From the NCBI GenBank assembly GCA_039801085.1, contig JBDRTY010000002.1:124001-188000 (forward strand): a stretch of DNA of 64,000 bases. Direction: 5' to 3'. The translations under genes and the position numbers were made by a program. Of this stretch, positions 1 through 64,000 are shown one piece after another. Within the stretch, counting starts at the first letter, position 1. Every line of letters starts with the position of its first letter. This DNA is from a candidate division WOR-3 bacterium. GTDB lineage: Bacteria > Hydrothermota > Tepidihabitantia > Tepidihabitantales > Tepidihabitantaceae. The notes beneath the pieces are model-generated. The model worked only from the letters and a program-made list of their open reading frames with translations. It made no database searches and had not been told where the DNA came from.

Positions 1-193
1 GGCGGTCAAACAGGCGGGCATAGGGCTGGCGCCTGAGCACCCAGAAGTCCAGGTCCACTGAGAAGCGCTCCAGTCCGTAGCAGAGACGGAGCATCGTGCC
101 GCCGGTGAAGATGAGGGACGGAAGCAGGCGTAGGCTGTTGAGCCGGTCCAGGAGTTCAATTTCAAACCTTTCCTGCTGGATCAGCTCCTGCAT
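1..193 (-). CDS. AbiEii-type nucleotidyltransferase toxin, partial (C-terminus outside window)
   Basis: Only the first 64 or so residues are inside the window. The visible N-terminus, read from an ATG at 193, contains FTGGTMLRLCYG followed by FSVDLDFW. This is the glycine-rich nucleotide-binding turn and DxD-type metal site of the AbiEii/AbiGii (MNT/DUF1814) nucleotidyltransferase toxins. Those toxins (e.g. MenT) transfer nucleotides to tRNA or other targets and are neutralised by the partner antitoxin. The start codon lies inside the 3' end of the upstream antitoxin gene with a 13-nt overlap (181-193), the usual translational coupling of abiEi-abiEii. The pairing with an AbiEi-like gene makes the family call firm. 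Activity and target cannot be judged from the fragment. Confidence 0.85.
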   Translation of the reverse strand, partial: MQELIQQERFEIELLDRLNSLRLLPSLIFTGGTMLRLCYGLERFSVDLDFWVLRRQPYARLFDR

Positions 194-777
194 AGGCGGT
201 TGATGAGCTGACGGGTTTTGAGCGGATAGTTCCGGCTGAGGCGGTGCAGCAACTGCCAGTTGATCCTTCCGGTTTCCAGGGCGCTGAGGTCAAGCCGGTA
301 TCTGCCGAGGGAATGGAGGTAGAGGGCATCAAGGAGCGCCTTTTCCGGGGTGGCGATGAAGATGCCGTTCTGCCGGACAAATCCGGAGAAGTAGCCGGGT
401 GCCAGGCGGTAGTAGACAAAGCTGACGCCCCGGATTTCATACCGGGCGGTTCTTTTCCGGACCGCACTTTCAAACCAGTCGCGCTGGAGTTGAGTGGTGA
501 GCTGATAGAAGCTGAGCGCGGTCTGGAATGATATGTAGGAGGGAACCTGGAGGAAATTGGCAATCCGGAACCGTTCTTCGGTGGAGAGCCGTTCCCAGTT
601 ATGACTCAGGGTGTAGATACCCCGTTTCAGACGCAGGAATATCCCCTGCCGGCAGTAGCGGGTGGCAAGGACCCGGGCCGATGCGGGGTTGACTCCGGTA
701 AGCTGACGCAGGTCCTCAATCGTGAAGAAGGGCTGACGGCTGAGCCGGACAAGGAGGGGTTCTGGTGCTTCAGGCAT
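181..777 (-). CDS. AbiEi-like antitoxin / transcriptional repressor
   Basis: A 198-residue protein. Residues 1-60 form a winged-helix-type DNA-binding region (FTIEDLRQLTGVNPASARVL, then a basic GIFLRLKRGIYTL turn) and the rest is the AbiEi antitoxin body, with YISFQTALSFYQL and TPEKALLDALYLH motifs. AbiEi proteins neutralise AbiEii and repress their own operon by binding inverted repeats. The toxin gene follows with a 13-nt overlap. Upstream there is a near-perfect sigma70-type promoter and a palindrome over the predicted transcription start, which fits autorepression. No SD sequence is visible before the ATG. The family call is strong; phage defence is an inference from the family. Confidence 0.85.
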   Translation of the reverse strand: MPEAPEPLLVRLSRQPFFTIEDLRQLTGVNPASARVLATRYCRQGIFLRLKRGIYTLSHNWERLSTEERFRIANFLQVPSYISFQTALSFYQLTTQLQRDWFESAVRKRTARYEIRGVSFVYYRLAPGYFSGFVRQNGIFIATPEKALLDALYLHSLGRYRLDLSALETGRINWQLLHRLSRNYPLKTRQLINRLCRS

Positions 778-783
778 AGACAG

Positions 784-799
784 TTAACAATTTTGTTAA
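784..799. promoter_or_regulatory. Palindromic operator of the AbiE operon
   Basis: A perfect 7-bp inverted repeat, TTAACAA-TT-TTGTTAA, lies directly over the predicted transcription start between the -10 hexamer and the antitoxin ATG. AbiEi antitoxins are known to bind inverted repeats in their own promoters, so this is the likely autorepression site. The binding itself is inferred. Confidence 0.6.
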
Positions 800-826
800 T
801 TATATGTATCTGGAAGCCGGTGTCAA
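799..826 (-). promoter_or_regulatory. Promoter of the AbiE operon
   Basis: Reading the minus strand, a consensus -35 TTGACA (821-826) and a consensus -10 TATAAT (799-804) are separated by 16 bp. The antitoxin ATG is 21 nt beyond the -10, so unlike most promoters in this window a leader of about 14 nt is expected. The -10 abuts the palindrome at 784-799. Confidence 0.75.
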
Positions 827-840
827 TAGATGATATAAAG

Positions 841-1104
841 AGGGATTCCTCGACTGCGCTCGGAATGACCGGTGGGAAAAAGGGATTCCTCGACTCCGCT
901 TCGCTCCGCTCGGAATGACAGAAGAGAAGGTCATTTCGACCAGAGCCCGAAGGGCGGAGCGGAGAAATCGCTTTCCCTTTTAGCGGATTAAGAGGGATTC
1001 CTCGACTGCGCTTCGCTCCGCTCGGAATGACCGGTAAGGGACGGAGTGGAGAGATCGGTTGAAGGGATTCCTCGGCTCCGCTGACGCTCCGCTCGGAATG
1101 ACAG
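841..1104. repeat. Array of short interspersed repeats
   Basis: The 433-bp gap between the AbiE operon and the next gene is mostly an array of one repeat. Copies at 841-872, 881-921, 993-1034 and 1063-1104 share an AGGGATTCCTCGACT start, a variable purine/pyrimidine segment rich in CTTCGCTCCGCT, and a CGGAATGACMG end. Diverged or partial units lie at 931-970 (TCATTTCGACC...GAGAAATCG) and about 1040-1060. Reading frames across it give low-complexity peptides of the HSERS.AEESL type, which are translation artefacts. Similar CGGAATGAC elements are widespread intergenic repeats in bacterial metagenomes. Spacing is irregular and no cas genes are present, so this is not CRISPR. Confidence 0.85.
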
Positions 1105-1210
1105 CATAACAGGGTGCGGTCAGGCTGGAATGGGCGGGTTTTGCAACTGGCATCAAACAAAAGGGGGCAAAAATGTCATAATATAGTGCAGGTATATTAA
1201 AGGAGGTATA

Positions 1211-1828
1211 ATGGCAGAGCGGAGTGGAACCGGTAAATACCGGGTATTGAACCGGCTGTATGAGCCCGGGATTGAGCGGATTTACCCCTATACTAAAGCG
1301 GGGTTTGCAGTTGTGGGTGCAGCCAAGGACCGGACCCCGGCAGATGAGTTTTTTCTGTTGGAGCGGATGAAGTGGCAGGTTTTCAGGCTGGGTTTGCGCC
1401 ATATTGAGCTGGACGGGGTGTGGGTGAATGAGTATAAGGCACCTTGTGAAGCGGTGCATGAGCCGGTGCTGTTTGTGCCCTGTCCCGGTGAGGAGTGGGG
1501 TTCGTGGGAGCGGTTCCGGGAAATAATGGCAGAGACTGCCGGGGATTTCAGACAGCAGGGTATAGTGATAAGTGATGGAAATTCAATGCAGTTGCTGTGG
1601 GTTGAGGAGGGAATTGAGGGCGAAATTGAGGACAGAATTCAGGAGCTGGGCGTCTTTGAACCGGAGCGGCTGGGTTCAGCCTATGCCCGGGTTTCGAGGC
1701 TGCGGGAGTTGGGCGGAATTTTCACTTTTGCCGGGGTGCGGGTGCCGGGATCGGCGATGGAGGCGCTGGCGCTGCAGAAGAGCGGTAATCTGGTGGCTGA
1801 GGGCAGGGTTTTCTTCAGGGTCCGTTAG
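1211..1828 (+). CDS. Uncharacterised 205-residue protein
   Basis: Not recognised. It starts at an ATG 7 nt after a strong AAAGGAGG. It is a soluble-looking alpha/beta protein without signal peptide or membrane segments. Visible features are an N-terminal RLYEPGIERIYPYTKAGFAVVG strand-rich region, an acidic centre (VEEGIEGEIEDRIQELGVFEPE) and a C-terminal VAEGRVFFRVR strand. No catalytic motif is evident. It stands alone between the repeat array upstream and a convergent regulator downstream. The coding call rests on the strong SD and on codon usage like its neighbours. Confidence 0.7.
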   Translation: MAERSGTGKYRVLNRLYEPGIERIYPYTKAGFAVVGAAKDRTPADEFFLLERMKWQVFRLGLRHIELDGVWVNEYKAPCEAVHEPVLFVPCPGEEWGSWERFREIMAETAGDFRQQGIVISDGNSMQLLWVEEGIEGEIEDRIQELGVFEPERLGSAYARVSRLRELGGIFTFAGVRVPGSAMEALALQKSGNLVAEGRVFFRVR

Positions 1829-1963
1829 GCTGTTGCCGGTTTTCTGCCCATTTTATTAATTAGAGCCCTGGTGGAAGGATTTTTTTAACATCCTGAAGTC
1901 AGTTGTTTTTTAAGTTGCATTTTTGCAAATAGTTATGATTTAGGACCCCTCGTCGTGCCGGTC

Positions 1964-1980
1964 CGGGGGCAGTTCCCCCG
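1964..1980. repeat. Small hairpin in a recurrent intergenic element
   Basis: CGGGGG-CAGTT-CCCCCG lies between the convergent ends of the 1211 gene and the regulator at 1992. There is no T-run, so it is not a canonical intrinsic terminator. The core GGGGGCAGTTCCC, preceded by GGACCCCT about 25 bp upstream, recurs at about 38549-38590 and, more diverged, at about 55526-55563. All three copies are in intergenic DNA. Confidence 0.5.
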
Positions 1981-1991
1981 AGGGTGGGGTT

Positions 1992-2903
1992 TCAGGTGCC
2001 GAGCAGTTTTTCCACCCAGGCGGTGTTGATGACCACTTCCTGGTTGTAGAGGATTGCGGCAACCCGGACTCCGTTGAGCTGTTCAAGGAGGTCGATCCGG
2101 TTGAGGAGGTCGGGGATGCCCCAGATATCAGCCTCAAGGCTCAGGTATCTGCCCGAGAGCGGTCTGCCGGACATCACCAGTTGAAAGCCGTTTTCTGCGG
2201 TGAGCCGGGCAATCTCTTCAGGCCGGTGCCCGGTTTGCAGGAGGAAGTGGAAATGGCCGAAGTTTTCCGCTTTTGACCAGTCAATTGCGGGCTGGATGCG
2301 GAAGATTCCGGAGCGGTTTTCTTCGGTCCAGAGGAGCCGGTCCAGTTTTGCCCGGACCCAGTTTTCACTCTGGCCGAAGTGGGCGGAGATGGTCTGGGCA
2401 TCCGCATCCGGGTTCTGCATCAAGAAGCGGATGAACGCCTTTTCCTCGCCGGAGAGGGGCAGGGAGACCGGATAGGAGTATTCCCGGATTTTGAAAACCT
2501 CCAGTTCCCGGAGTCCGGGAAGGTTCTGGATGAAGCGGGTCTCGTTTTCCAAATCCCGGGAGAAGAAGAGCAGGGCGAGGTTGGGTCCGATGTTTGCCGG
2601 GAAGCAGGCGTTGAACAGGATTTCGCTGACAAAGGGGAGCCGGCTGGTGAGCTGATGGGCGGTTTCATACGGGGCTTGGGCTCTGCCGAGCAGGGCAGCC
2701 CATGCCCAGTTGCCACCGGCAAGGGGCGGGACAACCAGGGTGAGGTGGAGGGCGCGGAGGAGTCCGGTTTCACTGAGCCGGGCGAGCCGGGCGCGGTAGG
2801 TCTGGATGGTGAAGCCGGCATTGCTGAGGTCCGGATGGTCAAACAGGTAGTGCCGGGTTTCGGCAAGGCGCAGGGCAATCAGGTCAGGCGGTTCCAAAAT
2901 CAT
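1992..2903 (-). CDS. Tandem Lrp/AsnC-like transcriptional regulator
   Basis: 303 residues that look like two fused Lrp/AsnC modules. Residues about 12-50 form a helix-turn-helix (LSNAGFTIQTYRARLARLSETGLL), followed by an alpha/beta RAM-like half ending near LRELEVFKI. A second helix-turn-helix (AQTISAHFGQSENWVRAKLDRLL, about 172-195) is followed by another RAM-like half (NFGHFHFLLQTG ... LLEQLNGVRVAAILYNQEVV). Both halves show the strand-helix-strand pattern of ligand-binding RAM domains, but sequence identity to classical Lrp is low. No SD is visible. A TTGACT/AATAAT promoter lies 16 nt upstream. Targets are unknown. Confidence 0.55.
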   Translation of the reverse strand: MILEPPDLIALRLAETRHYLFDHPDLSNAGFTIQTYRARLARLSETGLLRALHLTLVVPPLAGGNWAWAALLGRAQAPYETAHQLTSRLPFVSEILFNACFPANIGPNLALLFFSRDLENETRFIQNLPGLRELEVFKIREYSYPVSLPLSGEEKAFIRFLMQNPDADAQTISAHFGQSENWVRAKLDRLLWTEENRSGIFRIQPAIDWSKAENFGHFHFLLQTGHRPEEIARLTAENGFQLVMSGRPLSGRYLSLEADIWGIPDLLNRIDLLEQLNGVRVAAILYNQEVVINTAWVEKLLGT

Positions 2904-2919
2904 GGTTTTTTGCAGGATA

Positions 2920-2948
2920 ATTATTTACCCGCGGGCAGGAGAAGTCAA
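2920..2948 (-). promoter_or_regulatory. Possible promoter of the Lrp-like regulator
   Basis: Minus-strand -35 TTGACT (2943-2948), 17-bp spacer, -10 AATAAT (2920-2925). The ATG follows 16 nt later with no SD. Confidence 0.4.
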
Positions 2949-2960
2949 GCGGTTCCGGTT

Positions 2961-4274
2961 TCAGTAGGCACCTTTGCGGGCAAGCACCGCCGGGATGGTT
3001 CTGAGGATGATGAGCAGGTCGCCCCAGAGGGTCCATTCGCGGACATAGCGGGTGTCCAGTTTCACCCGTTCTTCGTAGGTGGTGTCGGTTCTGCCCGAGA
3101 CCTGCCAGAGACCGGTCAGGCCCGGCGGGACGCGGAAGAGGAGCAGGGAGTAGTCCTGATAGTACTGGATCTCCTTTTCCACGATCGGCCTGGGCCCGAC
3201 GAGCGACATCTCGCCGGCAAGGACATTGAGGAGCTGGGGCAGTTCATCGAGCGAGGTGCGGCGCAGAATTCTGCCGATTGAGGTGACCCGGGGGTCGTTT
3301 TTGAGTTTGAAGGTCTTTTCAAATTCTGCCCGTTTCTCCGGATCGCTGGCGAGGATCTGTTCGAGCCGGCGGTCGGCATCAACAAACATGGTGCGGAATT
3401 TGAGGACTGCAAACGGGCGCATGTTTCTGCCGAGCCGGCGATGGCGGTAGAAGACCGGACCCGGACTGGTGAGCTTGATCAGCAGGGCGATGAGGAGCAT
3501 GAGCGGGGCAAGCACCAGCAGGGCGGTTGCGGAGATGAAGATGTCGATCAGGCGTTTGAGCCGCCGGGCGATGCCTTCGTGGGCAAAAGGTCCGAGCAGA
3601 CGGGGATGGGGTCCGAGCAGGTAGGCGGACATCCGGAAGGCACGGATGCCGATGAAGTCGATGAAGTAGCGGGGGGCAAGGGTGGAAACCAGCTGTTCGG
3701 TGCGCAGGTCGGTGGTGTCAACCACGATCAGCTGAAAGCGGCTGACCCTGCCCACCGGTTCGGCGTTCTCGTGGAGCCATTCCGGCAGGGCGTCAATCGG
3801 GATGGTTTCGGCACAGTCCAGACCCCACCAGCGGAGGAGTTCCCTTTTGTCCTGGTTGAAGTCGGTGACGAGCAGAACCGGCTGGGGAAACAGCCGGCGG
3901 ATCAGAATCCCAACAAGCGGGGCAATGAAGGTGAGGTAGGTCCAGAAGGCGAGCCAGAAGGCGATGGTAAGCTCTTCGCACCAGGACCAGAGGTGGTGGA
4001 CGATACCGTAGGCAACGAAGGTAAGGGCGAATGCCGCCTGAGTGCGGGTGGTCAGACCGTAGTTGATCCGGGTGGCAGATTCAAACTCGCCGACCAGATA
4101 GGAGGCAAGGGTGAGCAGAATCCAGACCATGACCACGGTGGTGGCGCCGGTGGAGCTCGGCGAGAAGACCAGGCGCAGGGTGGCGATAATGAGCAGGAGA
4201 AACAGCAGTTCCAGGGCAACAACCACCGCGCTGTTCGGCGTCGATTCGGGTGCGGCTTTCCCGCTGGAATTCAT
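2961..4274 (-). CDS. Polyprenyl-phosphate sugar-1-phosphate transferase (WbaP/WcaJ type)
   Basis: 437 residues. The N-terminal half has about four to five hydrophobic segments (e.g. ALELLFLLLIIATLRLVF, TVVMVWILLTLASYLVG, TIAFWLAFWTYLTFIAPLVG) followed by a cytoplasmic Rossmann-like CoA-binding-type region. The C-terminal ~200 residues are the bacterial sugar transferase domain, with a membrane hairpin (LIDIFISATALLVLAPLML), SPGPVFYRHRRLGRN, KFRTM, DELPQLLNVL and MSLVGPRP. The SGRTDTTYEERVKLDTRYVREW ending is typical of WbaP, which starts O-antigen or capsule repeat units by moving hexose-1-phosphate to undecaprenyl phosphate. Sugar specificity cannot be read from sequence. It has its own promoter; the dTDP-sugar genes nearby may feed the same polymer. 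Confidence 0.9.
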   Translation of the reverse strand: MNSSGKAAPESTPNSAVVVALELLFLLLIIATLRLVFSPSSTGATTVVMVWILLTLASYLVGEFESATRINYGLTTRTQAAFALTFVAYGIVHHLWSWCEELTIAFWLAFWTYLTFIAPLVGILIRRLFPQPVLLVTDFNQDKRELLRWWGLDCAETIPIDALPEWLHENAEPVGRVSRFQLIVVDTTDLRTEQLVSTLAPRYFIDFIGIRAFRMSAYLLGPHPRLLGPFAHEGIARRLKRLIDIFISATALLVLAPLMLLIALLIKLTSPGPVFYRHRRLGRNMRPFAVLKFRTMFVDADRRLEQILASDPEKRAEFEKTFKLKNDPRVTSIGRILRRTSLDELPQLLNVLAGEMSLVGPRPIVEKEIQYYQDYSLLLFRVPPGLTGLWQVSGRTDTTYEERVKLDTRYVREWTLWGDLLIILRTIPAVLARKGAY

Positions 4275-4286
4275 GGTGCAGTTTTC

Positions 4287-4314
4287 AGTTTATTGAGCGG
4301 ACAGGTCAAGTCAA
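4287..4314 (-). promoter_or_regulatory. Promoter of the sugar transferase gene
   Basis: Minus-strand -35 TTGACT (4309-4314), 16-bp spacer, -10 TAAACT (4287-4292); the ATG follows 12 nt later without an SD. An overlapping alternative TTGACC (4304-4309) pairs only with a poor -10 (TGAAAA). A very short leader is predicted. Confidence 0.5.
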
Positions 4315-4396
4315 TGCCCGACCTTTTTCAATAAGGGTTTTCAGCCGGGTCCGGAGCCGGACAGAAAACAGTTTCAGCGCGGATCAGCGCCCGGAA

Positions 4397-4492
4397 TTAC
4401 CGGATTTTCTTCTTGTGGCGCAGTGCCTTGCGTCTTTTCTTGAACTTGTGCCGTTTGACCTTGCGCAGTTTCCGTTTTCTGCCACAGGGCAT
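4397..4492 (-). CDS. bS22/AURKAIP1-COX24-like small basic ribosomal protein, 31 aa
   Basis: A 31-residue, very basic peptide starting MPCGRKRKLRKVKRHK and ending RHKKKIR. This is the pattern of the tiny AURKAIP1/COX24-domain proteins (the bS22/mS38 family) that sit on the small ribosomal subunit in Bacteroidota and relatives. It has an AAAAGGAG SD 7 nt upstream of its ATG and is the last gene of an FmdB-HU-bS22 operon, 15 nt after the HU gene. It is too short for ordinary gene finders. Composition and context make it a real gene; the exact ribosomal role is by family. Confidence 0.8.
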   Translation of the reverse strand: MPCGRKRKLRKVKRHKFKKRRKALRHKKKIR

Positions 4493-4507
4493 TATTTCCG
4501 CTCCTTT

Positions 4508-4804
4508 TTATTGCTGAACCTGGCCCAGACTGGCTTTAAGCAGGCGCGAAGCCTTGAATACCGGCACCCGGCGCGGGGGCACGGTGACCGGTGCCTTGGT
4601 CTTGGGGTTGCGGGCGAGCTTGGGTTTACGCACCTTGGTTGCCAGCACGCCGAACCCGCGAATTTCCACCCGGTTGCCCTCCTGGAGTGCCCGGCAGAGT
4701 TCATCGATGAACAGCTGGACAATCCGGGCAACATCCCGCTTGGTAACTGCGGGTGCCATCTGTCGGGCAATGGTTTCAACCAGATCCGCCTTTTTAATTG
4801 TCAT
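4508..4804 (-). CDS. HU/IHF family DNA-binding protein
   Basis: 98 residues, the usual HU length. It has the N-terminal helical dimerisation part (MTIKKADLVETIARQ), the GFGVL turn and the beta-arm motif RNPKTKAPV, where the intercalating RNPxT of HU/IHF lies. It binds and bends DNA as a dimer and organises the nucleoid. An AAGGAGG SD lies 6 nt upstream. It sits in an operon between the FmdB-type zinc ribbon gene (11-nt gap) and the bS22-like gene. Confidence 0.93.
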   Translation of the reverse strand: MTIKKADLVETIARQMAPAVTKRDVARIVQLFIDELCRALQEGNRVEIRGFGVLATKVRKPKLARNPKTKAPVTVPPRRVPVFKASRLLKASLGQVQQ

Positions 4805-4815
4805 AATTTTCCTCC

Positions 4816-5037
4816 TTAACCGCAGGAGCTGCAGTTGTGACTGGAACAGTGGCTGCAGCTCGAGCCGGTGGTTTTAACCTTTTTCTCTGCTCCAGAGACA
4901 CCGAACACCGAGAAACAGCGGTTGAGTTTGTGACTGCCGCATTTGGGACAGACGAGGTTCTTCTCATCGCGCGCGCTCAGAATCAGCTCCTCAAACTGAT
5001 GACCACAGGAGCAGCAGATAAATTCTCTGATCGGCAT
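4816..5037 (-). CDS. FmdB-family zinc ribbon protein
   Basis: 73 residues with the typical FmdB start MPIREFICCSCGHQFEELI and a second knuckle CPKCGSHKLNR, giving a four-Cys zinc ribbon. The tail is unusually Cys/His/Ser rich (SSCSHCSSHNCSSCG), suggesting a second metal site. FmdB proteins are small putative regulators of unclear role. The ATG is 5 nt after a perfect -10, so the mRNA should be leaderless. It heads the operon with HU and the bS22-like gene. Confidence 0.85.
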   Translation of the reverse strand: MPIREFICCSCGHQFEELILSARDEKNLVCPKCGSHKLNRCFSVFGVSGAEKKVKTTGSSCSHCSSHNCSSCG

Positions 5038-5042
5038 AACTA

Positions 5043-5071
5043 ATTATAGTATTTTGACTTGGGAATGTCAA
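5043..5071 (-). promoter_or_regulatory. Leaderless promoter of the FmdB-HU-bS22 operon
   Basis: Fully consensus: TTGACA (5066-5071), 17 bp, TATAAT (5043-5048), then TAGTT and the ATG. Transcription starting 5-7 nt after the -10 would begin at or next to the start codon. There is no SD. Confidence 0.85.
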
Positions 5072-5106
5072 GCAGGTGCGGATCAGGGCGGTTTCAGGAG
5101 TTTTGC

Positions 5107-5135
5107 TTGACAGTCATTGACAGCGGGTGGATAAT
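5107..5135 (+). promoter_or_regulatory. Leaderless promoter of the rml operon
   Basis: TTGACA (5107-5112), 17 bp, GATAAT (5130-5135), then 6 nt to ATG 5142. It is back to back with the FmdB promoter, with 34 bp between the two -35 boxes. A second TTGACA at 5117-5122 has no -10 at proper spacing. Confidence 0.75.
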
Positions 5136-5141
5136 AAAGAT

Positions 5142-6209
5142 ATGCTGATGCGGGCGCTGGTGCTGTGCGGTGGCAGGGGGACAAGGCTCAGGCCCCTGAC
5201 CTGGACGATTCCCAAACAGCTGGTGCCGGTGGCAAACCGGCCGATTCTTTCCTATGTGCTTGAGCATCTGATGGTTGCCGGGCTGGAGGAGGTCGGGATT
5301 GTGGTTTCCCCTGAGACCGGGGCGCAGATTCAGGAGTTTGTCGGTGATGGCCGGCGCTGGAACTTCCGGGTGACCTATATCCGCCAGGATGAACCGCTCG
5401 GCCTGGCACATGCGGTAAAGGTGAGCCGGGATTTTCTGGGGGAGGCGCCGTTTGTGATGTATCTGGGCGACAATCTGCTTCAGGACGGGCTTGCACCCGG
5501 GCTGACACTTTTTTCGTCCGGCGGTGCGGATGCGGTGATCATGCTCAAGGAGGTCAGCGACCCGCGGCGGTTCGGAGTGGCAGAGCTGAAGAACGGAACG
5601 GTGGTCCGGCTGGTGGAGAAGCCGGCAGAGCCGCCATCCAGCCTGGCGCTGGTCGGAGTTTATATCTTCTCCCCGGTGATTCATCAGGTGATTGAACAGC
5701 TTAAGTTTTCCGCCCGCGGGGAGCTGGAGATCACCGAGGCGATTCAGGGGCTGATTGAGCAGGGCAGGAGGGTACTGCCGATTGTGCTGGCGGGCTGGTG
5801 GCTGGATACTGGCAAGAAGGATGACCTGCTGGCGGCGAACCGGCAGGTGCTGGCGAGTCTGGGCCAGGAGGAGATTTCAGGCACGGTTGCCAACTGCCGG
5901 ATTACCGGTCCGGTGCGGATTGAGGCGGGCGCCCGGCTGAGCAACTGCGAGCTCTCGGGTCCGGTGGTCATCGGCGCAGGGTGCAGGATTGATCACTCCC
6001 GGATCGGTCCTTTTGTTTCGGTCGGTGCCGGATGTGAGATTTCCGGTTCCGAGATTGAGCATTCGGTGATTCTGGAACGGTGTGTGATCTCCGGCGTGCG
6101 GAGGATGAGCGAGAGCCTGCTGGGCAGGGAGGTGCGGGTCCGAGCCAGTGGTCAGTCCGGTGCCAGTCCGAAACTGCTCCTTTCCGATTCCAGCGAGGTG
6201 GAGCTGTGA
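5142..6209 (+). CDS. rmlA: Glucose-1-phosphate thymidylyltransferase, long form
   Basis: 355 residues. The N-terminal nucleotidyltransferase domain carries LCGGRGTRLRPLT and PKQLVPVANRPI (nucleotide and sugar-phosphate site) plus the MYLGDNLL metal site. After about residue 240 comes a left-handed beta-helix hexapeptide tail (VANCRITGPVRIEAGARLSNC...), as in the long RmlA/RffH-like enzymes. It makes dTDP-glucose from glucose-1-phosphate and dTTP. I place the start at ATG 5142, because the -10 hexamer lies 6 nt upstream; an in-frame GTG at 5127 would lie in the promoter spacer. The stop overlaps the GTG of the next gene by 3 bases. UDP- or CDP-sugar specificity is not excluded. Confidence 0.88.
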   Translation: MLMRALVLCGGRGTRLRPLTWTIPKQLVPVANRPILSYVLEHLMVAGLEEVGIVVSPETGAQIQEFVGDGRRWNFRVTYIRQDEPLGLAHAVKVSRDFLGEAPFVMYLGDNLLQDGLAPGLTLFSSGGADAVIMLKEVSDPRRFGVAELKNGTVVRLVEKPAEPPSSLALVGVYIFSPVIHQVIEQLKFSARGELEITEAIQGLIEQGRRVLPIVLAGWWLDTGKKDDLLAANRQVLASLGQEEISGTVANCRITGPVRIEAGARLSNCELSGPVVIGAGCRIDHSRIGPFVSVGAGCEISGSEIEHSVILERCVISGVRRMSESLLGREVRVRASGQSGASPKLLLSDSSEVEL

Positions 6210-6697
6210 GACCCCGGTTTCAGGAGCTGGAGATTTCAGGGGTGTGGCTGGCACCGCTGGTGGTGCATTCCGACCGCCGGGGCTGGCTCGCAGAGGTTTT
6301 CCGGCAGGACTGGTTTGACGGCGGTGCGGGTCCGGTGCATCAGCCGGTGATGGGTTATGTTTCCGAAACCCTGCCGGGCGTGGTGCGCGGACCCCATGAG
6401 CACCGGTATCAGACCGACCTTTTTGTCTTTGCCGGTCCGTCCGATTTTCTGGTGGTGCTCTGGGACAACCGTGCGGGCTCGGTCACTGCCGGCAGGCGGA
6501 TTGAGCTGAAGCTGGGCGAAGGCAGTCCGGGGATACTGCTGGTGCCGCCCGGAGTGGTGCACGGATATAAGAATATCGGAAATGTTGCGGGCAGGGTGCT
6601 GAATTTTCCGGACCGGCTTTACCGCGGTGCAGGCGGCGGTGAGGAGGTGGATGAGGTTCGCTATGAGGGCTGTTCGGACAGTCCGTTCCGGATCTGA
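6206..6697 (+). CDS. dTDP-4-dehydrorhamnose 3,5-epimerase-like cupin (RmlC family)
   Basis: 163 residues, a single cupin domain. The start is a GTG at 6206 overlapping the rmlA stop. FQELEISGVWL, a strand with GVVRGPHEHRYQTDLFVF, and GILLVPPGVVHGYKN match RmlC-type sugar epimerases. The catalytic region reads RGPHEH rather than the classical RGLHYQ, so it is a divergent branch that may act on another dTDP-4-keto sugar. It lies between rmlA and rmlB in one operon. An rmlD reductase is not in the window. Family call good; substrate uncertain. Confidence 0.8.
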   Translation: MRPRFQELEISGVWLAPLVVHSDRRGWLAEVFRQDWFDGGAGPVHQPVMGYVSETLPGVVRGPHEHRYQTDLFVFAGPSDFLVVLWDNRAGSVTAGRRIELKLGEGSPGILLVPPGVVHGYKNIGNVAGRVLNFPDRLYRGAGGGEEVDEVRYEGCSDSPFRI

Positions 6698-6709
6698 AAG
6701 GAGAAAGGG

Positions 6710-7702
6710 ATGAAGATTCTGGTAACCGGCGGGTGTGGATTTATCGGGTCCAATTTTATCCGCTATGTTCTCAAAGCCCATCCGGACTGGGAGGTGGTGA
6801 ACCTGGATGCGCTGACCTATGCAGGTAATCCGGCAAATCTGGCGGAGGTGGCGGGTGAACTGCGTTACAAGTTCATTCACGGCCGGATTGAGGAGCCGCA
6901 GACGGTGCATACCGCAGTCCGGGGCTGCAGTGCGGTCATTAATTTTGCCGCTGAAACCCATGTTGACCGCTCAATTGTTGAGCCGGCGGTTTTTATCCGG
7001 ACCAATATCGTTGGCACACAGGTGCTTGTGGATGTCTGCCGGGAAAAGCGGTTGAGCCGGTTTATCCAGATTTCGACGGATGAGGTTTACGGTTCACTGG
7101 GCGCTGAGGGACGCTGGACCGAGGAGTCACCGCTTCAGCCCCGTTCCCCCTATTCCGCCTCCAAGGCAGCAGCGGATCTTCTGGTGCTGGCAGCATTCCG
7201 CACCTGGGGTGTGCCGGTCAACATCGTCCGGCCCTCAAACAACTACGGACCCTATCAGTATCCGGAGAAGCTGATTCCGCTGGCAATAACCAATCTGCTT
7301 GAGGGCAAAAAGGTGCCGGTCTACGGCCAGGGGGAGAATGTGCGGGACTGGATCTATGTTGAGGACACGGTGCGGGCGATTGAGCTGGTGCTGCTGCGGG
7401 GAGTGCCGGGTGAGGTTTACAATGTGGGGGCGGGTGCGGAGCGGAGAAACATTGATGTGGTGCGCCGGATTGCGGCACTGCTGGGCAAGGGTGAGGAGGA
7501 GATTGAGTTTGTGCCCGACCGGCCCGGCCATGACTTCCGGTATGCGCTGGATACAAACAAGATCCGGCAGCTGGGCTGGGAGCCGAAGGTTGATTTTGAG
7601 ACCGGGCTGATGCAGACGGTGCGCTGGTATCAGGAGCGGACGAGCTGGTGGAAGGCGCTGAAGCTGAAGCTGGTGCGGGAATCAAAGGGGTTCTGGAGTT
7701 GA
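6710..7702 (+). CDS. rmlB: dTDP-glucose 4,6-dehydratase
   Basis: 330 residues, an extended short-chain dehydrogenase. The N-terminal NAD site is TGGCGFIGSNFIR. The catalytic region has ISTDEVYGSLG (Thr/Asp/Glu dehydratase triad) and the YSASKAAADL Tyr-Lys pair, followed by RPSNNYGPYQYPEKLIP, all diagnostic for RmlB. It converts dTDP-glucose to dTDP-4-keto-6-deoxyglucose. An AAAGGAG SD precedes the ATG. Third gene of the rml operon; the next gene starts 1 nt after its stop. Confidence 0.95.
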   Translation: MKILVTGGCGFIGSNFIRYVLKAHPDWEVVNLDALTYAGNPANLAEVAGELRYKFIHGRIEEPQTVHTAVRGCSAVINFAAETHVDRSIVEPAVFIRTNIVGTQVLVDVCREKRLSRFIQISTDEVYGSLGAEGRWTEESPLQPRSPYSASKAAADLLVLAAFRTWGVPVNIVRPSNNYGPYQYPEKLIPLAITNLLEGKKVPVYGQGENVRDWIYVEDTVRAIELVLLRGVPGEVYNVGAGAERRNIDVVRRIAALLGKGEEEIEFVPDRPGHDFRYALDTNKIRQLGWEPKVDFETGLMQTVRWYQERTSWWKALKLKLVRESKGFWS

Positions 7703-7703
7703 T

Positions 7704-8957
7704 ATGGTGACGGCAGATGATTTTACCGCCAGGGTCCTGGAATCCGGTATTGAGGCGGTGGACCCGATTGAGGTTGAACGCTTGCGCCGGATTGTCAGCG
7801 CCCGGATTCAGGAGTGTGCCCAGAGCCCGGAGGAACTGCTGACCCGTATCGGGGCGATTGGTCCGGAGGGGAAACTGACCGTTGCCGGACTGCTGCTCTG
7901 CGGCCGGGAGGAGGAGTTGCACCGGCTGGTGCCGGGTCATGGTGTGATCTTCCTGCAGATGAAGAATGATGTGGAATACGAGCGCCGGGTTGAGTCCGGA
8001 AAGCCGCTGCTGGCGCTGATTGATGAGCTGTGGCAGGCGATCGAGCCGCACAACCGAATTTACACCTTGAAGATCGGGCTGTTCCACTTTGAAATTCCCG
8101 ACTATCCGGTTGAGGTCTGCCGGGAGGCACTGCTGAACGCATTTACCCATCGTGATTATTCAATCCTGAGTCCGGTCTATGTCCGGCTGTATCCGGACCG
8201 GCTGGAAATTTCATCGCCGGGCGGGTTTGTGTCCGATGTGTCCTCAGAAAATATCGTGGGCCATGAGCCGATCAGCCGCAACCCGCTCTTGGCACAGATT
8301 CTGCAGCGGATCGGGCTGGTGGAACGGGCGGGGATGGGGGTAAAGCGGATGTTTCAGGTTCTTTTGTCCTACGGGAAGGAACCGCCCAATTATGAGGCGG
8401 GCGCAGACTTCGTGCGGGTGACCATCCGTTCTGACCGTGCTGAGGGCAGGCTGGATGAGACCTTTGCCCGGTTTGTCGTCCGCTGTCAGCAGGAGGGCAG
8501 GGAGCTGAGACTGCCGGACCTGCTGATTCTGAACTGGCTGAAGCGGAACCGGGAGGTGGATGCCTCGGAGGCGCGCCGGATTATCTGCCGGTCCGAGCGG
8601 GAGGCGTATGAGGTGCTGAATTCAATGGTCAACCGCGGGCTGCTGGAGCAGTTCGGGGAGAAGAAGGGCCGGGTTTACCGGCTGTCCAAGATGGTATATG
8701 CCCAGCTGCGCCGTTCGCTGAGTTATCTGCCGTTTCACCGGGCAGAGCTGGCTTATGCGGAGACCGCAATTCTGAACTATCTGCAGGAACTGCCGGGCCG
8801 GGCTGAGGAGCGGTTCGTCACCAATGAGATTGTCCGGACTTTGCTGCGGGTTTCACCCCATCAGGCGGGCTATGTGCTTGCCGGACTGGTGAAGAAGGGA
8901 CGGCTGGTGCTGAGGGGCAGGGGCAGAGCGGCAAGGTATTATCCGGCGGAAGGTTAG
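7704..8957 (+). CDS. RecG-like ATP-binding (HATPase_c_4) regulator without AlbA domain
   Basis: 417 residues. Residues about 50-240 match the segment that follows the Schlafen/AlbA_2 domain in so-called ATP-dependent DNA helicase (RecG-like) regulators: LTVAGLLLCG, then EVCREALLNAFTHRDYS (GHKL-type Asn box), EISSPGGF and SRNPLLAQILQRIGLVERAGMGVKRM. The usual N-terminal AlbA_2 nucleic-acid-binding domain is absent. The C-terminal 150 residues hold two winged-helix-like stretches (ASEARRIICRSEREAYEVLNSM, and VTNEIVRTLLRVSPHQAGYVL). The ATG is 1 nt after rmlB, so it is co-transcribed with the dTDP-sugar genes. Its stop overlaps the stop of the convergent peptidase gene. Function unknown. Confidence 0.75.
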   Translation: MVTADDFTARVLESGIEAVDPIEVERLRRIVSARIQECAQSPEELLTRIGAIGPEGKLTVAGLLLCGREEELHRLVPGHGVIFLQMKNDVEYERRVESGKPLLALIDELWQAIEPHNRIYTLKIGLFHFEIPDYPVEVCREALLNAFTHRDYSILSPVYVRLYPDRLEISSPGGFVSDVSSENIVGHEPISRNPLLAQILQRIGLVERAGMGVKRMFQVLLSYGKEPPNYEAGADFVRVTIRSDRAEGRLDETFARFVVRCQQEGRELRLPDLLILNWLKRNREVDASEARRIICRSEREAYEVLNSMVNRGLLEQFGEKKGRVYRLSKMVYAQLRRSLSYLPFHRAELAYAETAILNYLQELPGRAEERFVTNEIVRTLLRVSPHQAGYVLAGLVKKGRLVLRGRGRAARYYPAEG

Positions 8958-11900
8958 TTGCGGACGATGAATTTGTCCCGATAGGTGGTGGAGCGGATCT
9001 GGAGCGTGGCACCGGAGAGGTCACCAGCCCGGGCGTCAATCTTGTAGAGATAGATGCCGTTGGCAAGCGGACTGCCATCGCGGTCCAGCCCGTCCCATTC
9101 AATCTGGTTGTAGCCGAAGGGGCATTCGACCGGACCGAGAATGCGCACCAGTCTGCCGGCGATGGTGTAAATTTTAACTGTTACGGTCGCAGGCCGGGAG
9201 AGGATGAAGGTGAAGTATGCCCGGCGCGCAACCGGATTGGGGTAGACAAGACAGGAGTCGAGCCGGAGCTCTTCCCTAAGATCGGTTTTCAGAAAATAGA
9301 CCGCGGTGCGGGTGTTCAGGCAGTTGTCGGTGGCGGTCAGGACAAGCGAGTCCAGCGGCTGGTCCAGTTCAACCGGCAGGGAGAAGGTGCCGGAGTTGCC
9401 CCGCTGATCGTCGTAGCGGAACAGGTCGGCAAGTTCCACCCGGCGGGTGCGGTCGTTGATAAACAGACTGAGGCTTTTTTCCAGATTCGGAATTAAAAGG
9501 AGCCCTGCCGGGTCGGTGAGTCTGCCGCTGAGGCGGAAGCGGCGCGGCACCCGGGTCGTGTCACCAGGACGGAGCAGGTTATTGTCGGCAGAGAGCAAAA
9601 TCTCGGGTGGCTGGGAATCGGCAATCTGGACCGGGTCCGGGCTCAGGTAGAGGGAGTCGGAGATCAGCGCCCTGAGGATTGTGTCGTTCCAGACCAGACC
9701 GGTGAGCCGGCAGGTGTTGCGCAGCCGGGCGTACCAGCCGTTGTCCACAACCACCGTGTCCGGAAAATCAAGCCGGGGGACGATAAATGTGCCGGTAATT
9801 GAATCCCGGAATCTTCCGGTCAGCCGGAAGACTTCCCCAGCGGGCAGATCATAGCTGGCGCTGCCAACCGTTGAACGGTAGAAACGGTGGCGCCAGGCTT
9901 CGGTGGCGCGGAGAGCAAACCATCCGCTCATTTCCGATGCTGTGGACCAGCTGACCACAGCACCGGGGTTCAGGGTTTCCGGATTAACCGCAATGGTGCC
10001 GGTGGCAGCGGGCAGGTGGATGCGCAGGGTCGGGTCGCCGAAGAGGATATAGAGGTTGTAGGTGAGCCAGGCAGGATAGAAGGCGGCGCCGATGGGCTGA
10101 GCCGGATTTTCCAGCAGTTTGGAGAAAAAGATCCGGGCAAAGCCCTCATTACCGCCGGAGTAGGTCGCCTTTGATGCACCCATCGTGGCGATACAGCCTT
10201 CACCACTGCGCACCAGCTCTTCCGCAATTGATTCGTAGCGGGTGTCTTCAAATCTGCCGACTCCGCAGGAGCCGAAGAAGGCGACCGGCAGACGGGTGGC
10301 GTTGCGGACCCGGGGGACATCGTCAATATGAAACACCCGCTCGTGTGCCAGCTGGAAGCCGGCACCATGACCGAAATAGCACCAGAGGAGTGTGCCCTGA
10401 TTGAGCAGGCGGATGAGTTCAGTACCGGCACGGGGTTTGGAATTGGGACCTTCAAGTTTGTATTCCGTGAGGTAAAGTTTTTCGATGTCCAGCCGTTCGC
10501 CGATGAGGGCGGCAATGTTCTCACAGTTATAGAGATGTGCGAATGATTCGGGTTTGCTGACATCACCGAGAAATTCATCATCCGCCAGCAGGAGGAAGCG
10601 CCGGGTCCAGAGATCAGGCTGCTGGGTCTCATACCGGCGGAGCTTTTCCAGAAACTGGCGGACCTGCTGCGGGGTGCGGGCGGTGAAACGGGCGAGGATC
10701 ATGTCCGGGCCCGACCCTTCGCCGTCAAAGTCGGCATACCAGGCATCAAGCGCCCGGACATATTCGTTGTAAACTTCGTAATCAAGGTCAAAGCCGATCT
10801 CATAGGCGGGCACACCGGGCGGCGGGTTGAGTTTGAGATTGTCTTTGTAGTCATAGGTGGCATCGCCGAGGAGCAGTCCGTAGGCGGGGCGCTTTGCCCG
10901 CAGGAATGCCTTGATTGCCCCCGGCTCCTCCATACCGAAGGCGTAGTCATCGTAAATCTGGCTGAGGGCAACCGCCCGTGCCCGGCCGTTGGCAATGCCG
11001 GGTATTTTCCCGCTGCGGTAATCCGCCAGGAGCCGGGCAGGAGCCAGAAACTGGTCCGGAGCAATGATGTAGTAGTCAGCGGTTTCTTCCGGAAGACGGA
11101 GGTTGCCAGGGTTGCGCCGCTGGAGTTGAGGTGCGCGGAAGGCAGTGGCGCGGGCGGCAAAGATGCGGTTGATGGAAGCGGTGAGGAGCAGGGAAGCGGT
11201 GTTACCGGTGATGCCGGTGAAGCACCGGGGTTGCCAGGGGTCAGTGATGTCAAGGATCATGGTTGCCGGATCGACGCCGGCGACACTGAGCTGGACCGGG
11301 GCGGTGGTGTAAAATGTGAGTTCCGGATTCTGGGCGCTGAGTTCCAGCCGGGTGAGGTAATCGACTTCAATGTAGTCAAGATAGACATCGCCCGCACTGA
11401 GCAGTTCCACCGTCAGGGTGTCAATGGTCCGGCTGGAGGCGGCGGCAGGACCGGGCAGACTTTCAAACACAAAGGTATTGGGCGGACAGCCGCGGCTCTG
11501 GGCAATGATCGCCACGGTATCCAGCAGTTCCCCGTTAAGACGGATGAGCGCCCGATATGCGGTCGGCTGTTCACTCTTGCCATAAAAGCGGACGGCAAGA
11601 CTTTTAATGGTGTCGCGCCCGGGAAGGATGAGCTGACAGTGATAGGGTTCGCCGGCGGTTGTATAGCGCTCCCAGAGCCAGAGCAGACCGCCCCGTGCCG
11701 GACAGAGCAGGTCCTGTTCCAGCCGGACCCGGGTGCGGGCACGATTCACCGGTGCTTCCGCTCCGACCGCAATTGCCTCCATTCTTCTGCCGTTATCACC
11801 ACCCCAGGTGAGCCAGAAGGTCTGGTAGCGGGTATAGTAATTTTCCCTCCAGCGGGTCAGCGAGTCGTTCCACCATGACGGCGACTGGGCATAGAAGATG

Positions 11901-12751
11901 ATATGGTCCTGCGGGTCAAATCTGCCATCGGTTTCACCCGGCACCAGTATCGGGAGTTCAATCATGGTGTCCGGATATGGTCCGTTAAGCGGATGGGGTC
12001 CGAGGGTGAAGAGGTGAATGGTGCGGGGGTCAATGGTTGCGGGCTCGATGCCGGCATTTCTGAGCTGGGTGTAGGTCAGGCGGTAGATGCCGGTGGTTTC
12101 GGTCCGGACCTGGTACCACTGACTGAAACGGGTAAAGAAGTTTATTGAGTCAGGGGCAAGCGGGAGTTTCCAGTTTATCGCCTGAGAGCCGTTAATCATA
12201 GTGGTGCTCAGAAGAGAATCGAGCGGATCCGGAGCATAATTATCCTTCGGCGGTTCGGTGAAGTTGATGATTACACGCAGCCGGGCAGTGCGGAGTTTTT
12301 TCCGAATGGGGTTGAAGCGGAGCGGGTTGAGGCGGAGCCGGGCGACGCGGATGTTGCGAATGGTTTCCACCGTCTCAATTTCTGCCCAGTTTTCAGGAAA
12401 GAACCGGTCCTGAGTGAAGACCGCAGAGGTCGCTGTCTGCTTTTCACTGAGTGCGGGGGCGGGCGGAACGGTGACATCGGAAAATTCCTGCAGGTTTTCA
12501 ATCTCGGTGCTGAGCCGGATCGCCCCGGTTTGAGGACAGCCGAGCAGAATTCTCAACCCGGGCAGATCAGGTTCACCGGGTTTTACGACAGGAACGGTTC
12601 CGGGGACGGTTACCGCATTGCGGTCTGGTGCGATGAACACCGACTCGGGATTGAATTCAAGCACAAGGTGGCGGGCGTCGGATTCGATCAGCCGCAGATT
12701 CGTGTTACCGGCGAGTGTTAAAAAAAAGACAAACAAAAGGGATGCGGTCAT
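8954..12751 (-). CDS. Gingipain-like C25 peptidase with FlgD-type C-terminal domain (PorU-like)
   Basis: 1265 residues. A signal peptide (MTASLLFVFFLTLAG) is followed by a long beta-rich N-terminal half and a peptidase C25 domain from about residue 560 to 910. The catalytic His is in CYFGHGAGF (about 790) and the Cys in FFGSCGVGRFE (about 828), the His-Cys dyad of gingipains and of PorU, the type IX secretion sortase. After Ig-like modules, residues about 1170-1250 are a FlgD/Por-type domain (VYPNPVARRAYFTF ... TVKIYTIAGRLVR ... NGIYLYKI). The length and extended N-terminus are more PorU-like than gingipain-like, but a secreted protease remains possible. The ATG lies 6 nt after the -10. Confidence 0.8.
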   Translation of the reverse strand: MTASLLFVFFLTLAGNTNLRLIESDARHLVLEFNPESVFIAPDRNAVTVPGTVPVVKPGEPDLPGLRILLGCPQTGAIRLSTEIENLQEFSDVTVPPAPALSEKQTATSAVFTQDRFFPENWAEIETVETIRNIRVARLRLNPLRFNPIRKKLRTARLRVIINFTEPPKDNYAPDPLDSLLSTTMINGSQAINWKLPLAPDSINFFTRFSQWYQVRTETTGIYRLTYTQLRNAGIEPATIDPRTIHLFTLGPHPLNGPYPDTMIELPILVPGETDGRFDPQDHIIFYAQSPSWWNDSLTRWRENYYTRYQTFWLTWGGDNGRRMEAIAVGAEAPVNRARTRVRLEQDLLCPARGGLLWLWERYTTAGEPYHCQLILPGRDTIKSLAVRFYGKSEQPTAYRALIRLNGELLDTVAIIAQSRGCPPNTFVFESLPGPAAASSRTIDTLTVELLSAGDVYLDYIEVDYLTRLELSAQNPELTFYTTAPVQLSVAGVDPATMILDITDPWQPRCFTGITGNTASLLLTASINRIFAARATAFRAPQLQRRNPGNLRLPEETADYYIIAPDQFLAPARLLADYRSGKIPGIANGRARAVALSQIYDDYAFGMEEPGAIKAFLRAKRPAYGLLLGDATYDYKDNLKLNPPPGVPAYEIGFDLDYEVYNEYVRALDAWYADFDGEGSGPDMILARFTARTPQQVRQFLEKLRRYETQQPDLWTRRFLLLADDEFLGDVSKPESFAHLYNCENIAALIGERLDIEKLYLTEYKLEGPNSKPRAGTELIRLLNQGTLLWCYFGHGAGFQLAHERVFHIDDVPRVRNATRLPVAFFGSCGVGRFEDTRYESIAEELVRSGEGCIATMGASKATYSGGNEGFARIFFSKLLENPAQPIGAAFYPAWLTYNLYILFGDPTLRIHLPAATGTIAVNPETLNPGAVVSWSTASEMSGWFALRATEAWRHRFYRSTVGSASYDLPAGEVFRLTGRFRDSITGTFIVPRLDFPDTVVVDNGWYARLRNTCRLTGLVWNDTILRALISDSLYLSPDPVQIADSQPPEILLSADNNLLRPGDTTRVPRRFRLSGRLTDPAGLLLIPNLEKSLSLFINDRTRRVELADLFRYDDQRGNSGTFSLPVELDQPLDSLVLTATDNCLNTRTAVYFLKTDLREELRLDSCLVYPNPVARRAYFTFILSRPATVTVKIYTIAGRLVRILGPVECPFGYNQIEWDGLDRDGSPLANGIYLYKIDARAGDLSGATLQIRSTTYRDKFIVRN

Positions 12752-12757
12752 CGATGA

Positions 12758-12786
12758 ATTTTAGACTATTATCCGGGATAAATCAA
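12758..12786 (-). promoter_or_regulatory. Leaderless promoter of the C25 peptidase gene
   Basis: Minus strand: TTGATT (12781-12786), 17 bp, TAAAAT (12758-12763), then TCATCG and the ATG. No SD. Confidence 0.75.
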
Positions 12787-13922
12787 GAGGAAATCAGGCC
12801 CAGCAGCGCCCCGCCGATAATCAGCCAGACCGGCTGCAGAACTGAGAAGCGGAGCAGGAGCAGAAGCGTGAGCAGGGCGGTTGTCACAGAGATTAATCCG
12901 GTAAAGGAACTGCGGGCGATAAAAACGGTTGAGGCAAAGAGCATGCCGACAATTGCCGGCAGAACCCCGGCAAGAAATGAGCGGATCAGCGAATTGTTTC
13001 TGATTTTATCGTAACCTTTAATCAGACCGAAGAGCATCAGGGCGGAAGGGAGAAATGTGCCCAGCGTTGCAATCAGGGCGCCCGGAATTCCAAGGACGCG
13101 GTAGCCGATGAAGGTTGCCATGAGTGCAACCGGGCCCGGTGTCATCTGCCCCATTGCCACCGCATCAATGAACTCGCGGGCAGTGAGCCAGCCGCGCAGT
13201 TCTACCACCTCGTGCTGGAGAAAGGGAATGGCAGCAAAGCCGCCGCCGAAGATGACCGTGCCCATCTTGAAGAATACCAGTGCCAGTTCCCCTGCCTGAC
13301 GGAAAAGTTGGGGCAGCGCCGGGCGTGTCTGACTGCCGGTGATCAGATACGGCAGGGGCAGTAGGAGCAGGGTCCGGGACGAATGAGCCGGCTTTCCCGA
13401 AATGAAAATAGCCAAAAGACCGCAGCCGAGGACCACCAGGAGAATGTCGCCGCCGAAGAGCAGGGCGACCGCTGAGATCAGGGCAAGCAGTGCTGACCGC
13501 CAGCTGCGGATATTGGTGCGTCCGATTGTCCATGTTGCCCAGGCGAGGATCCCGGCAACTACCGGCTGAATCCCGGTAAATGCCTTCTGAACGATTGGCA
13601 GACTGCCATAACGGTAATAGGCAATACCCAGAAGCAGAATGAGCACAAACCCCGGGAGAAGCAGACCGACGGTGCTGACCACCATGCCCGGAATGCCGGC
13701 AAGACGATAGCCGATGTATTCTGCATAATTGGAGACAAACGGACCGGGCAGCATCTGCCCCATTGCTACCGCAGTTGCCAGCTCCGTATCATCAAGCCAG
13801 CGCCGTTTTTCTACAACCTCCTGGCGGATCAGCGCCAGCATCCCGGCACCGCCGCCGAAACCGAACGCGCCGATTTTGAGGAATACCAGCGCCAGCTGGC
13901 GCAGTGGGACTGCAGGGCGCAC
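12783..13922 (-). CDS. chrA: Chromate transporter-family membrane protein (ChrA, two-domain)
   Basis: 379 residues with two homologous CHR halves. Each has an FxKIGxxxFGGG-like start (FLKIGAFGFGGGAGMLALI and FFKMGTVIFGGGFAAIPFL), a MGQMxPGP motif (AVAMGQMLPGPF, AVAMGQMTPGPV) and several hydrophobic segments, about ten in all. This is the long bidomain form of the chromate ion transporter family. Chromate export itself is established only for some members. The start is a GTG 5 nt downstream of a -10 hexamer, so leaderless. It is divergent from asd. Confidence 0.88.
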   Translation of the reverse strand: MRPAVPLRQLALVFLKIGAFGFGGGAGMLALIRQEVVEKRRWLDDTELATAVAMGQMLPGPFVSNYAEYIGYRLAGIPGMVVSTVGLLLPGFVLILLLGIAYYRYGSLPIVQKAFTGIQPVVAGILAWATWTIGRTNIRSWRSALLALISAVALLFGGDILLVVLGCGLLAIFISGKPAHSSRTLLLLPLPYLITGSQTRPALPQLFRQAGELALVFFKMGTVIFGGGFAAIPFLQHEVVELRGWLTAREFIDAVAMGQMTPGPVALMATFIGYRVLGIPGALIATLGTFLPSALMLFGLIKGYDKIRNNSLIRSFLAGVLPAIVGMLFASTVFIARSSFTGLISVTTALLTLLLLLRFSVLQPVWLIIGGALLGLISS

Positions 13923-13927
13923 CGGTT

Positions 13928-13956
13928 ATTTTAGATTCTGGCACTGATGAAGTCAA
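13928..13956 (-). promoter_or_regulatory. Leaderless promoter of chrA
   Basis: Minus strand: TTGACT (13951-13956), 17 bp, TAAAAT (13928-13933), then AACCG and GTG. Confidence 0.75.
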
Positions 13957-13986
13957 AACACTCGGATGGCGGGACTGGGTTCAGAA

Positions 13987-14015
13987 TTGACAAAAGGAGG
14001 CAGGGAATTTATTGT
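13987..14015 (+). promoter_or_regulatory. Leaderless promoter of asd
   Basis: TTGACA (13987-13992), 17 bp, TATTGT (14010-14015), then 7 nt to ATG 14023. The AAAGGAGG at 13993-14000 lies in the promoter spacer, 22 nt from the ATG, and should not be in the mRNA. The -35 boxes of chrA and asd are 30 bp apart. Confidence 0.7.
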
Positions 14016-14022
14016 AATATTA

Positions 14023-15012
14023 ATGAAGAAGATCGGCATTGCGGGTGCTACCGGTCTGGTAGGCGAAACCCTGCTCCGGCTGCTCGAGGCTTCCGATTAC
14101 GAAATTACCGATCTGCGCCTTTTTGCCTCAAAGCGCAGTGCCGGGAGCATAATCCGGTTCCGCGACCGGGAGATTGAGGTCAGGGAGGTCACGGCTGAGG
14201 AGTTTGAAGGTCTTGAGATTGCCTTTTTCTGCCTGGAGAATGAACTTGCCCGGGAGTTCGTGCCGGAAGTAGCAAGATTCTGTCCGGTGATTGATAAATC
14301 AAGCGAGTTCCGGCTTGTGCCGGATGTGCCGCTGGTTGTGCCGGAGGTGAATCCGGAGGCGTTAAAGGGACATAAGAATATCATTGCGAACCCGAACTGC
14401 ACCACGATTCCACTGGTGGTGGTGTTGTATCCTCTGCATCAGCAGTTCGGATTGAAGGAGGTTTTTCTTGCTACATACCAGTCGGTTTCCGGGGCAGGCC
14501 GGGCAGCACTGGAGCAGTTTTTCTATGAGACCGAGTTTGTTGCCCTGAGGCAGAACCCGGATACTGGCGGGAGTCCGTTTGTCTGTCAGATTGCCGACAA
14601 TGTTATTCCCGCAATCGGCAGTATTGATGAGCAAGGAGTGAGCAGTGAGGAGAAGAAGACCGTGCTCGAGAGCAGAAAGATTCTGGGTCTGCCGGAATTG
14701 AAAGTCAATTCAACCTGCGTGCGGGTACCGGTTGCGGTCGGGCATTCTTTGGCGGTAACCTGCAGGTTTGAGCGCCGGGTTGATCCGGCAGAGGCAAGGG
14801 ATGTTCTGAACAAAGCCCCTGGCCTCGTGCTGAAGGCGGACAGCGAGCTGGCGACACCGGTGCAGTGCAGAAACAAAAATGATGTGTATGTCAGCCGGGT
14901 GCGGCAGGGTGCAACCGAATATGATCTAAGTCTCTGGATCTGCACGGACAATCTGCGCAAGGGGGCAGCGACCAATGCCCTGCAGATTGCCGAGCAGTTG
15001 CTGGATAAGTAA
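14023..15012 (+). CDS. asd: Aspartate-semialdehyde dehydrogenase
   Basis: 329 residues. NADP site at the N-terminus (KIGIAGATGLVGETLLRLL), catalytic Cys in NPNCTTIP (about 125), and SVSGAGRAALEQF. VNSTCVRVPVAVGHSLAVT carries the conserved Arg and His of the active site. It reduces aspartyl phosphate to aspartate semialdehyde for lysine, threonine, methionine and diaminopimelate synthesis. I chose ATG 14023, matching the family N-terminus and lying 7 nt after the -10. An in-frame extension to 13966 would run through the promoter. The gene ends 11 bp from the convergent phosphatase gene. Confidence 0.93.
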   Translation: MKKIGIAGATGLVGETLLRLLEASDYEITDLRLFASKRSAGSIIRFRDREIEVREVTAEEFEGLEIAFFCLENELAREFVPEVARFCPVIDKSSEFRLVPDVPLVVPEVNPEALKGHKNIIANPNCTTIPLVVVLYPLHQQFGLKEVFLATYQSVSGAGRAALEQFFYETEFVALRQNPDTGGSPFVCQIADNVIPAIGSIDEQGVSSEEKKTVLESRKILGLPELKVNSTCVRVPVAVGHSLAVTCRFERRVDPAEARDVLNKAPGLVLKADSELATPVQCRNKNDVYVSRVRQGATEYDLSLWICTDNLRKGAATNALQIAEQLLDK

Positions 15013-15023
15013 CCAGGAACGGA

Positions 15024-16382
15024 TCAGAAGACCGTCAGACGCCGGTATCGGGTGTGAGCGGGCGTTTTCAATATCAGGAAATAACAGCCCGGGCCGGGAG
15101 CATGCCAGGTAATGGTGTTGAGCCCGGAAGGGGTTGAGGGGTGGTTAAATTCCGCTCTTTTTCGGCCGAGGAGATCATAAATTGAAATTACCGCCGGCGT
15201 GACTGATAAAAGGTTCATTCTGATAACGCCGGTACCGGGACTGGACACCTGCAATTCCGGTCGAAAGTAATTTTCACGATCAGCGCCGTTAACGCCCTGA
15301 GGCTGGAAAATAAGAGTAGTGTCGAATTCGGTGCCATCAGCTCTGATACCATAAGTAATTACAGTATCACCATTGACATCGACAAGCATGAATTGATACA
15401 CTGCCTCCCGGTAGACCGTCCAGGGTGCCGGTTCATACCAGCGGGTGTGGAGCGGTGCGCCGCCACCGCCGGTGGTAAAATAGTGGATACCATTTATCAG
15501 TGAATGCTCGTAGGCGTGGATATGACCGGAAAATATCGCGGTTACCTGAAACTGCTCAAACAGCGGGCACAGGTAACGCTGAACCTCTTCATTGCCGGGA
15601 TGGGCCTGATTGGTGGTATAAGGAGGTTCGTGCAGAATGACAAATTTATGCCGGACAGTGGTGTCATGCTGAGCACTCTGAAGAGTCTGTATCAGCCATT
15701 CATATTGAGCACTCCCGGGCTGGATTTCCGAATAGTTGTCAAGCATGATGAAGATGCAGATACCATAACGGAAGGAGTAGTAGCGTTCGTTACCGGGCAG
15801 AACGAAGAAACGGAAGTAGTTGTCGATGTTACGGATGTCATGATTTCCCAAGACCGGAAAGAGGCAGGTCTGGCAAAGGAGGCCCGCAGTAATATTGAAG
15901 AAAATCTGATAGCAGGAGTCAGAACCGTTTTCGGTCAGATCACCGGTGTTCACAAGGATCGCGGGCAACGGATTAAGGGTGAGCATGCGGTTCACTACTG
16001 CCTGGTGCGCGGTGCTGTCGGTGCGCGAGTCGCCATAGACCAAGAGGCGGAGCGCATGCCGGCTGATCGACAGGGTGCGGAATCTGCAGACCGGCGATGT
16101 GTCAGTCGGAGTGACTATCCGGTAATAGTAAACTGTGTCCGAGAGAAGTTGAGAAAGATGAACCAGGTGCAGACCAACAGTGCTTGTGTCATATTTGGTA
16201 AACTCAAGTTGAGGGGTAAGTCCGTAGTCAATGCGTCCCGGTGTTGGCGCCAGCTGTTCCCAGCAGATGACGACGGAAGAATCGGTAAGACTCTGGATGT
16301 AAGGAGATTTCAGAAAACGGGCCAAAACTGACGACTGTAACAGGGTATACAAAGCAACTGCAACCACCATTTTCATGTTCAT
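15024..16382 (-). CDS. Secreted purple-acid-phosphatase-like metallophosphoesterase with Por-type tail
   Basis: 452 residues. A signal peptide (MVVAVALYTLLQSSVLA) is followed by a fibronectin-like purple acid phosphatase N-domain (about 25-110) and a calcineurin-like metallophosphoesterase. All metal motifs are present: VYGDSRTD, VNTGDLTENG, PVLGNHDI, FVILHEPPY and IFSGHIHAYEHS. The last ~75 residues resemble a type IX secretion C-terminal domain (PAVISIYDLLGRKRAEF ... GCYFLILKT ... YRRLTVF), so export to the cell surface is likely. Substrate unknown. The ATG is 6 nt after a -10 and no SD is seen; the gene is divergent from the M1 peptidase gene. Confidence 0.87.
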   Translation of the reverse strand: MNMKMVVAVALYTLLQSSVLARFLKSPYIQSLTDSSVVICWEQLAPTPGRIDYGLTPQLEFTKYDTSTVGLHLVHLSQLLSDTVYYYRIVTPTDTSPVCRFRTLSISRHALRLLVYGDSRTDSTAHQAVVNRMLTLNPLPAILVNTGDLTENGSDSCYQIFFNITAGLLCQTCLFPVLGNHDIRNIDNYFRFFVLPGNERYYSFRYGICIFIMLDNYSEIQPGSAQYEWLIQTLQSAQHDTTVRHKFVILHEPPYTTNQAHPGNEEVQRYLCPLFEQFQVTAIFSGHIHAYEHSLINGIHYFTTGGGGAPLHTRWYEPAPWTVYREAVYQFMLVDVNGDTVITYGIRADGTEFDTTLIFQPQGVNGADRENYFRPELQVSSPGTGVIRMNLLSVTPAVISIYDLLGRKRAEFNHPSTPSGLNTITWHAPGPGCYFLILKTPAHTRYRRLTVF

Positions 16383-16388
16383 CCTAAT

Positions 16389-16416
16389 ATTTTAACCAGT
16401 CATTGAGAGGGGGCAA
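16389..16416 (-). promoter_or_regulatory. Leaderless promoter of the metallophosphoesterase gene
   Basis: Minus strand: TTGCCC (16411-16416), 16 bp, TAAAAT (16389-16394), then ATTAGG and the ATG. Confidence 0.65.
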
Positions 16417-16440
16417 GGATGTGCTTTCAAACAGGTGCAT

Positions 16441-16469
16441 TTGCAATCCGGCTCTAATTTGAGTATAGT
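16441..16469 (+). promoter_or_regulatory. Promoter of the M1 aminopeptidase gene
   Basis: TTGCAA (16441-16446), 17 bp, TATAGT (16464-16469). The ATG follows 21 nt later with a CAGGAG SD in between, so this transcript has a short conventional leader. Only 24 bp separate its -35 from that of the divergent phosphatase. Confidence 0.7.
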
Positions 16470-16490
16470 TTGAAAAACAGGAGATAAAAA

Positions 16491-18440
16491 ATGTGGCTGT
16501 TACTGATGACTTTACTTGTTCCAGCACAGTCTGAGCCTGTGTTTTTGCACCCGGTTCCCCGGCAGGCACTCATCCCGACACCTCTTGGCTCCCACTCATT
16601 TGATGTGCGACATTACCGGCTGGATATTGAGCTGACGATGAGCGATGCGGGTTACCGCTGTCACGAGCAGGTGGAAATAAAGAGTAATGTCAGCCTGCTG
16701 GACAGTTTTACGCTGGATTTTGCCGGGCTGGTATGTGATTCAGTAAAACATCAGGGGTTGGCGGTGCAGTTTGATACCGCACCCGGTGTGTTGCGCATCT
16801 GGCTTTCCCAGCCGCTCCCCCGGGGAGAGTCAACAGTGGTTGACATATTCTTTCACCGGGAGCCAACCGCTCCCCAGATCGGATTTTTCTTTGCCCAGCC
16901 GCCAACCGTGCTCCATGCCCATGCGATGACCTGCGGCTGTCCGCGGGATAATCATTACTGGTTTGCCTGCTGGGACTGGCCGGCGGATAAGGCGGAGCAG
17001 GGCTGTGCGATTAACCTTATCCTTCCGGATACATTTCAGGGGTGTGCGAACGGAATGCTGGATTCGGTAACGGTCGTGCCGGGCGGTAAAAGGGTCTGGT
17101 GGTGGCGCCATCCCTATCCGATTGCAACCTATCTGATGACATTTTCAGCATCAAGGTTTGCCCGGTGGGATACGGTTGTTACTACCCTGAATGGCGATAC
17201 CGTGCCGCTGGTTTATTTCATGTGGCCCAGGGATTCGGCTGCGACCCGGACCGGCTACCGGTTCGTGCCCGATATGATGCGTTACTTCTCCGCACCAGAC
17301 CGGTTTGGGGCATATCCGTTTGAGCGTTTCGGGCTCGTCCCGGGTTATTACGGGTTTCCTTGGGGCGGAATGGAGCATCAGACGCAGGTGATGCTCCATC
17401 CGAGTTACATCGGCGGCGGGGGCGAGGCGATCATCTGTCATGAGCTGTCCCATATGTGGTGGGGTGATATGGTGACCCATCAGGAATATGCGGATGTGTG
17501 GCTGAATGAGGGGTTTGCTTCCTGGGCGGAATGCCTTTACATGGGACACCTGAATGGCAGAAGCTATTTCCAGAATTACATTGCCGGCAAGGCGCGGCAG
17601 TATTTTACTCAGCATCGAAGCCGGGATTTCCCGATCTATAATCCGCCCTGGAGTGAGATTTACAATTACGGAATAATTTACTGCAAGGGCTCCTGGGTAT
17701 TGAGGATGTTACAGTTTGTCTGCGGAGACACCGCATGGGAACAGCCGGGGGTTTTCTTCCGGGCATTGCGGTCCTACGCCGATTCATTCCGTTACGGGAC
17801 AGCGACGACTGAAATTTTCCGGCGGATAGTAGAACGGGAGACCGGCAGGGACCTGAGGCAGTTTTTTGATGAGTGGGTTTATGATCGGGGGTATCCGAAG
17901 TTTCGACTCTTCTGGAGCAAGGAGCGGTCCGGGGATTCATGGGATGTGGCAGTGAGAGTTGTTCAACAGAATGATACTAATTCCCGGCAGGTGTTTGTAA
18001 TTCCGTTTCCCCTGCAGGTTAATTGCCTCGGGGAAAGTATCAGGGTGCAGGCGGATGTTCAGGATTCGGTTTACACCGCGCGATTCAGGATGTTACGGGA
18101 GCCGGTCGGGATTACACCGGACCCAGATAACTGGATTCTTGACAGCTGCTATGTGAGTCAGGTTGGGGTTGAAGAGTTGGCGGGAGAAGTAAAGATTAAT
18201 CAGGGGATGGTCAGGATAATTAACAATCCGAGCCGAAAAGGGATACGGCTGGAATGTTACGGAGGGGCACCAGATATTATTGAGCTATTTGACTGTGGGG
18301 GGAGGCGCATTGGCACCTTCAGCCGGGAACAGAATGAGCGGATGCGAACGGTATGGCTGGCGGTTCCGAACGGTGTTTACTATGTCCGAACGGTTTTTTG
18401 TAAGCAGGTGGAGCGGTTGAAAGTTGTTGTGCTGAACTGA
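16491..18440 (+). CDS. Secreted M1-family aminopeptidase with Por-type tail
   Basis: 649 residues. Signal peptide (MWLLLMTLLVPAQS), N-terminal beta-saddle domain, then the gluzincin catalytic domain. It has a WGGMEHQT substrate loop (the GxMEN-like exopeptidase motif, here GGMEH), the zinc site HELSHMWWGD (about 316-325) and the third ligand in NEGFASWAE 19 residues later. The C-terminal ~75 residues look like a secretion/sorting domain (IIELFDCGGRRIGTF ... NGVYYVRTVF ... RLKVVVLN). It cleaves N-terminal residues from peptides, probably outside the cell. The SD CAGGAG is 7 nt from the ATG. Confidence 0.9.
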   Translation: MWLLLMTLLVPAQSEPVFLHPVPRQALIPTPLGSHSFDVRHYRLDIELTMSDAGYRCHEQVEIKSNVSLLDSFTLDFAGLVCDSVKHQGLAVQFDTAPGVLRIWLSQPLPRGESTVVDIFFHREPTAPQIGFFFAQPPTVLHAHAMTCGCPRDNHYWFACWDWPADKAEQGCAINLILPDTFQGCANGMLDSVTVVPGGKRVWWWRHPYPIATYLMTFSASRFARWDTVVTTLNGDTVPLVYFMWPRDSAATRTGYRFVPDMMRYFSAPDRFGAYPFERFGLVPGYYGFPWGGMEHQTQVMLHPSYIGGGGEAIICHELSHMWWGDMVTHQEYADVWLNEGFASWAECLYMGHLNGRSYFQNYIAGKARQYFTQHRSRDFPIYNPPWSEIYNYGIIYCKGSWVLRMLQFVCGDTAWEQPGVFFRALRSYADSFRYGTATTEIFRRIVERETGRDLRQFFDEWVYDRGYPKFRLFWSKERSGDSWDVAVRVVQQNDTNSRQVFVIPFPLQVNCLGESIRVQADVQDSVYTARFRMLREPVGITPDPDNWILDSCYVSQVGVEELAGEVKINQGMVRIINNPSRKGIRLECYGGAPDIIELFDCGGRRIGTFSREQNERMRTVWLAVPNGVYYVRTVFCKQVERLKVVVLN

Positions 18441-18459
18441 GCGAACGCGGGTGCGGGAT

Positions 18460-18486
18460 TGACTTTGCAACCGGAAAGAATAATGT
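18460..18486 (+). promoter_or_regulatory. Possible promoter of the foldase operon
   Basis: TTGACT (18460-18465), 15 bp, TAATGT (18481-18486). The gene start is about 80 nt downstream, so a real 5' leader is expected. Nothing in the leader was recognised as a riboswitch. Confidence 0.4.
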
Positions 18487-18566
18487 TATTCAAGAGTGAG
18501 GAATGTATCCTTATCCGGGTTTGTTCCGAGGCCGACTTGGGAAGGCAGGGTTAAGGGTTTGGGAGG

Positions 18567-19910
18567 ATGAAAAGATTTAGATCAGTGATGATCATGGGAA
18601 TACGGAGTGCAATGATACTGGCATTCGTGATGCAGTTTTGTGTCTGCCGGGGCGGTAAGAATCCGGCAGTTGCATCAGTTAATGATGTACCGATCAGCGT
18701 TGAGCAGCTGATGGCGGTAATTCCCAAATCGTATGAGCCCGGAAACGAATCAGCTGCGGTCTATCAGGCGCTGGAGGGGTTGATAGATAACGAGTTGATG
18801 GTTCAGGAGGCGGAGCGGTTGGGGCTAGATTCGATAGTTGCCTTCCCGCTGGAACTGGAGAAGAAGGGGCTGGTGATTTATGAGCTGTTTGCGGATATTG
18901 AGGAGAAGACCAGACCGGTTACTGAACAGGAACTCCGGCGGGTTTATGATCTGCTGAGATATGAGGTGCGCTGCCGGGTAATTGCGGTCCGGAGTCCGGA
19001 TACCGCCGAGAAGATTTATCAGGAGTTGACTGCCGGCGCCAGTTTTGAGTCGCTGGCGGTCAAATACTCAATTCACCCGAGTCGGGGACGCGGCGGCGAT
19101 CTGGGATATATCCAGGAGTATTTCATTGAGGAGCCGTTGCGCAGTGCAGTCCTGGGGTTAAAGACCGGGGAGTGGACCAGACCGGTATTTTTTGATTCGA
19201 GTTATCAGATTGTTCAGCTTTTGGACCGCCGGCCGGTTGCGCCGCCTCCGCCTCCTTTTAATGAATCGAAGCAGCAGCTGGCAGAGCAGATAAAGATATC
19301 CCGGCGCCGGCAGGCGGCAAACGAGTATGTTCAGCGATTGCGACAGCGGCTGATATATAATCCGGCAGGACTGCGGATTTTTCACAAGCCGGTTGATTCG
19401 ATTACCGAAGCCGAGCAGGAGATCTGGGTGGCGGTGCGGGATTCGAGCAAGTATGTGAAGGTGGGAAGATTGCTTCATATTGCCCGGCAGTTCCCTCCCG
19501 GTCTGGATACTGCGGTGCGGACCTATGCGATTAAAAGGGCAATTGAGGATGATCTGATGTTCGAGGATGGATTAAATCGCGGTCTGGATCGTGCGCCCCG
19601 AGTAGCGGACCAGTTGAACCGGCTGCGCCGGAAGCTGCTATACGAATCACTTTACAGCCGGGTGATTACCAGCAGAATTACCGTCAGTGATGAAGAGGTG
19701 CGGCAGTTTTATGAAGCCCACCGGGACCGGTATCCGGGAGAGCTGGATGCGGTGGCGCCACTGATTCGGAATAATCTCTTTCTGGAGCGGCAGGAACGCC
19801 GGTGGCAGGAGTATCGGCAGGAGTTGCGTTCCCGGAGCCGGATAAAGCTCGACGAAAAGAAAATAAAGGCGGTGATTCACCGCCTGAAATCAGAAAAGGA
19901 GAAAAAATAA
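18567..19910 (+). CDS. Parvulin-type peptidyl-prolyl isomerase, probable lipoprotein
   Basis: 447 residues. An N-terminal export signal (SAMILAFVMQFCVC) is followed by a SurA/PrsA-type chaperone region (VASVNDVPISVEQLMAV). A PpiC rotamase domain lies at about 130-220 (AEKIYQELTAGASFESLAVKYS ... GRGGDLGYIQEYFIEEPL). The C-terminal half is helical and chaperone-like. It probably assists folding of exported proteins in the periplasm. GGGAGG sits directly against ATG 18567; the Met at 18588 or 18594 are alternative starts. First of three consecutive foldase genes; its stop overlaps the next start (TAATG). Confidence 0.83.
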   Translation: MKRFRSVMIMGIRSAMILAFVMQFCVCRGGKNPAVASVNDVPISVEQLMAVIPKSYEPGNESAAVYQALEGLIDNELMVQEAERLGLDSIVAFPLELEKKGLVIYELFADIEEKTRPVTEQELRRVYDLLRYEVRCRVIAVRSPDTAEKIYQELTAGASFESLAVKYSIHPSRGRGGDLGYIQEYFIEEPLRSAVLGLKTGEWTRPVFFDSSYQIVQLLDRRPVAPPPPPFNESKQQLAEQIKISRRRQAANEYVQRLRQRLIYNPAGLRIFHKPVDSITEAEQEIWVAVRDSSKYVKVGRLLHIARQFPPGLDTAVRTYAIKRAIEDDLMFEDGLNRGLDRAPRVADQLNRLRRKLLYESLYSRVITSRITVSDEEVRQFYEAHRDRYPGELDAVAPLIRNNLFLERQERRWQEYRQELRSRSRIKLDEKKIKAVIHRLKSEKEKK

Positions 19911-20749
19911 TGAAGATCTCGGGTAAATACCTGCTGGCAGGAGTTTTTATCTTTACGCTGGGGTGCAATCAGGCACCGGCAGGGCTGGAACAGCCCAAGG
20001 GCAAGGTTGTGGGAACGGTTAACAACGATCGGCTGACTGTGCCTCAGGTCGACTACGCGGCGGAACAGTTGCGCGCCGAGGTAAATCAGCAGAACCTGCC
20101 GAAAATTCTCGATCGGATGGTCACCGTGTCACTTTTAGCGCAGGAGGCGGTGCGGCGCGGGATGCTGAAGGATGAGAAGGTGCTCTCCGGACTTGCCTGG
20201 ATGGAGAGGATGTATCTGGCATCAGAACTGGCAGGGCAGATTGCCGAGAGTGCCGAGCCGGCTCCCGGCGAAGTACTGGAATACTTTCAACAGCACAAGA
20301 GTGAATTCGGAACCGGGTTGAAGATGCAGCTGATGGTACTGCCGGATTCGAGCTACGCAGAGCAGACCCTTGCGGAGTTGAAAGCAGGCGCTGATTTCTT
20401 ACGGCTGGCACGGGAAAGATCGATGGACACCTCGGTTATCAATGTGCCGGGGTATCCGACCAGAGGTGTAGCGTTATCGCTGGGCTGGAGTCTGGCCGAT
20501 GAGGAAATGATTTTCAGTCTGAAGCCGGGGGAAATTTCGCCCGTCCTGACGACCCAGATGGGTTATCAGATTGTCAAGGTGGTGGAGAAAAAGACATTGA
20601 ACGAAAACCCTGCCCTGAACGAGATGATTCAGATGTATATTTCCGAAGGGCTCAAGGAACAGCGGCGGCGGCAGGTCCTTGACAGTCTGTTAACCAGCCT
20701 GCGTTCGCGGGCGAAGGTGGTACTTAAGCCGGAGGAGTACCGTCGTTAG
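19910..20749 (+). CDS. PrsA-like peptidyl-prolyl isomerase lipoprotein
   Basis: 279 residues. A lipoprotein signal (LLAGVFIFTLGCN) with the lipobox Cys at about 20. Helical N-domain VGTVNNDRLTVPQVDYAA, then a PpiC-type domain (SYAEQTLAELKAGADFLRLARERS ... GWSLADEEMIFSLKPGEISPVL). The ATG shares one base with the previous stop and has an AAAAGGAG SD. It is a membrane-anchored foldase, middle gene of the foldase triplet. Confidence 0.85.
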   Translation: MKISGKYLLAGVFIFTLGCNQAPAGLEQPKGKVVGTVNNDRLTVPQVDYAAEQLRAEVNQQNLPKILDRMVTVSLLAQEAVRRGMLKDEKVLSGLAWMERMYLASELAGQIAESAEPAPGEVLEYFQQHKSEFGTGLKMQLMVLPDSSYAEQTLAELKAGADFLRLARERSMDTSVINVPGYPTRGVALSLGWSLADEEMIFSLKPGEISPVLTTQMGYQIVKVVEKKTLNENPALNEMIQMYISEGLKEQRRRQVLDSLLTSLRSRAKVVLKPEEYRR

Positions 20750-20781
20750 TCGGGAAATGTGTTAGACAGCAGGACGGTGCC

Positions 20782-22074
20782 ATGAAGCGAAAGGCTGCCA
20801 GCAGGTATGGGATAGCGGGCTGGCTATTTGTCGCGCTCGTCGGACTAGCAGCAGGAGGAACGGCGGACCGGATCGCTGCGGTTGTCGGTGACAGACCGAT
20901 TCTGGAGAGTGAAGTTCAGGAGCTGACAGTTTACTTCCGTCTGATGACCGGCGACACCATTGCTCCAGATTCATCCGTGCGGGCAGAGGCACTGAACCGG
21001 CTGATTGATGAGGCATTGCTTTCGCAGCAGGCACAGCGGGAGTCGATTGAGGTCAGTCGTGAGGAGCTGCTGCAGACGGTTAACGAGCAGTTGAACGCAA
21101 TCAAAGAGCGCTTTGAGAGTGAGGCGGATTATCAGGCGGCGCTGGAGGCGGAGGGGGTGACCGAGCGCCGGCTGAAGGAACGGATTACCGATGAGGTCCG
21201 GCGCAATCTGCTTTCCAGACGTCTCCTGGAGAAGGCCGGACTTATCCAGATTTACATTTCCCCGACTGAAGTGGAACGATTTTACAACGAGCACCGGGAT
21301 TCGATTGCCCGGGTTCCCGGCAGGGTGAAGCTGGCGCATATCCTGATTATGATCAAGCCCTCAGATTCAGTTGAGAGTGCTGTTCGCACGCGTGCCTGGG
21401 AGGTACTGGAGCTGCTTGCCCGCGGGGGCGACTTTGCAACCCTTGCCCGTTCTTTCAGCGAGGATGCGGTAACTCGGGACCGGGGTGGAGACTGGGGGTG
21501 GCGCAATTTGAGCGAACTGGCGCCGGAGTTTCAGCTGGTGTTAACCCAGTTAAAAGAGGGACAGCTGTCCCCTCCGGTCCGGGGAAGAGCCGGTTACTGG
21601 ATTTTACAGAAGGAGGCAGTTCGCAGCGGGCAGGTGCGATTTCGGGGGATATTCTTCAAGGTGCCCTTAACACGGGCGGACACGGTTCGTGCCCGCAGGA
21701 GAGCCAATACAGTTCGCAGTTACGCATTGAGCGGAGTACCATTTGATTCATTGGCACGGATTTATTCTGATGATCCGGAAACATCAAAGGAGGGCGGGTA
21801 TCTGGGTGAGTTTTTTCTTGAAGGTTTGATGCCACCGTTCGACCGGGTTCTGGCGCAGCTAAATACCGGTGATATCAGCGAGCCGGTTCTTTCTGAGCAC
21901 GGATTTCACATTATCAGGGTAATTGAGAAGCAGCCGGAGCGACTGCTCACGCTCGGAGAAATGCAGGATGAAATCCGGAACTATCTGTACCAGCAGGAGT
22001 TCAGCCGCCGGCTGAGAAGTTACCTTGACCGTATCCGGCGGGAAATTTTTGTGGAGATTAAAAGAGATGAATAA
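20782..22074 (+). CDS. SurA-like periplasmic chaperone/peptidyl-prolyl isomerase
   Basis: 430 residues. Signal peptide (WLFVALVGLAAGGTA), then the SurA N-domain start DRIAAVVGDRPILESEVQEL. Two parvulin domains follow: about 175-275 (VKLAHILIMIKPS ... FATLARSFSEDAVTRDRGGDWGW) and about 285-385 (FRGIFFKVPLTRADT ... DSLARIYSDDPETSKEGGYLGEFF). This is the classical SurA layout, a chaperone for outer-membrane barrels. It lies 32 nt after the PrsA-like gene and before a propeller lipoprotein. Confidence 0.9.
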   Translation: MKRKAASRYGIAGWLFVALVGLAAGGTADRIAAVVGDRPILESEVQELTVYFRLMTGDTIAPDSSVRAEALNRLIDEALLSQQAQRESIEVSREELLQTVNEQLNAIKERFESEADYQAALEAEGVTERRLKERITDEVRRNLLSRRLLEKAGLIQIYISPTEVERFYNEHRDSIARVPGRVKLAHILIMIKPSDSVESAVRTRAWEVLELLARGGDFATLARSFSEDAVTRDRGGDWGWRNLSELAPEFQLVLTQLKEGQLSPPVRGRAGYWILQKEAVRSGQVRFRGIFFKVPLTRADTVRARRRANTVRSYALSGVPFDSLARIYSDDPETSKEGGYLGEFFLEGLMPPFDRVLAQLNTGDISEPVLSEHGFHIIRVIEKQPERLLTLGEMQDEIRNYLYQQEFSRRLRSYLDRIRREIFVEIKRDE

Positions 22075-22102
22075 ATCTCAGTAAGCGAGAAAAGGAGGTA
22101 AT

Positions 22103-24235
22103 ATGGTAAAAAAACTGGGAGTAATTATCATACTGGCTGGAATGATTATCGCCGGCGCCGGCTGCCGGAACAAACCGCCATCAATTCCCGCAAAGCCGGC
22201 GGGCCCGGTGGTTCTCAGTCCCGGGGATAGTGGAGTTTATCGCAGTGTGGCAACCGACCCGAATAAGGATCGGGTATTGTACATCTGGGACTGGGCAGAC
22301 GGCAGCGCCGACACCACGGGGTTGAAACGGTCAGGTGATACCGTTTTTGTCAGCCACAGCTGGAGCAGTGAAGGGATTTATGCGGTACGGGTGCGGGCAA
22401 AGGATGAAAAAGGCGATTTCAGTCCGGAGTGGTCAGATACGCTGCAGGTGGAGGTAAGGTTCGGGGCAAACCGGGCTCCGGTTGTCGGGGCACCGGTGGG
22501 ACCGGATTCAGGCTGGGTTGGTGAGTGGCAGGTATTCAGGGCGGTTGCGGTTGATCCGGACGGAGATTCAGTGAAGATCAAATTTCTCTGGGATGAGGGG
22601 CAGACCGGACTGGTGAGCCCGCTGGTTGGTTCAGGTGATACGGTGGTTGATTCGGTGAGATATTTTTACCGCGGTTTCAAAAATATCCGGTGTGTTGCAT
22701 GGGACCAAGAGGGGCTGATGTCCGATACTTCACCGGTAAAGCAGTTTTATGCAATGCAGGAGAACACCGCCCCCTATCTGCCGGTGGTCAGGGGCCCGGC
22801 ACGGGGAGTGGCGAATGGTCCCTATTACCGGTTCTATGCCAGCGCAGCGGACCCGCAGGGTGACAAGGTGCGCTACCGGTTTATCTTCAGCGACGGCACG
22901 GTTTCCAGCTGGACGCCACTGGGACCGAGCGGTCACTGGGGAATGGATTCAATCCGTTTCAGCCAGCCGGGAACCTATTATGTCCGGGCGGTGGCACAGG
23001 ATTCACTGGGGCTGGATTCCGATACTTCGGCGCCCAAGGTTTTTGAGGTGGTAAATGAGGGGAATGTTCTCTGGCAGGTGATGATTGATGAATTTGTTTC
23101 CTCCCCCGCCTTGGGCGCGGTCAACACCGGCAGAGAAATGAGACCAGCGGTGATAGTGGGGGGGACCGATGCCCGGATTTTTGCCTTTGACGCCTATCAG
23201 GCAGAGACGCTTTTCATCCAGACTGGTGATGGAACCTGGGAGGAGTTCTGTGCATCGCCAGCAGTGGGCACAGACGGCACGGTCTATATCGGAAATGAGA
23301 ATGGGAAGCTGATGGCATTCAGTGCAAGCGGTAATCTGAAATGGGCTTTTCCCGAGACGCTGGGCAGCGAACCGGTTAACGCCTCAGTAGCACTGGACGG
23401 AAATTTCATCTATGTTGCCGGGATCGGAAAGCAGATTTACAAACTTCAGGATAATGGCACGGGATGTTCGGTCGTCTGGAGTTATCCGTTGAGTGAGGAG
23501 GTGTATTCTTCGCCGGCGGTGATGCCTGATGGCCGGGTCGTGGTTATTGACGACTCCGGGTATGTGTACTGTCTGACTGCCGATGGGGCGCTGTCGTGGC
23601 GCTATTTTGCGGATGCGAGTGTTACTTCCTCACCAGCGGTTGATAATCAGGGTAATATCTATTTCGGGACGGATCAGGGGGACCTGATTGCACTTTCAGC
23701 CAGCGGCGGATTTTCGTGGCGTTACCATGTCAGTGATACGATGAACGACATCCTCTCTTCACCGGTAATCGATCAGAGCGGTAATATCTATTTCGGATGT
23801 AATAACGGTTATCTTTACAAGGTCAATGCAAGTGGCGGCTTGGAATGGCGCTGTCTCGTGCAGGCGAATGCTTCCCTTACCGGTTCTCCCGCCCTGACTG
23901 CGGACGGTCTGGTGTATATTCTCTCACCGGTAGATTCGGTAACTGAGAAACTGGTGGCGGTTAATGCGGGTTCAGGAGTGGTGCAGTGGGAGACGATGCT
24001 CTCCCGGACTGTTCTCCGGGGTGGGAGTGTCAAACCACACCCCCGGCGTCTGCTGGTTGATATTTTACCCTCACCAGTGATCGACCGCTACGGGATTATT
24101 TACATTACCACCGAAAACGGCGGCATTTATGCCATCGCCGGCAGACCACAGGGAACGCTGATGCCTGGTGACTGGCCGATGTTCCGGCACGATGTGCGTC
24201 ATACCGGCAAGTTCGGCAGTCAGTGGCGACGCTAA
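22103..24235 (+). CDS. Lipoprotein with PKD-like modules and PQQ-type beta-propeller
   Basis: 710 residues. Lipoprotein signal (IIILAGMIIAGAGCRNK). Residues about 25-320 are three PKD/Ig-like modules (e.g. RVLYIWDWADGSADTT, VKIKFLWDEGQ, VRYRFIFSDGT). The rest is a PQQ/YncE-like propeller with repeated SPAV-DxxGxxYFGxxxGxLxAxxxxGxxxW blades. It ends in the DWPMFRHDVRHTGKFG motif that closes many such propellers. AAAGGAGG lies 7 nt before the ATG. Likely surface or periplasmic and a probable client of the foldases just upstream. No enzymatic residues recognised; quinone binding is not implied. Confidence 0.82.
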   Translation: MVKKLGVIIILAGMIIAGAGCRNKPPSIPAKPAGPVVLSPGDSGVYRSVATDPNKDRVLYIWDWADGSADTTGLKRSGDTVFVSHSWSSEGIYAVRVRAKDEKGDFSPEWSDTLQVEVRFGANRAPVVGAPVGPDSGWVGEWQVFRAVAVDPDGDSVKIKFLWDEGQTGLVSPLVGSGDTVVDSVRYFYRGFKNIRCVAWDQEGLMSDTSPVKQFYAMQENTAPYLPVVRGPARGVANGPYYRFYASAADPQGDKVRYRFIFSDGTVSSWTPLGPSGHWGMDSIRFSQPGTYYVRAVAQDSLGLDSDTSAPKVFEVVNEGNVLWQVMIDEFVSSPALGAVNTGREMRPAVIVGGTDARIFAFDAYQAETLFIQTGDGTWEEFCASPAVGTDGTVYIGNENGKLMAFSASGNLKWAFPETLGSEPVNASVALDGNFIYVAGIGKQIYKLQDNGTGCSVVWSYPLSEEVYSSPAVMPDGRVVVIDDSGYVYCLTADGALSWRYFADASVTSSPAVDNQGNIYFGTDQGDLIALSASGGFSWRYHVSDTMNDILSSPVIDQSGNIYFGCNNGYLYKVNASGGLEWRCLVQANASLTGSPALTADGLVYILSPVDSVTEKLVAVNAGSGVVQWETMLSRTVLRGGSVKPHPRRLLVDILPSPVIDRYGIIYITTENGGIYAIAGRPQGTLMPGDWPMFRHDVRHTGKFGSQWRR

Positions 24236-24252
24236 AATCAGGGTGAATCACC

Positions 24253-24285
24253 GCAGGGGCGTATTCCTTACGCCCCTGCCTTTTT
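24253..24285 (+). terminator. Intrinsic terminator after the foldase/propeller operon
   Basis: A perfect 11-bp stem, GCAGGGGCGTA / TACGCCCCTGC, with a 5-nt loop, followed by CTTTTT. It is the only textbook rho-independent terminator I see in the window. Confidence 0.92.
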
Positions 24286-24344
24286 ATAAAGGCTTAAATG
24301 AGGTGATACTCAAGAGCATATTAATATAATATTTATGAAAGGGT

Positions 24345-24372
24345 TTGACATTTGGGGTATCAGCGTTAAATT
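24345..24372 (+). promoter_or_regulatory. Promoter of the purD operon
   Basis: TTGACA (24345-24350), 16 bp, TAAATT (24367-24372), then 12 nt to the ATG with no SD. The leader is predicted to be only about 5 nt. Confidence 0.65.
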
Positions 24373-24384
24373 GAAAAAGATATT

Positions 24385-25662
24385 ATGAAAATTCTGGTAG
24401 TTGGCGGTGGCGGACGTGAGCATGCGATTGTCTGGGCAGTGAGCCGGCACGGACATCGGGTCTATTGTGCGCCGGGAAACGCAGGAATTGCCCGGCTGGT
24501 AGAATGTGTAGATATTGAACCGTTGAATATCCCGGCGCTGGTGAATTTCGCCCGGCGACAGAAAATTGATCTGACGATTGTAGGACCCGAGGCACCGCTG
24601 GTTGCCGGTCTGGCTGACGAGCTGGAGAAGCAGGGTTTGAAAGTTTTCGGTCCGAAGTCAGCGGCAGCACAGCTGGAGGGGGATAAATCGTTTGCCAAAC
24701 GGCTGATGCTCCGTTACCGGATTCCCACGGCGCAGTTTGAGGTGTTCGACGATTATGAACGGGCAGTCCGGTTTCTCAGCGGCAGGAGACTGCCGGTGGT
24801 GATCAAGGCGAGCGGACTGGCTGGAGGTAAAGGAGTAGAGATTGCCAGGAGTTTTGAGCAGGCACAGCAAGTGCTCTCGGGGTATATGCGCGAGGACCGG
24901 CTGGGAGCGGCGGGAAGAACGGTCGTAATTGAGGAGTATCTTACCGGGGAAGAGGTTTCGATTATCGGACTGTGTGATGGAAAACGGGTGCGGTTTATGA
25001 TCCCTTCCCAGGATCACAAGCGCCTGCTTGATAATGATGAGGGACCCAATACCGGCGGGATGGGTGCCTATGCGCCGGTTCCGGTGGTAACAGAAGAAGT
25101 TTTCCGGCAGATTGTCGAGATGGTGTTTGAGCCCCTGCTGAAGTGTTTTGCTCAGGAGGGTATTGATTACCGGGGAGCGATCTATGCGGGGCTGATGCTG
25201 ACGGATGACGGGCCCAAGGTTCTGGAGTTCAACTGCCGGCTCGGAGACCCGGAGGCCCAGGTGATTCTGCCGTTGTTTGAGGGCGATTTTGCCGAGATAT
25301 GCCGGCAGTGTGCTGAGGCTTCGCTGGACGCAGCTTCGGGGGATTACCTCCGATCCACTCTTTGGGCGCTGTGTGTAGTGCTGGCGAGTCCTGGGTATCC
25401 GGGCAGATATGAAAAAGGGCTGCCGATCTCGGGTGAGGTTGAGGATGGGGAAAACCTCCTGGTCTTTCATGCGGGCACCAGAATGGAGAACGGCCGGCTC
25501 GTGACCAGTGGCGGCCGGGTACTGGCGGTCACCGGTCTCGGGCGGAGTTTGCCCGAAGCCCGGCAGCGGGCGTATTATGGGGTCGGACGAATCCATTTCT
25601 CCGGGATGCAATACCGGCATGATATCGGTTTCCGGGGGCTTCGGCACATTGCCGAGAGATAG
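24385..25662 (+). CDS. purD: Phosphoribosylamine-glycine ligase
   Basis: 425 residues, the standard GARS length. N-terminal VVGGGGREHAIVW, ATP-grasp loop VIKASGLAGGKGVEIA and the phosphate-binding DHKRLLDNDEGPNTGGMGAY signature, then LEFNCRLGDPEAQVIL. It ligates glycine to phosphoribosylamine in purine synthesis. It heads a five-gene unit (purD, LMW-PTP, acyl-CoA dehydrogenase, lpd, lipB); no other purine gene of the early pathway is near. Confidence 0.96.
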   Translation: MKILVVGGGGREHAIVWAVSRHGHRVYCAPGNAGIARLVECVDIEPLNIPALVNFARRQKIDLTIVGPEAPLVAGLADELEKQGLKVFGPKSAAAQLEGDKSFAKRLMLRYRIPTAQFEVFDDYERAVRFLSGRRLPVVIKASGLAGGKGVEIARSFEQAQQVLSGYMREDRLGAAGRTVVIEEYLTGEEVSIIGLCDGKRVRFMIPSQDHKRLLDNDEGPNTGGMGAYAPVPVVTEEVFRQIVEMVFEPLLKCFAQEGIDYRGAIYAGLMLTDDGPKVLEFNCRLGDPEAQVILPLFEGDFAEICRQCAEASLDAASGDYLRSTLWALCVVLASPGYPGRYEKGLPISGEVEDGENLLVFHAGTRMENGRLVTSGGRVLAVTGLGRSLPEARQRAYYGVGRIHFSGMQYRHDIGFRGLRHIAER

Positions 25663-25670
25663 AATTCCAG

Positions 25671-26159
25671 ATGGATGAGCAACAGGCGGCGCCGAAATTT
25701 TTCAATATTCTGGTAGTCTGCACGGGTAATTCCTGCCGGAGTCCGCTGGCAGCAGCAATGCTCCGCCATGAGCTTGCCGGTTTTCCGGTCCGGGTTGAGT
25801 CTGCCGGCATTGCAGCGATCACCGGAATGCCGGCGTCGCCGGCGGTTCAGCAGGTAGCGGCAGAGATGGGGTTGGAACTCAGCAGTCACCGGGCAAAGAC
25901 CGTAGATCCGGGGCTACTGGGATGGGCGGATCTGATTCTCGTAATGGAGCGCCGGCACAGTGACTGGATTTCCCGGCTGGCACCAGCAGTAACGCCGAAG
26001 GTGAAGTTTCTGGGCGGATATCCGGACCAGGAGCTGGAGATTCCTGATCCAATGGGTCAGGATATCATATATTACCGGCAGATTGCGCTCCTGATGAGAG
26101 CCGGGGTGTTGAAGGTTGTCCAGGAGGTCAGAAGCAAGTTACAGAAAGGAGTGGACTGA
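25671..26159 (+). CDS. Low-molecular-weight protein tyrosine phosphatase
   Basis: 162 residues. The P-loop VVCTGNSCRSPLA supplies the catalytic Cys-x5-Arg, and EIPDPMGQ near the C-terminus supplies the general-acid Asp. This is a complete LMW-PTP fold; arsenate reductases of the same fold share the loop, but the DP motif favours phosphatase. It may dephosphorylate tyrosine kinases or protein arginine phosphate. It starts 8 nt after purD and its stop overlaps the acyl-CoA dehydrogenase ATG. Confidence 0.9.
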   Translation: MDEQQAAPKFFNILVVCTGNSCRSPLAAAMLRHELAGFPVRVESAGIAAITGMPASPAVQQVAAEMGLELSSHRAKTVDPGLLGWADLILVMERRHSDWISRLAPAVTPKVKFLGGYPDQELEIPDPMGQDIIYYRQIALLMRAGVLKVVQEVRSKLQKGVD

Positions 26160-27310
26160 TGGAGTATTTTTTTACTGATACTCAGAAGGAAATCAAGGAA
26201 CTGGCAAGGAAATTTGCGGTGGAGAAGATCAAGCCGGTTCGGGCGGAACTGGACCGGACGGGTGAGTTTCCGCACCAGCTGATGCAGGAGATGGCGGAAC
26301 TGGGGTTGATGGGAATTTATATTCCGGAGGAATACGGCGGTTTCGGGGGCGGAATCCTGGAGATGTGTCTGGTGGTGGAGGAGCTGTCAAGAATTGACGG
26401 GGCGGTGGCGCTGTGCTATGCGGCGTGCGGGCTGGGCACATTTCCGATTATTCTTGCCGGCACCGAGGAGCAGAAAAGAAGGTATCTTCCCCGGCTGGCT
26501 GCCGGCGAGCTGGCGGCATTTGCCATTACCGAGGCACAGGCGGGTTCAGATGCAAGCAATGTCAAGACGCGTGCCCGGCGGGAAGGGGATTACTATGTCC
26601 TGAACGGAACCAAGCAGTTCATCACCAACGGCAGTGTTGCCAAGATTTACACGGTTATCGCCTCAACCGATCCCAGCCGGGGTGCGCGGGGGCTTTCTGC
26701 CTTTATTGTTGAGGATGGCACGCCGGGGTTTACATTCGGCAAGATCGAAGACAAGATGGGCATCCGGTGTTCCAAAACTGCAGAGCTGGTGTTTCAGGAC
26801 TGCCGGGTACCGGCGGAAAATCTGCTCGGGGGCAAGGAGGGGCTGGGATTTCTCCATACGATGCGCACCTTTGATCGGACCCGGCCCGGGGTCGGAGCAC
26901 AGGCACTGGGAATTGCTCAGGGTGCCCTCGATGAGGCGCTGGAGTATGCCAAGACCAGAATTCAGTTTGACCAGCCGATTGTTTCCTTCCAGGCGGTGCA
27001 GATGATGCTGGCGGATATGGCAATCCAGATTGAAGCATCACGGGCACTGGTTTACGAGGCGGCCCGGGCGGCCGATGCCGGGGTCAAGAATATTTCCGGG
27101 CTGGCAGCGATGGCAAAGGTGATGGCATCTGATACCGCCATGCGGGTTACCACCGATGCAGTGCAGATTCTTGGTGGCTATGGTTACATGAAGGATTATC
27201 CGGTGGAGAAGATGATGCGGGATGCGAAGATTACCCAGATTTATGAAGGAACCAATCAGATTCAGCGGCTGGTAATTGCATCAGAGCTGATCAAGGGGAC
27301 GCTGTGGTGA
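26159..27310 (+). CDS. Acyl-CoA dehydrogenase
   Basis: 383 residues, FAD-dependent. Canonical motifs are AFAITEAQAGSDASNVKTRA (substrate/FAD loop), YVLNGTKQFITNG, and the catalytic base region TQIYEGTNQIQR with Glu in YEGTNQ, as in short/medium-chain dehydrogenases. It oxidises acyl-CoA to enoyl-CoA, passing electrons to an electron-transfer flavoprotein not seen here. The ATG overlaps the upstream TGA (ATGA). Chain length cannot be read. Confidence 0.94.
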   Translation: MEYFFTDTQKEIKELARKFAVEKIKPVRAELDRTGEFPHQLMQEMAELGLMGIYIPEEYGGFGGGILEMCLVVEELSRIDGAVALCYAACGLGTFPIILAGTEEQKRRYLPRLAAGELAAFAITEAQAGSDASNVKTRARREGDYYVLNGTKQFITNGSVAKIYTVIASTDPSRGARGLSAFIVEDGTPGFTFGKIEDKMGIRCSKTAELVFQDCRVPAENLLGGKEGLGFLHTMRTFDRTRPGVGAQALGIAQGALDEALEYAKTRIQFDQPIVSFQAVQMMLADMAIQIEASRALVYEAARAADAGVKNISGLAAMAKVMASDTAMRVTTDAVQILGGYGYMKDYPVEKMMRDAKITQIYEGTNQIQRLVIASELIKGTLW

Positions 27311-28710
27311 AGCGGCAAGCGGCGGATGTGGTCATCGTCGGTGCCGGTCCTGCCGGCTATGTCGCGGCGATCCGGCTGGCGCACCAGGGTCGGAAGGTGG
27401 TGGTGGTTGAGCAGTCACGGGTCGGCGGGGTGTGTCTTAATCGGGGCTGTATTCCGGTAAAGGCACTGCTGCATGCGGCGGGTGTAATTCGTAATGCCGC
27501 AGAGGCTCGCGTGATGGGCATCAGTTTTGATCCACCCCGGATTGACCTCGTCAGTCTGGGTTCATGGAAGAACCGGATCGTGGAACGGCTGGCACGGGGC
27601 ATCGAGTTCCTCTTCAAAGGTAACGGCGTCGAGCTGGTGCGGGGAAAGGCACAGCTCAAGGACGAAAGGACGGTTGAGGTCGCTGCCGATGATGGATTGG
27701 AAATTACGGCTGAACAGATTGTCATCGCTACCGGTTCGGAGCCGGCGGTCCTGGCCGGGCTGGAGGTTAATCACCGGAATATCATCGATTCCAACAGTGC
27801 GCTCAATCTCGTGGAACTGCCGAAAACCATGATAATTGTCGGCGCCGGTGCGGTCGGACTGGAGTTTGCTACAATCTTTAACCGGTTCGGAGTGAAGGTG
27901 ACGGTGCTGGAGGTATGTGATCAGATTCTGCCCGGAACGGACCGGGAGCTGGCGGTGATGCTCCAGCGGCAGATGGAGCGGGAAGGGATTGAATTCCGGC
28001 TCGGTGTCAAGGGGTTGAGCTGTGCTGAGGCGGAAGGTGGTGTCGCCCGGGTCTGCTGGGAGAGCGGAGAGAGAATGGCGGAACTGACCGCGGAACGGAT
28101 TCTGGTGGCGGTGGGCAGAAAACCCCTGAGCGGAGGTATCGGATTGGAACGGCTTGGTCTTGAACTGGATGAACGGGGATTTATCCGGACCGATAACCAC
28201 CTCCAGACCGGTGTTGAAGGAATATATGCGATCGGCGATGTCCGGGGCGGTCCGCTGCTTGCCCACAAGGCGATGTATGAGGGGATTCTGCTTGCGGAGC
28301 TGTTGACCGGTGCCCGGAAACCGGTTCGACCGCGGGCAGTGCCCATGGTGGTTTATACTGATCCGGAGTTCGCAAGTGTCGGTCTGACACCGGCGGAGGC
28401 GGAGCGGCAGAGAATAAAGGTGCGGATGAGCCGGGTGCCGGCGAGTGCGGTCGGGAGGTCGCTTACACTCGGCCGGGCAGAAGGAATGTGTAAAATGATT
28501 GCGGATGAGAAGACCGGCAGAATACTGGGAGCGAGCATTCTGACGCCTCAGGCGGATGTGCTGATTGCCGAGGTGGCGGTGGCGGTGGAGCTGGGGCTGA
28601 CCGCTGAGGAGCTGGGCCGGGTGATTCATCCCCATCCAACGATGAGCGAACTTGTTTTTGAAGCAGGCGAGGCACTACTCAGCCGGGCGGTGCACATTCT
28701 GAACCGTTAG
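27304..28710 (+). CDS. lpdA: Dihydrolipoamide dehydrogenase
   Basis: 468 residues. FAD-binding VVIVGAGPAGYVAAIRLA, redox disulfide GGVCLNRGCIPVKALL, NAD site MIIVGAGAVGLEFATIF and the active-site His-Glu in IHPHPTMSELV. It reoxidises lipoamide of 2-oxoacid dehydrogenase or glycine cleavage complexes; none of their other subunits is in the window. The start is a GTG (27304 or 27307) overlapping the upstream stop. lipB follows after 10 nt, linking lipoate attachment and use. Confidence 0.94.
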   Translation: MVKRQAADVVIVGAGPAGYVAAIRLAHQGRKVVVVEQSRVGGVCLNRGCIPVKALLHAAGVIRNAAEARVMGISFDPPRIDLVSLGSWKNRIVERLARGIEFLFKGNGVELVRGKAQLKDERTVEVAADDGLEITAEQIVIATGSEPAVLAGLEVNHRNIIDSNSALNLVELPKTMIIVGAGAVGLEFATIFNRFGVKVTVLEVCDQILPGTDRELAVMLQRQMEREGIEFRLGVKGLSCAEAEGGVARVCWESGERMAELTAERILVAVGRKPLSGGIGLERLGLELDERGFIRTDNHLQTGVEGIYAIGDVRGGPLLAHKAMYEGILLAELLTGARKPVRPRAVPMVVYTDPEFASVGLTPAEAERQRIKVRMSRVPASAVGRSLTLGRAEGMCKMIADEKTGRILGASILTPQADVLIAEVAVAVELGLTAEELGRVIHPHPTMSELVFEAGEALLSRAVHILNR

Positions 28711-28720
28711 CGCCTGCGGG

Positions 28721-29443
28721 ATGGTAAAAGGGGTGCGGGCCGCTAATCTGATTTTACTGGACCGGATTGATTACGAAGCCGCGGTGGCGCTGCAGCGGCT
28801 GGTCTGGGAACTGCGGGTTAAAAATGAGATTGAGGACAGTCTGATCCTCTGTGAGCATCCGCCGGTAATTACATTAGGCAGAAGGGCGGACCGGCGCAAC
28901 CTGCTTGCAACTGAATCCGAACTTGAGCGCCGGGGAATCAGGGTGTATCAGGTTGAGCGGGGCGGGGACATCACCTATCACGGTCCGGGACAGCTGCTCG
29001 GCTATCCGATTTTTAAACTGGAAAGCGGACTCTTGGGTGTGCGCCGGTTTGTCGAGCTGGTGGAGTCAGCCCTGATTCGGGCGCTGGCGGAGTTCGGGAT
29101 CAGGGCGGAAACCAGACCGAAACTTGTCGGCGTGTGGGCGGGTGAGAAAAAGATCGCCTCGCTCGGGATAGCGGTTCAGGAAGGGGTGACCTTTCACGGG
29201 TTTGCCCTGAATATCGGCAGCGATCTGAGCGGATTTGAGCTGATCAACCCCTGCGGGCTGAGCAGCTGGATCATGACCTCAATGGAAATTGAACTGGGGC
29301 AGACGGTGAGCAGAAATCAGGTGGTCAAGGCGGTAATCAGCGGATTTGAGCAGGTTTTCGGTCTGAGGTTTCAGACAAATCTGCCCCGGAGTCTGACCTC
29401 ACTGACAAATTTTGCCAGCTCGGAGCGCATCGCCTCCGCCTGA
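28721..29443 (+). CDS. lipB: Octanoyltransferase LipB
   Basis: 240 residues. It has CEHPPVITLGRRAD, GGDITYHGPGQLLGYPIF (octanoyl site), the catalytic Lys in KKIASLGIAV and the catalytic Cys in INPCGLSSW. It moves octanoyl from acyl carrier protein to lipoyl domains, the first step of protein lipoylation. Last gene of the purD unit, right after lpdA. Its last 73 nt are antisense to the 3' end of the radical SAM gene; the family core ends near GFEQVFGLRFQ, so the overlap covers a variable tail. Confidence 0.93.
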   Translation: MVKGVRAANLILLDRIDYEAAVALQRLVWELRVKNEIEDSLILCEHPPVITLGRRADRRNLLATESELERRGIRVYQVERGGDITYHGPGQLLGYPIFKLESGLLGVRRFVELVESALIRALAEFGIRAETRPKLVGVWAGEKKIASLGIAVQEGVTFHGFALNIGSDLSGFELINPCGLSSWIMTSMEIELGQTVSRNQVVKAVISGFEQVFGLRFQTNLPRSLTSLTNFASSERIASA

Positions 29444-30078
29444 GCGAGCGAATAGGGCTGTTTCTGGCGGTATCCGGCGGCACGGGCGTTTTCCGGCACA
29501 AACTGCTGCAGAACTGCGGTTCTTGCGGAACGCAGGGCGACTCCGATCTGCGGGATGTCTTCGGGGTTGATCAATCCGGGGACCAGAGTAAGCCGGAATT
29601 CATACTCAATTCCTGATTCAATCAGGAGCCGGATCGTGCGCCGGAGGTGGGCAAGGCTGGGCAGGCTTCTGCCGACTGCTTCGGCATAGCGTTCGTTGAG
29701 CGGTGCCTTGATGTCCATTGCCACCGCATCGACCAGTCCGAGCGCCAGTGCCCGCTTGAGCGGATAGGGAAAGGAGCCGTTGGTGTCGAGTTTGATCTTC
29801 AGATTCAGCCGTTTGAGGGTGGCGCAGAGTTCAAAGATCTCCGGATGCATCAGCGGTTCGCCGCCGGTAATGACGACACCGTCGAGCCAGCCCAGCCGGT
29901 TTTCGAGGTTCATCATGATTTCCTCAAGCGGAAGGGAGGGCAGTGCCGGGTCATCATCAGCGACCGGACCGTTGTGACAGAACGGACAGTGAAAATTGCA
30001 ACCGCCGGTAAACAGAACAGCGGTGATCTTTCCGTCCCAGTCAATCATTGAGGTCGGAACAAACCCGACGATGCGCAT
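29371..30078 (-). CDS. Radical SAM activase (NrdG/anaerobic RNR-activating type)
   Basis: 235 residues. The iron-sulfur cluster motif is CNFHCPFCHN (Cx3Cx2C), followed by GGEPLMHPEIFELC, KLDTNGSFP and DAVAMDIKAPLN. These match the anaerobic ribonucleoside-triphosphate reductase activating protein family (YjjW/NrdG-like, e.g. TIGR02495), which generates glycyl radicals. No reductase gene is adjacent, so the target is inferred. The ATG is 6 nt after a -10, leaderless. Its 3' end overlaps lipB by 73 nt. Confidence 0.87.
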   Translation of the reverse strand: MRIVGFVPTSMIDWDGKITAVLFTGGCNFHCPFCHNGPVADDDPALPSLPLEEIMMNLENRLGWLDGVVITGGEPLMHPEIFELCATLKRLNLKIKLDTNGSFPYPLKRALALGLVDAVAMDIKAPLNERYAEAVGRSLPSLAHLRRTIRLLIESGIEYEFRLTLVPGLINPEDIPQIGVALRSARTAVLQQFVPENARAAGYRQKQPYSLAQAEAMRSELAKFVSEVRLRGRFV

Positions 30079-30084
30079 TGCCCA

Positions 30085-30112
30085 ATGATAAAAGACTGCT
30101 GTCCGAAGTCAA
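30085..30112 (-). promoter_or_regulatory. Leaderless promoter of the radical SAM activase gene
   Basis: Minus strand: TTGACT (30107-30112), 16 bp, TATCAT (30085-30090), then TGGGCA and the ATG. It occupies the 45-bp gap after trxB. Confidence 0.75.
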
Positions 30113-30123
30113 AGGGTTAAGGA

Positions 30124-31044
30124 TTACCGGCTGTGGCTGAGAAATTCGTGAGCGGACTGGGCGGCAATGGCACCGTCTCCGACCGCGGTCGCAATCTGCC
30201 GGACGGTCTTCTTCCGGATGTCGCCGGCGGCAAAGATGCCCGGGGTAGCGGTCTGCATTTTTTCATCGGTGATGATGAAACCCGCCTCATCCAGCAGAAT
30301 CGCACCCTGACACCAGCCGGTGCCGGGGATCAGCCCGACATAGATGAACAGCCCGGCAACCGGCAGGTCAATGCTGGTGCCGGTCTTGAGGTCGGTCAGG
30401 GTCAGCCCCTCAAGCTGGCGGGTGCCGTGAATCCGGCTCACCACCCGGGAAAGGTGGAGGACAATCTTCGGGTTACTCCGGACCCGCTCCTCAACAATCT
30501 TTGCCGCCCGGAACTGGTCCCGGCGGTGAATCAGATGAACCCGGGAGCAGAAGCGGGTCAGGTAGTCCGCCTCCTCCAGCGCCGAGTCTCCGCCGCCGAC
30601 CACCGCTACCTCCCGGTCCTTGTAGAGCGGACCGTCGCAGATCGCACAGTAGGATATGCCTCTGCCAGTGAGCTCAGTTTCCATTTCCAGTCCCAGTTTC
30701 CGGGGTTCGGTGCCGGCGCAGATGATGAGTGCCTGAGGCCGAATTGTCCCGATTGTGGTTTCGAGCTCAATCTGGGTGCCGTTGAGTTTCAGGCTTGTGG
30801 CTTCGCCGGTTTCGATCGCACAGCCGAACCGGCGCGCCTGGGCATCCATGTTCTGGACCAGTTCTAGGGTATTGACCGGCTGGGCAAAGCCGGGATAGTT
30901 CTCCACCGTGGCGGTCTTGTTCATCTGACCGCCGACCAGCTCCTTTTCCAGAATGAGGGTGGAATGGCCTGCGCGGGCAGCATAGATGCCCGCGGTCAGT
31001 CCGGCAGGACCGGCACCGACGATCAGGATTTCGGGATCAGCCAT
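30124..31044 (-). CDS. trxB: Thioredoxin-disulfide reductase
   Basis: 306 residues. FAD-binding ILIVGAGPAGLTAGIYAARAG, redox site YCAICDG, NAD(P) site VAVVGGGDSALEEADYL and C-terminal FAAGDIRKKTVRQIATAVGDGAIAA. This is a complete TrxB. It keeps thioredoxin reduced. Its start overlaps argF by 8 nt; third gene of hslU-argF-trxB. Confidence 0.95.
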   Translation of the reverse strand: MADPEILIVGAGPAGLTAGIYAARAGHSTLILEKELVGGQMNKTATVENYPGFAQPVNTLELVQNMDAQARRFGCAIETGEATSLKLNGTQIELETTIGTIRPQALIICAGTEPRKLGLEMETELTGRGISYCAICDGPLYKDREVAVVGGGDSALEEADYLTRFCSRVHLIHRRDQFRAAKIVEERVRSNPKIVLHLSRVVSRIHGTRQLEGLTLTDLKTGTSIDLPVAGLFIYVGLIPGTGWCQGAILLDEAGFIITDEKMQTATPGIFAAGDIRKKTVRQIATAVGDGAIAAQSAHEFLSHSR

Positions 31045-31963
31045 TTTTCAGCAGCCGGGCGAGAATCGCCCGCTGGATGTGGAGCCGGTTTTCCGCCTGA
31101 TCAAGCACGACCGACTGCGGTCCGTCCAGGACCTCGTCGGTGATCTCCTCGCCCCGGTGTGCAGGCAGACAGTGCAGGACCTTGGTTTCGGGCTTTGCCC
31201 GGGAGAGCAGCTGGCGATTCACCTGATAGGGCCTAAAGATCTGACGCCGCTGTTCTGCTTCGTTCTCCTGTCCCATTGATGCCCAGACATCGGTGTAGAT
31301 GAAATCAGCCCCGGTAACCGCTTCACACGGGTCGTAGGTAAGACGGATTTTCGCCCCGCTCTTTTCAGAAAGTTTTCTTGTCTGCTCAGTGATGGCAGGT
31401 GCGGGTTCAAACCCCTTGGGCGTGGCAACATTGAGGTTGAAGCCGACCGTGGCGGCAGCAAGCATCAGCGAGTGACAGACATTGTTGCCGTCACCGGTCC
31501 AGGCGACGGTGACGTTGTCGAGCGAACCGCGGTGGTCAACAATCGTCAGCAGGTCGGCGAGAATCTGGCAGGGGTGTTCGAGATCGCTTAAGGCGTTGAT
31601 GACCGGAATGGTGGCGTTTTCGGCGAGCTGGGTGATCTTCTCATGCTCAAACACCCGGGCGATGATGCAGTTCACCCAGCGGGAGAGGTTACGGGCGACA
31701 TCCGGGACGCTCTCCCGGACCCCGAGGCCGACATCCGCGGGGCTGAGATAGGTGCTGGTTGCACCGAGCTGATGGAGCGCCCGCTCAAAGGTGACCCGGG
31801 TGCGCAGGCTGGGCTTTTCAAAGATCAGGACACCCATCTTGCCCCGGGCGATGGGAATAATCCCCTGACGGCTGATCTCCGCCTTGAGTGCACCTGCTTC
31901 GTGCAGCAGGTCCAGAATCTCCTGTTTACTTAAATCGGCAATTGAGGTCAGATCCTTTTTCAT
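31037..31963 (-). CDS. argF: Ornithine carbamoyltransferase
   Basis: 308 residues. Carbamoyl-phosphate motif SLRTRVTFE (the STRT loop with Leu as second residue), LEHPCQILADLLT, AWTGDGNNV, and the ornithine loop HCLPAHRGEEIT, which separates it from aspartate carbamoyltransferase. It makes citrulline for arginine synthesis. It lies 2 nt after hslU and overlaps trxB. No other arg gene is present. Confidence 0.95.
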   Translation of the reverse strand: MKKDLTSIADLSKQEILDLLHEAGALKAEISRQGIIPIARGKMGVLIFEKPSLRTRVTFERALHQLGATSTYLSPADVGLGVRESVPDVARNLSRWVNCIIARVFEHEKITQLAENATIPVINALSDLEHPCQILADLLTIVDHRGSLDNVTVAWTGDGNNVCHSLMLAAATVGFNLNVATPKGFEPAPAITEQTRKLSEKSGAKIRLTYDPCEAVTGADFIYTDVWASMGQENEAEQRRQIFRPYQVNRQLLSRAKPETKVLHCLPAHRGEEITDEVLDGPQSVVLDQAENRLHIQRAILARLLKNG

Positions 31964-31965
31964 AA

Positions 31966-33333
<1,368 letters not shown>

Positions 33334-33340
33334 CATATTC

Positions 33341-33368
33341 AGGATAGCGGAGTTGGAGATAATGTCAA
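33341..33368 (-). promoter_or_regulatory. Leaderless promoter of hslU-argF-trxB
   Basis: Minus strand: TTGACA (33363-33368), 16 bp, TATCCT (33341-33346), then GAAT-ATG-ATG. Only 14 bp separate this -35 from that of the divergent transporter. Confidence 0.75.
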
Positions 33369-33382
33369 GGGGCTGAAAGAGG

Positions 33383-33410
33383 TTGACATCTGCTGTCCGG
33401 CATTTAATTT
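33383..33410 (+). promoter_or_regulatory. Leaderless promoter of the queuosine-precursor transporter gene
   Basis: TTGACA (33383-33388), 16 bp, TAATTT (33405-33410), then AACCGG and a TTG start. Confidence 0.75.
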
Positions 33411-33416
33411 AACCGG

Positions 33417-34061
33417 TTGACCCAGACCGCAGAGAGTCAGTTCCGGACTGAGCGGGCGCTTGCCGGGGTGGCGCTCGTGACCGCCGCCTATATCGCTGCC
33501 CAGATCCTTTCCGACATCGCCAGCCTGCGGATTGTCTATCTTTTCGGCTTCAGCATTGATGCCGGCACACTGATCTACCCCTTCACCTTTACCCTGCGGG
33601 ATCTGGTGCACAAGACCGCGGGCATCAGGGTGGCGCGGCGGGTGATTGTCGCCGCCGGTGTGATTAATCTCGTGATGGCCGGTCTGTTCTGGCTGGTTGC
33701 CCGGCTGCCGCCGGATCTGCAGGTCGGACCTCAACTGGAGTTCGGGATGGTGCTGTCACCGGTGTGGCGGATTGTGATTGCATCAATTATTGCGGAGGTG
33801 GCGTCGGAGCTGGTTGACGGTGAAGTCTATCAGCTCTGGGTCAACCGGATGGGGATGCGGCACCAGTGGCTGCGGGTGCTGGTGTCCAACAGTGTCAGCG
33901 TGCCGCTCGATTCGGCGCTGTTCTGCTCCCTTGCCTTTATCGGCAGGATGCCGTTTGCGGTTGTGGTGAGCATCTTCTGGGCAAATGTGATTCTCAAAGG
34001 GGTGGTCACGCTCGTTTCCCTGCCGATGATTTATCTGGTGCGGGAGCGGCGGGCAGGGTGA
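33417..34061 (+). CDS. Queuosine precursor transporter (VUT/YhhQ family)
   Basis: 214 residues, about six membrane segments. ALVTAAYIAAQILSDIASLRIV, the YPFTFTLRDLVHKTAG loop and ASIIAEVASELVDGEVYQLW are typical of the VUT/YhhQ (QPTR) family, which imports queuosine precursors such as preQ0/preQ1. The start is TTG 33417, exactly 6 nt after the -10, with no SD. The stop touches the stop of the convergent glycoside-hydrolase-like gene (34061/34062). Confidence 0.87.
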   Translation: MTQTAESQFRTERALAGVALVTAAYIAAQILSDIASLRIVYLFGFSIDAGTLIYPFTFTLRDLVHKTAGIRVARRVIVAAGVINLVMAGLFWLVARLPPDLQVGPQLEFGMVLSPVWRIVIASIIAEVASELVDGEVYQLWVNRMGMRHQWLRVLVSNSVSVPLDSALFCSLAFIGRMPFAVVVSIFWANVILKGVVTLVSLPMIYLVRERRAG

Positions 34062-37000
34062 TTACCGGCTGAACCAGTGGTGGACAATTTGCGCCGCCCT
34101 TTTACCCTGCGGAGTATAGTCGTCAATCACCAGTTCATGCTCAATGTCCATCGGTGCCGGGTCGGTTTCCCATTTCCAGAAGTGGAAGCCGTAAAACCAG
34201 GGCAGGGGCTCAAGTTGCTCCGGGTTGCGCCAGAACGCCCGGAACGCAGCCTCATAGCAGTTTGCCTGCTCATTGAAGTCCACCCGCATCCTGCCGCCGG
34301 TTGAGGTTTTGAGGATCGTGCCCGAGTCGCCAACCGCAAAGCCGACAAGGTCATAATACCCCTGCCGGTTCACCAGCCGGATCTGAATTGAGCGCAGGGG
34401 CAGATAAACATTGGAGTACTGGACACTGCCGTTAAACTGCCAGGCAGAGCCGGCACGGAGAATCAGTCCGCCGGTCCCGCAGGCAAACCGGGCGGAGTCG
34501 TATTCCGGAACCGAAACCGAGAGCAAATCCCAGGAGCCGGTACGAAACTGCGCAACCTCCCAGCGGGCACCACCGTCAGTAGTGTGAAGCATTATCGCCT
34601 GATCACCGACGATGAAGCCGGTATCCGGGGTCAGCAAGTCAACCGCATTGAGCCGGACCGTTACCGGGCAGTCCAGCCGGTGCCAGGAGTTGCCACCGTC
34701 AGTGGTCTTGAGGATCGTCCCCTGTTCACCCGCAATATAGCCGGTCTGTCTGCCGGCAAAATCGATTGCGCGCAGCTGCAGCTGGAGGGTTTCGCCTGAG
34801 GGTAAAAGGCAGAATTTTCTTTCCCAGCTTTTGCCGCCATCAGTGGTTTTCAGGATTGTGCCGTTAGCTCCGACGACATAGCCGGTGCGGGTATCAGCCG
34901 GAAAACAGACCGAATAGAGGGTTGTATTTGTGCCGGTCCAAAGCGGTTGAATGCGGGCAAAGCCGTCAACTGTCTTCAGGATTACCCCCGACTCGCCCAC
35001 TGCATAACCGGTATCCCGGGCGGGAAAGCTGAGCGCATAAACTGTCCTGTTTGTGCCGGAGGGGCATAAGTTCCAGTTTCTGCCGCTGTCGGTTGTTTTG
35101 AGAATGATACCTGAATCACCGGCGATATAACCGTTCATCGTGTCAACCGGAAAGCAGACCGCATTCAGCCTTCTGGTGGTAAGCCGGTGGCGGACGGAAT
35201 GCCAGGCATGGGAGGTGTCCGGAGTGCCCAGGGCGGCGCTGTCCAGACTGCGGTAGCCGATCTCGGTGAACAGGATCGGCCGGTGAATCCGCTGATAAAG
35301 CTCATTTAACTGAGGAATCCGCAACCGCTCCCAGGAGCGCGGGCTTCTCCGCCGGATCTGCTCCAGGTCCGGCTGCTGGGTGATTGCGGTGTCATCCGGA
35401 TACCGGCCCGGATAGGCGGTTGTCTCCACGAGTGGAAAGTAGGGATGGATACCACAGATGTCAATCCCGTCCCAGAAGTAATCATTTACCGGGCTCCAGG
35501 AGGCACCGTAGGCGAGCGGTCCGGAATAGCAGGCGCGCACCGCCGGGATGACCTTCGTGCGCCAGAGCTGTGCTTCCTCAGGCGAGTCCAGGGTCTGATT
35601 GATTTCCAGACCGATGGTGAGCATCTCCACCCCTTTTTCTTCTGCCAGTCTTGCACAATGGGTGGCGTAAACCGATTCTGCCCAAAACCAGGCGGTATCG
35701 GACTGGGGGTTATGCCGACCGCACCATGTCCGGGTGGAGCAGGCAAGATAACAGCTGAGTGCCACATTCAGACCGCGGGCATGAGCGTAATCAATGACCA
35801 GCCGGATTGAACTGTCGGCAGGTGATTCACCGAAGAGCGGTTTCAGATAGCTCCAGCCCGGTCCGGTGTCCCGCATCAGCCAGCGGGAGTTTACTGCCAC
35901 CCAGTTGGCACCGATTCCGGCAAGTGAGTCCAGCGCCGGAAAGGTCCGGGAGTAAAAATAGGTTGAATCATAGGTGGTGGGAAAACAGAACCCCCTGTGG
36001 GTGGCAAGGGTGGCGTTGAATTTTCTCATTACCTCCTGCGCCTTTTTGTTGTGCGGGGTATAACCGGTATTACCCGCACCGCCATCACCGGTGTCGGTCT
36101 GCCAGGCATAAAAGCACCAGCCGGCAAACCAGGGTCTGCCCGCCAGCGCATGATAGGCGGCGATATAGGAGTTGCGCTGGGCAACCGGGTCATAGTTTCC
36201 GCTCTGGGTATCATTTTCCGGTTGCAGGTAACAGCGGTCAATACTCCGGTAGCCGATTTCAGTAAAAAGCACCGGCCGGGGCTGGTCAAGACCGCTGAGG
36301 AAGTTTTCAATCTCGGGAAGATATTTGTGCTTCCAGAACCAGGCGAGCCCGTCAACCGAACCCGGCGGAAATTCAGGCGGCGGATAAGGCGGTTCATCGG
36401 CAGTCAGGGGGAAGAAGGCGTTGATGCCGATATAATCAAGAGATTGCCAGAACGGAATCTGGCGCCAGGTGCGCCAGTCCGCACCATAGGTCAGGGCTGG
36501 AGGCTGGCTGGCTTTTCTGAAAACTTTCCGGACCTGAGCGATTGTCCGGTGCCATTCAGCCCTTTCCCAGGTTTCGTCTGTGGTCCGGTCCAGTCCGGCG
36601 CCGATGGCGAAAAGTTCACAGCCGGTTCTGAGCCCGATTTCGGCATAGTGGAGAATGAACCGGCGATAGGCGGTGAACCAGAGGGTATCAGGCGGGTTGT
36701 GAAAAAGCGGGCTGACCCCGGAGCGACAGCGCAGCTGGGGCTTGAGAAAGACCCTGATGCCGAGGTTGCGGGCAAGGCGGATGATATGGCTGATTTCACG
36801 GTCAGACGGTGAGCTGTCCGGCAGCCAGAAGATCTCGCTTTTGCCGGTGTCGGTCATCCACCAGACCGGCTGAATCACCACCCAGTTGATTCCGGTGCTG
36901 AACCTCATCTGCACCAGGGCAGTTTCGGCAGCAGGGGAGTCGTAGGAATACCGGGCAGAGGTCCGGATCAGCGTCATTCCCTTGATCAGTTCATCCGGAC

Positions 37001-37073
37001 CGGGCTGAGCAGAAAATCCGCTGCTGGGGAAGCAGAAAATGGCAACTATTCCGAAGAAGAGAAACCGGCGCAT
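34062..37073 (-). CDS. Secreted double glycoside-hydrolase-like protein with propeller inserted in second barrel
   Basis: 1003 residues. Signal peptide (FLFFGIVAIFCFPSSGFSA). Residues about 30-350 are a GH113-like TIM barrel (INWVVIQPVWW, VFLKPQLRC, FAIGAGLD, DYIGINAFFPL, ILFTEIGYRS-like VLFTEIGYRSID, GWCFYAWQTDTG). Residues about 360-615 begin a second barrel with the same order (NWVAVNSRW, LTIGLEINQT, DICGIHPYFPL, ILFTEIGYRSLD). It is then broken by about seven YCF48/HCF136-like blades (residues ~635-920, repeated GYxxGxxGxILKTTDGGxSW). Afterwards the missing barrel end resumes (YEAAFRAFW ... WFYGFHFWKWETDP ... YTPQGKRAAQIVHHWF). The substrate is unknown, perhaps beta-mannan by analogy with GH113. 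Confidence 0.75.
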   Translation of the reverse strand: MRRFLFFGIVAIFCFPSSGFSAQPGPDELIKGMTLIRTSARYSYDSPAAETALVQMRFSTGINWVVIQPVWWMTDTGKSEIFWLPDSSPSDREISHIIRLARNLGIRVFLKPQLRCRSGVSPLFHNPPDTLWFTAYRRFILHYAEIGLRTGCELFAIGAGLDRTTDETWERAEWHRTIAQVRKVFRKASQPPALTYGADWRTWRQIPFWQSLDYIGINAFFPLTADEPPYPPPEFPPGSVDGLAWFWKHKYLPEIENFLSGLDQPRPVLFTEIGYRSIDRCYLQPENDTQSGNYDPVAQRNSYIAAYHALAGRPWFAGWCFYAWQTDTGDGGAGNTGYTPHNKKAQEVMRKFNATLATHRGFCFPTTYDSTYFYSRTFPALDSLAGIGANWVAVNSRWLMRDTGPGWSYLKPLFGESPADSSIRLVIDYAHARGLNVALSCYLACSTRTWCGRHNPQSDTAWFWAESVYATHCARLAEEKGVEMLTIGLEINQTLDSPEEAQLWRTKVIPAVRACYSGPLAYGASWSPVNDYFWDGIDICGIHPYFPLVETTAYPGRYPDDTAITQQPDLEQIRRRSPRSWERLRIPQLNELYQRIHRPILFTEIGYRSLDSAALGTPDTSHAWHSVRHRLTTRRLNAVCFPVDTMNGYIAGDSGIILKTTDSGRNWNLCPSGTNRTVYALSFPARDTGYAVGESGVILKTVDGFARIQPLWTGTNTTLYSVCFPADTRTGYVVGANGTILKTTDGGKSWERKFCLLPSGETLQLQLRAIDFAGRQTGYIAGEQGTILKTTDGGNSWHRLDCPVTVRLNAVDLLTPDTGFIVGDQAIMLHTTDGGARWEVAQFRTGSWDLLSVSVPEYDSARFACGTGGLILRAGSAWQFNGSVQYSNVYLPLRSIQIRLVNRQGYYDLVGFAVGDSGTILKTSTGGRMRVDFNEQANCYEAAFRAFWRNPEQLEPLPWFYGFHFWKWETDPAPMDIEHELVIDDYTPQGKRAAQIVHHWFSR

Positions 37074-37079
37074 CGCTGT

Positions 37080-37107
37080 ATGATAGGCGGAATCCGGACC
37101 GGGTCAA
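37080..37107 (-). promoter_or_regulatory. Leaderless promoter of the glycoside-hydrolase-like gene
   Basis: Minus strand: TTGACC (37102-37107), 16 bp, TATCAT (37080-37085), then ACAGCG and the ATG. Confidence 0.75.
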
Positions 37108-37129
37108 ACACTGATACCCGCTCTGTTTC

Positions 37130-37157
37130 TTGACTCGGGCGCCGGTATCGGTAAATT
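37130..37157 (+). promoter_or_regulatory. Leaderless promoter of aspS
   Basis: TTGACT (37130-37135), 16 bp, TAAATT (37152-37157), then GATGGGT and ATG 37165. The two divergent -35 boxes are 22 bp apart. Confidence 0.75.
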
Positions 37158-37164
37158 GATGGGT

Positions 37165-38469
37165 ATGGAACGGACACTGGCACGGGAGCTGCCAAATCAT
37201 ATCGGTGAGCAGGTCCGGCTTCTGGGCTGGGTGCATCACATCCGCCAGCTGGGCAAAATCTCATTTGTGCTTTTGCGCGACCGCACTGGAGTGACGCAGG
37301 CGGTTACCGGTGAGCCGGAGCGGTTCGGTCTGGACCGGATTGAGCGGGAGTCAATTGTTGAGCTCGTGGGCCGGGTGAAGCCCGAGCCGCAGGCGCGGCA
37401 GGGGTGTGAGCTGGAGCTGGAGTCAATCCGGGTGCTGGTCGCACCGGTGGCACCACTGCCGTTTGAGGTCAGCCGGTCAAAGAAGAAGCTGAATCTGAAG
37501 CTGGATATGATTTTAGATCACCGGGCGTTTGCCCTGCGCAATCCCGAGATCGGTGCGGTCTTCCGGGTTCAGGCGGAGATCGTGCGGACCTTTCAGGAGT
37601 TTCTGCGCCGGGAGGGGTTTCTGGAGGTGCACACCTCCAAGATCATCGCTGCCGGGACCGAGGGCGGAACCGCACTGTTTCCGATCCAGTATTTTGAGCA
37701 GAAGGCTTATCTTGCCCAGAGTCCGCAGTTCTACAAGCAGATGCTGGTCGGTGCGGGTTATGAGCGGGTTTTTGAGGTCGGTTTTGTCTACCGGGCTGAG
37801 GACCACGCCACCTCCCGGCACATCAATGAGTATCTGTCCCTGGATTACGAGATGGGGTTCATTGACTCATTTCTGGATGTGACCCGGCTTGAGGAGCGGT
37901 TCTTGAAGGAGCTGTTAAAAAATCTGGCAGAAAACTGCGCGGAGGAGCTGAAGCTGCTTGAAGCCCGGCTGCCCGAGATCAGCTCCATCCCCTATCTCCA
38001 TTTCCGGGATGCGCTGGAGGTCTTAAAGCGGGATTACAACCGGGATGTGAGCAATATGCATGATCTCGACCCGGAGGCGGAACGCCAGCTGTGTGACTAT
38101 GCCCAGAAGGTCCACAATTCGGAGTTCATATTTATTACCCATTATCCGCGCCGGACCCGGCCGTTCTATACCCTCTGGGACCCGGATGATCCAGAGTATA
38201 CCTTCGGTTTTGATCTGCTGTTCCGGGGTCTGGAGGTGACCACCGGCTCCCAGCGGATTCACGATTACCATATGCTCGTGGAAAACATCCGGCGGTTCGG
38301 AATGAATCCGGAAAGTTTTGAGTTTTATCTTGAGATCTTCAAATATGCGGTGCCACCGCACGGCGGACTGGCGATCGGCGCCGAGCGTCTGACCCAGCAG
38401 TTTCTGGGCCTTGCCAATGTCCGGGAGGCAAGCCTGTTTCCACGCGACCGTTTCCGCCTGACACCATAA
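37165..38469 (+). CDS. aspS: Aspartyl-tRNA synthetase, archaeal type
   Basis: 434 residues, much shorter than bacterial AspRS (~580) because the bacterial GAD insertion is missing. It has an OB-fold anticodon domain (VRLLGWVHHIRQLG), class II motif 2 (FEVGFVYRAEDHATSRHINEYLSLDYEM) and motif 3 (GLAIGAERLTQQFLGL). His follows GWV, as in nondiscriminating archaeal-type enzymes that also charge tRNA-Asn, with GatCAB finishing the product. I chose ATG 37165 because it is 7 nt after the -10; TTG 37156 and ATG 37159 fall in or next to the -10. An AsnRS-like role is less likely given the length and motifs. Confidence 0.88.
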   Translation: MERTLARELPNHIGEQVRLLGWVHHIRQLGKISFVLLRDRTGVTQAVTGEPERFGLDRIERESIVELVGRVKPEPQARQGCELELESIRVLVAPVAPLPFEVSRSKKKLNLKLDMILDHRAFALRNPEIGAVFRVQAEIVRTFQEFLRREGFLEVHTSKIIAAGTEGGTALFPIQYFEQKAYLAQSPQFYKQMLVGAGYERVFEVGFVYRAEDHATSRHINEYLSLDYEMGFIDSFLDVTRLEERFLKELLKNLAENCAEELKLLEARLPEISSIPYLHFRDALEVLKRDYNRDVSNMHDLDPEAERQLCDYAQKVHNSEFIFITHYPRRTRPFYTLWDPDDPEYTFGFDLLFRGLEVTTGSQRIHDYHMLVENIRRFGMNPESFEFYLEIFKYAVPPHGGLAIGAERLTQQFLGLANVREASLFPRDRFRLTP

Positions 38470-38548
38470 AACCTTTCGTTTTAATAACTTAGAAATGCCC
38501 GCTGCGGTCCGTTTTTATAAGCTGAAAAATTTCAATGTGTTGGAGAAT

Positions 38549-38590
38549 TGGACCCCTTTTTGTCCTGTCTGGGGGGCAGTTCCCTATACC
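38549..38590. repeat. Second copy of the GGACCCCT...GGGGGCAGTTCCC intergenic element
   Basis: It lies in the 257-bp gap after aspS, which otherwise holds only the next promoter. GGACCCCT is followed about 20 nt later by GGGGGGCAGTTCCC, aligning with the element at about 1943-1980. Confidence 0.4.
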
Positions 38591-38671
38591 GCTGGTGCGG
38601 GTGCTGAGCGGTGGTTGCGGGCTTTTCGGGTCTGGTTTCGGTTCGGGTCCGGGTTGAATCTGCGTCCGTTT

Positions 38672-38698
38672 TTGACATTTCAGAATTGCCGGTATACT
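38672..38698 (+). promoter_or_regulatory. Promoter of the carbonic-anhydrase-like gene
   Basis: TTGACA (38672-38677), 15 bp, TATACT (38693-38698). A leader of about 20 nt carries AAAGGAGG before the GTG start, so this one is conventionally leadered. Confidence 0.65.
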
Positions 38699-38726
38699 GT
38701 TTCCATTCCTTTTAAAGGAGGAGCGT

Positions 38727-39104
38727 GTGGCAGAGTCACGGTTTGTGACCGCAATTAACTGTATGGATGGCAGGGTGCAGTTGCCGGTGATTGCCTGGCT
38801 GAAGGCGGATACCGGTGCTGATTATGTTGATAATATCACTGAGCCCGGTCCGGTGAAGATTCTTGCCGAGGGCAGAAACCGGGTGCTGCTGGGTTCGATC
38901 CGGCGCCGGGTGAAGATCTCGGTTGAACGGCACGGCTCCAGACTGGTTGCCATTATTGCCCACCATGACTGTGCGGGAAATCCGGTTGATGAGCAGACCC
39001 AGCGCCGTCAGCTGGAGCGGGCGATCCGGCGGGTGGAGTCCTGGGGGCTCGGGGTCAGAGTTGTCGGGCTGTGGGTGAATGAGCAGTGGCAGGTTGAAGG
39101 TTGA
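38727..39104 (+). CDS. Small beta-carbonic-anhydrase-like zinc protein
   Basis: 125 residues. TAINCMDGRVQLP and IIAHHDCAGNP supply a Cys-x-Asp-x-Arg and His-x2-Cys set, the four metal/catalytic positions of beta-carbonic anhydrases. The protein lacks most of the helical framework of the ~200-residue enzymes and, in place of a gate region, has TEPGPVKILAEGRNRVLLGSI. It may be a minimal hydratase or a non-CA relative. GTG start 5 nt after AAAGGAGG. Monocistronic; rbfA has its own promoter overlapping the stop. Confidence 0.65.
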   Translation: MAESRFVTAINCMDGRVQLPVIAWLKADTGADYVDNITEPGPVKILAEGRNRVLLGSIRRRVKISVERHGSRLVAIIAHHDCAGNPVDEQTQRRQLERAIRRVESWGLGVRVVGLWVNEQWQVEG

Positions 39105-39128
39105 CCTTTGTGCCGGAAGGTTTAGCAT
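39101..39128 (+). promoter_or_regulatory. Leaderless promoter of rbfA-truB-ribF
   Basis: TTGACC (39101-39106, overlapping the upstream stop codon), 16 bp, TAGCAT (39123-39128), then AAAGT and the ATG. Confidence 0.7.
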
Positions 39129-39133
39129 AAAGT

Positions 39134-39499
39134 ATGCGGTATCGGGAGCGCAGGGTGGCGGATGCGATCCGGGATATTGTTGCGGAGATCATCCTGAAGC
39201 AGATCTCGGACCCGGGGGTTGGGTTTGTCACTGTGACCAGATGTTCACTGTCAAGGGATCTGCGGAATGCCACCGTCTATTTTTCGGTGATGGGTGATGA
39301 GGCAGAGCGGCAGCGCTCGCTTGCTCATCTGGAGCATGCCCGGGGGTTCATCCGTTATCAGCTGAGCCGGCGTCTGAAGATGAAGTTTCTGCCTGAACTG
39401 CATTTTGCGCTGGATGAGGTGCTGGCGCAGGAGCAGCGGATCAACCGGCTGCTGGATGAGATGGAAGAGCCAGAGCCGGAAGATGAAGAAAATAAATAG
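39134..39499 (+). CDS. rbfA: Ribosome-binding factor A
   Basis: 121 residues. MRYRERRVADAIRDIVAEIIL, ISDPGVGFVTVTRCSLSRDLRNATVYFSV and LKMKFLPELHFALDEVLAQEQRINRLLDEM are the classic RbfA KH-like pattern. It helps 16S rRNA 5'-end maturation and 30S assembly. First gene of rbfA-truB-ribF; infB and nusA, usually upstream, are absent here. Leaderless start 5 nt after the -10. Confidence 0.95.
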   Translation: MRYRERRVADAIRDIVAEIILKQISDPGVGFVTVTRCSLSRDLRNATVYFSVMGDEAERQRSLAHLEHARGFIRYQLSRRLKMKFLPELHFALDEVLAQEQRINRLLDEMEEPEPEDEENK

Positions 39500-39519
39500 C
39501 CGGTCAGGGTGGTAGCGGT

Positions 39520-40398
39520 GTGCGCGGGGTGCTGAATATCAACAAGCCGGCCGGAATTTCTTCTTATGATGTAATCAGACGGTTGAAACCGGTGCTTGAG
39601 TCGAAGCGGATTGGCCATGCGGGCACGCTGGACCCGATGGCATCCGGGGTCCTGCTGGTGCTGGTTAACGAGGCAACGAAAATCAGCCGGGTGCTGATGG
39701 CGCTGGAGAAGGAGTATGAGGCAGAAATTACCTTCGGGATCGAAACTGATACGGATGATGTTACCGGCAGAGTAATACGGGAGGCGCCGGTGCCGGCAAT
39801 CAGTGCCGAGGAGCTGAGCAGGTTTCTCCAGGACAATTTTCAGGGCGAGCTCTGGCAGGTGCCACCGGACTACTCAGCGCTGAAGCAGGCGGGTGTTCCG
39901 CTTTACCGCCGGGCCCGGGCGGGTATGCCGGTTGAAAAAAGGACACGCCGGGTTAATATTTATGATATCCGGCTTTCAGCCTGGGAGCCGCCGGTTGCCC
40001 GGATTGCGGTCCGGGTTTCTTCCGGCACCTATGTGCGGGCGCTGGCACGGGACATCGGCCGGGCGCTGGGGTCAGCAGCTACCCTTTCCCGGCTGGTGCG
40101 GACCAGGGTCGGCAATTTTATGCTGAAGGACAGTCTGAATCTGGAGCAGGTGCCGGGTGGTGCTGAGCTCGCCAGCCTGCTTGTGCCGGTTGAGCAGGCG
40201 CTCAGCCATCTGCCCAGGCTGGAGGTCGGTCCGGAGATTGCCGAGCAGCTGCTTATGGGAAAACGGCCGGTCTGGAATGAGGCAATGCCGGCTGATACCG
40301 GACTGCTAGTGGCGGTCACCCGAAAGCGGGATTTTCTGGCGCTGGTGAAGTGCCGGGCCGGGGTGCTGATTCCGGAAAGGATTGTCTATGCCGGATAG
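39520..40398 (+). CDS. truB: tRNA pseudouridine-55 synthase
   Basis: 292 residues. NINKPAGISSYDVIRRLK, catalytic Asp in GHAGTLDPMASGVLLV, then SGTYVRALARDIGRALG and a C-terminal PUA-like region. It makes Psi55 in the T arm of tRNAs. GTG start at 39520, with a second GTG at 39529. ribF overlaps its end by 11 nt. Confidence 0.95.
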   Translation: MRGVLNINKPAGISSYDVIRRLKPVLESKRIGHAGTLDPMASGVLLVLVNEATKISRVLMALEKEYEAEITFGIETDTDDVTGRVIREAPVPAISAEELSRFLQDNFQGELWQVPPDYSALKQAGVPLYRRARAGMPVEKRTRRVNIYDIRLSAWEPPVARIAVRVSSGTYVRALARDIGRALGSAATLSRLVRTRVGNFMLKDSLNLEQVPGGAELASLLVPVEQALSHLPRLEVGPEIAEQLLMGKRPVWNEAMPADTGLLVAVTRKRDFLALVKCRAGVLIPERIVYAG

Positions 40399-41296
40399 AA
40401 GTGGCGGGCTGGTTCTGACCATCGGTGGATTTGACGGCGTGCACCTCGGCCATCGGGCAATCATCCAGGCGGTCCAGGAGGAGGCGCAGACCCGGAACGC
40501 CCGTTCCGGGCTGGTGACCTTTGAGCCCCATCCGGCGCAGCTGCTGCATCCGGAGTTTCCCTATCTGCTGACACCGCTTGAGGAGAAAAAGCTGGTGCTG
40601 GCTGAGCTCGGGGTTGATTATGTCCATGTGATCGGTTTTAACGAACGGATACGGAACCTTGCGCCCGAGGAGTTTGTGCTCGAGGAGATTGTCAAACCGC
40701 TGAAACCGGCTGGTGTGGTCATCGGTGCGGATCACCGGTTCGGTCAGCATGCCCGGGGTGATGTCCGGCTGCTCGGGGAAATTCTGGCTCGGTATTCAAT
40801 TCCGCTGAAGATCATTCCCGAGGTGGTGCATCTTGGTGCTCCGGTCCGCTCCACCCGAATCCGGGAGCATCTGGTGCTGGGTCATATCCGGCTTGCCAAC
40901 GAACTGCTGGGCAGGCGGTACGGGATCCTGGGCCGGGTGGTGCGCGGAACCGGCACCGGCAGAAAACTGGGTTTTCCCACAGTCAATGTTGAACCGGTGA
41001 GCCCAGACAAGCTGCTGCCGGCAGAGGGTGTCTATGCCGGCTGTGCCGAGTTCGGGGGCAGGAGGTTTTCCGGTGCGGTGAACATCGGGTTCAAGCCGAC
41101 ATTCGGCGGCACCGGCAGAACGGTTGAGGTCCATCTTCTTGATTTTCAGGGTGAGGTGGCTGCCGGCACACCGGTGACGGTCCGGCTGGTGGAGCGCATC
41201 CGGCCCGAGCAGAAGTTTCCTGATCCGGCAGCACTCCGGGCACAGATTGCTGCCGATATTGTTAAAATCAGACAGGTGCTGGAACGGGAGCAGTAA
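40388..41296 (+). CDS. ribF: Bifunctional riboflavin kinase / FAD synthetase
   Basis: 302 residues. The N-terminal FMN adenylyltransferase domain has GGFDGVHLGHRAII (HxGH-type nucleotidyl site), TFEPHP and VRSTRIREHL. The C-terminal flavokinase domain has GRKLGFPTVNVE and the NIGFKPTFGGTGRTVEVHLLDF motif. It converts riboflavin to FMN and FAD. ATG 40388 lies inside the truB end; a TTG two codons upstream is possible. Confidence 0.95.
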   Translation: MPDRSGGLVLTIGGFDGVHLGHRAIIQAVQEEAQTRNARSGLVTFEPHPAQLLHPEFPYLLTPLEEKKLVLAELGVDYVHVIGFNERIRNLAPEEFVLEEIVKPLKPAGVVIGADHRFGQHARGDVRLLGEILARYSIPLKIIPEVVHLGAPVRSTRIREHLVLGHIRLANELLGRRYGILGRVVRGTGTGRKLGFPTVNVEPVSPDKLLPAEGVYAGCAEFGGRRFSGAVNIGFKPTFGGTGRTVEVHLLDFQGEVAAGTPVTVRLVERIRPEQKFPDPAALRAQIAADIVKIRQVLEREQ

Positions 41297-41320
41297 CCCG
41301 GGTTTGACTGTCCCAAGTTG

Positions 41321-41348
41321 TTGACAATCAACCCTGCAGACTTAAGAT
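41321..41348 (+). promoter_or_regulatory. Leaderless promoter of the propeller/efflux operon
   Basis: TTGACA (41321-41326), 16 bp, TAAGAT (41343-41348), then TGTGAT and the ATG. Confidence 0.78.
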
Positions 41349-41354
41349 TGTGAT

Positions 41355-42734
41355 ATGAGCAGTTTGAGCCTGATTTTAATTCTGACCGTTCTGCCACCAG
41401 ATTCGCTGGTGTGCCCGATGCGGGTGGACACAGCTCAGGAGCTGGAACTGGCGATTCTGCCGCCGGAGAATGTCAGTCTGCCGGTCCAGTACCGGATTGA
41501 CTGGGGCGATGGCGAGACCCTGGACTGGACCGAGCCGGTGAATTCGCGCACCGAGGTTTACCGTTACCACCGCTATCGCCAGCCCGGCACCTATCAGTTG
41601 CGGGTGATGCTCCGCGACCGGCTGGGCATTTCTTCGGAGTGGAGCAGACCTGTTGCGGTTGAGGTGGTGCCTTCGCTTTTGAAGTGGTTTGCGCCGACGC
41701 TGGAACCGGTAGTAGGTGCACCGGCACTGGATGAGAACGGTAATGTTTATCTCGGAGATGAGTCGGGCACAGTTTATTCGTTCAACTCCGCGGGTGAGCT
41801 GCGCTGGACTTTTCAGGTCCGGCAGCCGGTTTATGCAGGTGCAACGGTGGAGCAGGGACTGGTTTATGTGCCGGCGCTGGACTCCTGCCTCTACTGTCTG
41901 GATACACTGGGCAAACTTAAATGGTCGGTAAATCTGGGGGATGAGCTTTGGACCCCGCCTGCCATCGGGCAGGACCAAAATCTCTACCTGACCACGGACA
42001 AGGGCAGGCTGGTGAGCGTGGACGCAAAGGGCAGAATCCGCTGGCAGGTCCAGCTCGGTGATGAGGCGGCCGGGGCACCGACGCTCGGACCGGATGGCAA
42101 TATCTATGTGAGCGCCGACTCCATTTACTGCTTTACTCCGAAGGGAAAGCGGCGCTGGGCGTTCGGCACACCGGATAACGCCTATTTCTTTGCCGGACCG
42201 GTGGTGGACGGGCAGGGGCTGGTGTACTGCGGGAGTTTTGACGGGTATGTGTACTGTCTGGGAAGAGATGGCAGGATGGTCTGGCGGGCACCGGTGCCGG
42301 ATGAGGATGAGATCCGGACCGAGGTGGTGTTTGACCCTGAAGGCAGGATGTATCTCGGTACCGATGGATACTATCTGTGTGTGAAGGAGCCGGGGAAAAC
42401 GATCCGGGTCGTGTATGAGACCGGTGATGGTATCTGTGCGACACCGGCGGTCAGCGCGCAGGGGACAGTTTATCTGCTTTCCGATGACGGGGTGCTTTAC
42501 GCATTTACCCGGGAGGGAAGGATATTCTTTACCGCCGAAGTTGCCGGCGGTGATAAGGAGCTCTACTACAGTTCGTCGCCGGCGATCGGACAGGATGGAA
42601 CGGTCTATGTCGGTTCCTGGGATGGCGGAATTTATGCATTTCATGGCGATGCACCGCCGGCAAACACAGTCTGGGCGCAATACCGGGGTGATGCCCAGCA
42701 CCGGGGCAGGGTTACCGTCCGGAAGGGGAGGTAA
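41355..42734 (+). CDS. Exported PKD plus PQQ-type beta-propeller protein
   Basis: 459 residues. A short hydrophobic N-terminus (SLSLILILTVL) is followed by one PKD-like module (YRIDWGDGETLDWTE ... YRQPGTYQLRVMLRD). Then comes a seven- or eight-blade propeller with GAPALDENGNVYLGDESGTVYSF-type blades, closing with VWAQYRGDAQHRG. It is a shorter paralogue of the lipoprotein at 22103. The export signal is weak and lacks a clear cleavage site or lipobox. First gene of the unit with the Yip1-like and efflux genes; role unknown. Confidence 0.75.
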   Translation: MSSLSLILILTVLPPDSLVCPMRVDTAQELELAILPPENVSLPVQYRIDWGDGETLDWTEPVNSRTEVYRYHRYRQPGTYQLRVMLRDRLGISSEWSRPVAVEVVPSLLKWFAPTLEPVVGAPALDENGNVYLGDESGTVYSFNSAGELRWTFQVRQPVYAGATVEQGLVYVPALDSCLYCLDTLGKLKWSVNLGDELWTPPAIGQDQNLYLTTDKGRLVSVDAKGRIRWQVQLGDEAAGAPTLGPDGNIYVSADSIYCFTPKGKRRWAFGTPDNAYFFAGPVVDGQGLVYCGSFDGYVYCLGRDGRMVWRAPVPDEDEIRTEVVFDPEGRMYLGTDGYYLCVKEPGKTIRVVYETGDGICATPAVSAQGTVYLLSDDGVLYAFTREGRIFFTAEVAGGDKELYYSSSPAIGQDGTVYVGSWDGGIYAFHGDAPPANTVWAQYRGDAQHRGRVTVRKGR

Positions 42735-42737
42735 TAG

Positions 42738-43496
42738 ATGCTGAAGCTGTTCTGGTCACCGACAGTAAGGTTCCGGGAGCTCACCGCTAAGCCTGAATGG
42801 TCGCTGCCGCTGGTGCTCGCGCTGCTTGTGCCGTTACTGCTCGGCACACTGAGCAGTTCGCTCCTGCCGCGGCGGGTGCTGATCGATTCCATTGAATCCC
42901 GGATGGAGCGGGTGAAGAGGTATATTGATGAACAGGTGGAAAAGGGGAGGATGCCGTCGGATCAGCGGGGTCCGGCACTGGAGCGGATTGAGGGGACATC
43001 ACGGCAGGAGGTGGAAGCCTATGAGCGTTCCTCCTGGCCGGCGCTGTTTCTGCGGTTTCTGGTGCGCAGTCTGCCCGCGGTGGTGTGGTCGCTGATTCAG
43101 CTGTTGATTTTTACCGCACTCCTGAATCTGATTATGCCGCTGCTGGGCGGAGCCACCAGTTTTGGCCGGATGCTGGCGGTGACCGCCAATGCGGCGCTGG
43201 TGCGGATCGCGGGTGCAGTGGTGCACGGGCTTCTGATGTTTGCTACCGGCAGGCTGGCAGTCAATACCAGTTTGAGCCTTGTTCTGCCCGCGGGTCCGGT
43301 GTTTGTCCGGGGGTTTTTGTCCGCGGTCGATATCTTCACTGTGTGGGAGCTGGTGCTGATCGGTCTGGGAATGAAGGTTGTTTTCAATCTGCCGGGACGG
43401 CGGTCCTGGTTTGCGGTTTTCAGCATCTGGCTGGTTTATATTGTCATCCTGGCACTCCTCTTCACACTTTCCGGCGGGCTGGCGCTGCCGGAATAG
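42738..43496 (+). CDS. Yip1-domain membrane protein
   Basis: 252 residues. It starts with MLKLFWSPTVRFRELTAKPEW, the characteristic PxxxFRxLxxxPxW opening of bacterial Yip1 proteins, and has about five membrane segments (e.g. VLALLVPLLLGTL, VWSLIQLLIFTALLNLIMPLLGG, IWLVYIVILALLFTLSGGL). A polar helix (about 48-95) separates the first from the rest. Function of bacterial Yip1 proteins is unknown. ATG 4 nt after the propeller gene; next to the efflux genes. Confidence 0.78.
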   Translation: MLKLFWSPTVRFRELTAKPEWSLPLVLALLVPLLLGTLSSSLLPRRVLIDSIESRMERVKRYIDEQVEKGRMPSDQRGPALERIEGTSRQEVEAYERSSWPALFLRFLVRSLPAVVWSLIQLLIFTALLNLIMPLLGGATSFGRMLAVTANAALVRIAGAVVHGLLMFATGRLAVNTSLSLVLPAGPVFVRGFLSAVDIFTVWELVLIGLGMKVVFNLPGRRSWFAVFSIWLVYIVILALLFTLSGGLALPE

Positions 43497-43501
43497 CGTC
43501 G

Positions 43502-44770
43502 ATGGTAATTTCAGCAGTTTGTTTAACCGGTCTGGTGATCTCAGTCATTCTGCCCGGGGAGACGCTGTATCTGAACCTGGAGCGGACACTGGCGCTGGCA
43601 CTCAGAAACAGTCCGCTGGCAGTGGAGGCAGAAGCGGAGCGTAAATCAGCGGTGCTGGCAGCTGGCAGGGGCGCGGCTGGTATTATGCCCAGGGGTTCGG
43701 TTGCCGTTTCGGAATTGAAAGGGGAATCGGGTCGGGTCTGGGAGGAGGAGGTTACCGTCAGTCAGACGGTTTTTGACCCGGTGGTATTCGGCGGTGTGAT
43801 CAGCGGGATTATCAACGCCGGTTACCATTCGGAATCGGCACGAGAGCAGTCTGCCCGTCTGGTCCTGACCGTCACCAGCGGTTATCTGAATCTGATCCGT
43901 GCCCGGAGTATGCTCGCAGCCGCTGAGAAGGCATGCGCGCAAGCCGAGGCGGTTTACCGTCTGGTTGAGGAGAAGTTCCGGCTGGGGCAGGTGTCCCGGA
44001 TTGAGCTTTTGCGTAGTCAGGCGTTTTACCAGCAGGCTGAGCTCAACCGGCTGAGCGCCCGGAAGGGGTCTGCGGAAGCAATGAACGGGCTGATTGCGGC
44101 GGTCGGGCTCAGGCCCGGACAGATAATTGTGCCCACCGAGGAACTGGATTCAGCAGTGCCGGAAATTGAGCCTGAGCAGGTGCGAAGACAGATTGAGCGC
44201 TATAACCCCGGAGTCAGGATGAGCCGGAAGCTGAACCGGGTAGCGGTGCTGAATCTGGTTGCGGCGTTCTTGCGGGTACTGCCGACGGTGAGTCTGTTCC
44301 GCAGTTTCCGTTATGCTGATACAGTTCCGCCCGCAGGTTACCGGCAGTGGCAGGAGGGTGCGGTGAAAAATGACGGGATTGCAATTTCGCTGCCGGTGGC
44401 GGATATTGTCGGCTTTGTGCTGAATGCGGGCGAGGCGCTGATTTCAGCCCGGCGCAGTCGGGCAGCACTGGTCCGTGCCCGGCTGGAGCTGCACAGCGCC
44501 ACTGAGAGCGCAATTGCCGGTTATCAGGAAGCCCGGCAGCGGTACCGGCAGGCAGTGGATAATCTCCGGCTGCACCGTGAGCTTTACGAGCTTGCCCGGT
44601 CTCAGTTCCAGCTGGGTGCGCTCGGACTGAGTGAGCTGCTGGAGGTGGAGGCCGGGCTGGCACAGGCAGAGGCAGGCGCCAGTGCGGCACGGTGCGATGT
44701 ATATCTGCAGTCGGCACAGCTGGGATATCTGATGGGTTTGAGCCGGACCGGCGAGAAGGCCGGGAATTGA
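43502..44770 (+). CDS. TolC-family outer membrane efflux protein
   Basis: 422 residues from ATG 43502. A signal sequence (ISAVCLTGLVISVILP) precedes YLNLERTLALALRNSPLAVEAEAE, the TolC family start. Two long coiled-coil/barrel repeats follow (LTSGYLNLIRARSMLAAAEKACAQAEAVYRLVEEKFRLG, and YRQAVDNLRLHRELYELARSQFQLGALGLSELLEVEAGL). It forms the outer-membrane tunnel of a tripartite pump with the following adaptor and ABC genes. Confidence 0.88.
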   Translation: MVISAVCLTGLVISVILPGETLYLNLERTLALALRNSPLAVEAEAERKSAVLAAGRGAAGIMPRGSVAVSELKGESGRVWEEEVTVSQTVFDPVVFGGVISGIINAGYHSESAREQSARLVLTVTSGYLNLIRARSMLAAAEKACAQAEAVYRLVEEKFRLGQVSRIELLRSQAFYQQAELNRLSARKGSAEAMNGLIAAVGLRPGQIIVPTEELDSAVPEIEPEQVRRQIERYNPGVRMSRKLNRVAVLNLVAAFLRVLPTVSLFRSFRYADTVPPAGYRQWQEGAVKNDGIAISLPVADIVGFVLNAGEALISARRSRAALVRARLELHSATESAIAGYQEARQRYRQAVDNLRLHRELYELARSQFQLGALGLSELLEVEAGLAQAEAGASAARCDVYLQSAQLGYLMGLSRTGEKAGN

Positions 44771-44783
44771 GACAGGAGGCGGG

Positions 44784-45887
44784 ATGAGCAAGGGTTTAAG
44801 GGTGGTCCTGATTATAATCGGTGTTTTAGCCCTGCTGGCGGTGCTGTTGGTGCTTAACCGTTCCCGGCAGGAGGGCGGGGTGAGCTGTGAGGTGAAGAGG
44901 GTAAAGTACGGGACAATCGTTTCCGTGGTCAGTGGAACCGGCGAGCTGCGGGCAGCAGCCCAGGTGAATCTGCAGGCACAGGTGATGGGGGTGGTGAAAC
45001 GGCTGCGGGTGCGAGAAGGCGAATGGGTGCACCGCGGGGACACACTGGTGGAGCTGGACCGGCAGAGTATTGAGGCGCAGATGGAAATTGCCCGTGCCCA
45101 GTATGAGCAGGCACAGTCCCGCCACCAGCGGATGGAAAGCCTGTATGCCAGGGGGCTGGTTGCCCGGGAGGAGTTTGAGGCATCCAGAACCGCATATGAG
45201 GTTGCCCAAGCCCAGTTTCAGCAGGCGCGGGATCAGTTTGACAAGACGGTGATCTGTGCCCCGATTTCGGGAAGGGTGGTCCAGCTGAATATCAAGGAGG
45301 GCGAAACGGTGGTGATCGGCACGATGAATACGCCCGGGACGGTCCTTTTGGTACTGGCGGACCTCTCCCGGATGCAGGCGCTGATCAAGGTGGATGAGAC
45401 CGATGTGGTGCGGGTTGCAACCGGGCAGACGGCACGGGTGCGGGTAGATGCCCTGCCCGATACCAGTTTTACCGGTGTGGTGACCAGGGTGGGATATATG
45501 CCGGTGGTCAGTCTGCTCGGTACTGAAGGCAATGCGGTTAATTTTGAGGTGGAGATAACGCTGGACAGTGCGGTGCCTCAGCTGAAGCCGGGAATGACTG
45601 TGCATGCGGAGATCACGACCGCTCAGCGGGATTCGGTCTTGGTGGTGCCGGTGCAGGCGGTCGGCAGGCGCCAAGTAGGGAATCGGGAGGGCGAGACGGT
45701 GTTTGTGGTGCGTAACGGCAAGGCGGTGTTAACACCGGTGAAGACCGGTCAGGCATCTGATACCGAAGTGGAGATCATTGAAGGTTTGAATGCGGGTGAT
45801 GAGGTCGTCGTCGGACCCTACAAGGTGCTGAGCCGGCTTAATGACGGCACCCGGATCAGACCGGAGCCGGTTGCAGATGATGAGTAG
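44784..45887 (+). CDS. Periplasmic adaptor protein (MacA/HlyD family)
   Basis: 367 residues. One N-terminal membrane anchor (VVLIIIGVLALLAVLLVL), lipoyl half-motifs (LQAQVMGVVKRLRVREGEWVHRGDTLVELD and ICAPISGRVVQLNIKEGETV), a helical hairpin between them, and a beta-barrel domain (RVRVDALPDTSFTGVVTRVG). It bridges the MacB-type permease and TolC. An AGGCGGG SD precedes the ATG. Confidence 0.9.
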   Translation: MSKGLRVVLIIIGVLALLAVLLVLNRSRQEGGVSCEVKRVKYGTIVSVVSGTGELRAAAQVNLQAQVMGVVKRLRVREGEWVHRGDTLVELDRQSIEAQMEIARAQYEQAQSRHQRMESLYARGLVAREEFEASRTAYEVAQAQFQQARDQFDKTVICAPISGRVVQLNIKEGETVVIGTMNTPGTVLLVLADLSRMQALIKVDETDVVRVATGQTARVRVDALPDTSFTGVVTRVGYMPVVSLLGTEGNAVNFEVEITLDSAVPQLKPGMTVHAEITTAQRDSVLVVPVQAVGRRQVGNREGETVFVVRNGKAVLTPVKTGQASDTEVEIIEGLNAGDEVVVGPYKVLSRLNDGTRIRPEPVADDE

Positions 45888-45914
45888 CGACGGGTTGGAG
45901 GCTGAGGGAGGAAG

Positions 45915-46601
45915 TTGCTGATCCGGCTGCAGGGTGTTTTCAAGTCCTATTCACTGGGGAAAACGGTGGTGCGGGCGCTGAACGGAATCAGTCTGGAGAT
46001 CAGCCGGGGTGAGTATGTGGCGCTGATGGGACCATCCGGTTCAGGGAAGTCAACCCTGATGCATATCCTGGGGTGTCTGGATACACCGGATGCGGGAAGC
46101 TATTTCTTTGACGGCGATGATACCGCCCGGTTCAATGACCGGGAGCTGGCACGGCTGAGGAACCGGGCATTCGGATTTGTGTTTCAGAGTTTTAATCTCC
46201 TGCCCCGGCTCTCGGCGCTCGCCAATGTGGAACTGCCGATGCTTTATGCCGGGATCAGACGACGGGCACGAATTAAACGTGCCACTGAACTGCTGGAGCT
46301 GGTCGGTCTGGGTGACCGGCTGCGGCACAAGCCTAATGAGCTTTCCGGCGGCGAGATGCAGCGGGTGGCGATCGCCCGCGCGCTGGCAAATGAACCCGAG
46401 GTAATCCTTGCCGATGAGCCGACGGGTAATCTGGATTCCCGCACCGGTGCTGAGATCATGAGGCTCTTTGACCGGCTGGCAGAGGAGGGGAAGACTGTGG
46501 TCATTGTGACCCATGATCCCGGGATCGCGGAACACTGCCGGCGGATTGTCCGGCTGCGGGATGGCGAGATCGTTGCCGATGAGCCCCGGCGTTCAGGGTG
46601 A
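45915..46601 (+). CDS. MacB-type ABC transporter ATP-binding protein
   Basis: 228 residues. Walker [11 protein letters not shown]-loop [10 protein letters not shown], signature [15 protein letters not shown], Walker [13 protein letters not shown] and H-loop VTHDP, as in the MacB/LolD group. TTG start preceded by GAGGGAGG. ATPase and permease are separate genes here, unlike fused MacB. It powers the efflux complex. Confidence 0.93.
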
Positions 46602-46608
46602 GGTGTTG

Positions 46609-47847
46609 ATGCGGTTCTGGGAGATTGTCAAACTGGCGCTGGGGACATTTCAGGCGAACCGGCTGCGGTCCTTTCTGACCACCCTGGGGATCATTATCGG
46701 CGTAATGACGGTGATTGCGATCGTTTCGCTGATTCAGGGGATGAACTATGAGGTGGAGCGGCAGATCTCCTCGCTGGGGTCAAATGTGATCTATCTGCAG
46801 AAGGTGTCCTGGGGTGTGGGGCAGATTGACTGGGATGAGGTTTCCCGCCGGCCCGATTTGACCCTTGAGGATGCGGTGGCAATCGGCCGGCTGTCCGGCG
46901 TGGCGGTGGTGGCACCGCTGCGGAGCCGGGTGATCTCCCGGCTGAATTACCGGAACCGGAAGGCGACCAATCTGGAGCTGTCAGGGGTGACTCCGGTTTA
47001 CGCCGAGGTTGCCAATTACGGAATCGAGTCAGGGCGGTTTATCAGTGCTGATGACAGCATGCGGAAGCGAGCGGTGTGTGTAATCGGCGGTTATGTGGTT
47101 GATAATCTGTTTCCGGATGAGGAGCCGATCGGTAAGGAACTGCTGATTGAGGGGAAGAAATTTACGGTGATTGGCACGCTGACCCGGAAAGGCAGTTTTC
47201 TGGGACAGACCCAGGACAATGTGATTTTCATCCCCTTAGCCACTTTTGAGAAGAGTTTTCGCGCCCAGCCCGGATGGGGCGAGTTTGCGCATGCGTTGAG
47301 TATCATGGTTGTGCCGAAGCCGGGGGTGGCACTGGAACGGGTGATTGATCAGGTGCGGGAGCTGATGCGCCGGCGCCACGGGTTGAAGTATGATCAGCCG
47401 GATGATTTCGGAATTAATACTCAGGAGACGCTGCGCACAATCTACCGGAATATCACGCGGGTGGCATTTATCGTGATGATTGCGGTAGCGGCAATTTCCC
47501 TGCTGGTGGGCGGTATCGGGATAATGAATATCATGCTGGTGGCAGTTGCCGAGCGGACCCGGGAGATCGGACTGCGCAAGGCACTGGGCGCAACAACCGG
47601 TGATATTCTTTATCAGTTCCTTTTTGAGTCGGTACTGCTCGCCCTGACCGGTGGTGTGATTGGCATTGCGCTCGGGCTGGGAATTGCGAAGGTCGTGGAG
47701 CTGACCGTGCATCTGCGTGCCGCTGCGCCGGTATGGACGATTGTGCTCGGGTTCGGGTTTTCCGCCGTGGTGGGAATCTTTTTCGGCATTTATCCGGCTT
47801 CGCGGGCTGCAAGGCTGGATCCGATTCAGGCGCTGCGGTATGAGTAG
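46609..47847 (+). CDS. MacB-type ABC transporter permease
   Basis: 412 residues from ATG 46609. The first membrane helix is [26 protein letters not shown] large periplasmic MacB_PCD domain (about 50-280) follows, then the FtsX-like three-helix end ([28 protein letters not shown], conserved). It couples with the ATPase 7 nt upstream, the adaptor and TolC in an export system for peptides, lipids or drugs. Substrate unknown. Confidence 0.92.
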
Positions 47848-47850
47848 TCC

Positions 47851-47879
47851 TTGACCGAGCCGATTTTTCCCCCTAAAAT
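47851..47879 (+). promoter_or_regulatory. Promoter of plsC and downstream genes
   Basis: TTGACC (47851-47856), 17 bp, TAAAAT (47874-47879). The ATG follows 14 nt later with no SD, implying a leader of about 7 nt. Confidence 0.6.
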
Positions 47880-47893
47880 TACTGCGGGCAGTT

Positions 47894-48622
47894 ATGGAGT
47901 TGAGTCGCTGGCTGTGGTTCAGAATTAAAGATCTGCTGCTGAAAATTTACGGGCTTCTGATCCGGGTGCAGGTCCTGGGCCGGGACAAGATTGCTTTGCC
48001 GATGCGCAGCGGGCTGATTGTGGCGGCAAATCATCTGACCGGTGCCGACTCAATTGTGATTCAGATCGGATTGAGAACAAGGATCTTTTTTCTCGCCTGG
48101 GCAAGGTGGTTCCGGTCCCGGTTTGTCGGATTCTGGATGCGGAATCTGTGTGACACCATGCCGGTGAATAAGGGCGGCGGTGAGGATAATGTGGCAAGTC
48201 TGCGCCGGAGTATTCAGCTGCTGAAGCAGGGGAAGACAATCGGCATCTATCCCGAGGGGGAGCTGAATCGGCAGGGACGGATTGAGAAGGTCTATAACGG
48301 AACTGCCTGGCTGGCGGTGCGCGCCGGTGTTCCGGTCCTGCCCGTTTATGTAAGTGGGTTGAAGAAGGGGCCGGTTCCCTATTCCAAACCGTGGCTGAAT
48401 GAAGCCTGGGAGGGGTTTTTTTCGGTAGTCGGGAATCTGCTGAACCGGAATATCATTCTGGCGGTTGGCGAGCCGATATTTCCCCGGTGCCACGGAAGAG
48501 TGAGCGATGCGGAGCTGAAGCGCGAGATTGAGCGGATCAACCGGCTGATGCTGGATCAGTTTCGGGAGCTGGAGAGAAAGTATAACCGCCAGTGGCTGGA
48601 GGTTGACCACCGCCGAAATTGA
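47894..48622 (+). CDS. plsC: 1-acyl-glycerol-3-phosphate acyltransferase
   Basis: 242 residues. The acyltransferase motifs are AANHLTGADS (HX4D), MPVNKGGG and GIYPEGELNRQGR (EGx). The N-terminus is amphipathic (YGLLIRVQVLG), as in membrane-associated PlsC. It makes phosphatidic acid. Its last 20 nt overlap the longest reading frame of holA. Confidence 0.88.
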   Translation: MELSRWLWFRIKDLLLKIYGLLIRVQVLGRDKIALPMRSGLIVAANHLTGADSIVIQIGLRTRIFFLAWARWFRSRFVGFWMRNLCDTMPVNKGGGEDNVASLRRSIQLLKQGKTIGIYPEGELNRQGRIEKVYNGTAWLAVRAGVPVLPVYVSGLKKGPVPYSKPWLNEAWEGFFSVVGNLLNRNIILAVGEPIFPRCHGRVSDAELKREIERINRLMLDQFRELERKYNRQWLEVDHRRN

Positions 48623-48632
48623 ATTAAAATTG

Positions 48633-49679
48633 ATGGTTATGCCGGCAGAAGTTTTAAGCGAAATCAGACAGGGCCGGGTGCGGCCGGTTTATATTTTTCT
48701 CGGCGCGGATCTGACAGCAAGTGATGAGGTAATTGAGGAGCTTAAAAAGAGGGTGCTGGCTCCCGGGCTGGAGGCTTTTGATTATGAGAGTGTGAATGCC
48801 GGCGAGCTGGGCCGGTCCGAGGGGCTGGCGCTGCCGGTGTTTTTGCAGCGGTTGCATCAGCCGCCGGTTGCCGCCCGGCGCCGGCTGGTGGTGGTCCGGC
48901 ATCTGGAGCTGTTAGGAAGCAGATTGCTTGAAGAGTTCTGTACCGGGTTAAAGGTGGTGCCGGATTCCGTAACGGTGGTCGTAATCGGCAGCGGGGAGCA
49001 GAGTAAAGTCCGGGAGCTGCAACGGATGTTCCGAGAGGCCGGTTTGGCGCAGTGGGTGATTGCTGCGGAAGGGGCACACGCCGATGCGCTCCTGATACAG
49101 GTTCAGCGCTGGGCAAGGGGGTTGGGGCTGGAACTGGGTCGGGAGGCAAGTATGATGCTGGTTGCGATTGCCGGAGAGGATCCGGTGCTGCTGAAGGGTG
49201 AGCTTGAGAAGCTGAAAACCGCCCTCAATCCTGCCGGAGAACCGGGGCGTCAGGTAAGGGTTACGGTTGACTGTATCCGCCAGTATGCCAGTTCCACCCG
49301 GGTGTTTGAATTGCGGGATTATGTCTGGCAGTGTCTGGATCGGCGCCCCGCAGCGGCGCTGAGCACCTTGCGCCGGCTGGAGGCGCTGGGTGAGGAGCCG
49401 AAGAAGATAATCGGCTGGCTGGCACCGGCGCTGCTTGATCTGCTGGCGGTGAAACGGGGGGAAATGGCACCGACACGCCTCTGGCGGTGCCCCCGAAATG
49501 CGCCGCACAAGTGGCAGCTGGAGGAGATCGACCGGGCGCTGGAGGAGCTTTTCCGGGTGGATCTCGGTCTGCTGCTTGGGAACCGGGAGGTTTTTGCCAT
49601 GCTGGATCTGTGGACGGTGCGGTGCTGCGGTTCGCGGGTAAAACAGACCGGGGGCGGTGTGGTTGGAAGATCCCGGTGA
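48633..49679 (+). CDS. holA: DNA polymerase III delta subunit
   Basis: 348 residues from ATG 48633; a TTG at 48603 would overlap plsC and ATG 48639 is also possible. RVRPVYIFLGADLTASDEVIEELKK is the HolA N-terminus. AREASMMLVAIAGEDPVLLKGELEKLKTAL matches the lid region, followed by the SSTRVFELRDYVWQCLDRRPAAALSTLRRL collar domain. The clamp-loader delta subunit opens the sliding clamp. leuS follows after 40 nt. Confidence 0.88.
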   Translation: MVMPAEVLSEIRQGRVRPVYIFLGADLTASDEVIEELKKRVLAPGLEAFDYESVNAGELGRSEGLALPVFLQRLHQPPVAARRRLVVVRHLELLGSRLLEEFCTGLKVVPDSVTVVVIGSGEQSKVRELQRMFREAGLAQWVIAAEGAHADALLIQVQRWARGLGLELGREASMMLVAIAGEDPVLLKGELEKLKTALNPAGEPGRQVRVTVDCIRQYASSTRVFELRDYVWQCLDRRPAAALSTLRRLEALGEEPKKIIGWLAPALLDLLAVKRGEMAPTRLWRCPRNAPHKWQLEEIDRALEELFRVDLGLLLGNREVFAMLDLWTVRCCGSRVKQTGGGVVGRSR

Positions 49680-49719
49680 TGAGAATATGAAAAATTTTGT
49701 TTTCAGGAGGTGAATGGTC

Positions 49720-52212
49720 ATGAGCGATTATCCGGTACGGGAGATTGAAAGGCGCTGGCAGCTGTTCTGGGAGGAGAAAGGGGTTTTCAAGACCAGCTCC
49801 GACCCGAAAAACAAGTATTATGTCCTGGTGATGTTTCTTTATCCCTCCGGCGATATGCATATGGGTCATGCGCGAAATTATACGATCGGCGACTGTATCT
49901 GCCGGCTGCGGAAGATGCAGGGTTATGATGTACTGCATCCGTTCGGCTGGGATGCCTTCGGACTGCCGGCAGAGAATGCGGCAATTGAACACAACATTCC
50001 GCCGTGGGTGTGGACCTTTGATTCGATCAATCTGTGCAAGCGGAATCTGAAGCTTCTGGGAATCGGGTATGACTGGGACCGGGAGGTGACAACCTGTCTG
50101 CCCGAGTATTACCGCTGGAATCAGTGGCTGTTTATCCGGTTTTATGAGCGGGGGCTGGCATACCGGAAAGAGGCTTATGTCAACTGGTGCCCGCGCTGTC
50201 AGACTGTTCTGGCAAATGAGCAGGTGGTTGAGGGGCGGTGTTACCGTTCAAGCTGTGCGACTCCGATCGAGAAGAAGAAGCTGACCCAGTGGTTTTTCCG
50301 GATTACGCAGTACGCCGAGGAGTTGCTGAAGGGTATTGACGAGCTTACCGGCTGGCCGGAGAGTGTGCGGACGATGCAGCGGAACTGGATCGGCCGGTCC
50401 GAAGGGGTGGAGGTTGATTTTGAGCTGGAAGACGGGACGAAGGTTCCGGTTTTTACCACCAGACCCGATACGCTTTACGGAGTTACTTTCCTGGCGCTGG
50501 CACCAGATGCACCGCTGGCGGAGACGATTGCCAAGGGGACAGCGCAGGAAGGAGCGGTGCGGGAGTTTTGTGAGCGGGTGCTATTGGAGCCGGAGTTTGT
50601 CCGTATCGCCGCGGACCGGCAGAAGGAGGGGGTTTTTACCGGCAGGTATGCCGTTAATCCGCTGACCCGGGAAAGGGTGCCGGTATACATTGCCGATTTT
50701 GTGCTGGCAGGTTATGGAACCGGAATGGTGATGGCGGTGCCGGCACATGATCAGCGGGATTTTGAGTTTGCCCGTAAATACGGGCTGCCAATCAGGGTGG
50801 TGATTGAGCCCAAGGGAGAAAGGCTGGACCCGGCGCGTATGACCGCCGCCTATACCGAGCCGGGCGTGATGGTGAATTCCGGGCAGTTTGACGGGCTCTG
50901 GTCTGAGGAGGGAATTGAGCGGGTGATTGAGTATCTGGAGCGGCACGGGCTGGGCCGGCGGAAGGTGCAGTACCGGCTCAAAGACTGGCTCATTTCCCGG
51001 CAGCGTTACTGGGGGACGCCGATTCCGATGATTCACTGTGAGCATTGCGGGATCGTGCCGGTGCCGGATGAGCAGTTGCCGGTGCTGCTGCCACCGGAGG
51101 TGAAGGATTACAAGCCTAAGGGAAAGTCGGTGCTTGCCGGAGTGGAGGAGTTTATCAATACCACCTGTCCGAAATGCGGTGGCCCGGCGCAGCGCGATCC
51201 GGATACGATGGACACCTTTGTTGATTCCTCCTGGTACCACCTGCGCTACACCGATCCCCGTAACGACCGGCTGCCGTTTGCCCGGGAGAAGGCAGACAAG
51301 TGGCTGCCGATTGATGAGTATATCGGCGGGATTGAGCATGCCTGCGGCCATCTGATTTTCTTCCGCTTCTTTACCCGGGTGCTGGCAGATATGGGGATGC
51401 TCTCGGTGCGGGAGCCGTGCCGGGTGCTGAGGACGCAGGGGATGGTTTCACTTGAGGGCAAAACGATGTCCTCCTCGAAAAAGCACGGGGTGTGGGTCGG
51501 TCCCTTCGTTGAGGAGCATGGTGCCGACTGTGCCCGGCTGGCGGTGCTTTTTGCCGCACCACCGGAAAAGCCGATGGAGTGGACGAACGAACTGGTAACC
51601 GGGGTGAAGCGGTTTCTTGCCCGGGTTTGGCGGTTGTATGAGGAGTGCCGGGAGTCGGGTGTTTTTGATCCGGCGGCAATTCCCGAGAGGCTCGAACCGG
51701 CGGAGTTTTCTGATGAGGAGCGGGAGCTGTATATCTATCTCAATCAGACCCATCAGAAGGTGCTTAAGGATGCAGAGGCGTTTCAGTTTAATACCGCAAT
51801 CAGTGCGCTGATGGAGTTTCTCAACCGGCTCTACAGTTTTTCAGAGCGCCGGTCGCCGGTTTTCGGCTTTGCCCTGAAGCGGTTTATCTATCTGCTGGCG
51901 CCATTTGCGCCCCACCTTGCCGAGGAGCTGTGGCACTGGTTCCATCCGGACCGGGGTTCAATTTTCAATGAGCGGATACCGGCATATGACGAGCAATTTC
52001 TGGTATTTGATACCATTGAGATACCGGTTCAGATTAACGGGAAGCTGCGGGCAAGGGTTATGGTGAAGCGGGGAAGCTCAGAGGCTGAGGTGCGGTCAGC
52101 AGTGTTTGCCAGTCCGGCGGTTATGAATTACATTCAGGGGGATGAGGTGGACCGGTTCATCTATGTGCCGGACCGGCTGGTGAATATCGTAGTGAAGAGG
52201 CGGTCGGGATAG
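49720..52212 (+). CDS. leuS: Leucyl-tRNA synthetase
   Basis: 830 residues. Class I motifs HMGHARNYTIGD (HIGH) and KTMSSSKKHGVW (KMSKS-like). A CP1 editing domain is present with FTTRPDTLYGVTFLALAPD, where the conserved Thr/Asp of editing lie. A zinc-ribbon type HCEHCGIVPV ... CPKCGG is also present. I prefer ATG 49720 because AGGAGG is 9 nt upstream, whereas ATG 49714 is only 3 nt from it. Confidence 0.97.
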   Translation: MSDYPVREIERRWQLFWEEKGVFKTSSDPKNKYYVLVMFLYPSGDMHMGHARNYTIGDCICRLRKMQGYDVLHPFGWDAFGLPAENAAIEHNIPPWVWTFDSINLCKRNLKLLGIGYDWDREVTTCLPEYYRWNQWLFIRFYERGLAYRKEAYVNWCPRCQTVLANEQVVEGRCYRSSCATPIEKKKLTQWFFRITQYAEELLKGIDELTGWPESVRTMQRNWIGRSEGVEVDFELEDGTKVPVFTTRPDTLYGVTFLALAPDAPLAETIAKGTAQEGAVREFCERVLLEPEFVRIAADRQKEGVFTGRYAVNPLTRERVPVYIADFVLAGYGTGMVMAVPAHDQRDFEFARKYGLPIRVVIEPKGERLDPARMTAAYTEPGVMVNSGQFDGLWSEEGIERVIEYLERHGLGRRKVQYRLKDWLISRQRYWGTPIPMIHCEHCGIVPVPDEQLPVLLPPEVKDYKPKGKSVLAGVEEFINTTCPKCGGPAQRDPDTMDTFVDSSWYHLRYTDPRNDRLPFAREKADKWLPIDEYIGGIEHACGHLIFFRFFTRVLADMGMLSVREPCRVLRTQGMVSLEGKTMSSSKKHGVWVGPFVEEHGADCARLAVLFAAPPEKPMEWTNELVTGVKRFLARVWRLYEECRESGVFDPAAIPERLEPAEFSDEERELYIYLNQTHQKVLKDAEAFQFNTAISALMEFLNRLYSFSERRSPVFGFALKRFIYLLAPFAPHLAEELWHWFHPDRGSIFNERIPAYDEQFLVFDTIEIPVQINGKLRARVMVKRGSSEAEVRSAVFASPAVMNYIQGDEVDRFIYVPDRLVNIVVKRRSG

Positions 52213-52230
52213 TCGTTATAGAAGGAGGTA

Positions 52231-52653
52231 ATGATGAGAGGGATATTTCTGGTGCTGGTGCTGCTCGGCGGAGTACTGCTGGGCTATCTGATATTTTACT
52301 TTGCTCAGGCACGGCGCCAGCAGGTTGATGTCCTGCCCGATTTTGAGGCGGGAACCGATTCGATCCGGGCCTATATCACTCGGATTGAGGAGCTGGAAAG
52401 GCAGGCAAAAGGGGTCCGCAGCCGGATTGCCAGCGCACCTTTAACTGAACGGATAATCCGGGAGCGGGAGCTGGCGGTGCTTGAGGATAAAATCCGGGAG
52501 CTGAAGCTGGCAGTGGAACAGTGGCGCCAGGCAAGGACCAAAAAGAGTGCCAATGATCTTTACCGCAAGTGTATCATGATTTACGGTCGGGCAAGCGGGA
52601 TCTGCGAACTTCTGGTTTCTGATACTCTCCCCGAACCAAGACCGGTGAAGTAG
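52231..52653 (+). CDS. Small membrane-anchored coiled-coil protein, unknown
   Basis: 140 residues, not recognised. One N-terminal membrane segment (IFLVLVLLGGVLLGYLIFYFA), then a charged coiled-coil region (about 45-115; RIEELERQAKGVRSRIA, RERELAVLEDKIRELKLAVEQW) and a proline-rich end. AAGGAGG precedes the tandem ATGs. Between leuS and guaA; guaA starts 1 nt after its stop with a TTG, so translation is probably coupled. Confidence 0.7.
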   Translation: MMRGIFLVLVLLGGVLLGYLIFYFAQARRQQVDVLPDFEAGTDSIRAYITRIEELERQAKGVRSRIASAPLTERIIRERELAVLEDKIRELKLAVEQWRQARTKKSANDLYRKCIMIYGRASGICELLVSDTLPEPRPVK

Positions 52654-52654
52654 T

Positions 52655-54181
52655 TTGGACCGGATTTTAATCCTTGACTTCGGCTCGCAGTATACCCAGC
52701 TGATCTGCCGGCGGGTCCGCGAGCTCGGGGTCTACGCCGAAATTGTATCCTTCAATGTTGCCCCTTCAGAAATTTTATCAAGGGGTGCACGCGGGCTTAT
52801 TCTTTCCGGCGGTCCGGCAAGCGTCAGCGATCACCGGGCACCCAAGCCGGATCCGGGAATTTTTCGTCTGGGGGTCCCGATCCTGGGGATCTGCTACGGG
52901 ATGCAGGTGACCGCCCAGCTGCTTGGCGGCAGAATCGGGTCCGAGCTGCGGGAATACGGACCCAGCCGGTTTGTCCGGAGCCGGCGGTCACCGCTCTTTG
53001 ATGGTTTGCCCGCCAGTTTTCCGGTCTGGATGAGTCATGGTGATTCAGTGCGCCGGCTGCCCGCTGGTTTCGCAGCGCTGGGCGATACCAGCTCGGGCGC
53101 TGTGGCAGCGATGGCGGACGAAAGCCGGCAGATTTACGGGGTGCAGTTTCATCCCGAAGTTGAGCATACACCGCTGGGGAAAGATATCCTGGCGAATTTT
53201 CTGTTCAAAATCTGCGGGTGCCGGCGCAGCTGGACGATGAAAAACTTTATTGAGGAGCAGAGTGCATTAATCCGCCAGCAGGTGGGCCGGGAGCGGGTGC
53301 TGTGTGCGGTTTCGGGCGGAGTGGATTCAACGGTAATGGCGGTTCTGCTCTATCGTGTGCTCGGCCGCCGGCTGATTGCGGTGTTTGTGGACACGGGGTT
53401 GTTGCGCCTTGGAGAGGCGGAGGCGGTGCCCAGAATGCTTAAAAAGTTTCTGCCGGTGCGCGTGTTTGATGCCCGGAGGCAATTTCTGAGCAGTCTGGAG
53501 GGTGTCGTTGCTCCGGAACGGAAGCGCCGGATCATTGGCCGGGAATTCATCCGGGTTTTTGAAGCGGTGGCAGAAGAGGTGGGTGGAATCCGGTTTCTGG
53601 CTCAGGGGACGCTGTATCCGGATTTGATTGAATCCCGCTCCGCCCGGGGCGGTCCGTCAGCCACGATCAAGACCCATCACAATGTCGGTGGTCTGCCCGC
53701 AGACCTCAGGTTTGAACTGATTGAACCGCTCAAGGAGCTGTTCAAGGATGAGGTGCGGAAGCTGGGGCAGGCGCTGGGGATTCCCGGTTCCATTCTCAAC
53801 CGTCATCCCTTTCCCGGTCCGGGTCTGGCGGTGCGGATCATTGGCAGGATTACTCCGGAGCGGCTGGAAATGGTACGCCAGGCGGATCATATTTTCATCA
53901 GCGAGCTGAAGAGATCCGGCTGGTATCATCGGGTCTGGCAGGCGCTGGCGGTACTGCTGCCGGTGCGGTCGGTCGGAGTGATGGGTGATGAGCGGACCTA
54001 TGAGCATGTGGTGGCACTGCGGGCAGTGACCTCAACCGACGCCATGACCGCCGACTGGGCACGATTGCCTGAGGAGCTGCTTGCCCGGATCGCCCGGCGG
54101 ATCACTAATGAGGTCCGCGGTGTTAACCGGGTTGTTTATGATATTTCATCCAAACCGCCGGCAACAATTGAATGGGAATGA
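52655..54181 (+). CDS. guaA: GMP synthase (glutamine-hydrolysing)
   Basis: 508 residues. The N-terminal class I glutamine amidotransferase has nucleophile Cys in GICYGMQV and the His/Glu pair in VQFHPEVEHT. The ATP pyrophosphatase domain has AVSGGVDSTVMAVLL. The C-terminal dimerisation domain ends RPVYD-like (VVYDISSKPPATIEWE). It converts XMP to GMP. TTG start, no SD, translationally coupled to the upstream gene. It ends 2 bp from a convergent gene. Confidence 0.96.
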   Translation: MDRILILDFGSQYTQLICRRVRELGVYAEIVSFNVAPSEILSRGARGLILSGGPASVSDHRAPKPDPGIFRLGVPILGICYGMQVTAQLLGGRIGSELREYGPSRFVRSRRSPLFDGLPASFPVWMSHGDSVRRLPAGFAALGDTSSGAVAAMADESRQIYGVQFHPEVEHTPLGKDILANFLFKICGCRRSWTMKNFIEEQSALIRQQVGRERVLCAVSGGVDSTVMAVLLYRVLGRRLIAVFVDTGLLRLGEAEAVPRMLKKFLPVRVFDARRQFLSSLEGVVAPERKRRIIGREFIRVFEAVAEEVGGIRFLAQGTLYPDLIESRSARGGPSATIKTHHNVGGLPADLRFELIEPLKELFKDEVRKLGQALGIPGSILNRHPFPGPGLAVRIIGRITPERLEMVRQADHIFISELKRSGWYHRVWQALAVLLPVRSVGVMGDERTYEHVVALRAVTSTDAMTADWARLPEELLARIARRITNEVRGVNRVVYDISSKPPATIEWE

Positions 54182-54183
54182 TG

Positions 54184-54756
54184 CTATTCGTCCGGCAGGG
54201 CGCGGATTGAGTCAATATATGCCTGAGTCAGTCCGGTGGAGTCGGTAACCATCCAGACCGCCCGCTGGACCATGCCCAGGTTTTCGCTGATCCGCTTGTG
54301 CCGGACCATTTCCGCCAGCTGCCGCAGTTCCGGATTATCAGTCAGGGGACCGAGGGTGAAGGTATCGCTTTCTGCCGGAATGAGCCGGCGTCGGTTACAG
54401 CAGAAGACCCCGAGTACGACGGTGGTGTTATTGGTGCTGAAGGTGACCGGATGGTCCTTAAGCATAATCATGTGCTGAGTGGAGTTCCTGCTGGAGGTAA
54501 AGAGCAGACCTCCGGGCAGAGTGTCAGACGCATAGGCAGAGTTGTTCGCCCGGGCAACAAGTGCCAGCGAGTAGAGTCCATTAGGACTGAAATGATGCCG
54601 GTCACCAGCGATGGCGATGAGTGTAATTCCGGGATTGAGGCTGAAGGGACTGCCGGTGGGTTCAAAGTCGGTCGGGATCAGGAGTTCGTCGCAGGCAGTA
54701 AACAGCAGGATGAGAGCGAGAATCAGCCGGCGGGATGCAGCGGCGGTTGCGGACAT
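54184..54756 (-). CDS. Probable lipoprotein, unknown function
   Basis: 190 residues from ATG 54756, which gives a clean lipoprotein signal (RRLILALILLFTACDE). A longer reading frame to 54828 would run back into the upstream gene. Beta-rich body with two Cys in VFCCNRRRL and a helical C-terminus. It follows the second lipoprotein gene by 7 nt and probably forms a two-gene operon with it. No family recognised. Confidence 0.65.
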   Translation of the reverse strand: MSATAAASRRLILALILLFTACDELLIPTDFEPTGSPFSLNPGITLIAIAGDRHHFSPNGLYSLALVARANNSAYASDTLPGGLLFTSSRNSTQHMIMLKDHPVTFSTNNTTVVLGVFCCNRRRLIPAESDTFTLGPLTDNPELRQLAEMVRHKRISENLGMVQRAVWMVTDSTGLTQAYIDSIRALPDE

Positions 54757-54763
54757 GTTTCGG

Positions 54764-55342
54764 TCAGGGGAGGTTTTGAAGCTTAACCCGGGTTGAGTCG
54801 GTAAGCCCTTCGCCATCGGTGATTTCAAACAACGCCTCCTGTGCCAGCTCTACCGCCTCTTCGTAATCAAGGTGCTTGTCTTTCAGGAGTTCAAAAAGCT
54901 CATTCAGCTCCCGCTCCCAGACCTGAATCGCAATTTCATAAAAGGATTCATCATCCGGTTCGTCTAGGTTTTCGTTCGCACAATAGGTCGGTAAAAGAAC
55001 GGTTGTGTCCTGCTCCGGCGGCACCGAGAAGGAAAACTGCTGTAAAAGCATCATATACTGATACTCCGGGCTGTTGGGCGAAAAAACCAGACCTGCCGGC
55101 ATGATAACCGGGATGCGCCGGGTGGTGTTATTAAGCACCGAAAGCTCAAGGGGCAGAAACGAACTCGGGATCTCCGAGTCGGCACCGGTAATATACCGGA
55201 GCTCAAGTCCGGCAGGCAGTTCGTAGGGTTTGCCGCCGATCGGCTCAAATGCACCCCGTTCCCATTGACGTTCGGGCAGACGGTCGCAGACACCGGCAAG
55301 GGAGGTTAAAAGCACCAGGAAAACCAGCAGGTGGCGGTTCAC
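54764..55342 (-). CDS. Probable lipoprotein, unknown function
   Basis: 192 residues from a GTG at 55342, 6 nt after the -10 of its promoter. An upstream in-frame TTG at 55369 lies inside the promoter spacer and is not used if the promoter is right. Signal HLLVFLVLLTSLAGVC with lipobox Cys. One Cys-containing loop (TYCANENLDEPDDESFY) and a C-terminal acidic helix. The interior (ELSVLNNTTRRIPVIMPAGLVF) parallels the layout of the downstream lipoprotein, so the two may be distant paralogues. Confidence 0.65.
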   Translation of the reverse strand: MNRHLLVFLVLLTSLAGVCDRLPERQWERGAFEPIGGKPYELPAGLELRYITGADSEIPSSFLPLELSVLNNTTRRIPVIMPAGLVFSPNSPEYQYMMLLQQFSFSVPPEQDTTVLLPTYCANENLDEPDDESFYEIAIQVWERELNELFELLKDKHLDYEEAVELAQEALFEITDGEGLTDSTRVKLQNLP

Positions 55343-55348
55343 AGTAAA

Positions 55349-55376
55349 TAAATAGCCGGTTACAGTCAAAAGTCAA
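55349..55376 (-). promoter_or_regulatory. Leaderless promoter of the two-lipoprotein operon
   Basis: Minus strand: TTGACT (55371-55376), 16 bp, TATTTA (55349-55354), then TTTACT and GTG. Confidence 0.7.
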
Positions 55377-55525
55377 GCAGCGAGCTGTTTGAGCCGGCAA
55401 AGTTCTGATTTCCCCAATAAATTAGAGTCATACGAAGTGCCAGATTTCACATTTTTACACCGGCTCACAATGGCCGTTTTTGGCAAGTTAGAGCTACGCC
55501 GAAAGTTATGAAATGATGCCGGTTT

Positions 55526-55563
55526 GAACTGTCCGCAACCGGGGTGGCAGTTCCCGGCAGGGT
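55526..55563. repeat. Diverged third copy of the GGGGGCAGTTCCC element
   Basis: In the 240-bp gap between the lipoproteins and the PAS gene. TGAACTGTCC and GGGGTGGCAGTTCCC align with the copies near 1943 and 38549. Nothing else is recognised in the gap. Confidence 0.35.
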
Positions 55564-55615
55564 ATCGGTTTCTGCTGGCGAATGATCTTTAAGATACTGG
55601 CGGCTTGCGGGGCAG

Positions 55616-57823
55616 TTACCCTGGTCCTTTGTCAGCTGGGGTCACAAAGCCAAGGACAATCAGCTGTTCATTGATGCGATAGGTGGTGACTTTGATCTGC
55701 AGGCGGCGAATCGTGCCATCCCGCATCAGCCCGTCAAACTGATACTCATTGGGTGCCGGTTTGCCCTCCTTCCGCGCCTGGAGATATCCGGTAATCCGTT
55801 CCCGCTCCGATTCGGCAACCAGCTCCACTACCGGTTTGCCGATCACCTCATTGAGCTCATAGCCGAACAGCTCGGCAAATCTCGGATTGGCGTAAACAAT
55901 TCTGCCCTCATGCTCGGCAGCGATGCCATGGGGTGAGTATTCCAGGATTGCCCGGGTGTGCGAGAGCATCTCCTGGACCTGACGGCTGAGTTTTTCCCGT
56001 TCGCTTAAATCCTGAGCGACCACCATGATTGCCGGCTGCCCCTGCCAAGTGAGGGGTGCGTTCCGAACCTCAACTAAAATGTAACTGCCATCACGGCGTC
56101 TGAGCCTTTCCCTGACCGGCGGGTTGCTCGTTCCCTTTTCGAGGGCGGTGCGGATCCGTTTGACCGCAAGCGGCCAGTCGTCGGGATGGACAAATTCAAC
56201 TACGCTCATACCGAGCAGTTCTGCCGGTTCATCGTAGCCGAGCATGCGGGCACCGGTGCGGTTGATCATGACGATTCTGCCCTGCTGGTGGACTGCAATT
56301 GTTATCGGAGCGATGTCAATCAGGGTCTGATAGTTATTCAGGCTTTCCTTGAGCTGGCGCTCAATTATCCGGTAATCGGTAACATCATGGGCCAGACCTA
56401 CAGTGCCCAGCAGCTCGCCGTCCAGCCCGCGCAGCGGTTCCACCAGGGCGAGATAATATTGTTCGCCCTGGATAAATTCAAACTGCACCGATTCCCCTTG
56501 GAGCGCCCGCTCAAGCAGGTTGTCGATATCCGGCCGGTTGCCGAAAATGGCGGTCACCCGGCTGCCGACAAAAGTTCCCGGTTGAGTTGTCAGGCTGTGG
56601 ATACCGGAACCGATTGCCGAGGTGCATGTGAGTCTGGTGTCGGTCGTCCAGATCAGCGCCGGAACCTGGTTGAGCAGAAGCCGGAGCCGGGCTTCATTCT
56701 CCCGGAGTTCCAACAGCGCCTGCTTTTCTTCGGTGATATCACGAGCGATCGTAAGGATCAGCGTTTCGTCCTCAAGCTCCACCAGGGCGTTGCTCAAAAG
56801 CAGCCAGAGCGGCCGGCCGTCCCGGCGCCGGGTGTAGATTTCCGCCTGAAACTGCCGCTTATCCAGAATGGCGGTGCGCATCTGGGGCAGAATTACCGCA
56901 ACATCGGCAGGGACAATGTCACGCAGGCGTCTGCCGGTAATTTCAGATTCCGGCAGTCGGAACAGGCGGGGGGCGGCACGGTTGATCCGGATGACGGTGC
57001 CATCCATCTTTTCCAGAAATATGGCGGCGGATTCGGCGTCAAAAAGTTTTTCCACCAGCAGTGCGTGCTTTCTGACTTCCGCCCGCAGCTCAAGTTCCGC
57101 GGTAACATCACGGCAGAGCGCGTAGATCAGCTGCTCAGTCGGGGAGGGCAGCAGTTCCGCCTTCACCTGTAAGGTCCTCTCCCTTCCCTGGTGATCCAGA
57201 ATATGCAGGGTGATTTCACCGCTGCCTTTGCGTAATAACCGGCGCCCGAAGCGGGCGAGGGTAAGGCGCTCTTCGGGATGGATAAACCGGTCTACGGGTT
57301 GATTGAGCAGCTGTTCCATGTTCAGGCCGGTGATGGCGGCGGCCGCGGCGTTTGCCTCCTGAATCTGGCCGCGGGTGGAGAGAACAACGATGGCATCCTT
57401 TGACAGCCGTAAGACCGCCTGGTACTTTCTTTCCACCTGCAGTGCCTTCTCAGTCGGCTGCCAGAATGGTGTCACATCCCGGCCGATGCAGACGATACCG
57501 GCCGGAGTGCCTGATTCATCCAGTCCGACGGTAGCAAAGAAATAAAGACTCATACTGATGCCGTCCTTTCGGATGAATTCAAAGCCATTCGCAAAATCCC
57601 GACCCGCCAGAACCGTTTTAACATTCAGGCCCGAATCCGGGAACAGACCGCTCCAGGGCATGCCCAGCAGTTCCTCCCTGCTCAACCCCAGTGTCCGGTG
57701 TGTCTCCTCATTAACCTCAACAATTCTGCCCGCGAGGTCCAGCGTGATGATAATATCACCGGGCTGGATACTGATGTTTTTAAAGATCAGTCCCCGGGAT
57801 CTTTTTTTCTTCCGTTCGGGCAT
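55616..57823 (-). CDS. Six-PAS sensory protein without output domain
   Basis: 735 residues from ATG 57823 (SD CGGGAG 9 nt upstream). Six PAS/PAS-PAC modules follow one another, starting near IIITLDLAGRIVEVNEE, AIVVLSTRGQIQEANAA, AAIFLEKMDGTVIRINRA, PALIWTTDTRLTC, ITIAVHQQGRIVMINRT and HGIAAEHEGRIVYANPR. They carry typical ends such as RDVTPFW, RDVTAELEL, RDITEEKQ, HDVTDYR and QDLSEREK. There is no histidine kinase, GGDEF, methyl-acceptor or DNA-binding domain and no membrane segment. The gene stops right after the sixth PAS. It lies where a V-ATPase D gene would be expected. Confidence 0.85.
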   Translation of the reverse strand: MPERKKKRSRGLIFKNISIQPGDIIITLDLAGRIVEVNEETHRTLGLSREELLGMPWSGLFPDSGLNVKTVLAGRDFANGFEFIRKDGISMSLYFFATVGLDESGTPAGIVCIGRDVTPFWQPTEKALQVERKYQAVLRLSKDAIVVLSTRGQIQEANAAAAAITGLNMEQLLNQPVDRFIHPEERLTLARFGRRLLRKGSGEITLHILDHQGRERTLQVKAELLPSPTEQLIYALCRDVTAELELRAEVRKHALLVEKLFDAESAAIFLEKMDGTVIRINRAAPRLFRLPESEITGRRLRDIVPADVAVILPQMRTAILDKRQFQAEIYTRRRDGRPLWLLLSNALVELEDETLILTIARDITEEKQALLELRENEARLRLLLNQVPALIWTTDTRLTCTSAIGSGIHSLTTQPGTFVGSRVTAIFGNRPDIDNLLERALQGESVQFEFIQGEQYYLALVEPLRGLDGELLGTVGLAHDVTDYRIIERQLKESLNNYQTLIDIAPITIAVHQQGRIVMINRTGARMLGYDEPAELLGMSVVEFVHPDDWPLAVKRIRTALEKGTSNPPVRERLRRRDGSYILVEVRNAPLTWQGQPAIMVVAQDLSEREKLSRQVQEMLSHTRAILEYSPHGIAAEHEGRIVYANPRFAELFGYELNEVIGKPVVELVAESERERITGYLQARKEGKPAPNEYQFDGLMRDGTIRRLQIKVTTYRINEQLIVLGFVTPADKGPG

Positions 57824-57843
57824 CAACCAAGACTCCCGTTCAA

Positions 57844-57871
57844 ATAGTATGCTGACCGGTGGTTTTGTCAA
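57844..57871 (-). promoter_or_regulatory. Promoter of the PAS protein gene
   Basis: Minus strand: TTGACA (57866-57871), 16 bp, TACTAT (57844-57849), then a 20-nt leader with CGGGAG before the ATG. The TTG of the -35 box is in frame with the gene and could be mistaken for its start. Confidence 0.7.
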
Positions 57872-57906
57872 TAAAAGTTAGTCGGGGAATTCAGGCAGTG
57901 TGCCGG

Positions 57907-59277
57907 TTACTCCGGGTAGTACTTTTCCAGCAGTGCCGGCCGGACCCGTTTGAGTTCTGACTTCGGGAACGCCGACAGAAGCTCCCAGCCGAGATTCAGT
58001 GTCGTCTCAATTGAGCGGTCTTCATACTCCCCCTGGGCGATATAGCGCCGTTCGAAAGTCCGGGCAAATTCGATATACCTCCGGTCCATCTCGGTCAGCG
58101 CTGCTTCGCCCAGAATTACCTGCAGCTCCTCCGCTTCCTTGCCCCGGGCATAGCAGGCGTAGAGCTGATTGAACAGATCCGCATGATCCTCACGCGTCTT
58201 GCCGGCGCCGATTCCCTTATCCTTCAGCCGGGAGAGGGAAGGCAGGACATCGATGGGCGGTGCGATGTTCTTCAGATGCATTGCCCGGGAAAGGATAATC
58301 TGTCCCTCAGTGATATAACCGGTTAAATCGGGGATGGGATGGGTCTTGTCATCTTCGGGCATGGTGAGAATCGGGATCATCGTAATTGAACCGCTCCGGC
58401 CCTTGATCCGGCCGCAGCGCTCATAAATTGATGCCAGATCGGTGTAAAGATAACCCGGATACCCCCGTCGGCCCGGCACCTCCTTCCGGGCGGCAGAAAT
58501 TTCCCGCAGCGCCTCACAGTAATTGGTCATATCAGTGAGAATTACCAGAACATGCATTCCCAGCTCAAATGCCAGATACTCGGCGCAGGTGAGAGCGGTC
58601 CGGGGTGTGGCGATCCGTTCGATTGCCGGTTCATCGGCGAGATTCAGAAACAGTACGGTTCTGGATAATGCACCGGAGCGGGTAAAGTCATCAATGAAGA
58701 ACTGCGCCTCCTCAAAGGTGATGCCCATTGCTGCAAATACAACTGCAAACTTTTCCTCTTTCCCCAGTACTTTTGCCTGACGGGCGATCTGGGCTGCCAG
58801 CCGGTTATGGGGCAGACCGGTGCCGGAGAAAATCGGCAGTTTCTGACCGCGGACGAGGGTATTCAGTCCGTCGATCGCCGAGATACCGGTTTGAATAAAT
58901 TCATTCGGGTACTCGCGGGCGCAGGGGTTAATTGGTGCGCCGTTGATATCGAGCCGCTGTTTCGGAATGATCGGTGGCCCACCATCGCGCGGCGCACCCA
59001 AGCCGTCAAAAACCCGTCCCAGCATTTCCTCGGAAACCGCCAGTTCAATACCCCGGCCCAGAAACCGCACCCCAGCCTTCGGCACATCAATTCCTCTTGT
59101 TCCCTCAAATACCTGCACCAGCGCCCGGTCGCGGTTCACCTCCAGAACCTGGCCGCGGCGTCTTTCCCCTGATGGCAGTCTGATTTCCACCAGCTCGGCA
59201 TACTTCACCCCGCTTACGCCTTCAACAACGAGCAGTGGTCCGGAAACCGAACTCACACTCCGGTACTCTTTAATCAT
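57907..59277 (-). CDS. atpB: V-type ATP synthase subunit B
   Basis: 456 residues, the non-catalytic nucleotide-binding subunit. It has [47 protein letters not shown] (degenerate P-loop), [42 protein letters not shown] and a C-terminal helical region. It alternates with subunit A in the V1 ring. ATGA overlap with the A gene. Last of the C-F-A-B cluster. Confidence 0.96.
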
Positions 59278-61064
59278 ACCGCCCCCCTTAGCTCGGCTTC
59301 GAGCTCAGCTTCAATTTCTTTAAAGCGGGTCTCCAGCTCCGATTCTTCCAGAAACTTCATCCGGGCGATTTTCTCCCGGACCGGCAGCCTTTCAACCCGG
59401 TTAATGTCATCGCCCCGTTCCAGTGCCTGCCGGGCACCGTGATAAAACCGGAGGATCATTTCCAGGATCAGCGCCTGTTTTTTCAGGGAACTGAAACTGT
59501 CTACCGGATCAAACGCATTCTGATGGAGAAAATCTTCCCGGATTGACCGGGCGGCCTCAAGAATCAGTCGTTCGTTTCCGCCCAGCGTATCCTTGCCCAC
59601 CAGTCGCACCACCTCCTCCAGTTCTGCCTCCCGCTGCAATAGTGCGAGTGCCTCGCGGCAGTTCGCTCCATACCCCGCACCCGCCAGCCGGTCCATTACC
59701 GGAGCAAGTGATTCCGCATACAGCGAATAGGAGCGGAGCCAGGAAATTGCCGGGAAATGGCGGGCAAACGCCAGCTTATCCTCCAGCGACCAGAAAACCT
59801 TTACCACCCGCAGCGTTGCTTGGACAACCGGGTCATTAAGATCGCCACCCGGCGGCGAGACCGAGCCGATAACGGTCAGGCTCCCCTCCTGCTCCTTGCC
59901 CTGATACCGTCCGAGACAGCGGACCCGTCCTGCCCGCTCATAAAATTCGGCGATCCGTCCTGCCAGATATGCCGGATAACCCTCTTCGCCCGGCATCTCC
60001 TCCAGCCGGCCTGAGATCTCGCGCATTGCCTCTGCCCAGCGGGAGGTTGAGTCTGCCTGCAGCGCCACTGCATAGCCCATATCCCGGAAATACTCGCCAA
60101 TCGTGACCGCAGTATAAACCGAAGCCTCCCGCGCCGCTACCGGCATATTGGAAGTATTGGCGATCAGAACCGTCCGTTTCATAAGCGGTTCTCCGCTTCT
60201 CGGGTCTTCAAGTTTGGGAAACTCAAGGAGAACATCAGTCATCTCATTTCCCCGTTCGCCGCAGCCGACAAAAATGACCACATCCGCATCCGCCCACTTC
60301 GCCAGCTGATGCTGAATCACGGTCTTGCCGGAACCGAACGGTCCGGGCACACATGCAGTACCACCCTTTGCCACCGGAAAGAAACTGTCAATCACCCGCT
60401 GTCCGGTTAAGAGGGGCATATTCGGTGCCAGCCGTTCCTTTACCGGTCTGGGGACCCGCACCGGCCAGCGCTGCATCATGGTCAGATTAACTGTCCGGTC
60501 CCGTGTCCGCAGGACCGCTACCGTATCGCTGATTTTCCACTCCCCTTCCCGGATTTCTATCAGTTCTCCGCCCACACCCGGCGGCACCATGATGCGATGT
60601 CTGATCAGAGTGGTTTCCTCAACTTCGCCGATCACATCCCCCGGCTCAACTTCAGAGCCGGCTTTTACAACCGGCTTGAAATACCATTTCCGGTCCCGGT
60701 TCAAACCCGGGACCTCCACACCCCGGCTGATAAAATCACCGGCAACGCTCCGCACGACATCGAGAGGTCGCTGCACGCCGTCATAGATGCTTTCGATCAG
60801 CCCCGGACCCAGTTCCACCGAGAGCGGTTCATGACTCGGGAAAACCGGCTCGCCCGGTCCGATACCCGCAGTCTCTTCATAAACCTGAATCGCCGCTTCA
60901 TCACCGGCGAGCCCGATTATTTCTCCCAGCAGTCTCTGCTCCGAAACCCGTACCATGTCAAACATCTTTGAGCCCGCCATGCCCTTTGCGACCACCAGCG
61001 GTCCTGATACCTTGACGATCGTCCCGACTTCCGACTGCGTCCGCTTTTCCTGATTTTCACTCAT
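59274..61064 (-). CDS. atpA: V-type ATP synthase subunit A
   Basis: 596 residues from ATG 61064, which has AAGGAGGAAAGGT directly upstream. A longer frame to 61178 would run back through the F gene. Catalytic subunit: Walker [17 protein letters not shown], the A-specific non-homologous region (residues ~110-200) and [29 protein letters not shown]. It hydrolyses or makes ATP in the V1 sector. Overlaps F by 8 nt and B by 4 nt. Confidence 0.96.
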
Positions 61065-61431
61065 ACCTTTCCTCCTTCGGAATGTCTCCCCCGGCTCTGC
61101 CGGTTCGGTCCTTGTCCGGACCGAGCAGATTGGCGCCCACCGCCCGGGTGACTGCTCGAACCAGGGGATCGAACTCATCCTTCAATCCCGAAAATGGCAG
61201 TGCCACGATGCACGGCAGGGCATCCTGCGAAAACCTTTTAACCACATCCTTGAGTGCGCCTGCCAGATTATCGGTATAGAAAATCACCTGATAACCGGCC
61301 CGGATCAGCTCTTCCACCCTGCTGCGCGCATCCCCCTCCTGCACCGCAAAAACATCCACGCCTACCGCTCCCATTCCCATTACCACATCCTCCGGACCCA
61401 CGACTGCGATCCGGGAAATTTCAGTCGGCAT
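61057..61431 (-). CDS. V-type ATP synthase subunit F
   Basis: 124 residues from ATG 61431. ISRIAVVGPEDVVMGMGAVGVDVFAVQEGDARSRVEELI and YQVIFYTDNLAGAL give the small Rossmann-like fold of the central-stalk F subunit. Overlaps C by 11 nt and A by 8 nt. Confidence 0.88.
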   Translation of the reverse strand: MPTEISRIAVVGPEDVVMGMGAVGVDVFAVQEGDARSRVEELIRAGYQVIFYTDNLAGALKDVVKRFSQDALPCIVALPFSGLKDEFDPLVRAVTRAVGANLLGPDKDRTGRAGGDIPKEERYE

Positions 61432-62437
61432 AAACAACCAGCTCCTCAGCCACGGTGGCGGGTAATCCTGTTACCTTCGCACCGTAAATCAGACGGAGAT
61501 TCGTAATTTCATTCTCCCAGAGCCGGTAGAAACGGAATACCGGTTCATACCCCAGTGCCACATAGCGCGCTCGATTTACAAATTCCACCAGGAGACGCCG
61601 GGCTCTCTGTTCCACGAGGGCAAACCACCCGCGGTTGATCTTCACCTCCAGCCCTCGCTGGACCAGCTCCTCAAAAACCGTTCCCCTGAACCGCCGTGTC
61701 CAAACCTCATCTTCAGCGCCGACCAGTGCCGCCAGTTCTGCCAATGCCAGACCGCCTCCCCCTACCAGAAGAGAGGGCGGGGTTTCCGGCACCTCCGGCA
61801 TCAACCGCAACCGCAGTAGTATCTTCAGGTTAAGCAGGTCCGCCGCCAGCCGGTAATAATGCCAGGCAAAATCCCGCTGCTGGCAGCAGTCCAGTGCCAG
61901 CTCAATTTCTTGCTGGTCAAGATAGAGATCAACAAATCCCGGATTCCCATTATGTTCTGCCCGCTCCAGTGCGGTGCGTCCGTGGGTCGCAAGCCAGCTT
62001 TTCAACCGCCGCGGCAGCTCCAGGCGGGTAAATAACTCCGGTGGGGTAATTTGTGTTTCGTCTGCTCCCAGCTGTCGCTTCAGGCTCACCTTGATGCGCA
62101 GGACCGCTACCGGCAGGATCAGAACCGTCCGCAGCCACTCCTCCGGGACATATTCGAGGGTGAACTGCAGAGCCGCCTCCTCTGCCCGGGAAAAGATCTG
62201 AGCCGGGTTGTTCAGCCCGTTTCGGTCGATGAATTCGGCATAACGGGTTTCGGAAAGTTCCCGGAGGAAATCCTGGGCGGTGGGAACTGATAGCAGCCGT
62301 TTATAGAAGCTGCGGTCAAAAAAGAGCGGCTCGCGTGCCTTCATCCTGCCGATGCCGAATGAATAGGCAGCGTTCTCGCTCCAGCGGAACGTGCTGATCG
62401 GGTATCTGCGTGCGATTGAATCCGAAGACAGACTCAC
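61421..62437 (-). CDS. V-type ATP synthase subunit C
   Basis: 338 residues from a GTG at 62437. AYSFGIGRMKAREPLFFDRSFYKRLLSVPTAQDFLREL opens the AC39/subunit C fold; the rest is helical with YLDQQEIELALDCCQQ and ITNLRLIYGAKVTGLP, the usual IxNLRxIxxxK end. It links the V1 axle to the membrane ring. A GTG at 62458 is also open, but it lies within the promoter spacer. E, D, I and K subunit genes are not in the window. Confidence 0.82.
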   Translation of the reverse strand: MSLSSDSIARRYPISTFRWSENAAYSFGIGRMKAREPLFFDRSFYKRLLSVPTAQDFLRELSETRYAEFIDRNGLNNPAQIFSRAEEAALQFTLEYVPEEWLRTVLILPVAVLRIKVSLKRQLGADETQITPPELFTRLELPRRLKSWLATHGRTALERAEHNGNPGFVDLYLDQQEIELALDCCQQRDFAWHYYRLAADLLNLKILLRLRLMPEVPETPPSLLVGGGGLALAELAALVGAEDEVWTRRFRGTVFEELVQRGLEVKINRGWFALVEQRARRLLVEFVNRARYVALGYEPVFRFYRLWENEITNLRLIYGAKVTGLPATVAEELVVYAD

Positions 62438-62446
62438 AAGATTATA

Positions 62447-62474
62447 AATATAAACCACTATAAATGTGAGTCAA
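62447..62474 (-). promoter_or_regulatory. Promoter of the V-ATPase C-F-A-B cluster
   Basis: Minus strand: TTGACT (62469-62474), 16 bp, TATATT (62447-62452). GTG 62437 follows 9 nt later, compatible with a leaderless or 2-3 nt leader transcript. Confidence 0.6.
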
Positions 62475-62519
62475 TAACAGTAAGCCTTTCCTGCCAGCCT
62501 CTCCACGGTCGGGCTTAAC

Positions 62520-62547
62520 TTGACATCAGCGGTGATCCGGTTTAACC
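62520..62547 (+). promoter_or_regulatory. Leaderless promoter of the PorV-like gene
   Basis: TTGACA (62520-62525), 16 bp, TTAACC (62542-62547), then TTTA-ATG-ATG; the second ATG is 7 nt away. The -10 is weak. Confidence 0.6.
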
Positions 62548-62554
62548 TTTAATG

Positions 62555-63454
62555 ATGGGTATTTTCATCATGCTCGGGTTGATCAGCGCGTCCCCGGCAA
62601 CGGGAACGGCAACCTTTGATTTTCTGCTCATTCCGCCGACCGCCCGGGAAGCGGTCATCGGCAGTTTCAATCCGGCAGCAGGAAGCGGTGCGTTTGCATT
62701 TTATTACAATCCGGCGCAAATCTTGGTCAGCACTGCGCCGGAGGCGCAGTTCAGCTACATGAACTATCCGGCAGGGGTGAATGCGGGTTCGGCTGCCTAC
62801 CGCCAGCTCGTTGCCCCGGGGCGCGGTTTTGGTGCCGGTTTCTATTACCTGAACTCCGGGACGATGAAGCGGACCAATGAGCAGGGAGAGGAGCTGGGTA
62901 CATTCGGGGTGTCGTTTGCCAGCCTGAAGATTGCCGGGGCGCAGACCGTTGCGGACCGAATTGATTTCGGGCTGTCTCTGAACGGGCTCTACGGCAGTAT
63001 TGATACCTTCTTCAGTGTCGGGGTTGCGGGCGATGCCGGGGCGGTGTACCATCTCCCGGATTACCATCTGTCAATCGGTGCCGGGGTCAGTAACCTCGGA
63101 CTCCAGATCAAGCCCTTCGGTGACTACCGGGATCCGCTCCCGCTGGATCTTGCGCTCGGTGCGGTCTGGCAGCCGGTGCCGGCACTCAGCCTCGGGTTCG
63201 GCGTTCATAAATCAAGAGCTGACCGCTTCCGCTTCGGCGGCGGGGTGGAAGGCTGGGCAGGCAGTTACATTGTTCTGCGTGCCGGCTACGATTCCCGCGG
63301 CAGTGACTGGAATGACGGTACGCTCGGCGGACTGCTTGCCGGCTTTGGTGCCGGGCTCGGTATCCGTTATGACCGCTATCAGATTGACTATTCCTTCTTG
63401 CCGATGGGGGTCCTCGGTTTTTCGCACCGGCTGAGCCTCGGGTTCAGCCTGTAA
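62555..63454 (+). CDS. PorV/PorQ-like outer membrane beta-barrel protein
   Basis: 299 residues. Signal peptide (GIFIMLGLISASPATG), then FLLIPPTAREAVIGSFNPAAGSGAFAFYYNPAQI, the opening typical of PorV/PorQ proteins (the first strands with AxR...G and the YNPA motif). Alternating amphipathic strands run to a C-terminal barrel strand ending in Leu (SHRLSLGFSL). PorV shuttles type IX cargo to the PorU sortase, so it fits with the C25 gene and Por-tailed enzymes here, though PorQ or general FadL-like roles are possible. Start is the second of two ATGs. Confidence 0.78.
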   Translation: MGIFIMLGLISASPATGTATFDFLLIPPTAREAVIGSFNPAAGSGAFAFYYNPAQILVSTAPEAQFSYMNYPAGVNAGSAAYRQLVAPGRGFGAGFYYLNSGTMKRTNEQGEELGTFGVSFASLKIAGAQTVADRIDFGLSLNGLYGSIDTFFSVGVAGDAGAVYHLPDYHLSIGAGVSNLGLQIKPFGDYRDPLPLDLALGAVWQPVPALSLGFGVHKSRADRFRFGGGVEGWAGSYIVLRAGYDSRGSDWNDGTLGGLLAGFGAGLGIRYDRYQIDYSFLPMGVLGFSHRLSLGFSL

Positions 63455-63461
63455 ATCTCCG

Positions 63462-64000
63462 ATGAAGCGTCAGTTTGTCAAGGATCTGAAACCGGGGACG
63501 CTGGTTAACGATGTGTTCTGGTGCTCACGCCGGGACATCAAGGACCGCCGTGATGGCGGGCAGTTTCTGACCTTTGAAATCCGGGACCGGACCGGTGCCA
63601 TGTCAGCAATCATGTGGGATAAGATTGAGGACGGAATTACCTACATCGCCGAGGGCAGTTTCTGCCATGTTCAGGGCCGGGTCGGCGACTACCAGGGGAA
63701 ACTGCAGCTGACGGTCAGTGCGGTCTATCCGGTGGAGCCGGTTCAGGTGTCCAAGGCGGATTTCATCCCGGTGTCCAGGTTCAACCCCGCTGAGCTGATG
63801 AGCGAACTCAAGGGTTATATCGCCCGAATTCAGAACCCCTGGCTCCAGCAGCTGCTTAAGGCATTCTTTGATGATGCCCGTTTTGCTGAACAGTTTGTTC
63901 AGGCACCGGCAGCGGTCCGGGTGCACCATGCCTGGCTCGGCGGACTTCTGGAGCATACGGTGATGATGTGCCGGCTGGCGGTCCAGCTGCCTGAGGTCTA
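63462..64000 (+). CDS. YhaM-like 3'-5' exoribonuclease, partial (3' end outside window)
   Basis: 179 residues visible. An N-terminal OB-fold (FVKDLKPGTLVNDVF ... GQFLTFEIRDRTGAMSAIMWDKIED ... VQGRVGDYQGKLQL) is followed by the start of an HD phosphohydrolase domain (VHHAWLGGLLEHTVMMCRLA). This OB-HD order is that of YhaM/CBF1, a 3'-5' exonuclease of RNA and ssDNA. The ATG lies 7 nt after the PorV-like gene stop, so it is co-transcribed. Confidence 0.85.
   Translation, partial: MKRQFVKDLKPGTLVNDVFWCSRRDIKDRRDGGQFLTFEIRDRTGAMSAIMWDKIEDGITYIAEGSFCHVQGRVGDYQGKLQLTVSAVYPVEPVQVSKADFIPVSRFNPAELMSELKGYIARIQNPWLQQLLKAFFDDARFAEQFVQAPAAVRVHHAWLGGLLEHTVMMCRLAVQLPEV

Follow-up and report, generated by a model that had tools for sequence, protein, structure and literature searches.

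A YCF48-type propeller within the second of two GH113-type barrels in a predicted exported protein of a candidate division WOR-3 bacterium

The protein and its genomic surroundings

The window analysed here is a stretch of 64,000 nucleotides from a candidate division WOR-3 bacterium. Positions 34062..37073 of its minus strand hold a single intact open reading frame with an ATG start, coding for 1003 amino acids. The gene sits between a gene for a Vut_1-family transporter and one for a class II (D, K and N) tRNA synthetase, and genes resembling hslU, argF and trxB, named from a reading of their sequences, are found nearby. No glycan-use cluster is visible around the gene, its neighbours being housekeeping genes. 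Elsewhere in the window we noted a gingipain-like peptidase C25 of 1265 aa (8954-12751, minus strand) carrying a propeptide and a FlgD-Ig end, like type IX-secreted proteins; a protein of 751 aa that matches PAS repeatedly but, at the threshold used, no output domain (55616-57871, minus strand); and a small putative carbonic anhydrase family protein, Pro_CA_2 (38727-39104, plus strand).

The 1003-residue protein is built from two GH113-type barrels, the second of which is broken by a propeller, and it is probably exported, with a signal peptide read from the sequence at residues 1-22 (MRRFLFFGIVAIFCFPSSGFSA; 37008..37073, minus strand, as for all features below). A Pfam search matched GH113 (PF22612) in three stretches (E=4.7e-71, 239.9 bits against a cut-off of 27) and the YCF48 family PSII_BNR (PF14870) in four (E=1.9e-40, 139.5 bits against a cut-off of 27). 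The relatives with solved structures fall into the same two groups, the GH113 mannanases 4cd6, 3civ and 5ylh and the YCF48 structures 8am5, 5ojp and 2xbg. When the parts were searched separately, PF22612 gave 148.8 bits for barrel 1 and 78.9 bits for the first part of barrel 2.

Barrel 1 runs without interruption through residues 28-352 (36018..36992), with its best Pfam stretch at 34-343 and matches to GH113 mannanases in the PDB at E values from 5e-22 to 1e-20; in a genome-level profile search it covers positions 2-289 of the GH113 profile in one piece. In the same search barrel 2 is split over profile positions 12-226 and 236-288, and the propeller falls in the gap. Its first part, β1 to β7 plus the start of the β7-α7 loop, occupies residues 356-618 (35220..36008) and retrieves GH113 mannanases when searched alone, 4cd6 at E=4.4e-15. 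The YCF48/BNR propeller follows at residues 622-928 (34290..35210), and α7, β8 and α8 of barrel 2 make up residues 929-1003 (34065..34289), which correspond to residues 255-314 of AaManA. This layout agrees with the original prediction, made from the DNA letters and their translations, that one barrel is continuous and the other interrupted after TEIGYRSLD. Its landmarks are confirmed, barrel 1 carrying TEIGYRSID at residue 271 and barrel 2 TEIGYRSLD at 603, and the junctions expected at about 34300 and 35200 lie near 34290 and 35210. The insert itself was correctly recognised, but at about 305-310 residues it is larger than the roughly 290 first proposed.

The propeller and the active sites of the two barrels

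By sequence pattern the propeller has seven blades, starting at residues 634, 676, 717, 765, 806, 849 and 891, the last of them ending at 928. The seven-blade YCF48 propeller that had been proposed is thus upheld by the blade count, by the PSII_BNR match and by a mostly confident structural model. The final blade lacks its outer strand, and a stretch ahead of blade 1, SHAWHSVRHRL, is positioned to supply it. The ring would then be closed by this stretch, with both ends of the propeller side by side, as insertion into a loop requires. Against the equivalog model of the Ycf48 photosystem II assembly factor (NF010237) the protein scored 106.2 bits, far below the cut-off of 326. The GC and GC3 of the insert are similar to those of the remainder of the gene.

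The propeller begins about 15-18 residues past the nucleophile position of barrel 2, Glu604, and stops just before helix 7, taking the place of the tip of the β7-α7 loop. This is where it had been expected, nested in a barrel loop beside an active-site Glu, and it comes directly after the nucleophile strand; the C-terminal segment, likewise as expected, aligns with the last helix-strand-helix of GH113. In PcMan113 numbering the insertion point is the site of N246 and W248, inside a loop (R243-N255) that gives the substrate channel of that enzyme its shape (PMC10992819). Our alignment shows that the same loop reads RPWEW or similar in single-barrel relatives and is replaced in barrel 2.

In order to see how barrel 2 might fold around the insert, we obtained two AlphaFold models of residues 350/354-1003 from shallow alignments that left out the GH113 loci of the genome search, β1 being included in the second alignment only. 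Mean pLDDT was 68 and pTM 0.52-0.53 for both, and the propeller reached a pLDDT of about 75-95 over most of its length, with lower values toward its end. In the second model strands 1-7 follow in order together with most of the helices, strand 5 appearing only as short bridges; after the propeller come helix 7, strand 8 and helix 8. The eight strands are thus in the order expected of a barrel completed after the propeller, but the C-terminal pLDDT is low, about 30-68, so that closure of barrel 2 by this segment is supported rather than shown by the modelling. A Foldseek search with the models returned seven-bladed YCF48 structures at TMt 0.72-0.74, as well as designed propellers, and GH113 structures at TMt 0.55-0.57. 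None of the GH113 alignments is long enough to reach across the insertion, so they have no bearing on closure.

We mapped the catalytic residues by aligning both barrels to AxMan113A (5ylh) and to 14 single-barrel GH113 proteins from genomes of the WOR-3 phylum and of Bacteroidota. Acid/base and nucleophile are both Glu in 5ylh and in all 14 single-barrel proteins. Barrel 2 retains the pair as Glu490 (acid/base, 35604..35606) and Glu604 (35262..35264), and both positions are Glu in every one of the three genomes that carry the architecture. Barrel 1 has kept its nucleophile, Glu272 (36258..36260), but has Gly160 (36594..36596) in place of the acid/base, and the same is found in G001, a genome of the same genus. 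In G017, which belongs to another genus, Glu occupies both positions in both barrels, making four catalytic Glu. The idea of two barrels with matching landmarks is well founded, but the barrels are not equivalent; the original prediction had overlooked both the acid/base loss in barrel 1 and the loss of conserved substrate contacts in barrel 2.

These contacts can be followed at eight positions of PcMan113 (N98, W104, R105, D183, Y204, W282, D283 and Y300), several of which are not constant among the phylum's other GH113 proteins either. Barrel 2 has A, W, C, S, Y, W, K and Y there and so retains four (W104, Y204, W282 and Y300); barrel 1 has R, S, P, D, F, Y, A and Y and retains two (D183 and Y300). 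In barrel 2 of the window genus the β3 motif LKPHxD has in addition become LSCYLA. With Gly160 at the acid/base position and only two of the eight contacts, barrel 1 very probably does not work as a normal hydrolase, and we would regard it as a GH113 homologue that should not be counted among active GH113 enzymes. Having lost the β3 motif and several contacts, barrel 2 could have an altered activity or none, and may be either active on a changed substrate or en route to losing its activity. Even an intact set of residues does not guarantee activity: clade 5 GH113 enzymes are reported to have shown none on the mannans assayed, although their machinery was conserved (PMC9032380).

Distribution, origin and selection

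A profile search found GH113 in 17 of the 147 genomes of the phylum, and two barrels only in three of them: the window genome, G001 and G017. G001, the closest genome, carries the same open reading frame at 92% identity, and the public contig that matches it is JAOABP010000003.1, also of candidate division WOR-3 (L036/L043). G017, of a different genus in the same family, has the same domain order and the same insertion site at about 37-48% identity per barrel (about 37% for barrel 2). Homologues with the same insertion, which had been suggested as a check on the architecture, therefore exist both within the genus and beyond it. A search of 84,980 genomes with short exact peptides, which reaches close relatives only, recovered the full architecture in L036 alone, together with three single barrels from Bacteroidota; no GH113 was found in viral contigs.

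The G017 gene is spread over two contigs that overlap by 62 exact bases in frame. One (C154) carries barrel 1 and reaches the β7 loop of barrel 2; in the other (C124) a single frame leads from the β7 motif across the propeller and finishes barrel 2, and further domains and a Por secretion tail come after it. By sequence its propeller has six blades, one being absent where, in register, blade 2 of the window protein meets blade 3. A sorting tail is absent from the window protein and present in this relative. The two-barrel gene seems to be present in G017 in several copies, either neighbours or paralogues (L040, L041, L042); the contigs end inside these copies, as expected from repeats, and a repeat protein of about 530-555 aa, propeller-like in look, adjoins a two-barrel copy (L040, L042).

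In a tree of the barrels, the barrel 1 copies group together with 100/99 support and the barrel 2 copies with 99/98, and this separate grouping dates the two-barrel form to before the divergence of the two genera. Barrels 1 and 2 are sisters at 89/87, in line with the duplication that had been proposed, but this support disappears when barrel 2 of G017 is removed. A duplication within the gene is the likely origin of the two barrels; they may alternatively derive from a fusion of two related genes. As to the propeller, long YCF48-repeat proteins abound in this WOR-3 family (for instance open frames of 786 and 696 aa; L010, L015 and other loci) and offer a ready source of blades. A recent horizontal insertion was considered and rejected, as the base composition of the insert matches the rest of the gene and the insertion is older than the split of the two genera.

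We also looked for other traces of mannan use. No GH26 mannanase is present in the three genomes with the architecture. GH130 is present in all three, and also in 67 of the 147 genomes of the phylum, many of them without GH113; a link to mannan use through GH130 was thus discarded, since this distribution provides no evidence for it.

Compared with the gene of G001, the window gene has its lowest dN/dS, 0.14, in the first part of barrel 2; barrel 1 is at 0.31, the propeller at 0.34 and the last part of barrel 2, from few changes, at 0.33. The signal peptide gave about 1 and the neighbouring HslU 0.075. All mature domains are under purifying selection and are kept as protein.

Possible function and relation to known systems

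The reading that we favour, at a probability of about 0.5, is of an exported protein, derived from GH113 and active on glycans, in which the propeller contributes to the cleft of the one barrel that has both catalytic Glu. Barrel 1 would be non-catalytic or badly crippled by the loss of its acid/base. Barrel 2 would have the Glu/Glu pair of a retaining hydrolase of clan GH-A, the tip of its channel-shaping loop having been swapped for the propeller. The chain would exit barrel 2 after strand 7, form the propeller with both of its ends meeting in a single blade, and return for strand 8. Along this path the propeller would come to stand at the edge of the active-site face, either as a fixed wall or as a binding platform. 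There it could select the glycan, β-mannan or another β-linked polymer, that reaches the site of barrel 2. In this scheme we infer the closure of barrel 2, the position of the propeller over the cleft, the hydrolase activity of barrel 2, its substrate and the gating role.

The strongest rival, less probable though a serious possibility, is that both barrels are pseudoenzymes and that the exported protein binds glycans or acts as a scaffold, its barrels and propeller serving as binding surfaces only. Barrel 1 without its acid/base and barrel 2 without the KPHxD motif of β3 and several substrate contacts would fit such a protein, as would the lack of adjacent glycan-degradation genes and the independence of GH130 from GH113 in the phylum. 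It accounts less well for a catalytic pair that barrel 2 has kept in all three genomes, for the lowest dN/dS of the whole protein lying in the first part of that barrel, and for the presence of both Glu in both barrels of G017. Selection also bears on the unlikely case of a tolerated passenger, a self-folding module in a permissive loop that faces away from the cleft and has no effect on the barrel. The propeller does have the highest dN/dS among the mature parts, its blade number differs between genera (seven or six), as if its exact shape were not critical, and a source of blades was at hand; yet its dN/dS is well below 1, the insertion has been held at an identical site in two genera, and it removes the tip of a loop that gives the substrate channel its shape in characterised relatives (PMC10992819).

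That an assembly or binning artefact has joined unrelated pieces is hardly credible. The relatives do come from metagenome assemblies, in which repeats could mislead an assembler, but the junctions recur in an independent assembly of the same genus and, at about 37% identity in barrel 2, in the other genus, the reading frame is continuous and uniform in composition, and selection extends over all of it. Misassembly at the junctions, the outcome named beforehand as fatal to the architecture, is ruled out by the independent occurrences in G001/L036 and G017.

For the glycan-active protein that we prefer, a more speculative and rather improbable extension is that propeller and dead sister barrel together build, above the single active site that is left, a channel that is regulated or selects substrates. 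Such a channel would follow the logic of the propeller gate of prolyl oligopeptidase, evolved independently on a TIM barrel. In prolyl oligopeptidase and DPP-IV a propeller on the active-site side of the hydrolase limits substrate access; these enzymes have an α/β hydrolase fold, so the enzyme part is not homologous and the analogy is a functional one, for gating only.

The description of the architecture as unusual holds in the light of a survey in which nearly all GH113 members were single-domain proteins, with one CBM8 exception (PMC9032380). As GH113 is reported almost always as a lone domain, joining two barrels and inserting an entire propeller at the active-site rim of the second represents an unusual step in enzyme evolution. 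In the open-access literature, to which our search was confined, we found no description of a propeller inserted in a TIM-barrel glycosidase, and as far as we have checked the architecture is an inherited one that is unreported for GH113. It offers a natural test of how a TIM barrel tolerates an insertion of 300 residues beside its nucleophile, and an informative comparison between a genus with all four catalytic Glu and one that lost the acid/base of barrel 1 while retaining the catalytic pair in the barrel that bears the propeller.

The protein shares fold family and profile with the GH113 β-mannanases (AaManA 4cd6/3civ, AxMan113A 5ylh, BaMan113A 7dvj and PcMan113), and like them it has recognisable acid/base and nucleophile positions and a conserved C-terminal helix-strand-helix. 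Unlike them, it has two barrels with the second split by a propeller, no acid/base in barrel 1 and several substrate-contact substitutions in barrel 2. The single-barrel GH113 proteins of the phylum (L051, L044, L046-L050) are about 30-37% identical to the barrels, as measured for L051 and L044; they have all the active-site Glu and neither a second barrel nor a propeller. The match to a C-terminal sorting domain is weak in one of them (L051) and clear in G017. With YCF48/HCF136 (PF14870; 5oj3, 5ojr, 2xbg), the best structural match of the models at a TMt of about 0.73, the propeller shares the seven blades, the GYxxGxxGxILKTTDGGxSW pattern and a strand at its N-terminus positioned to complete the ring; here, however, it is inserted in an enzyme loop of a WOR-3 bacterium rather than being a free-standing photosystem II assembly factor.
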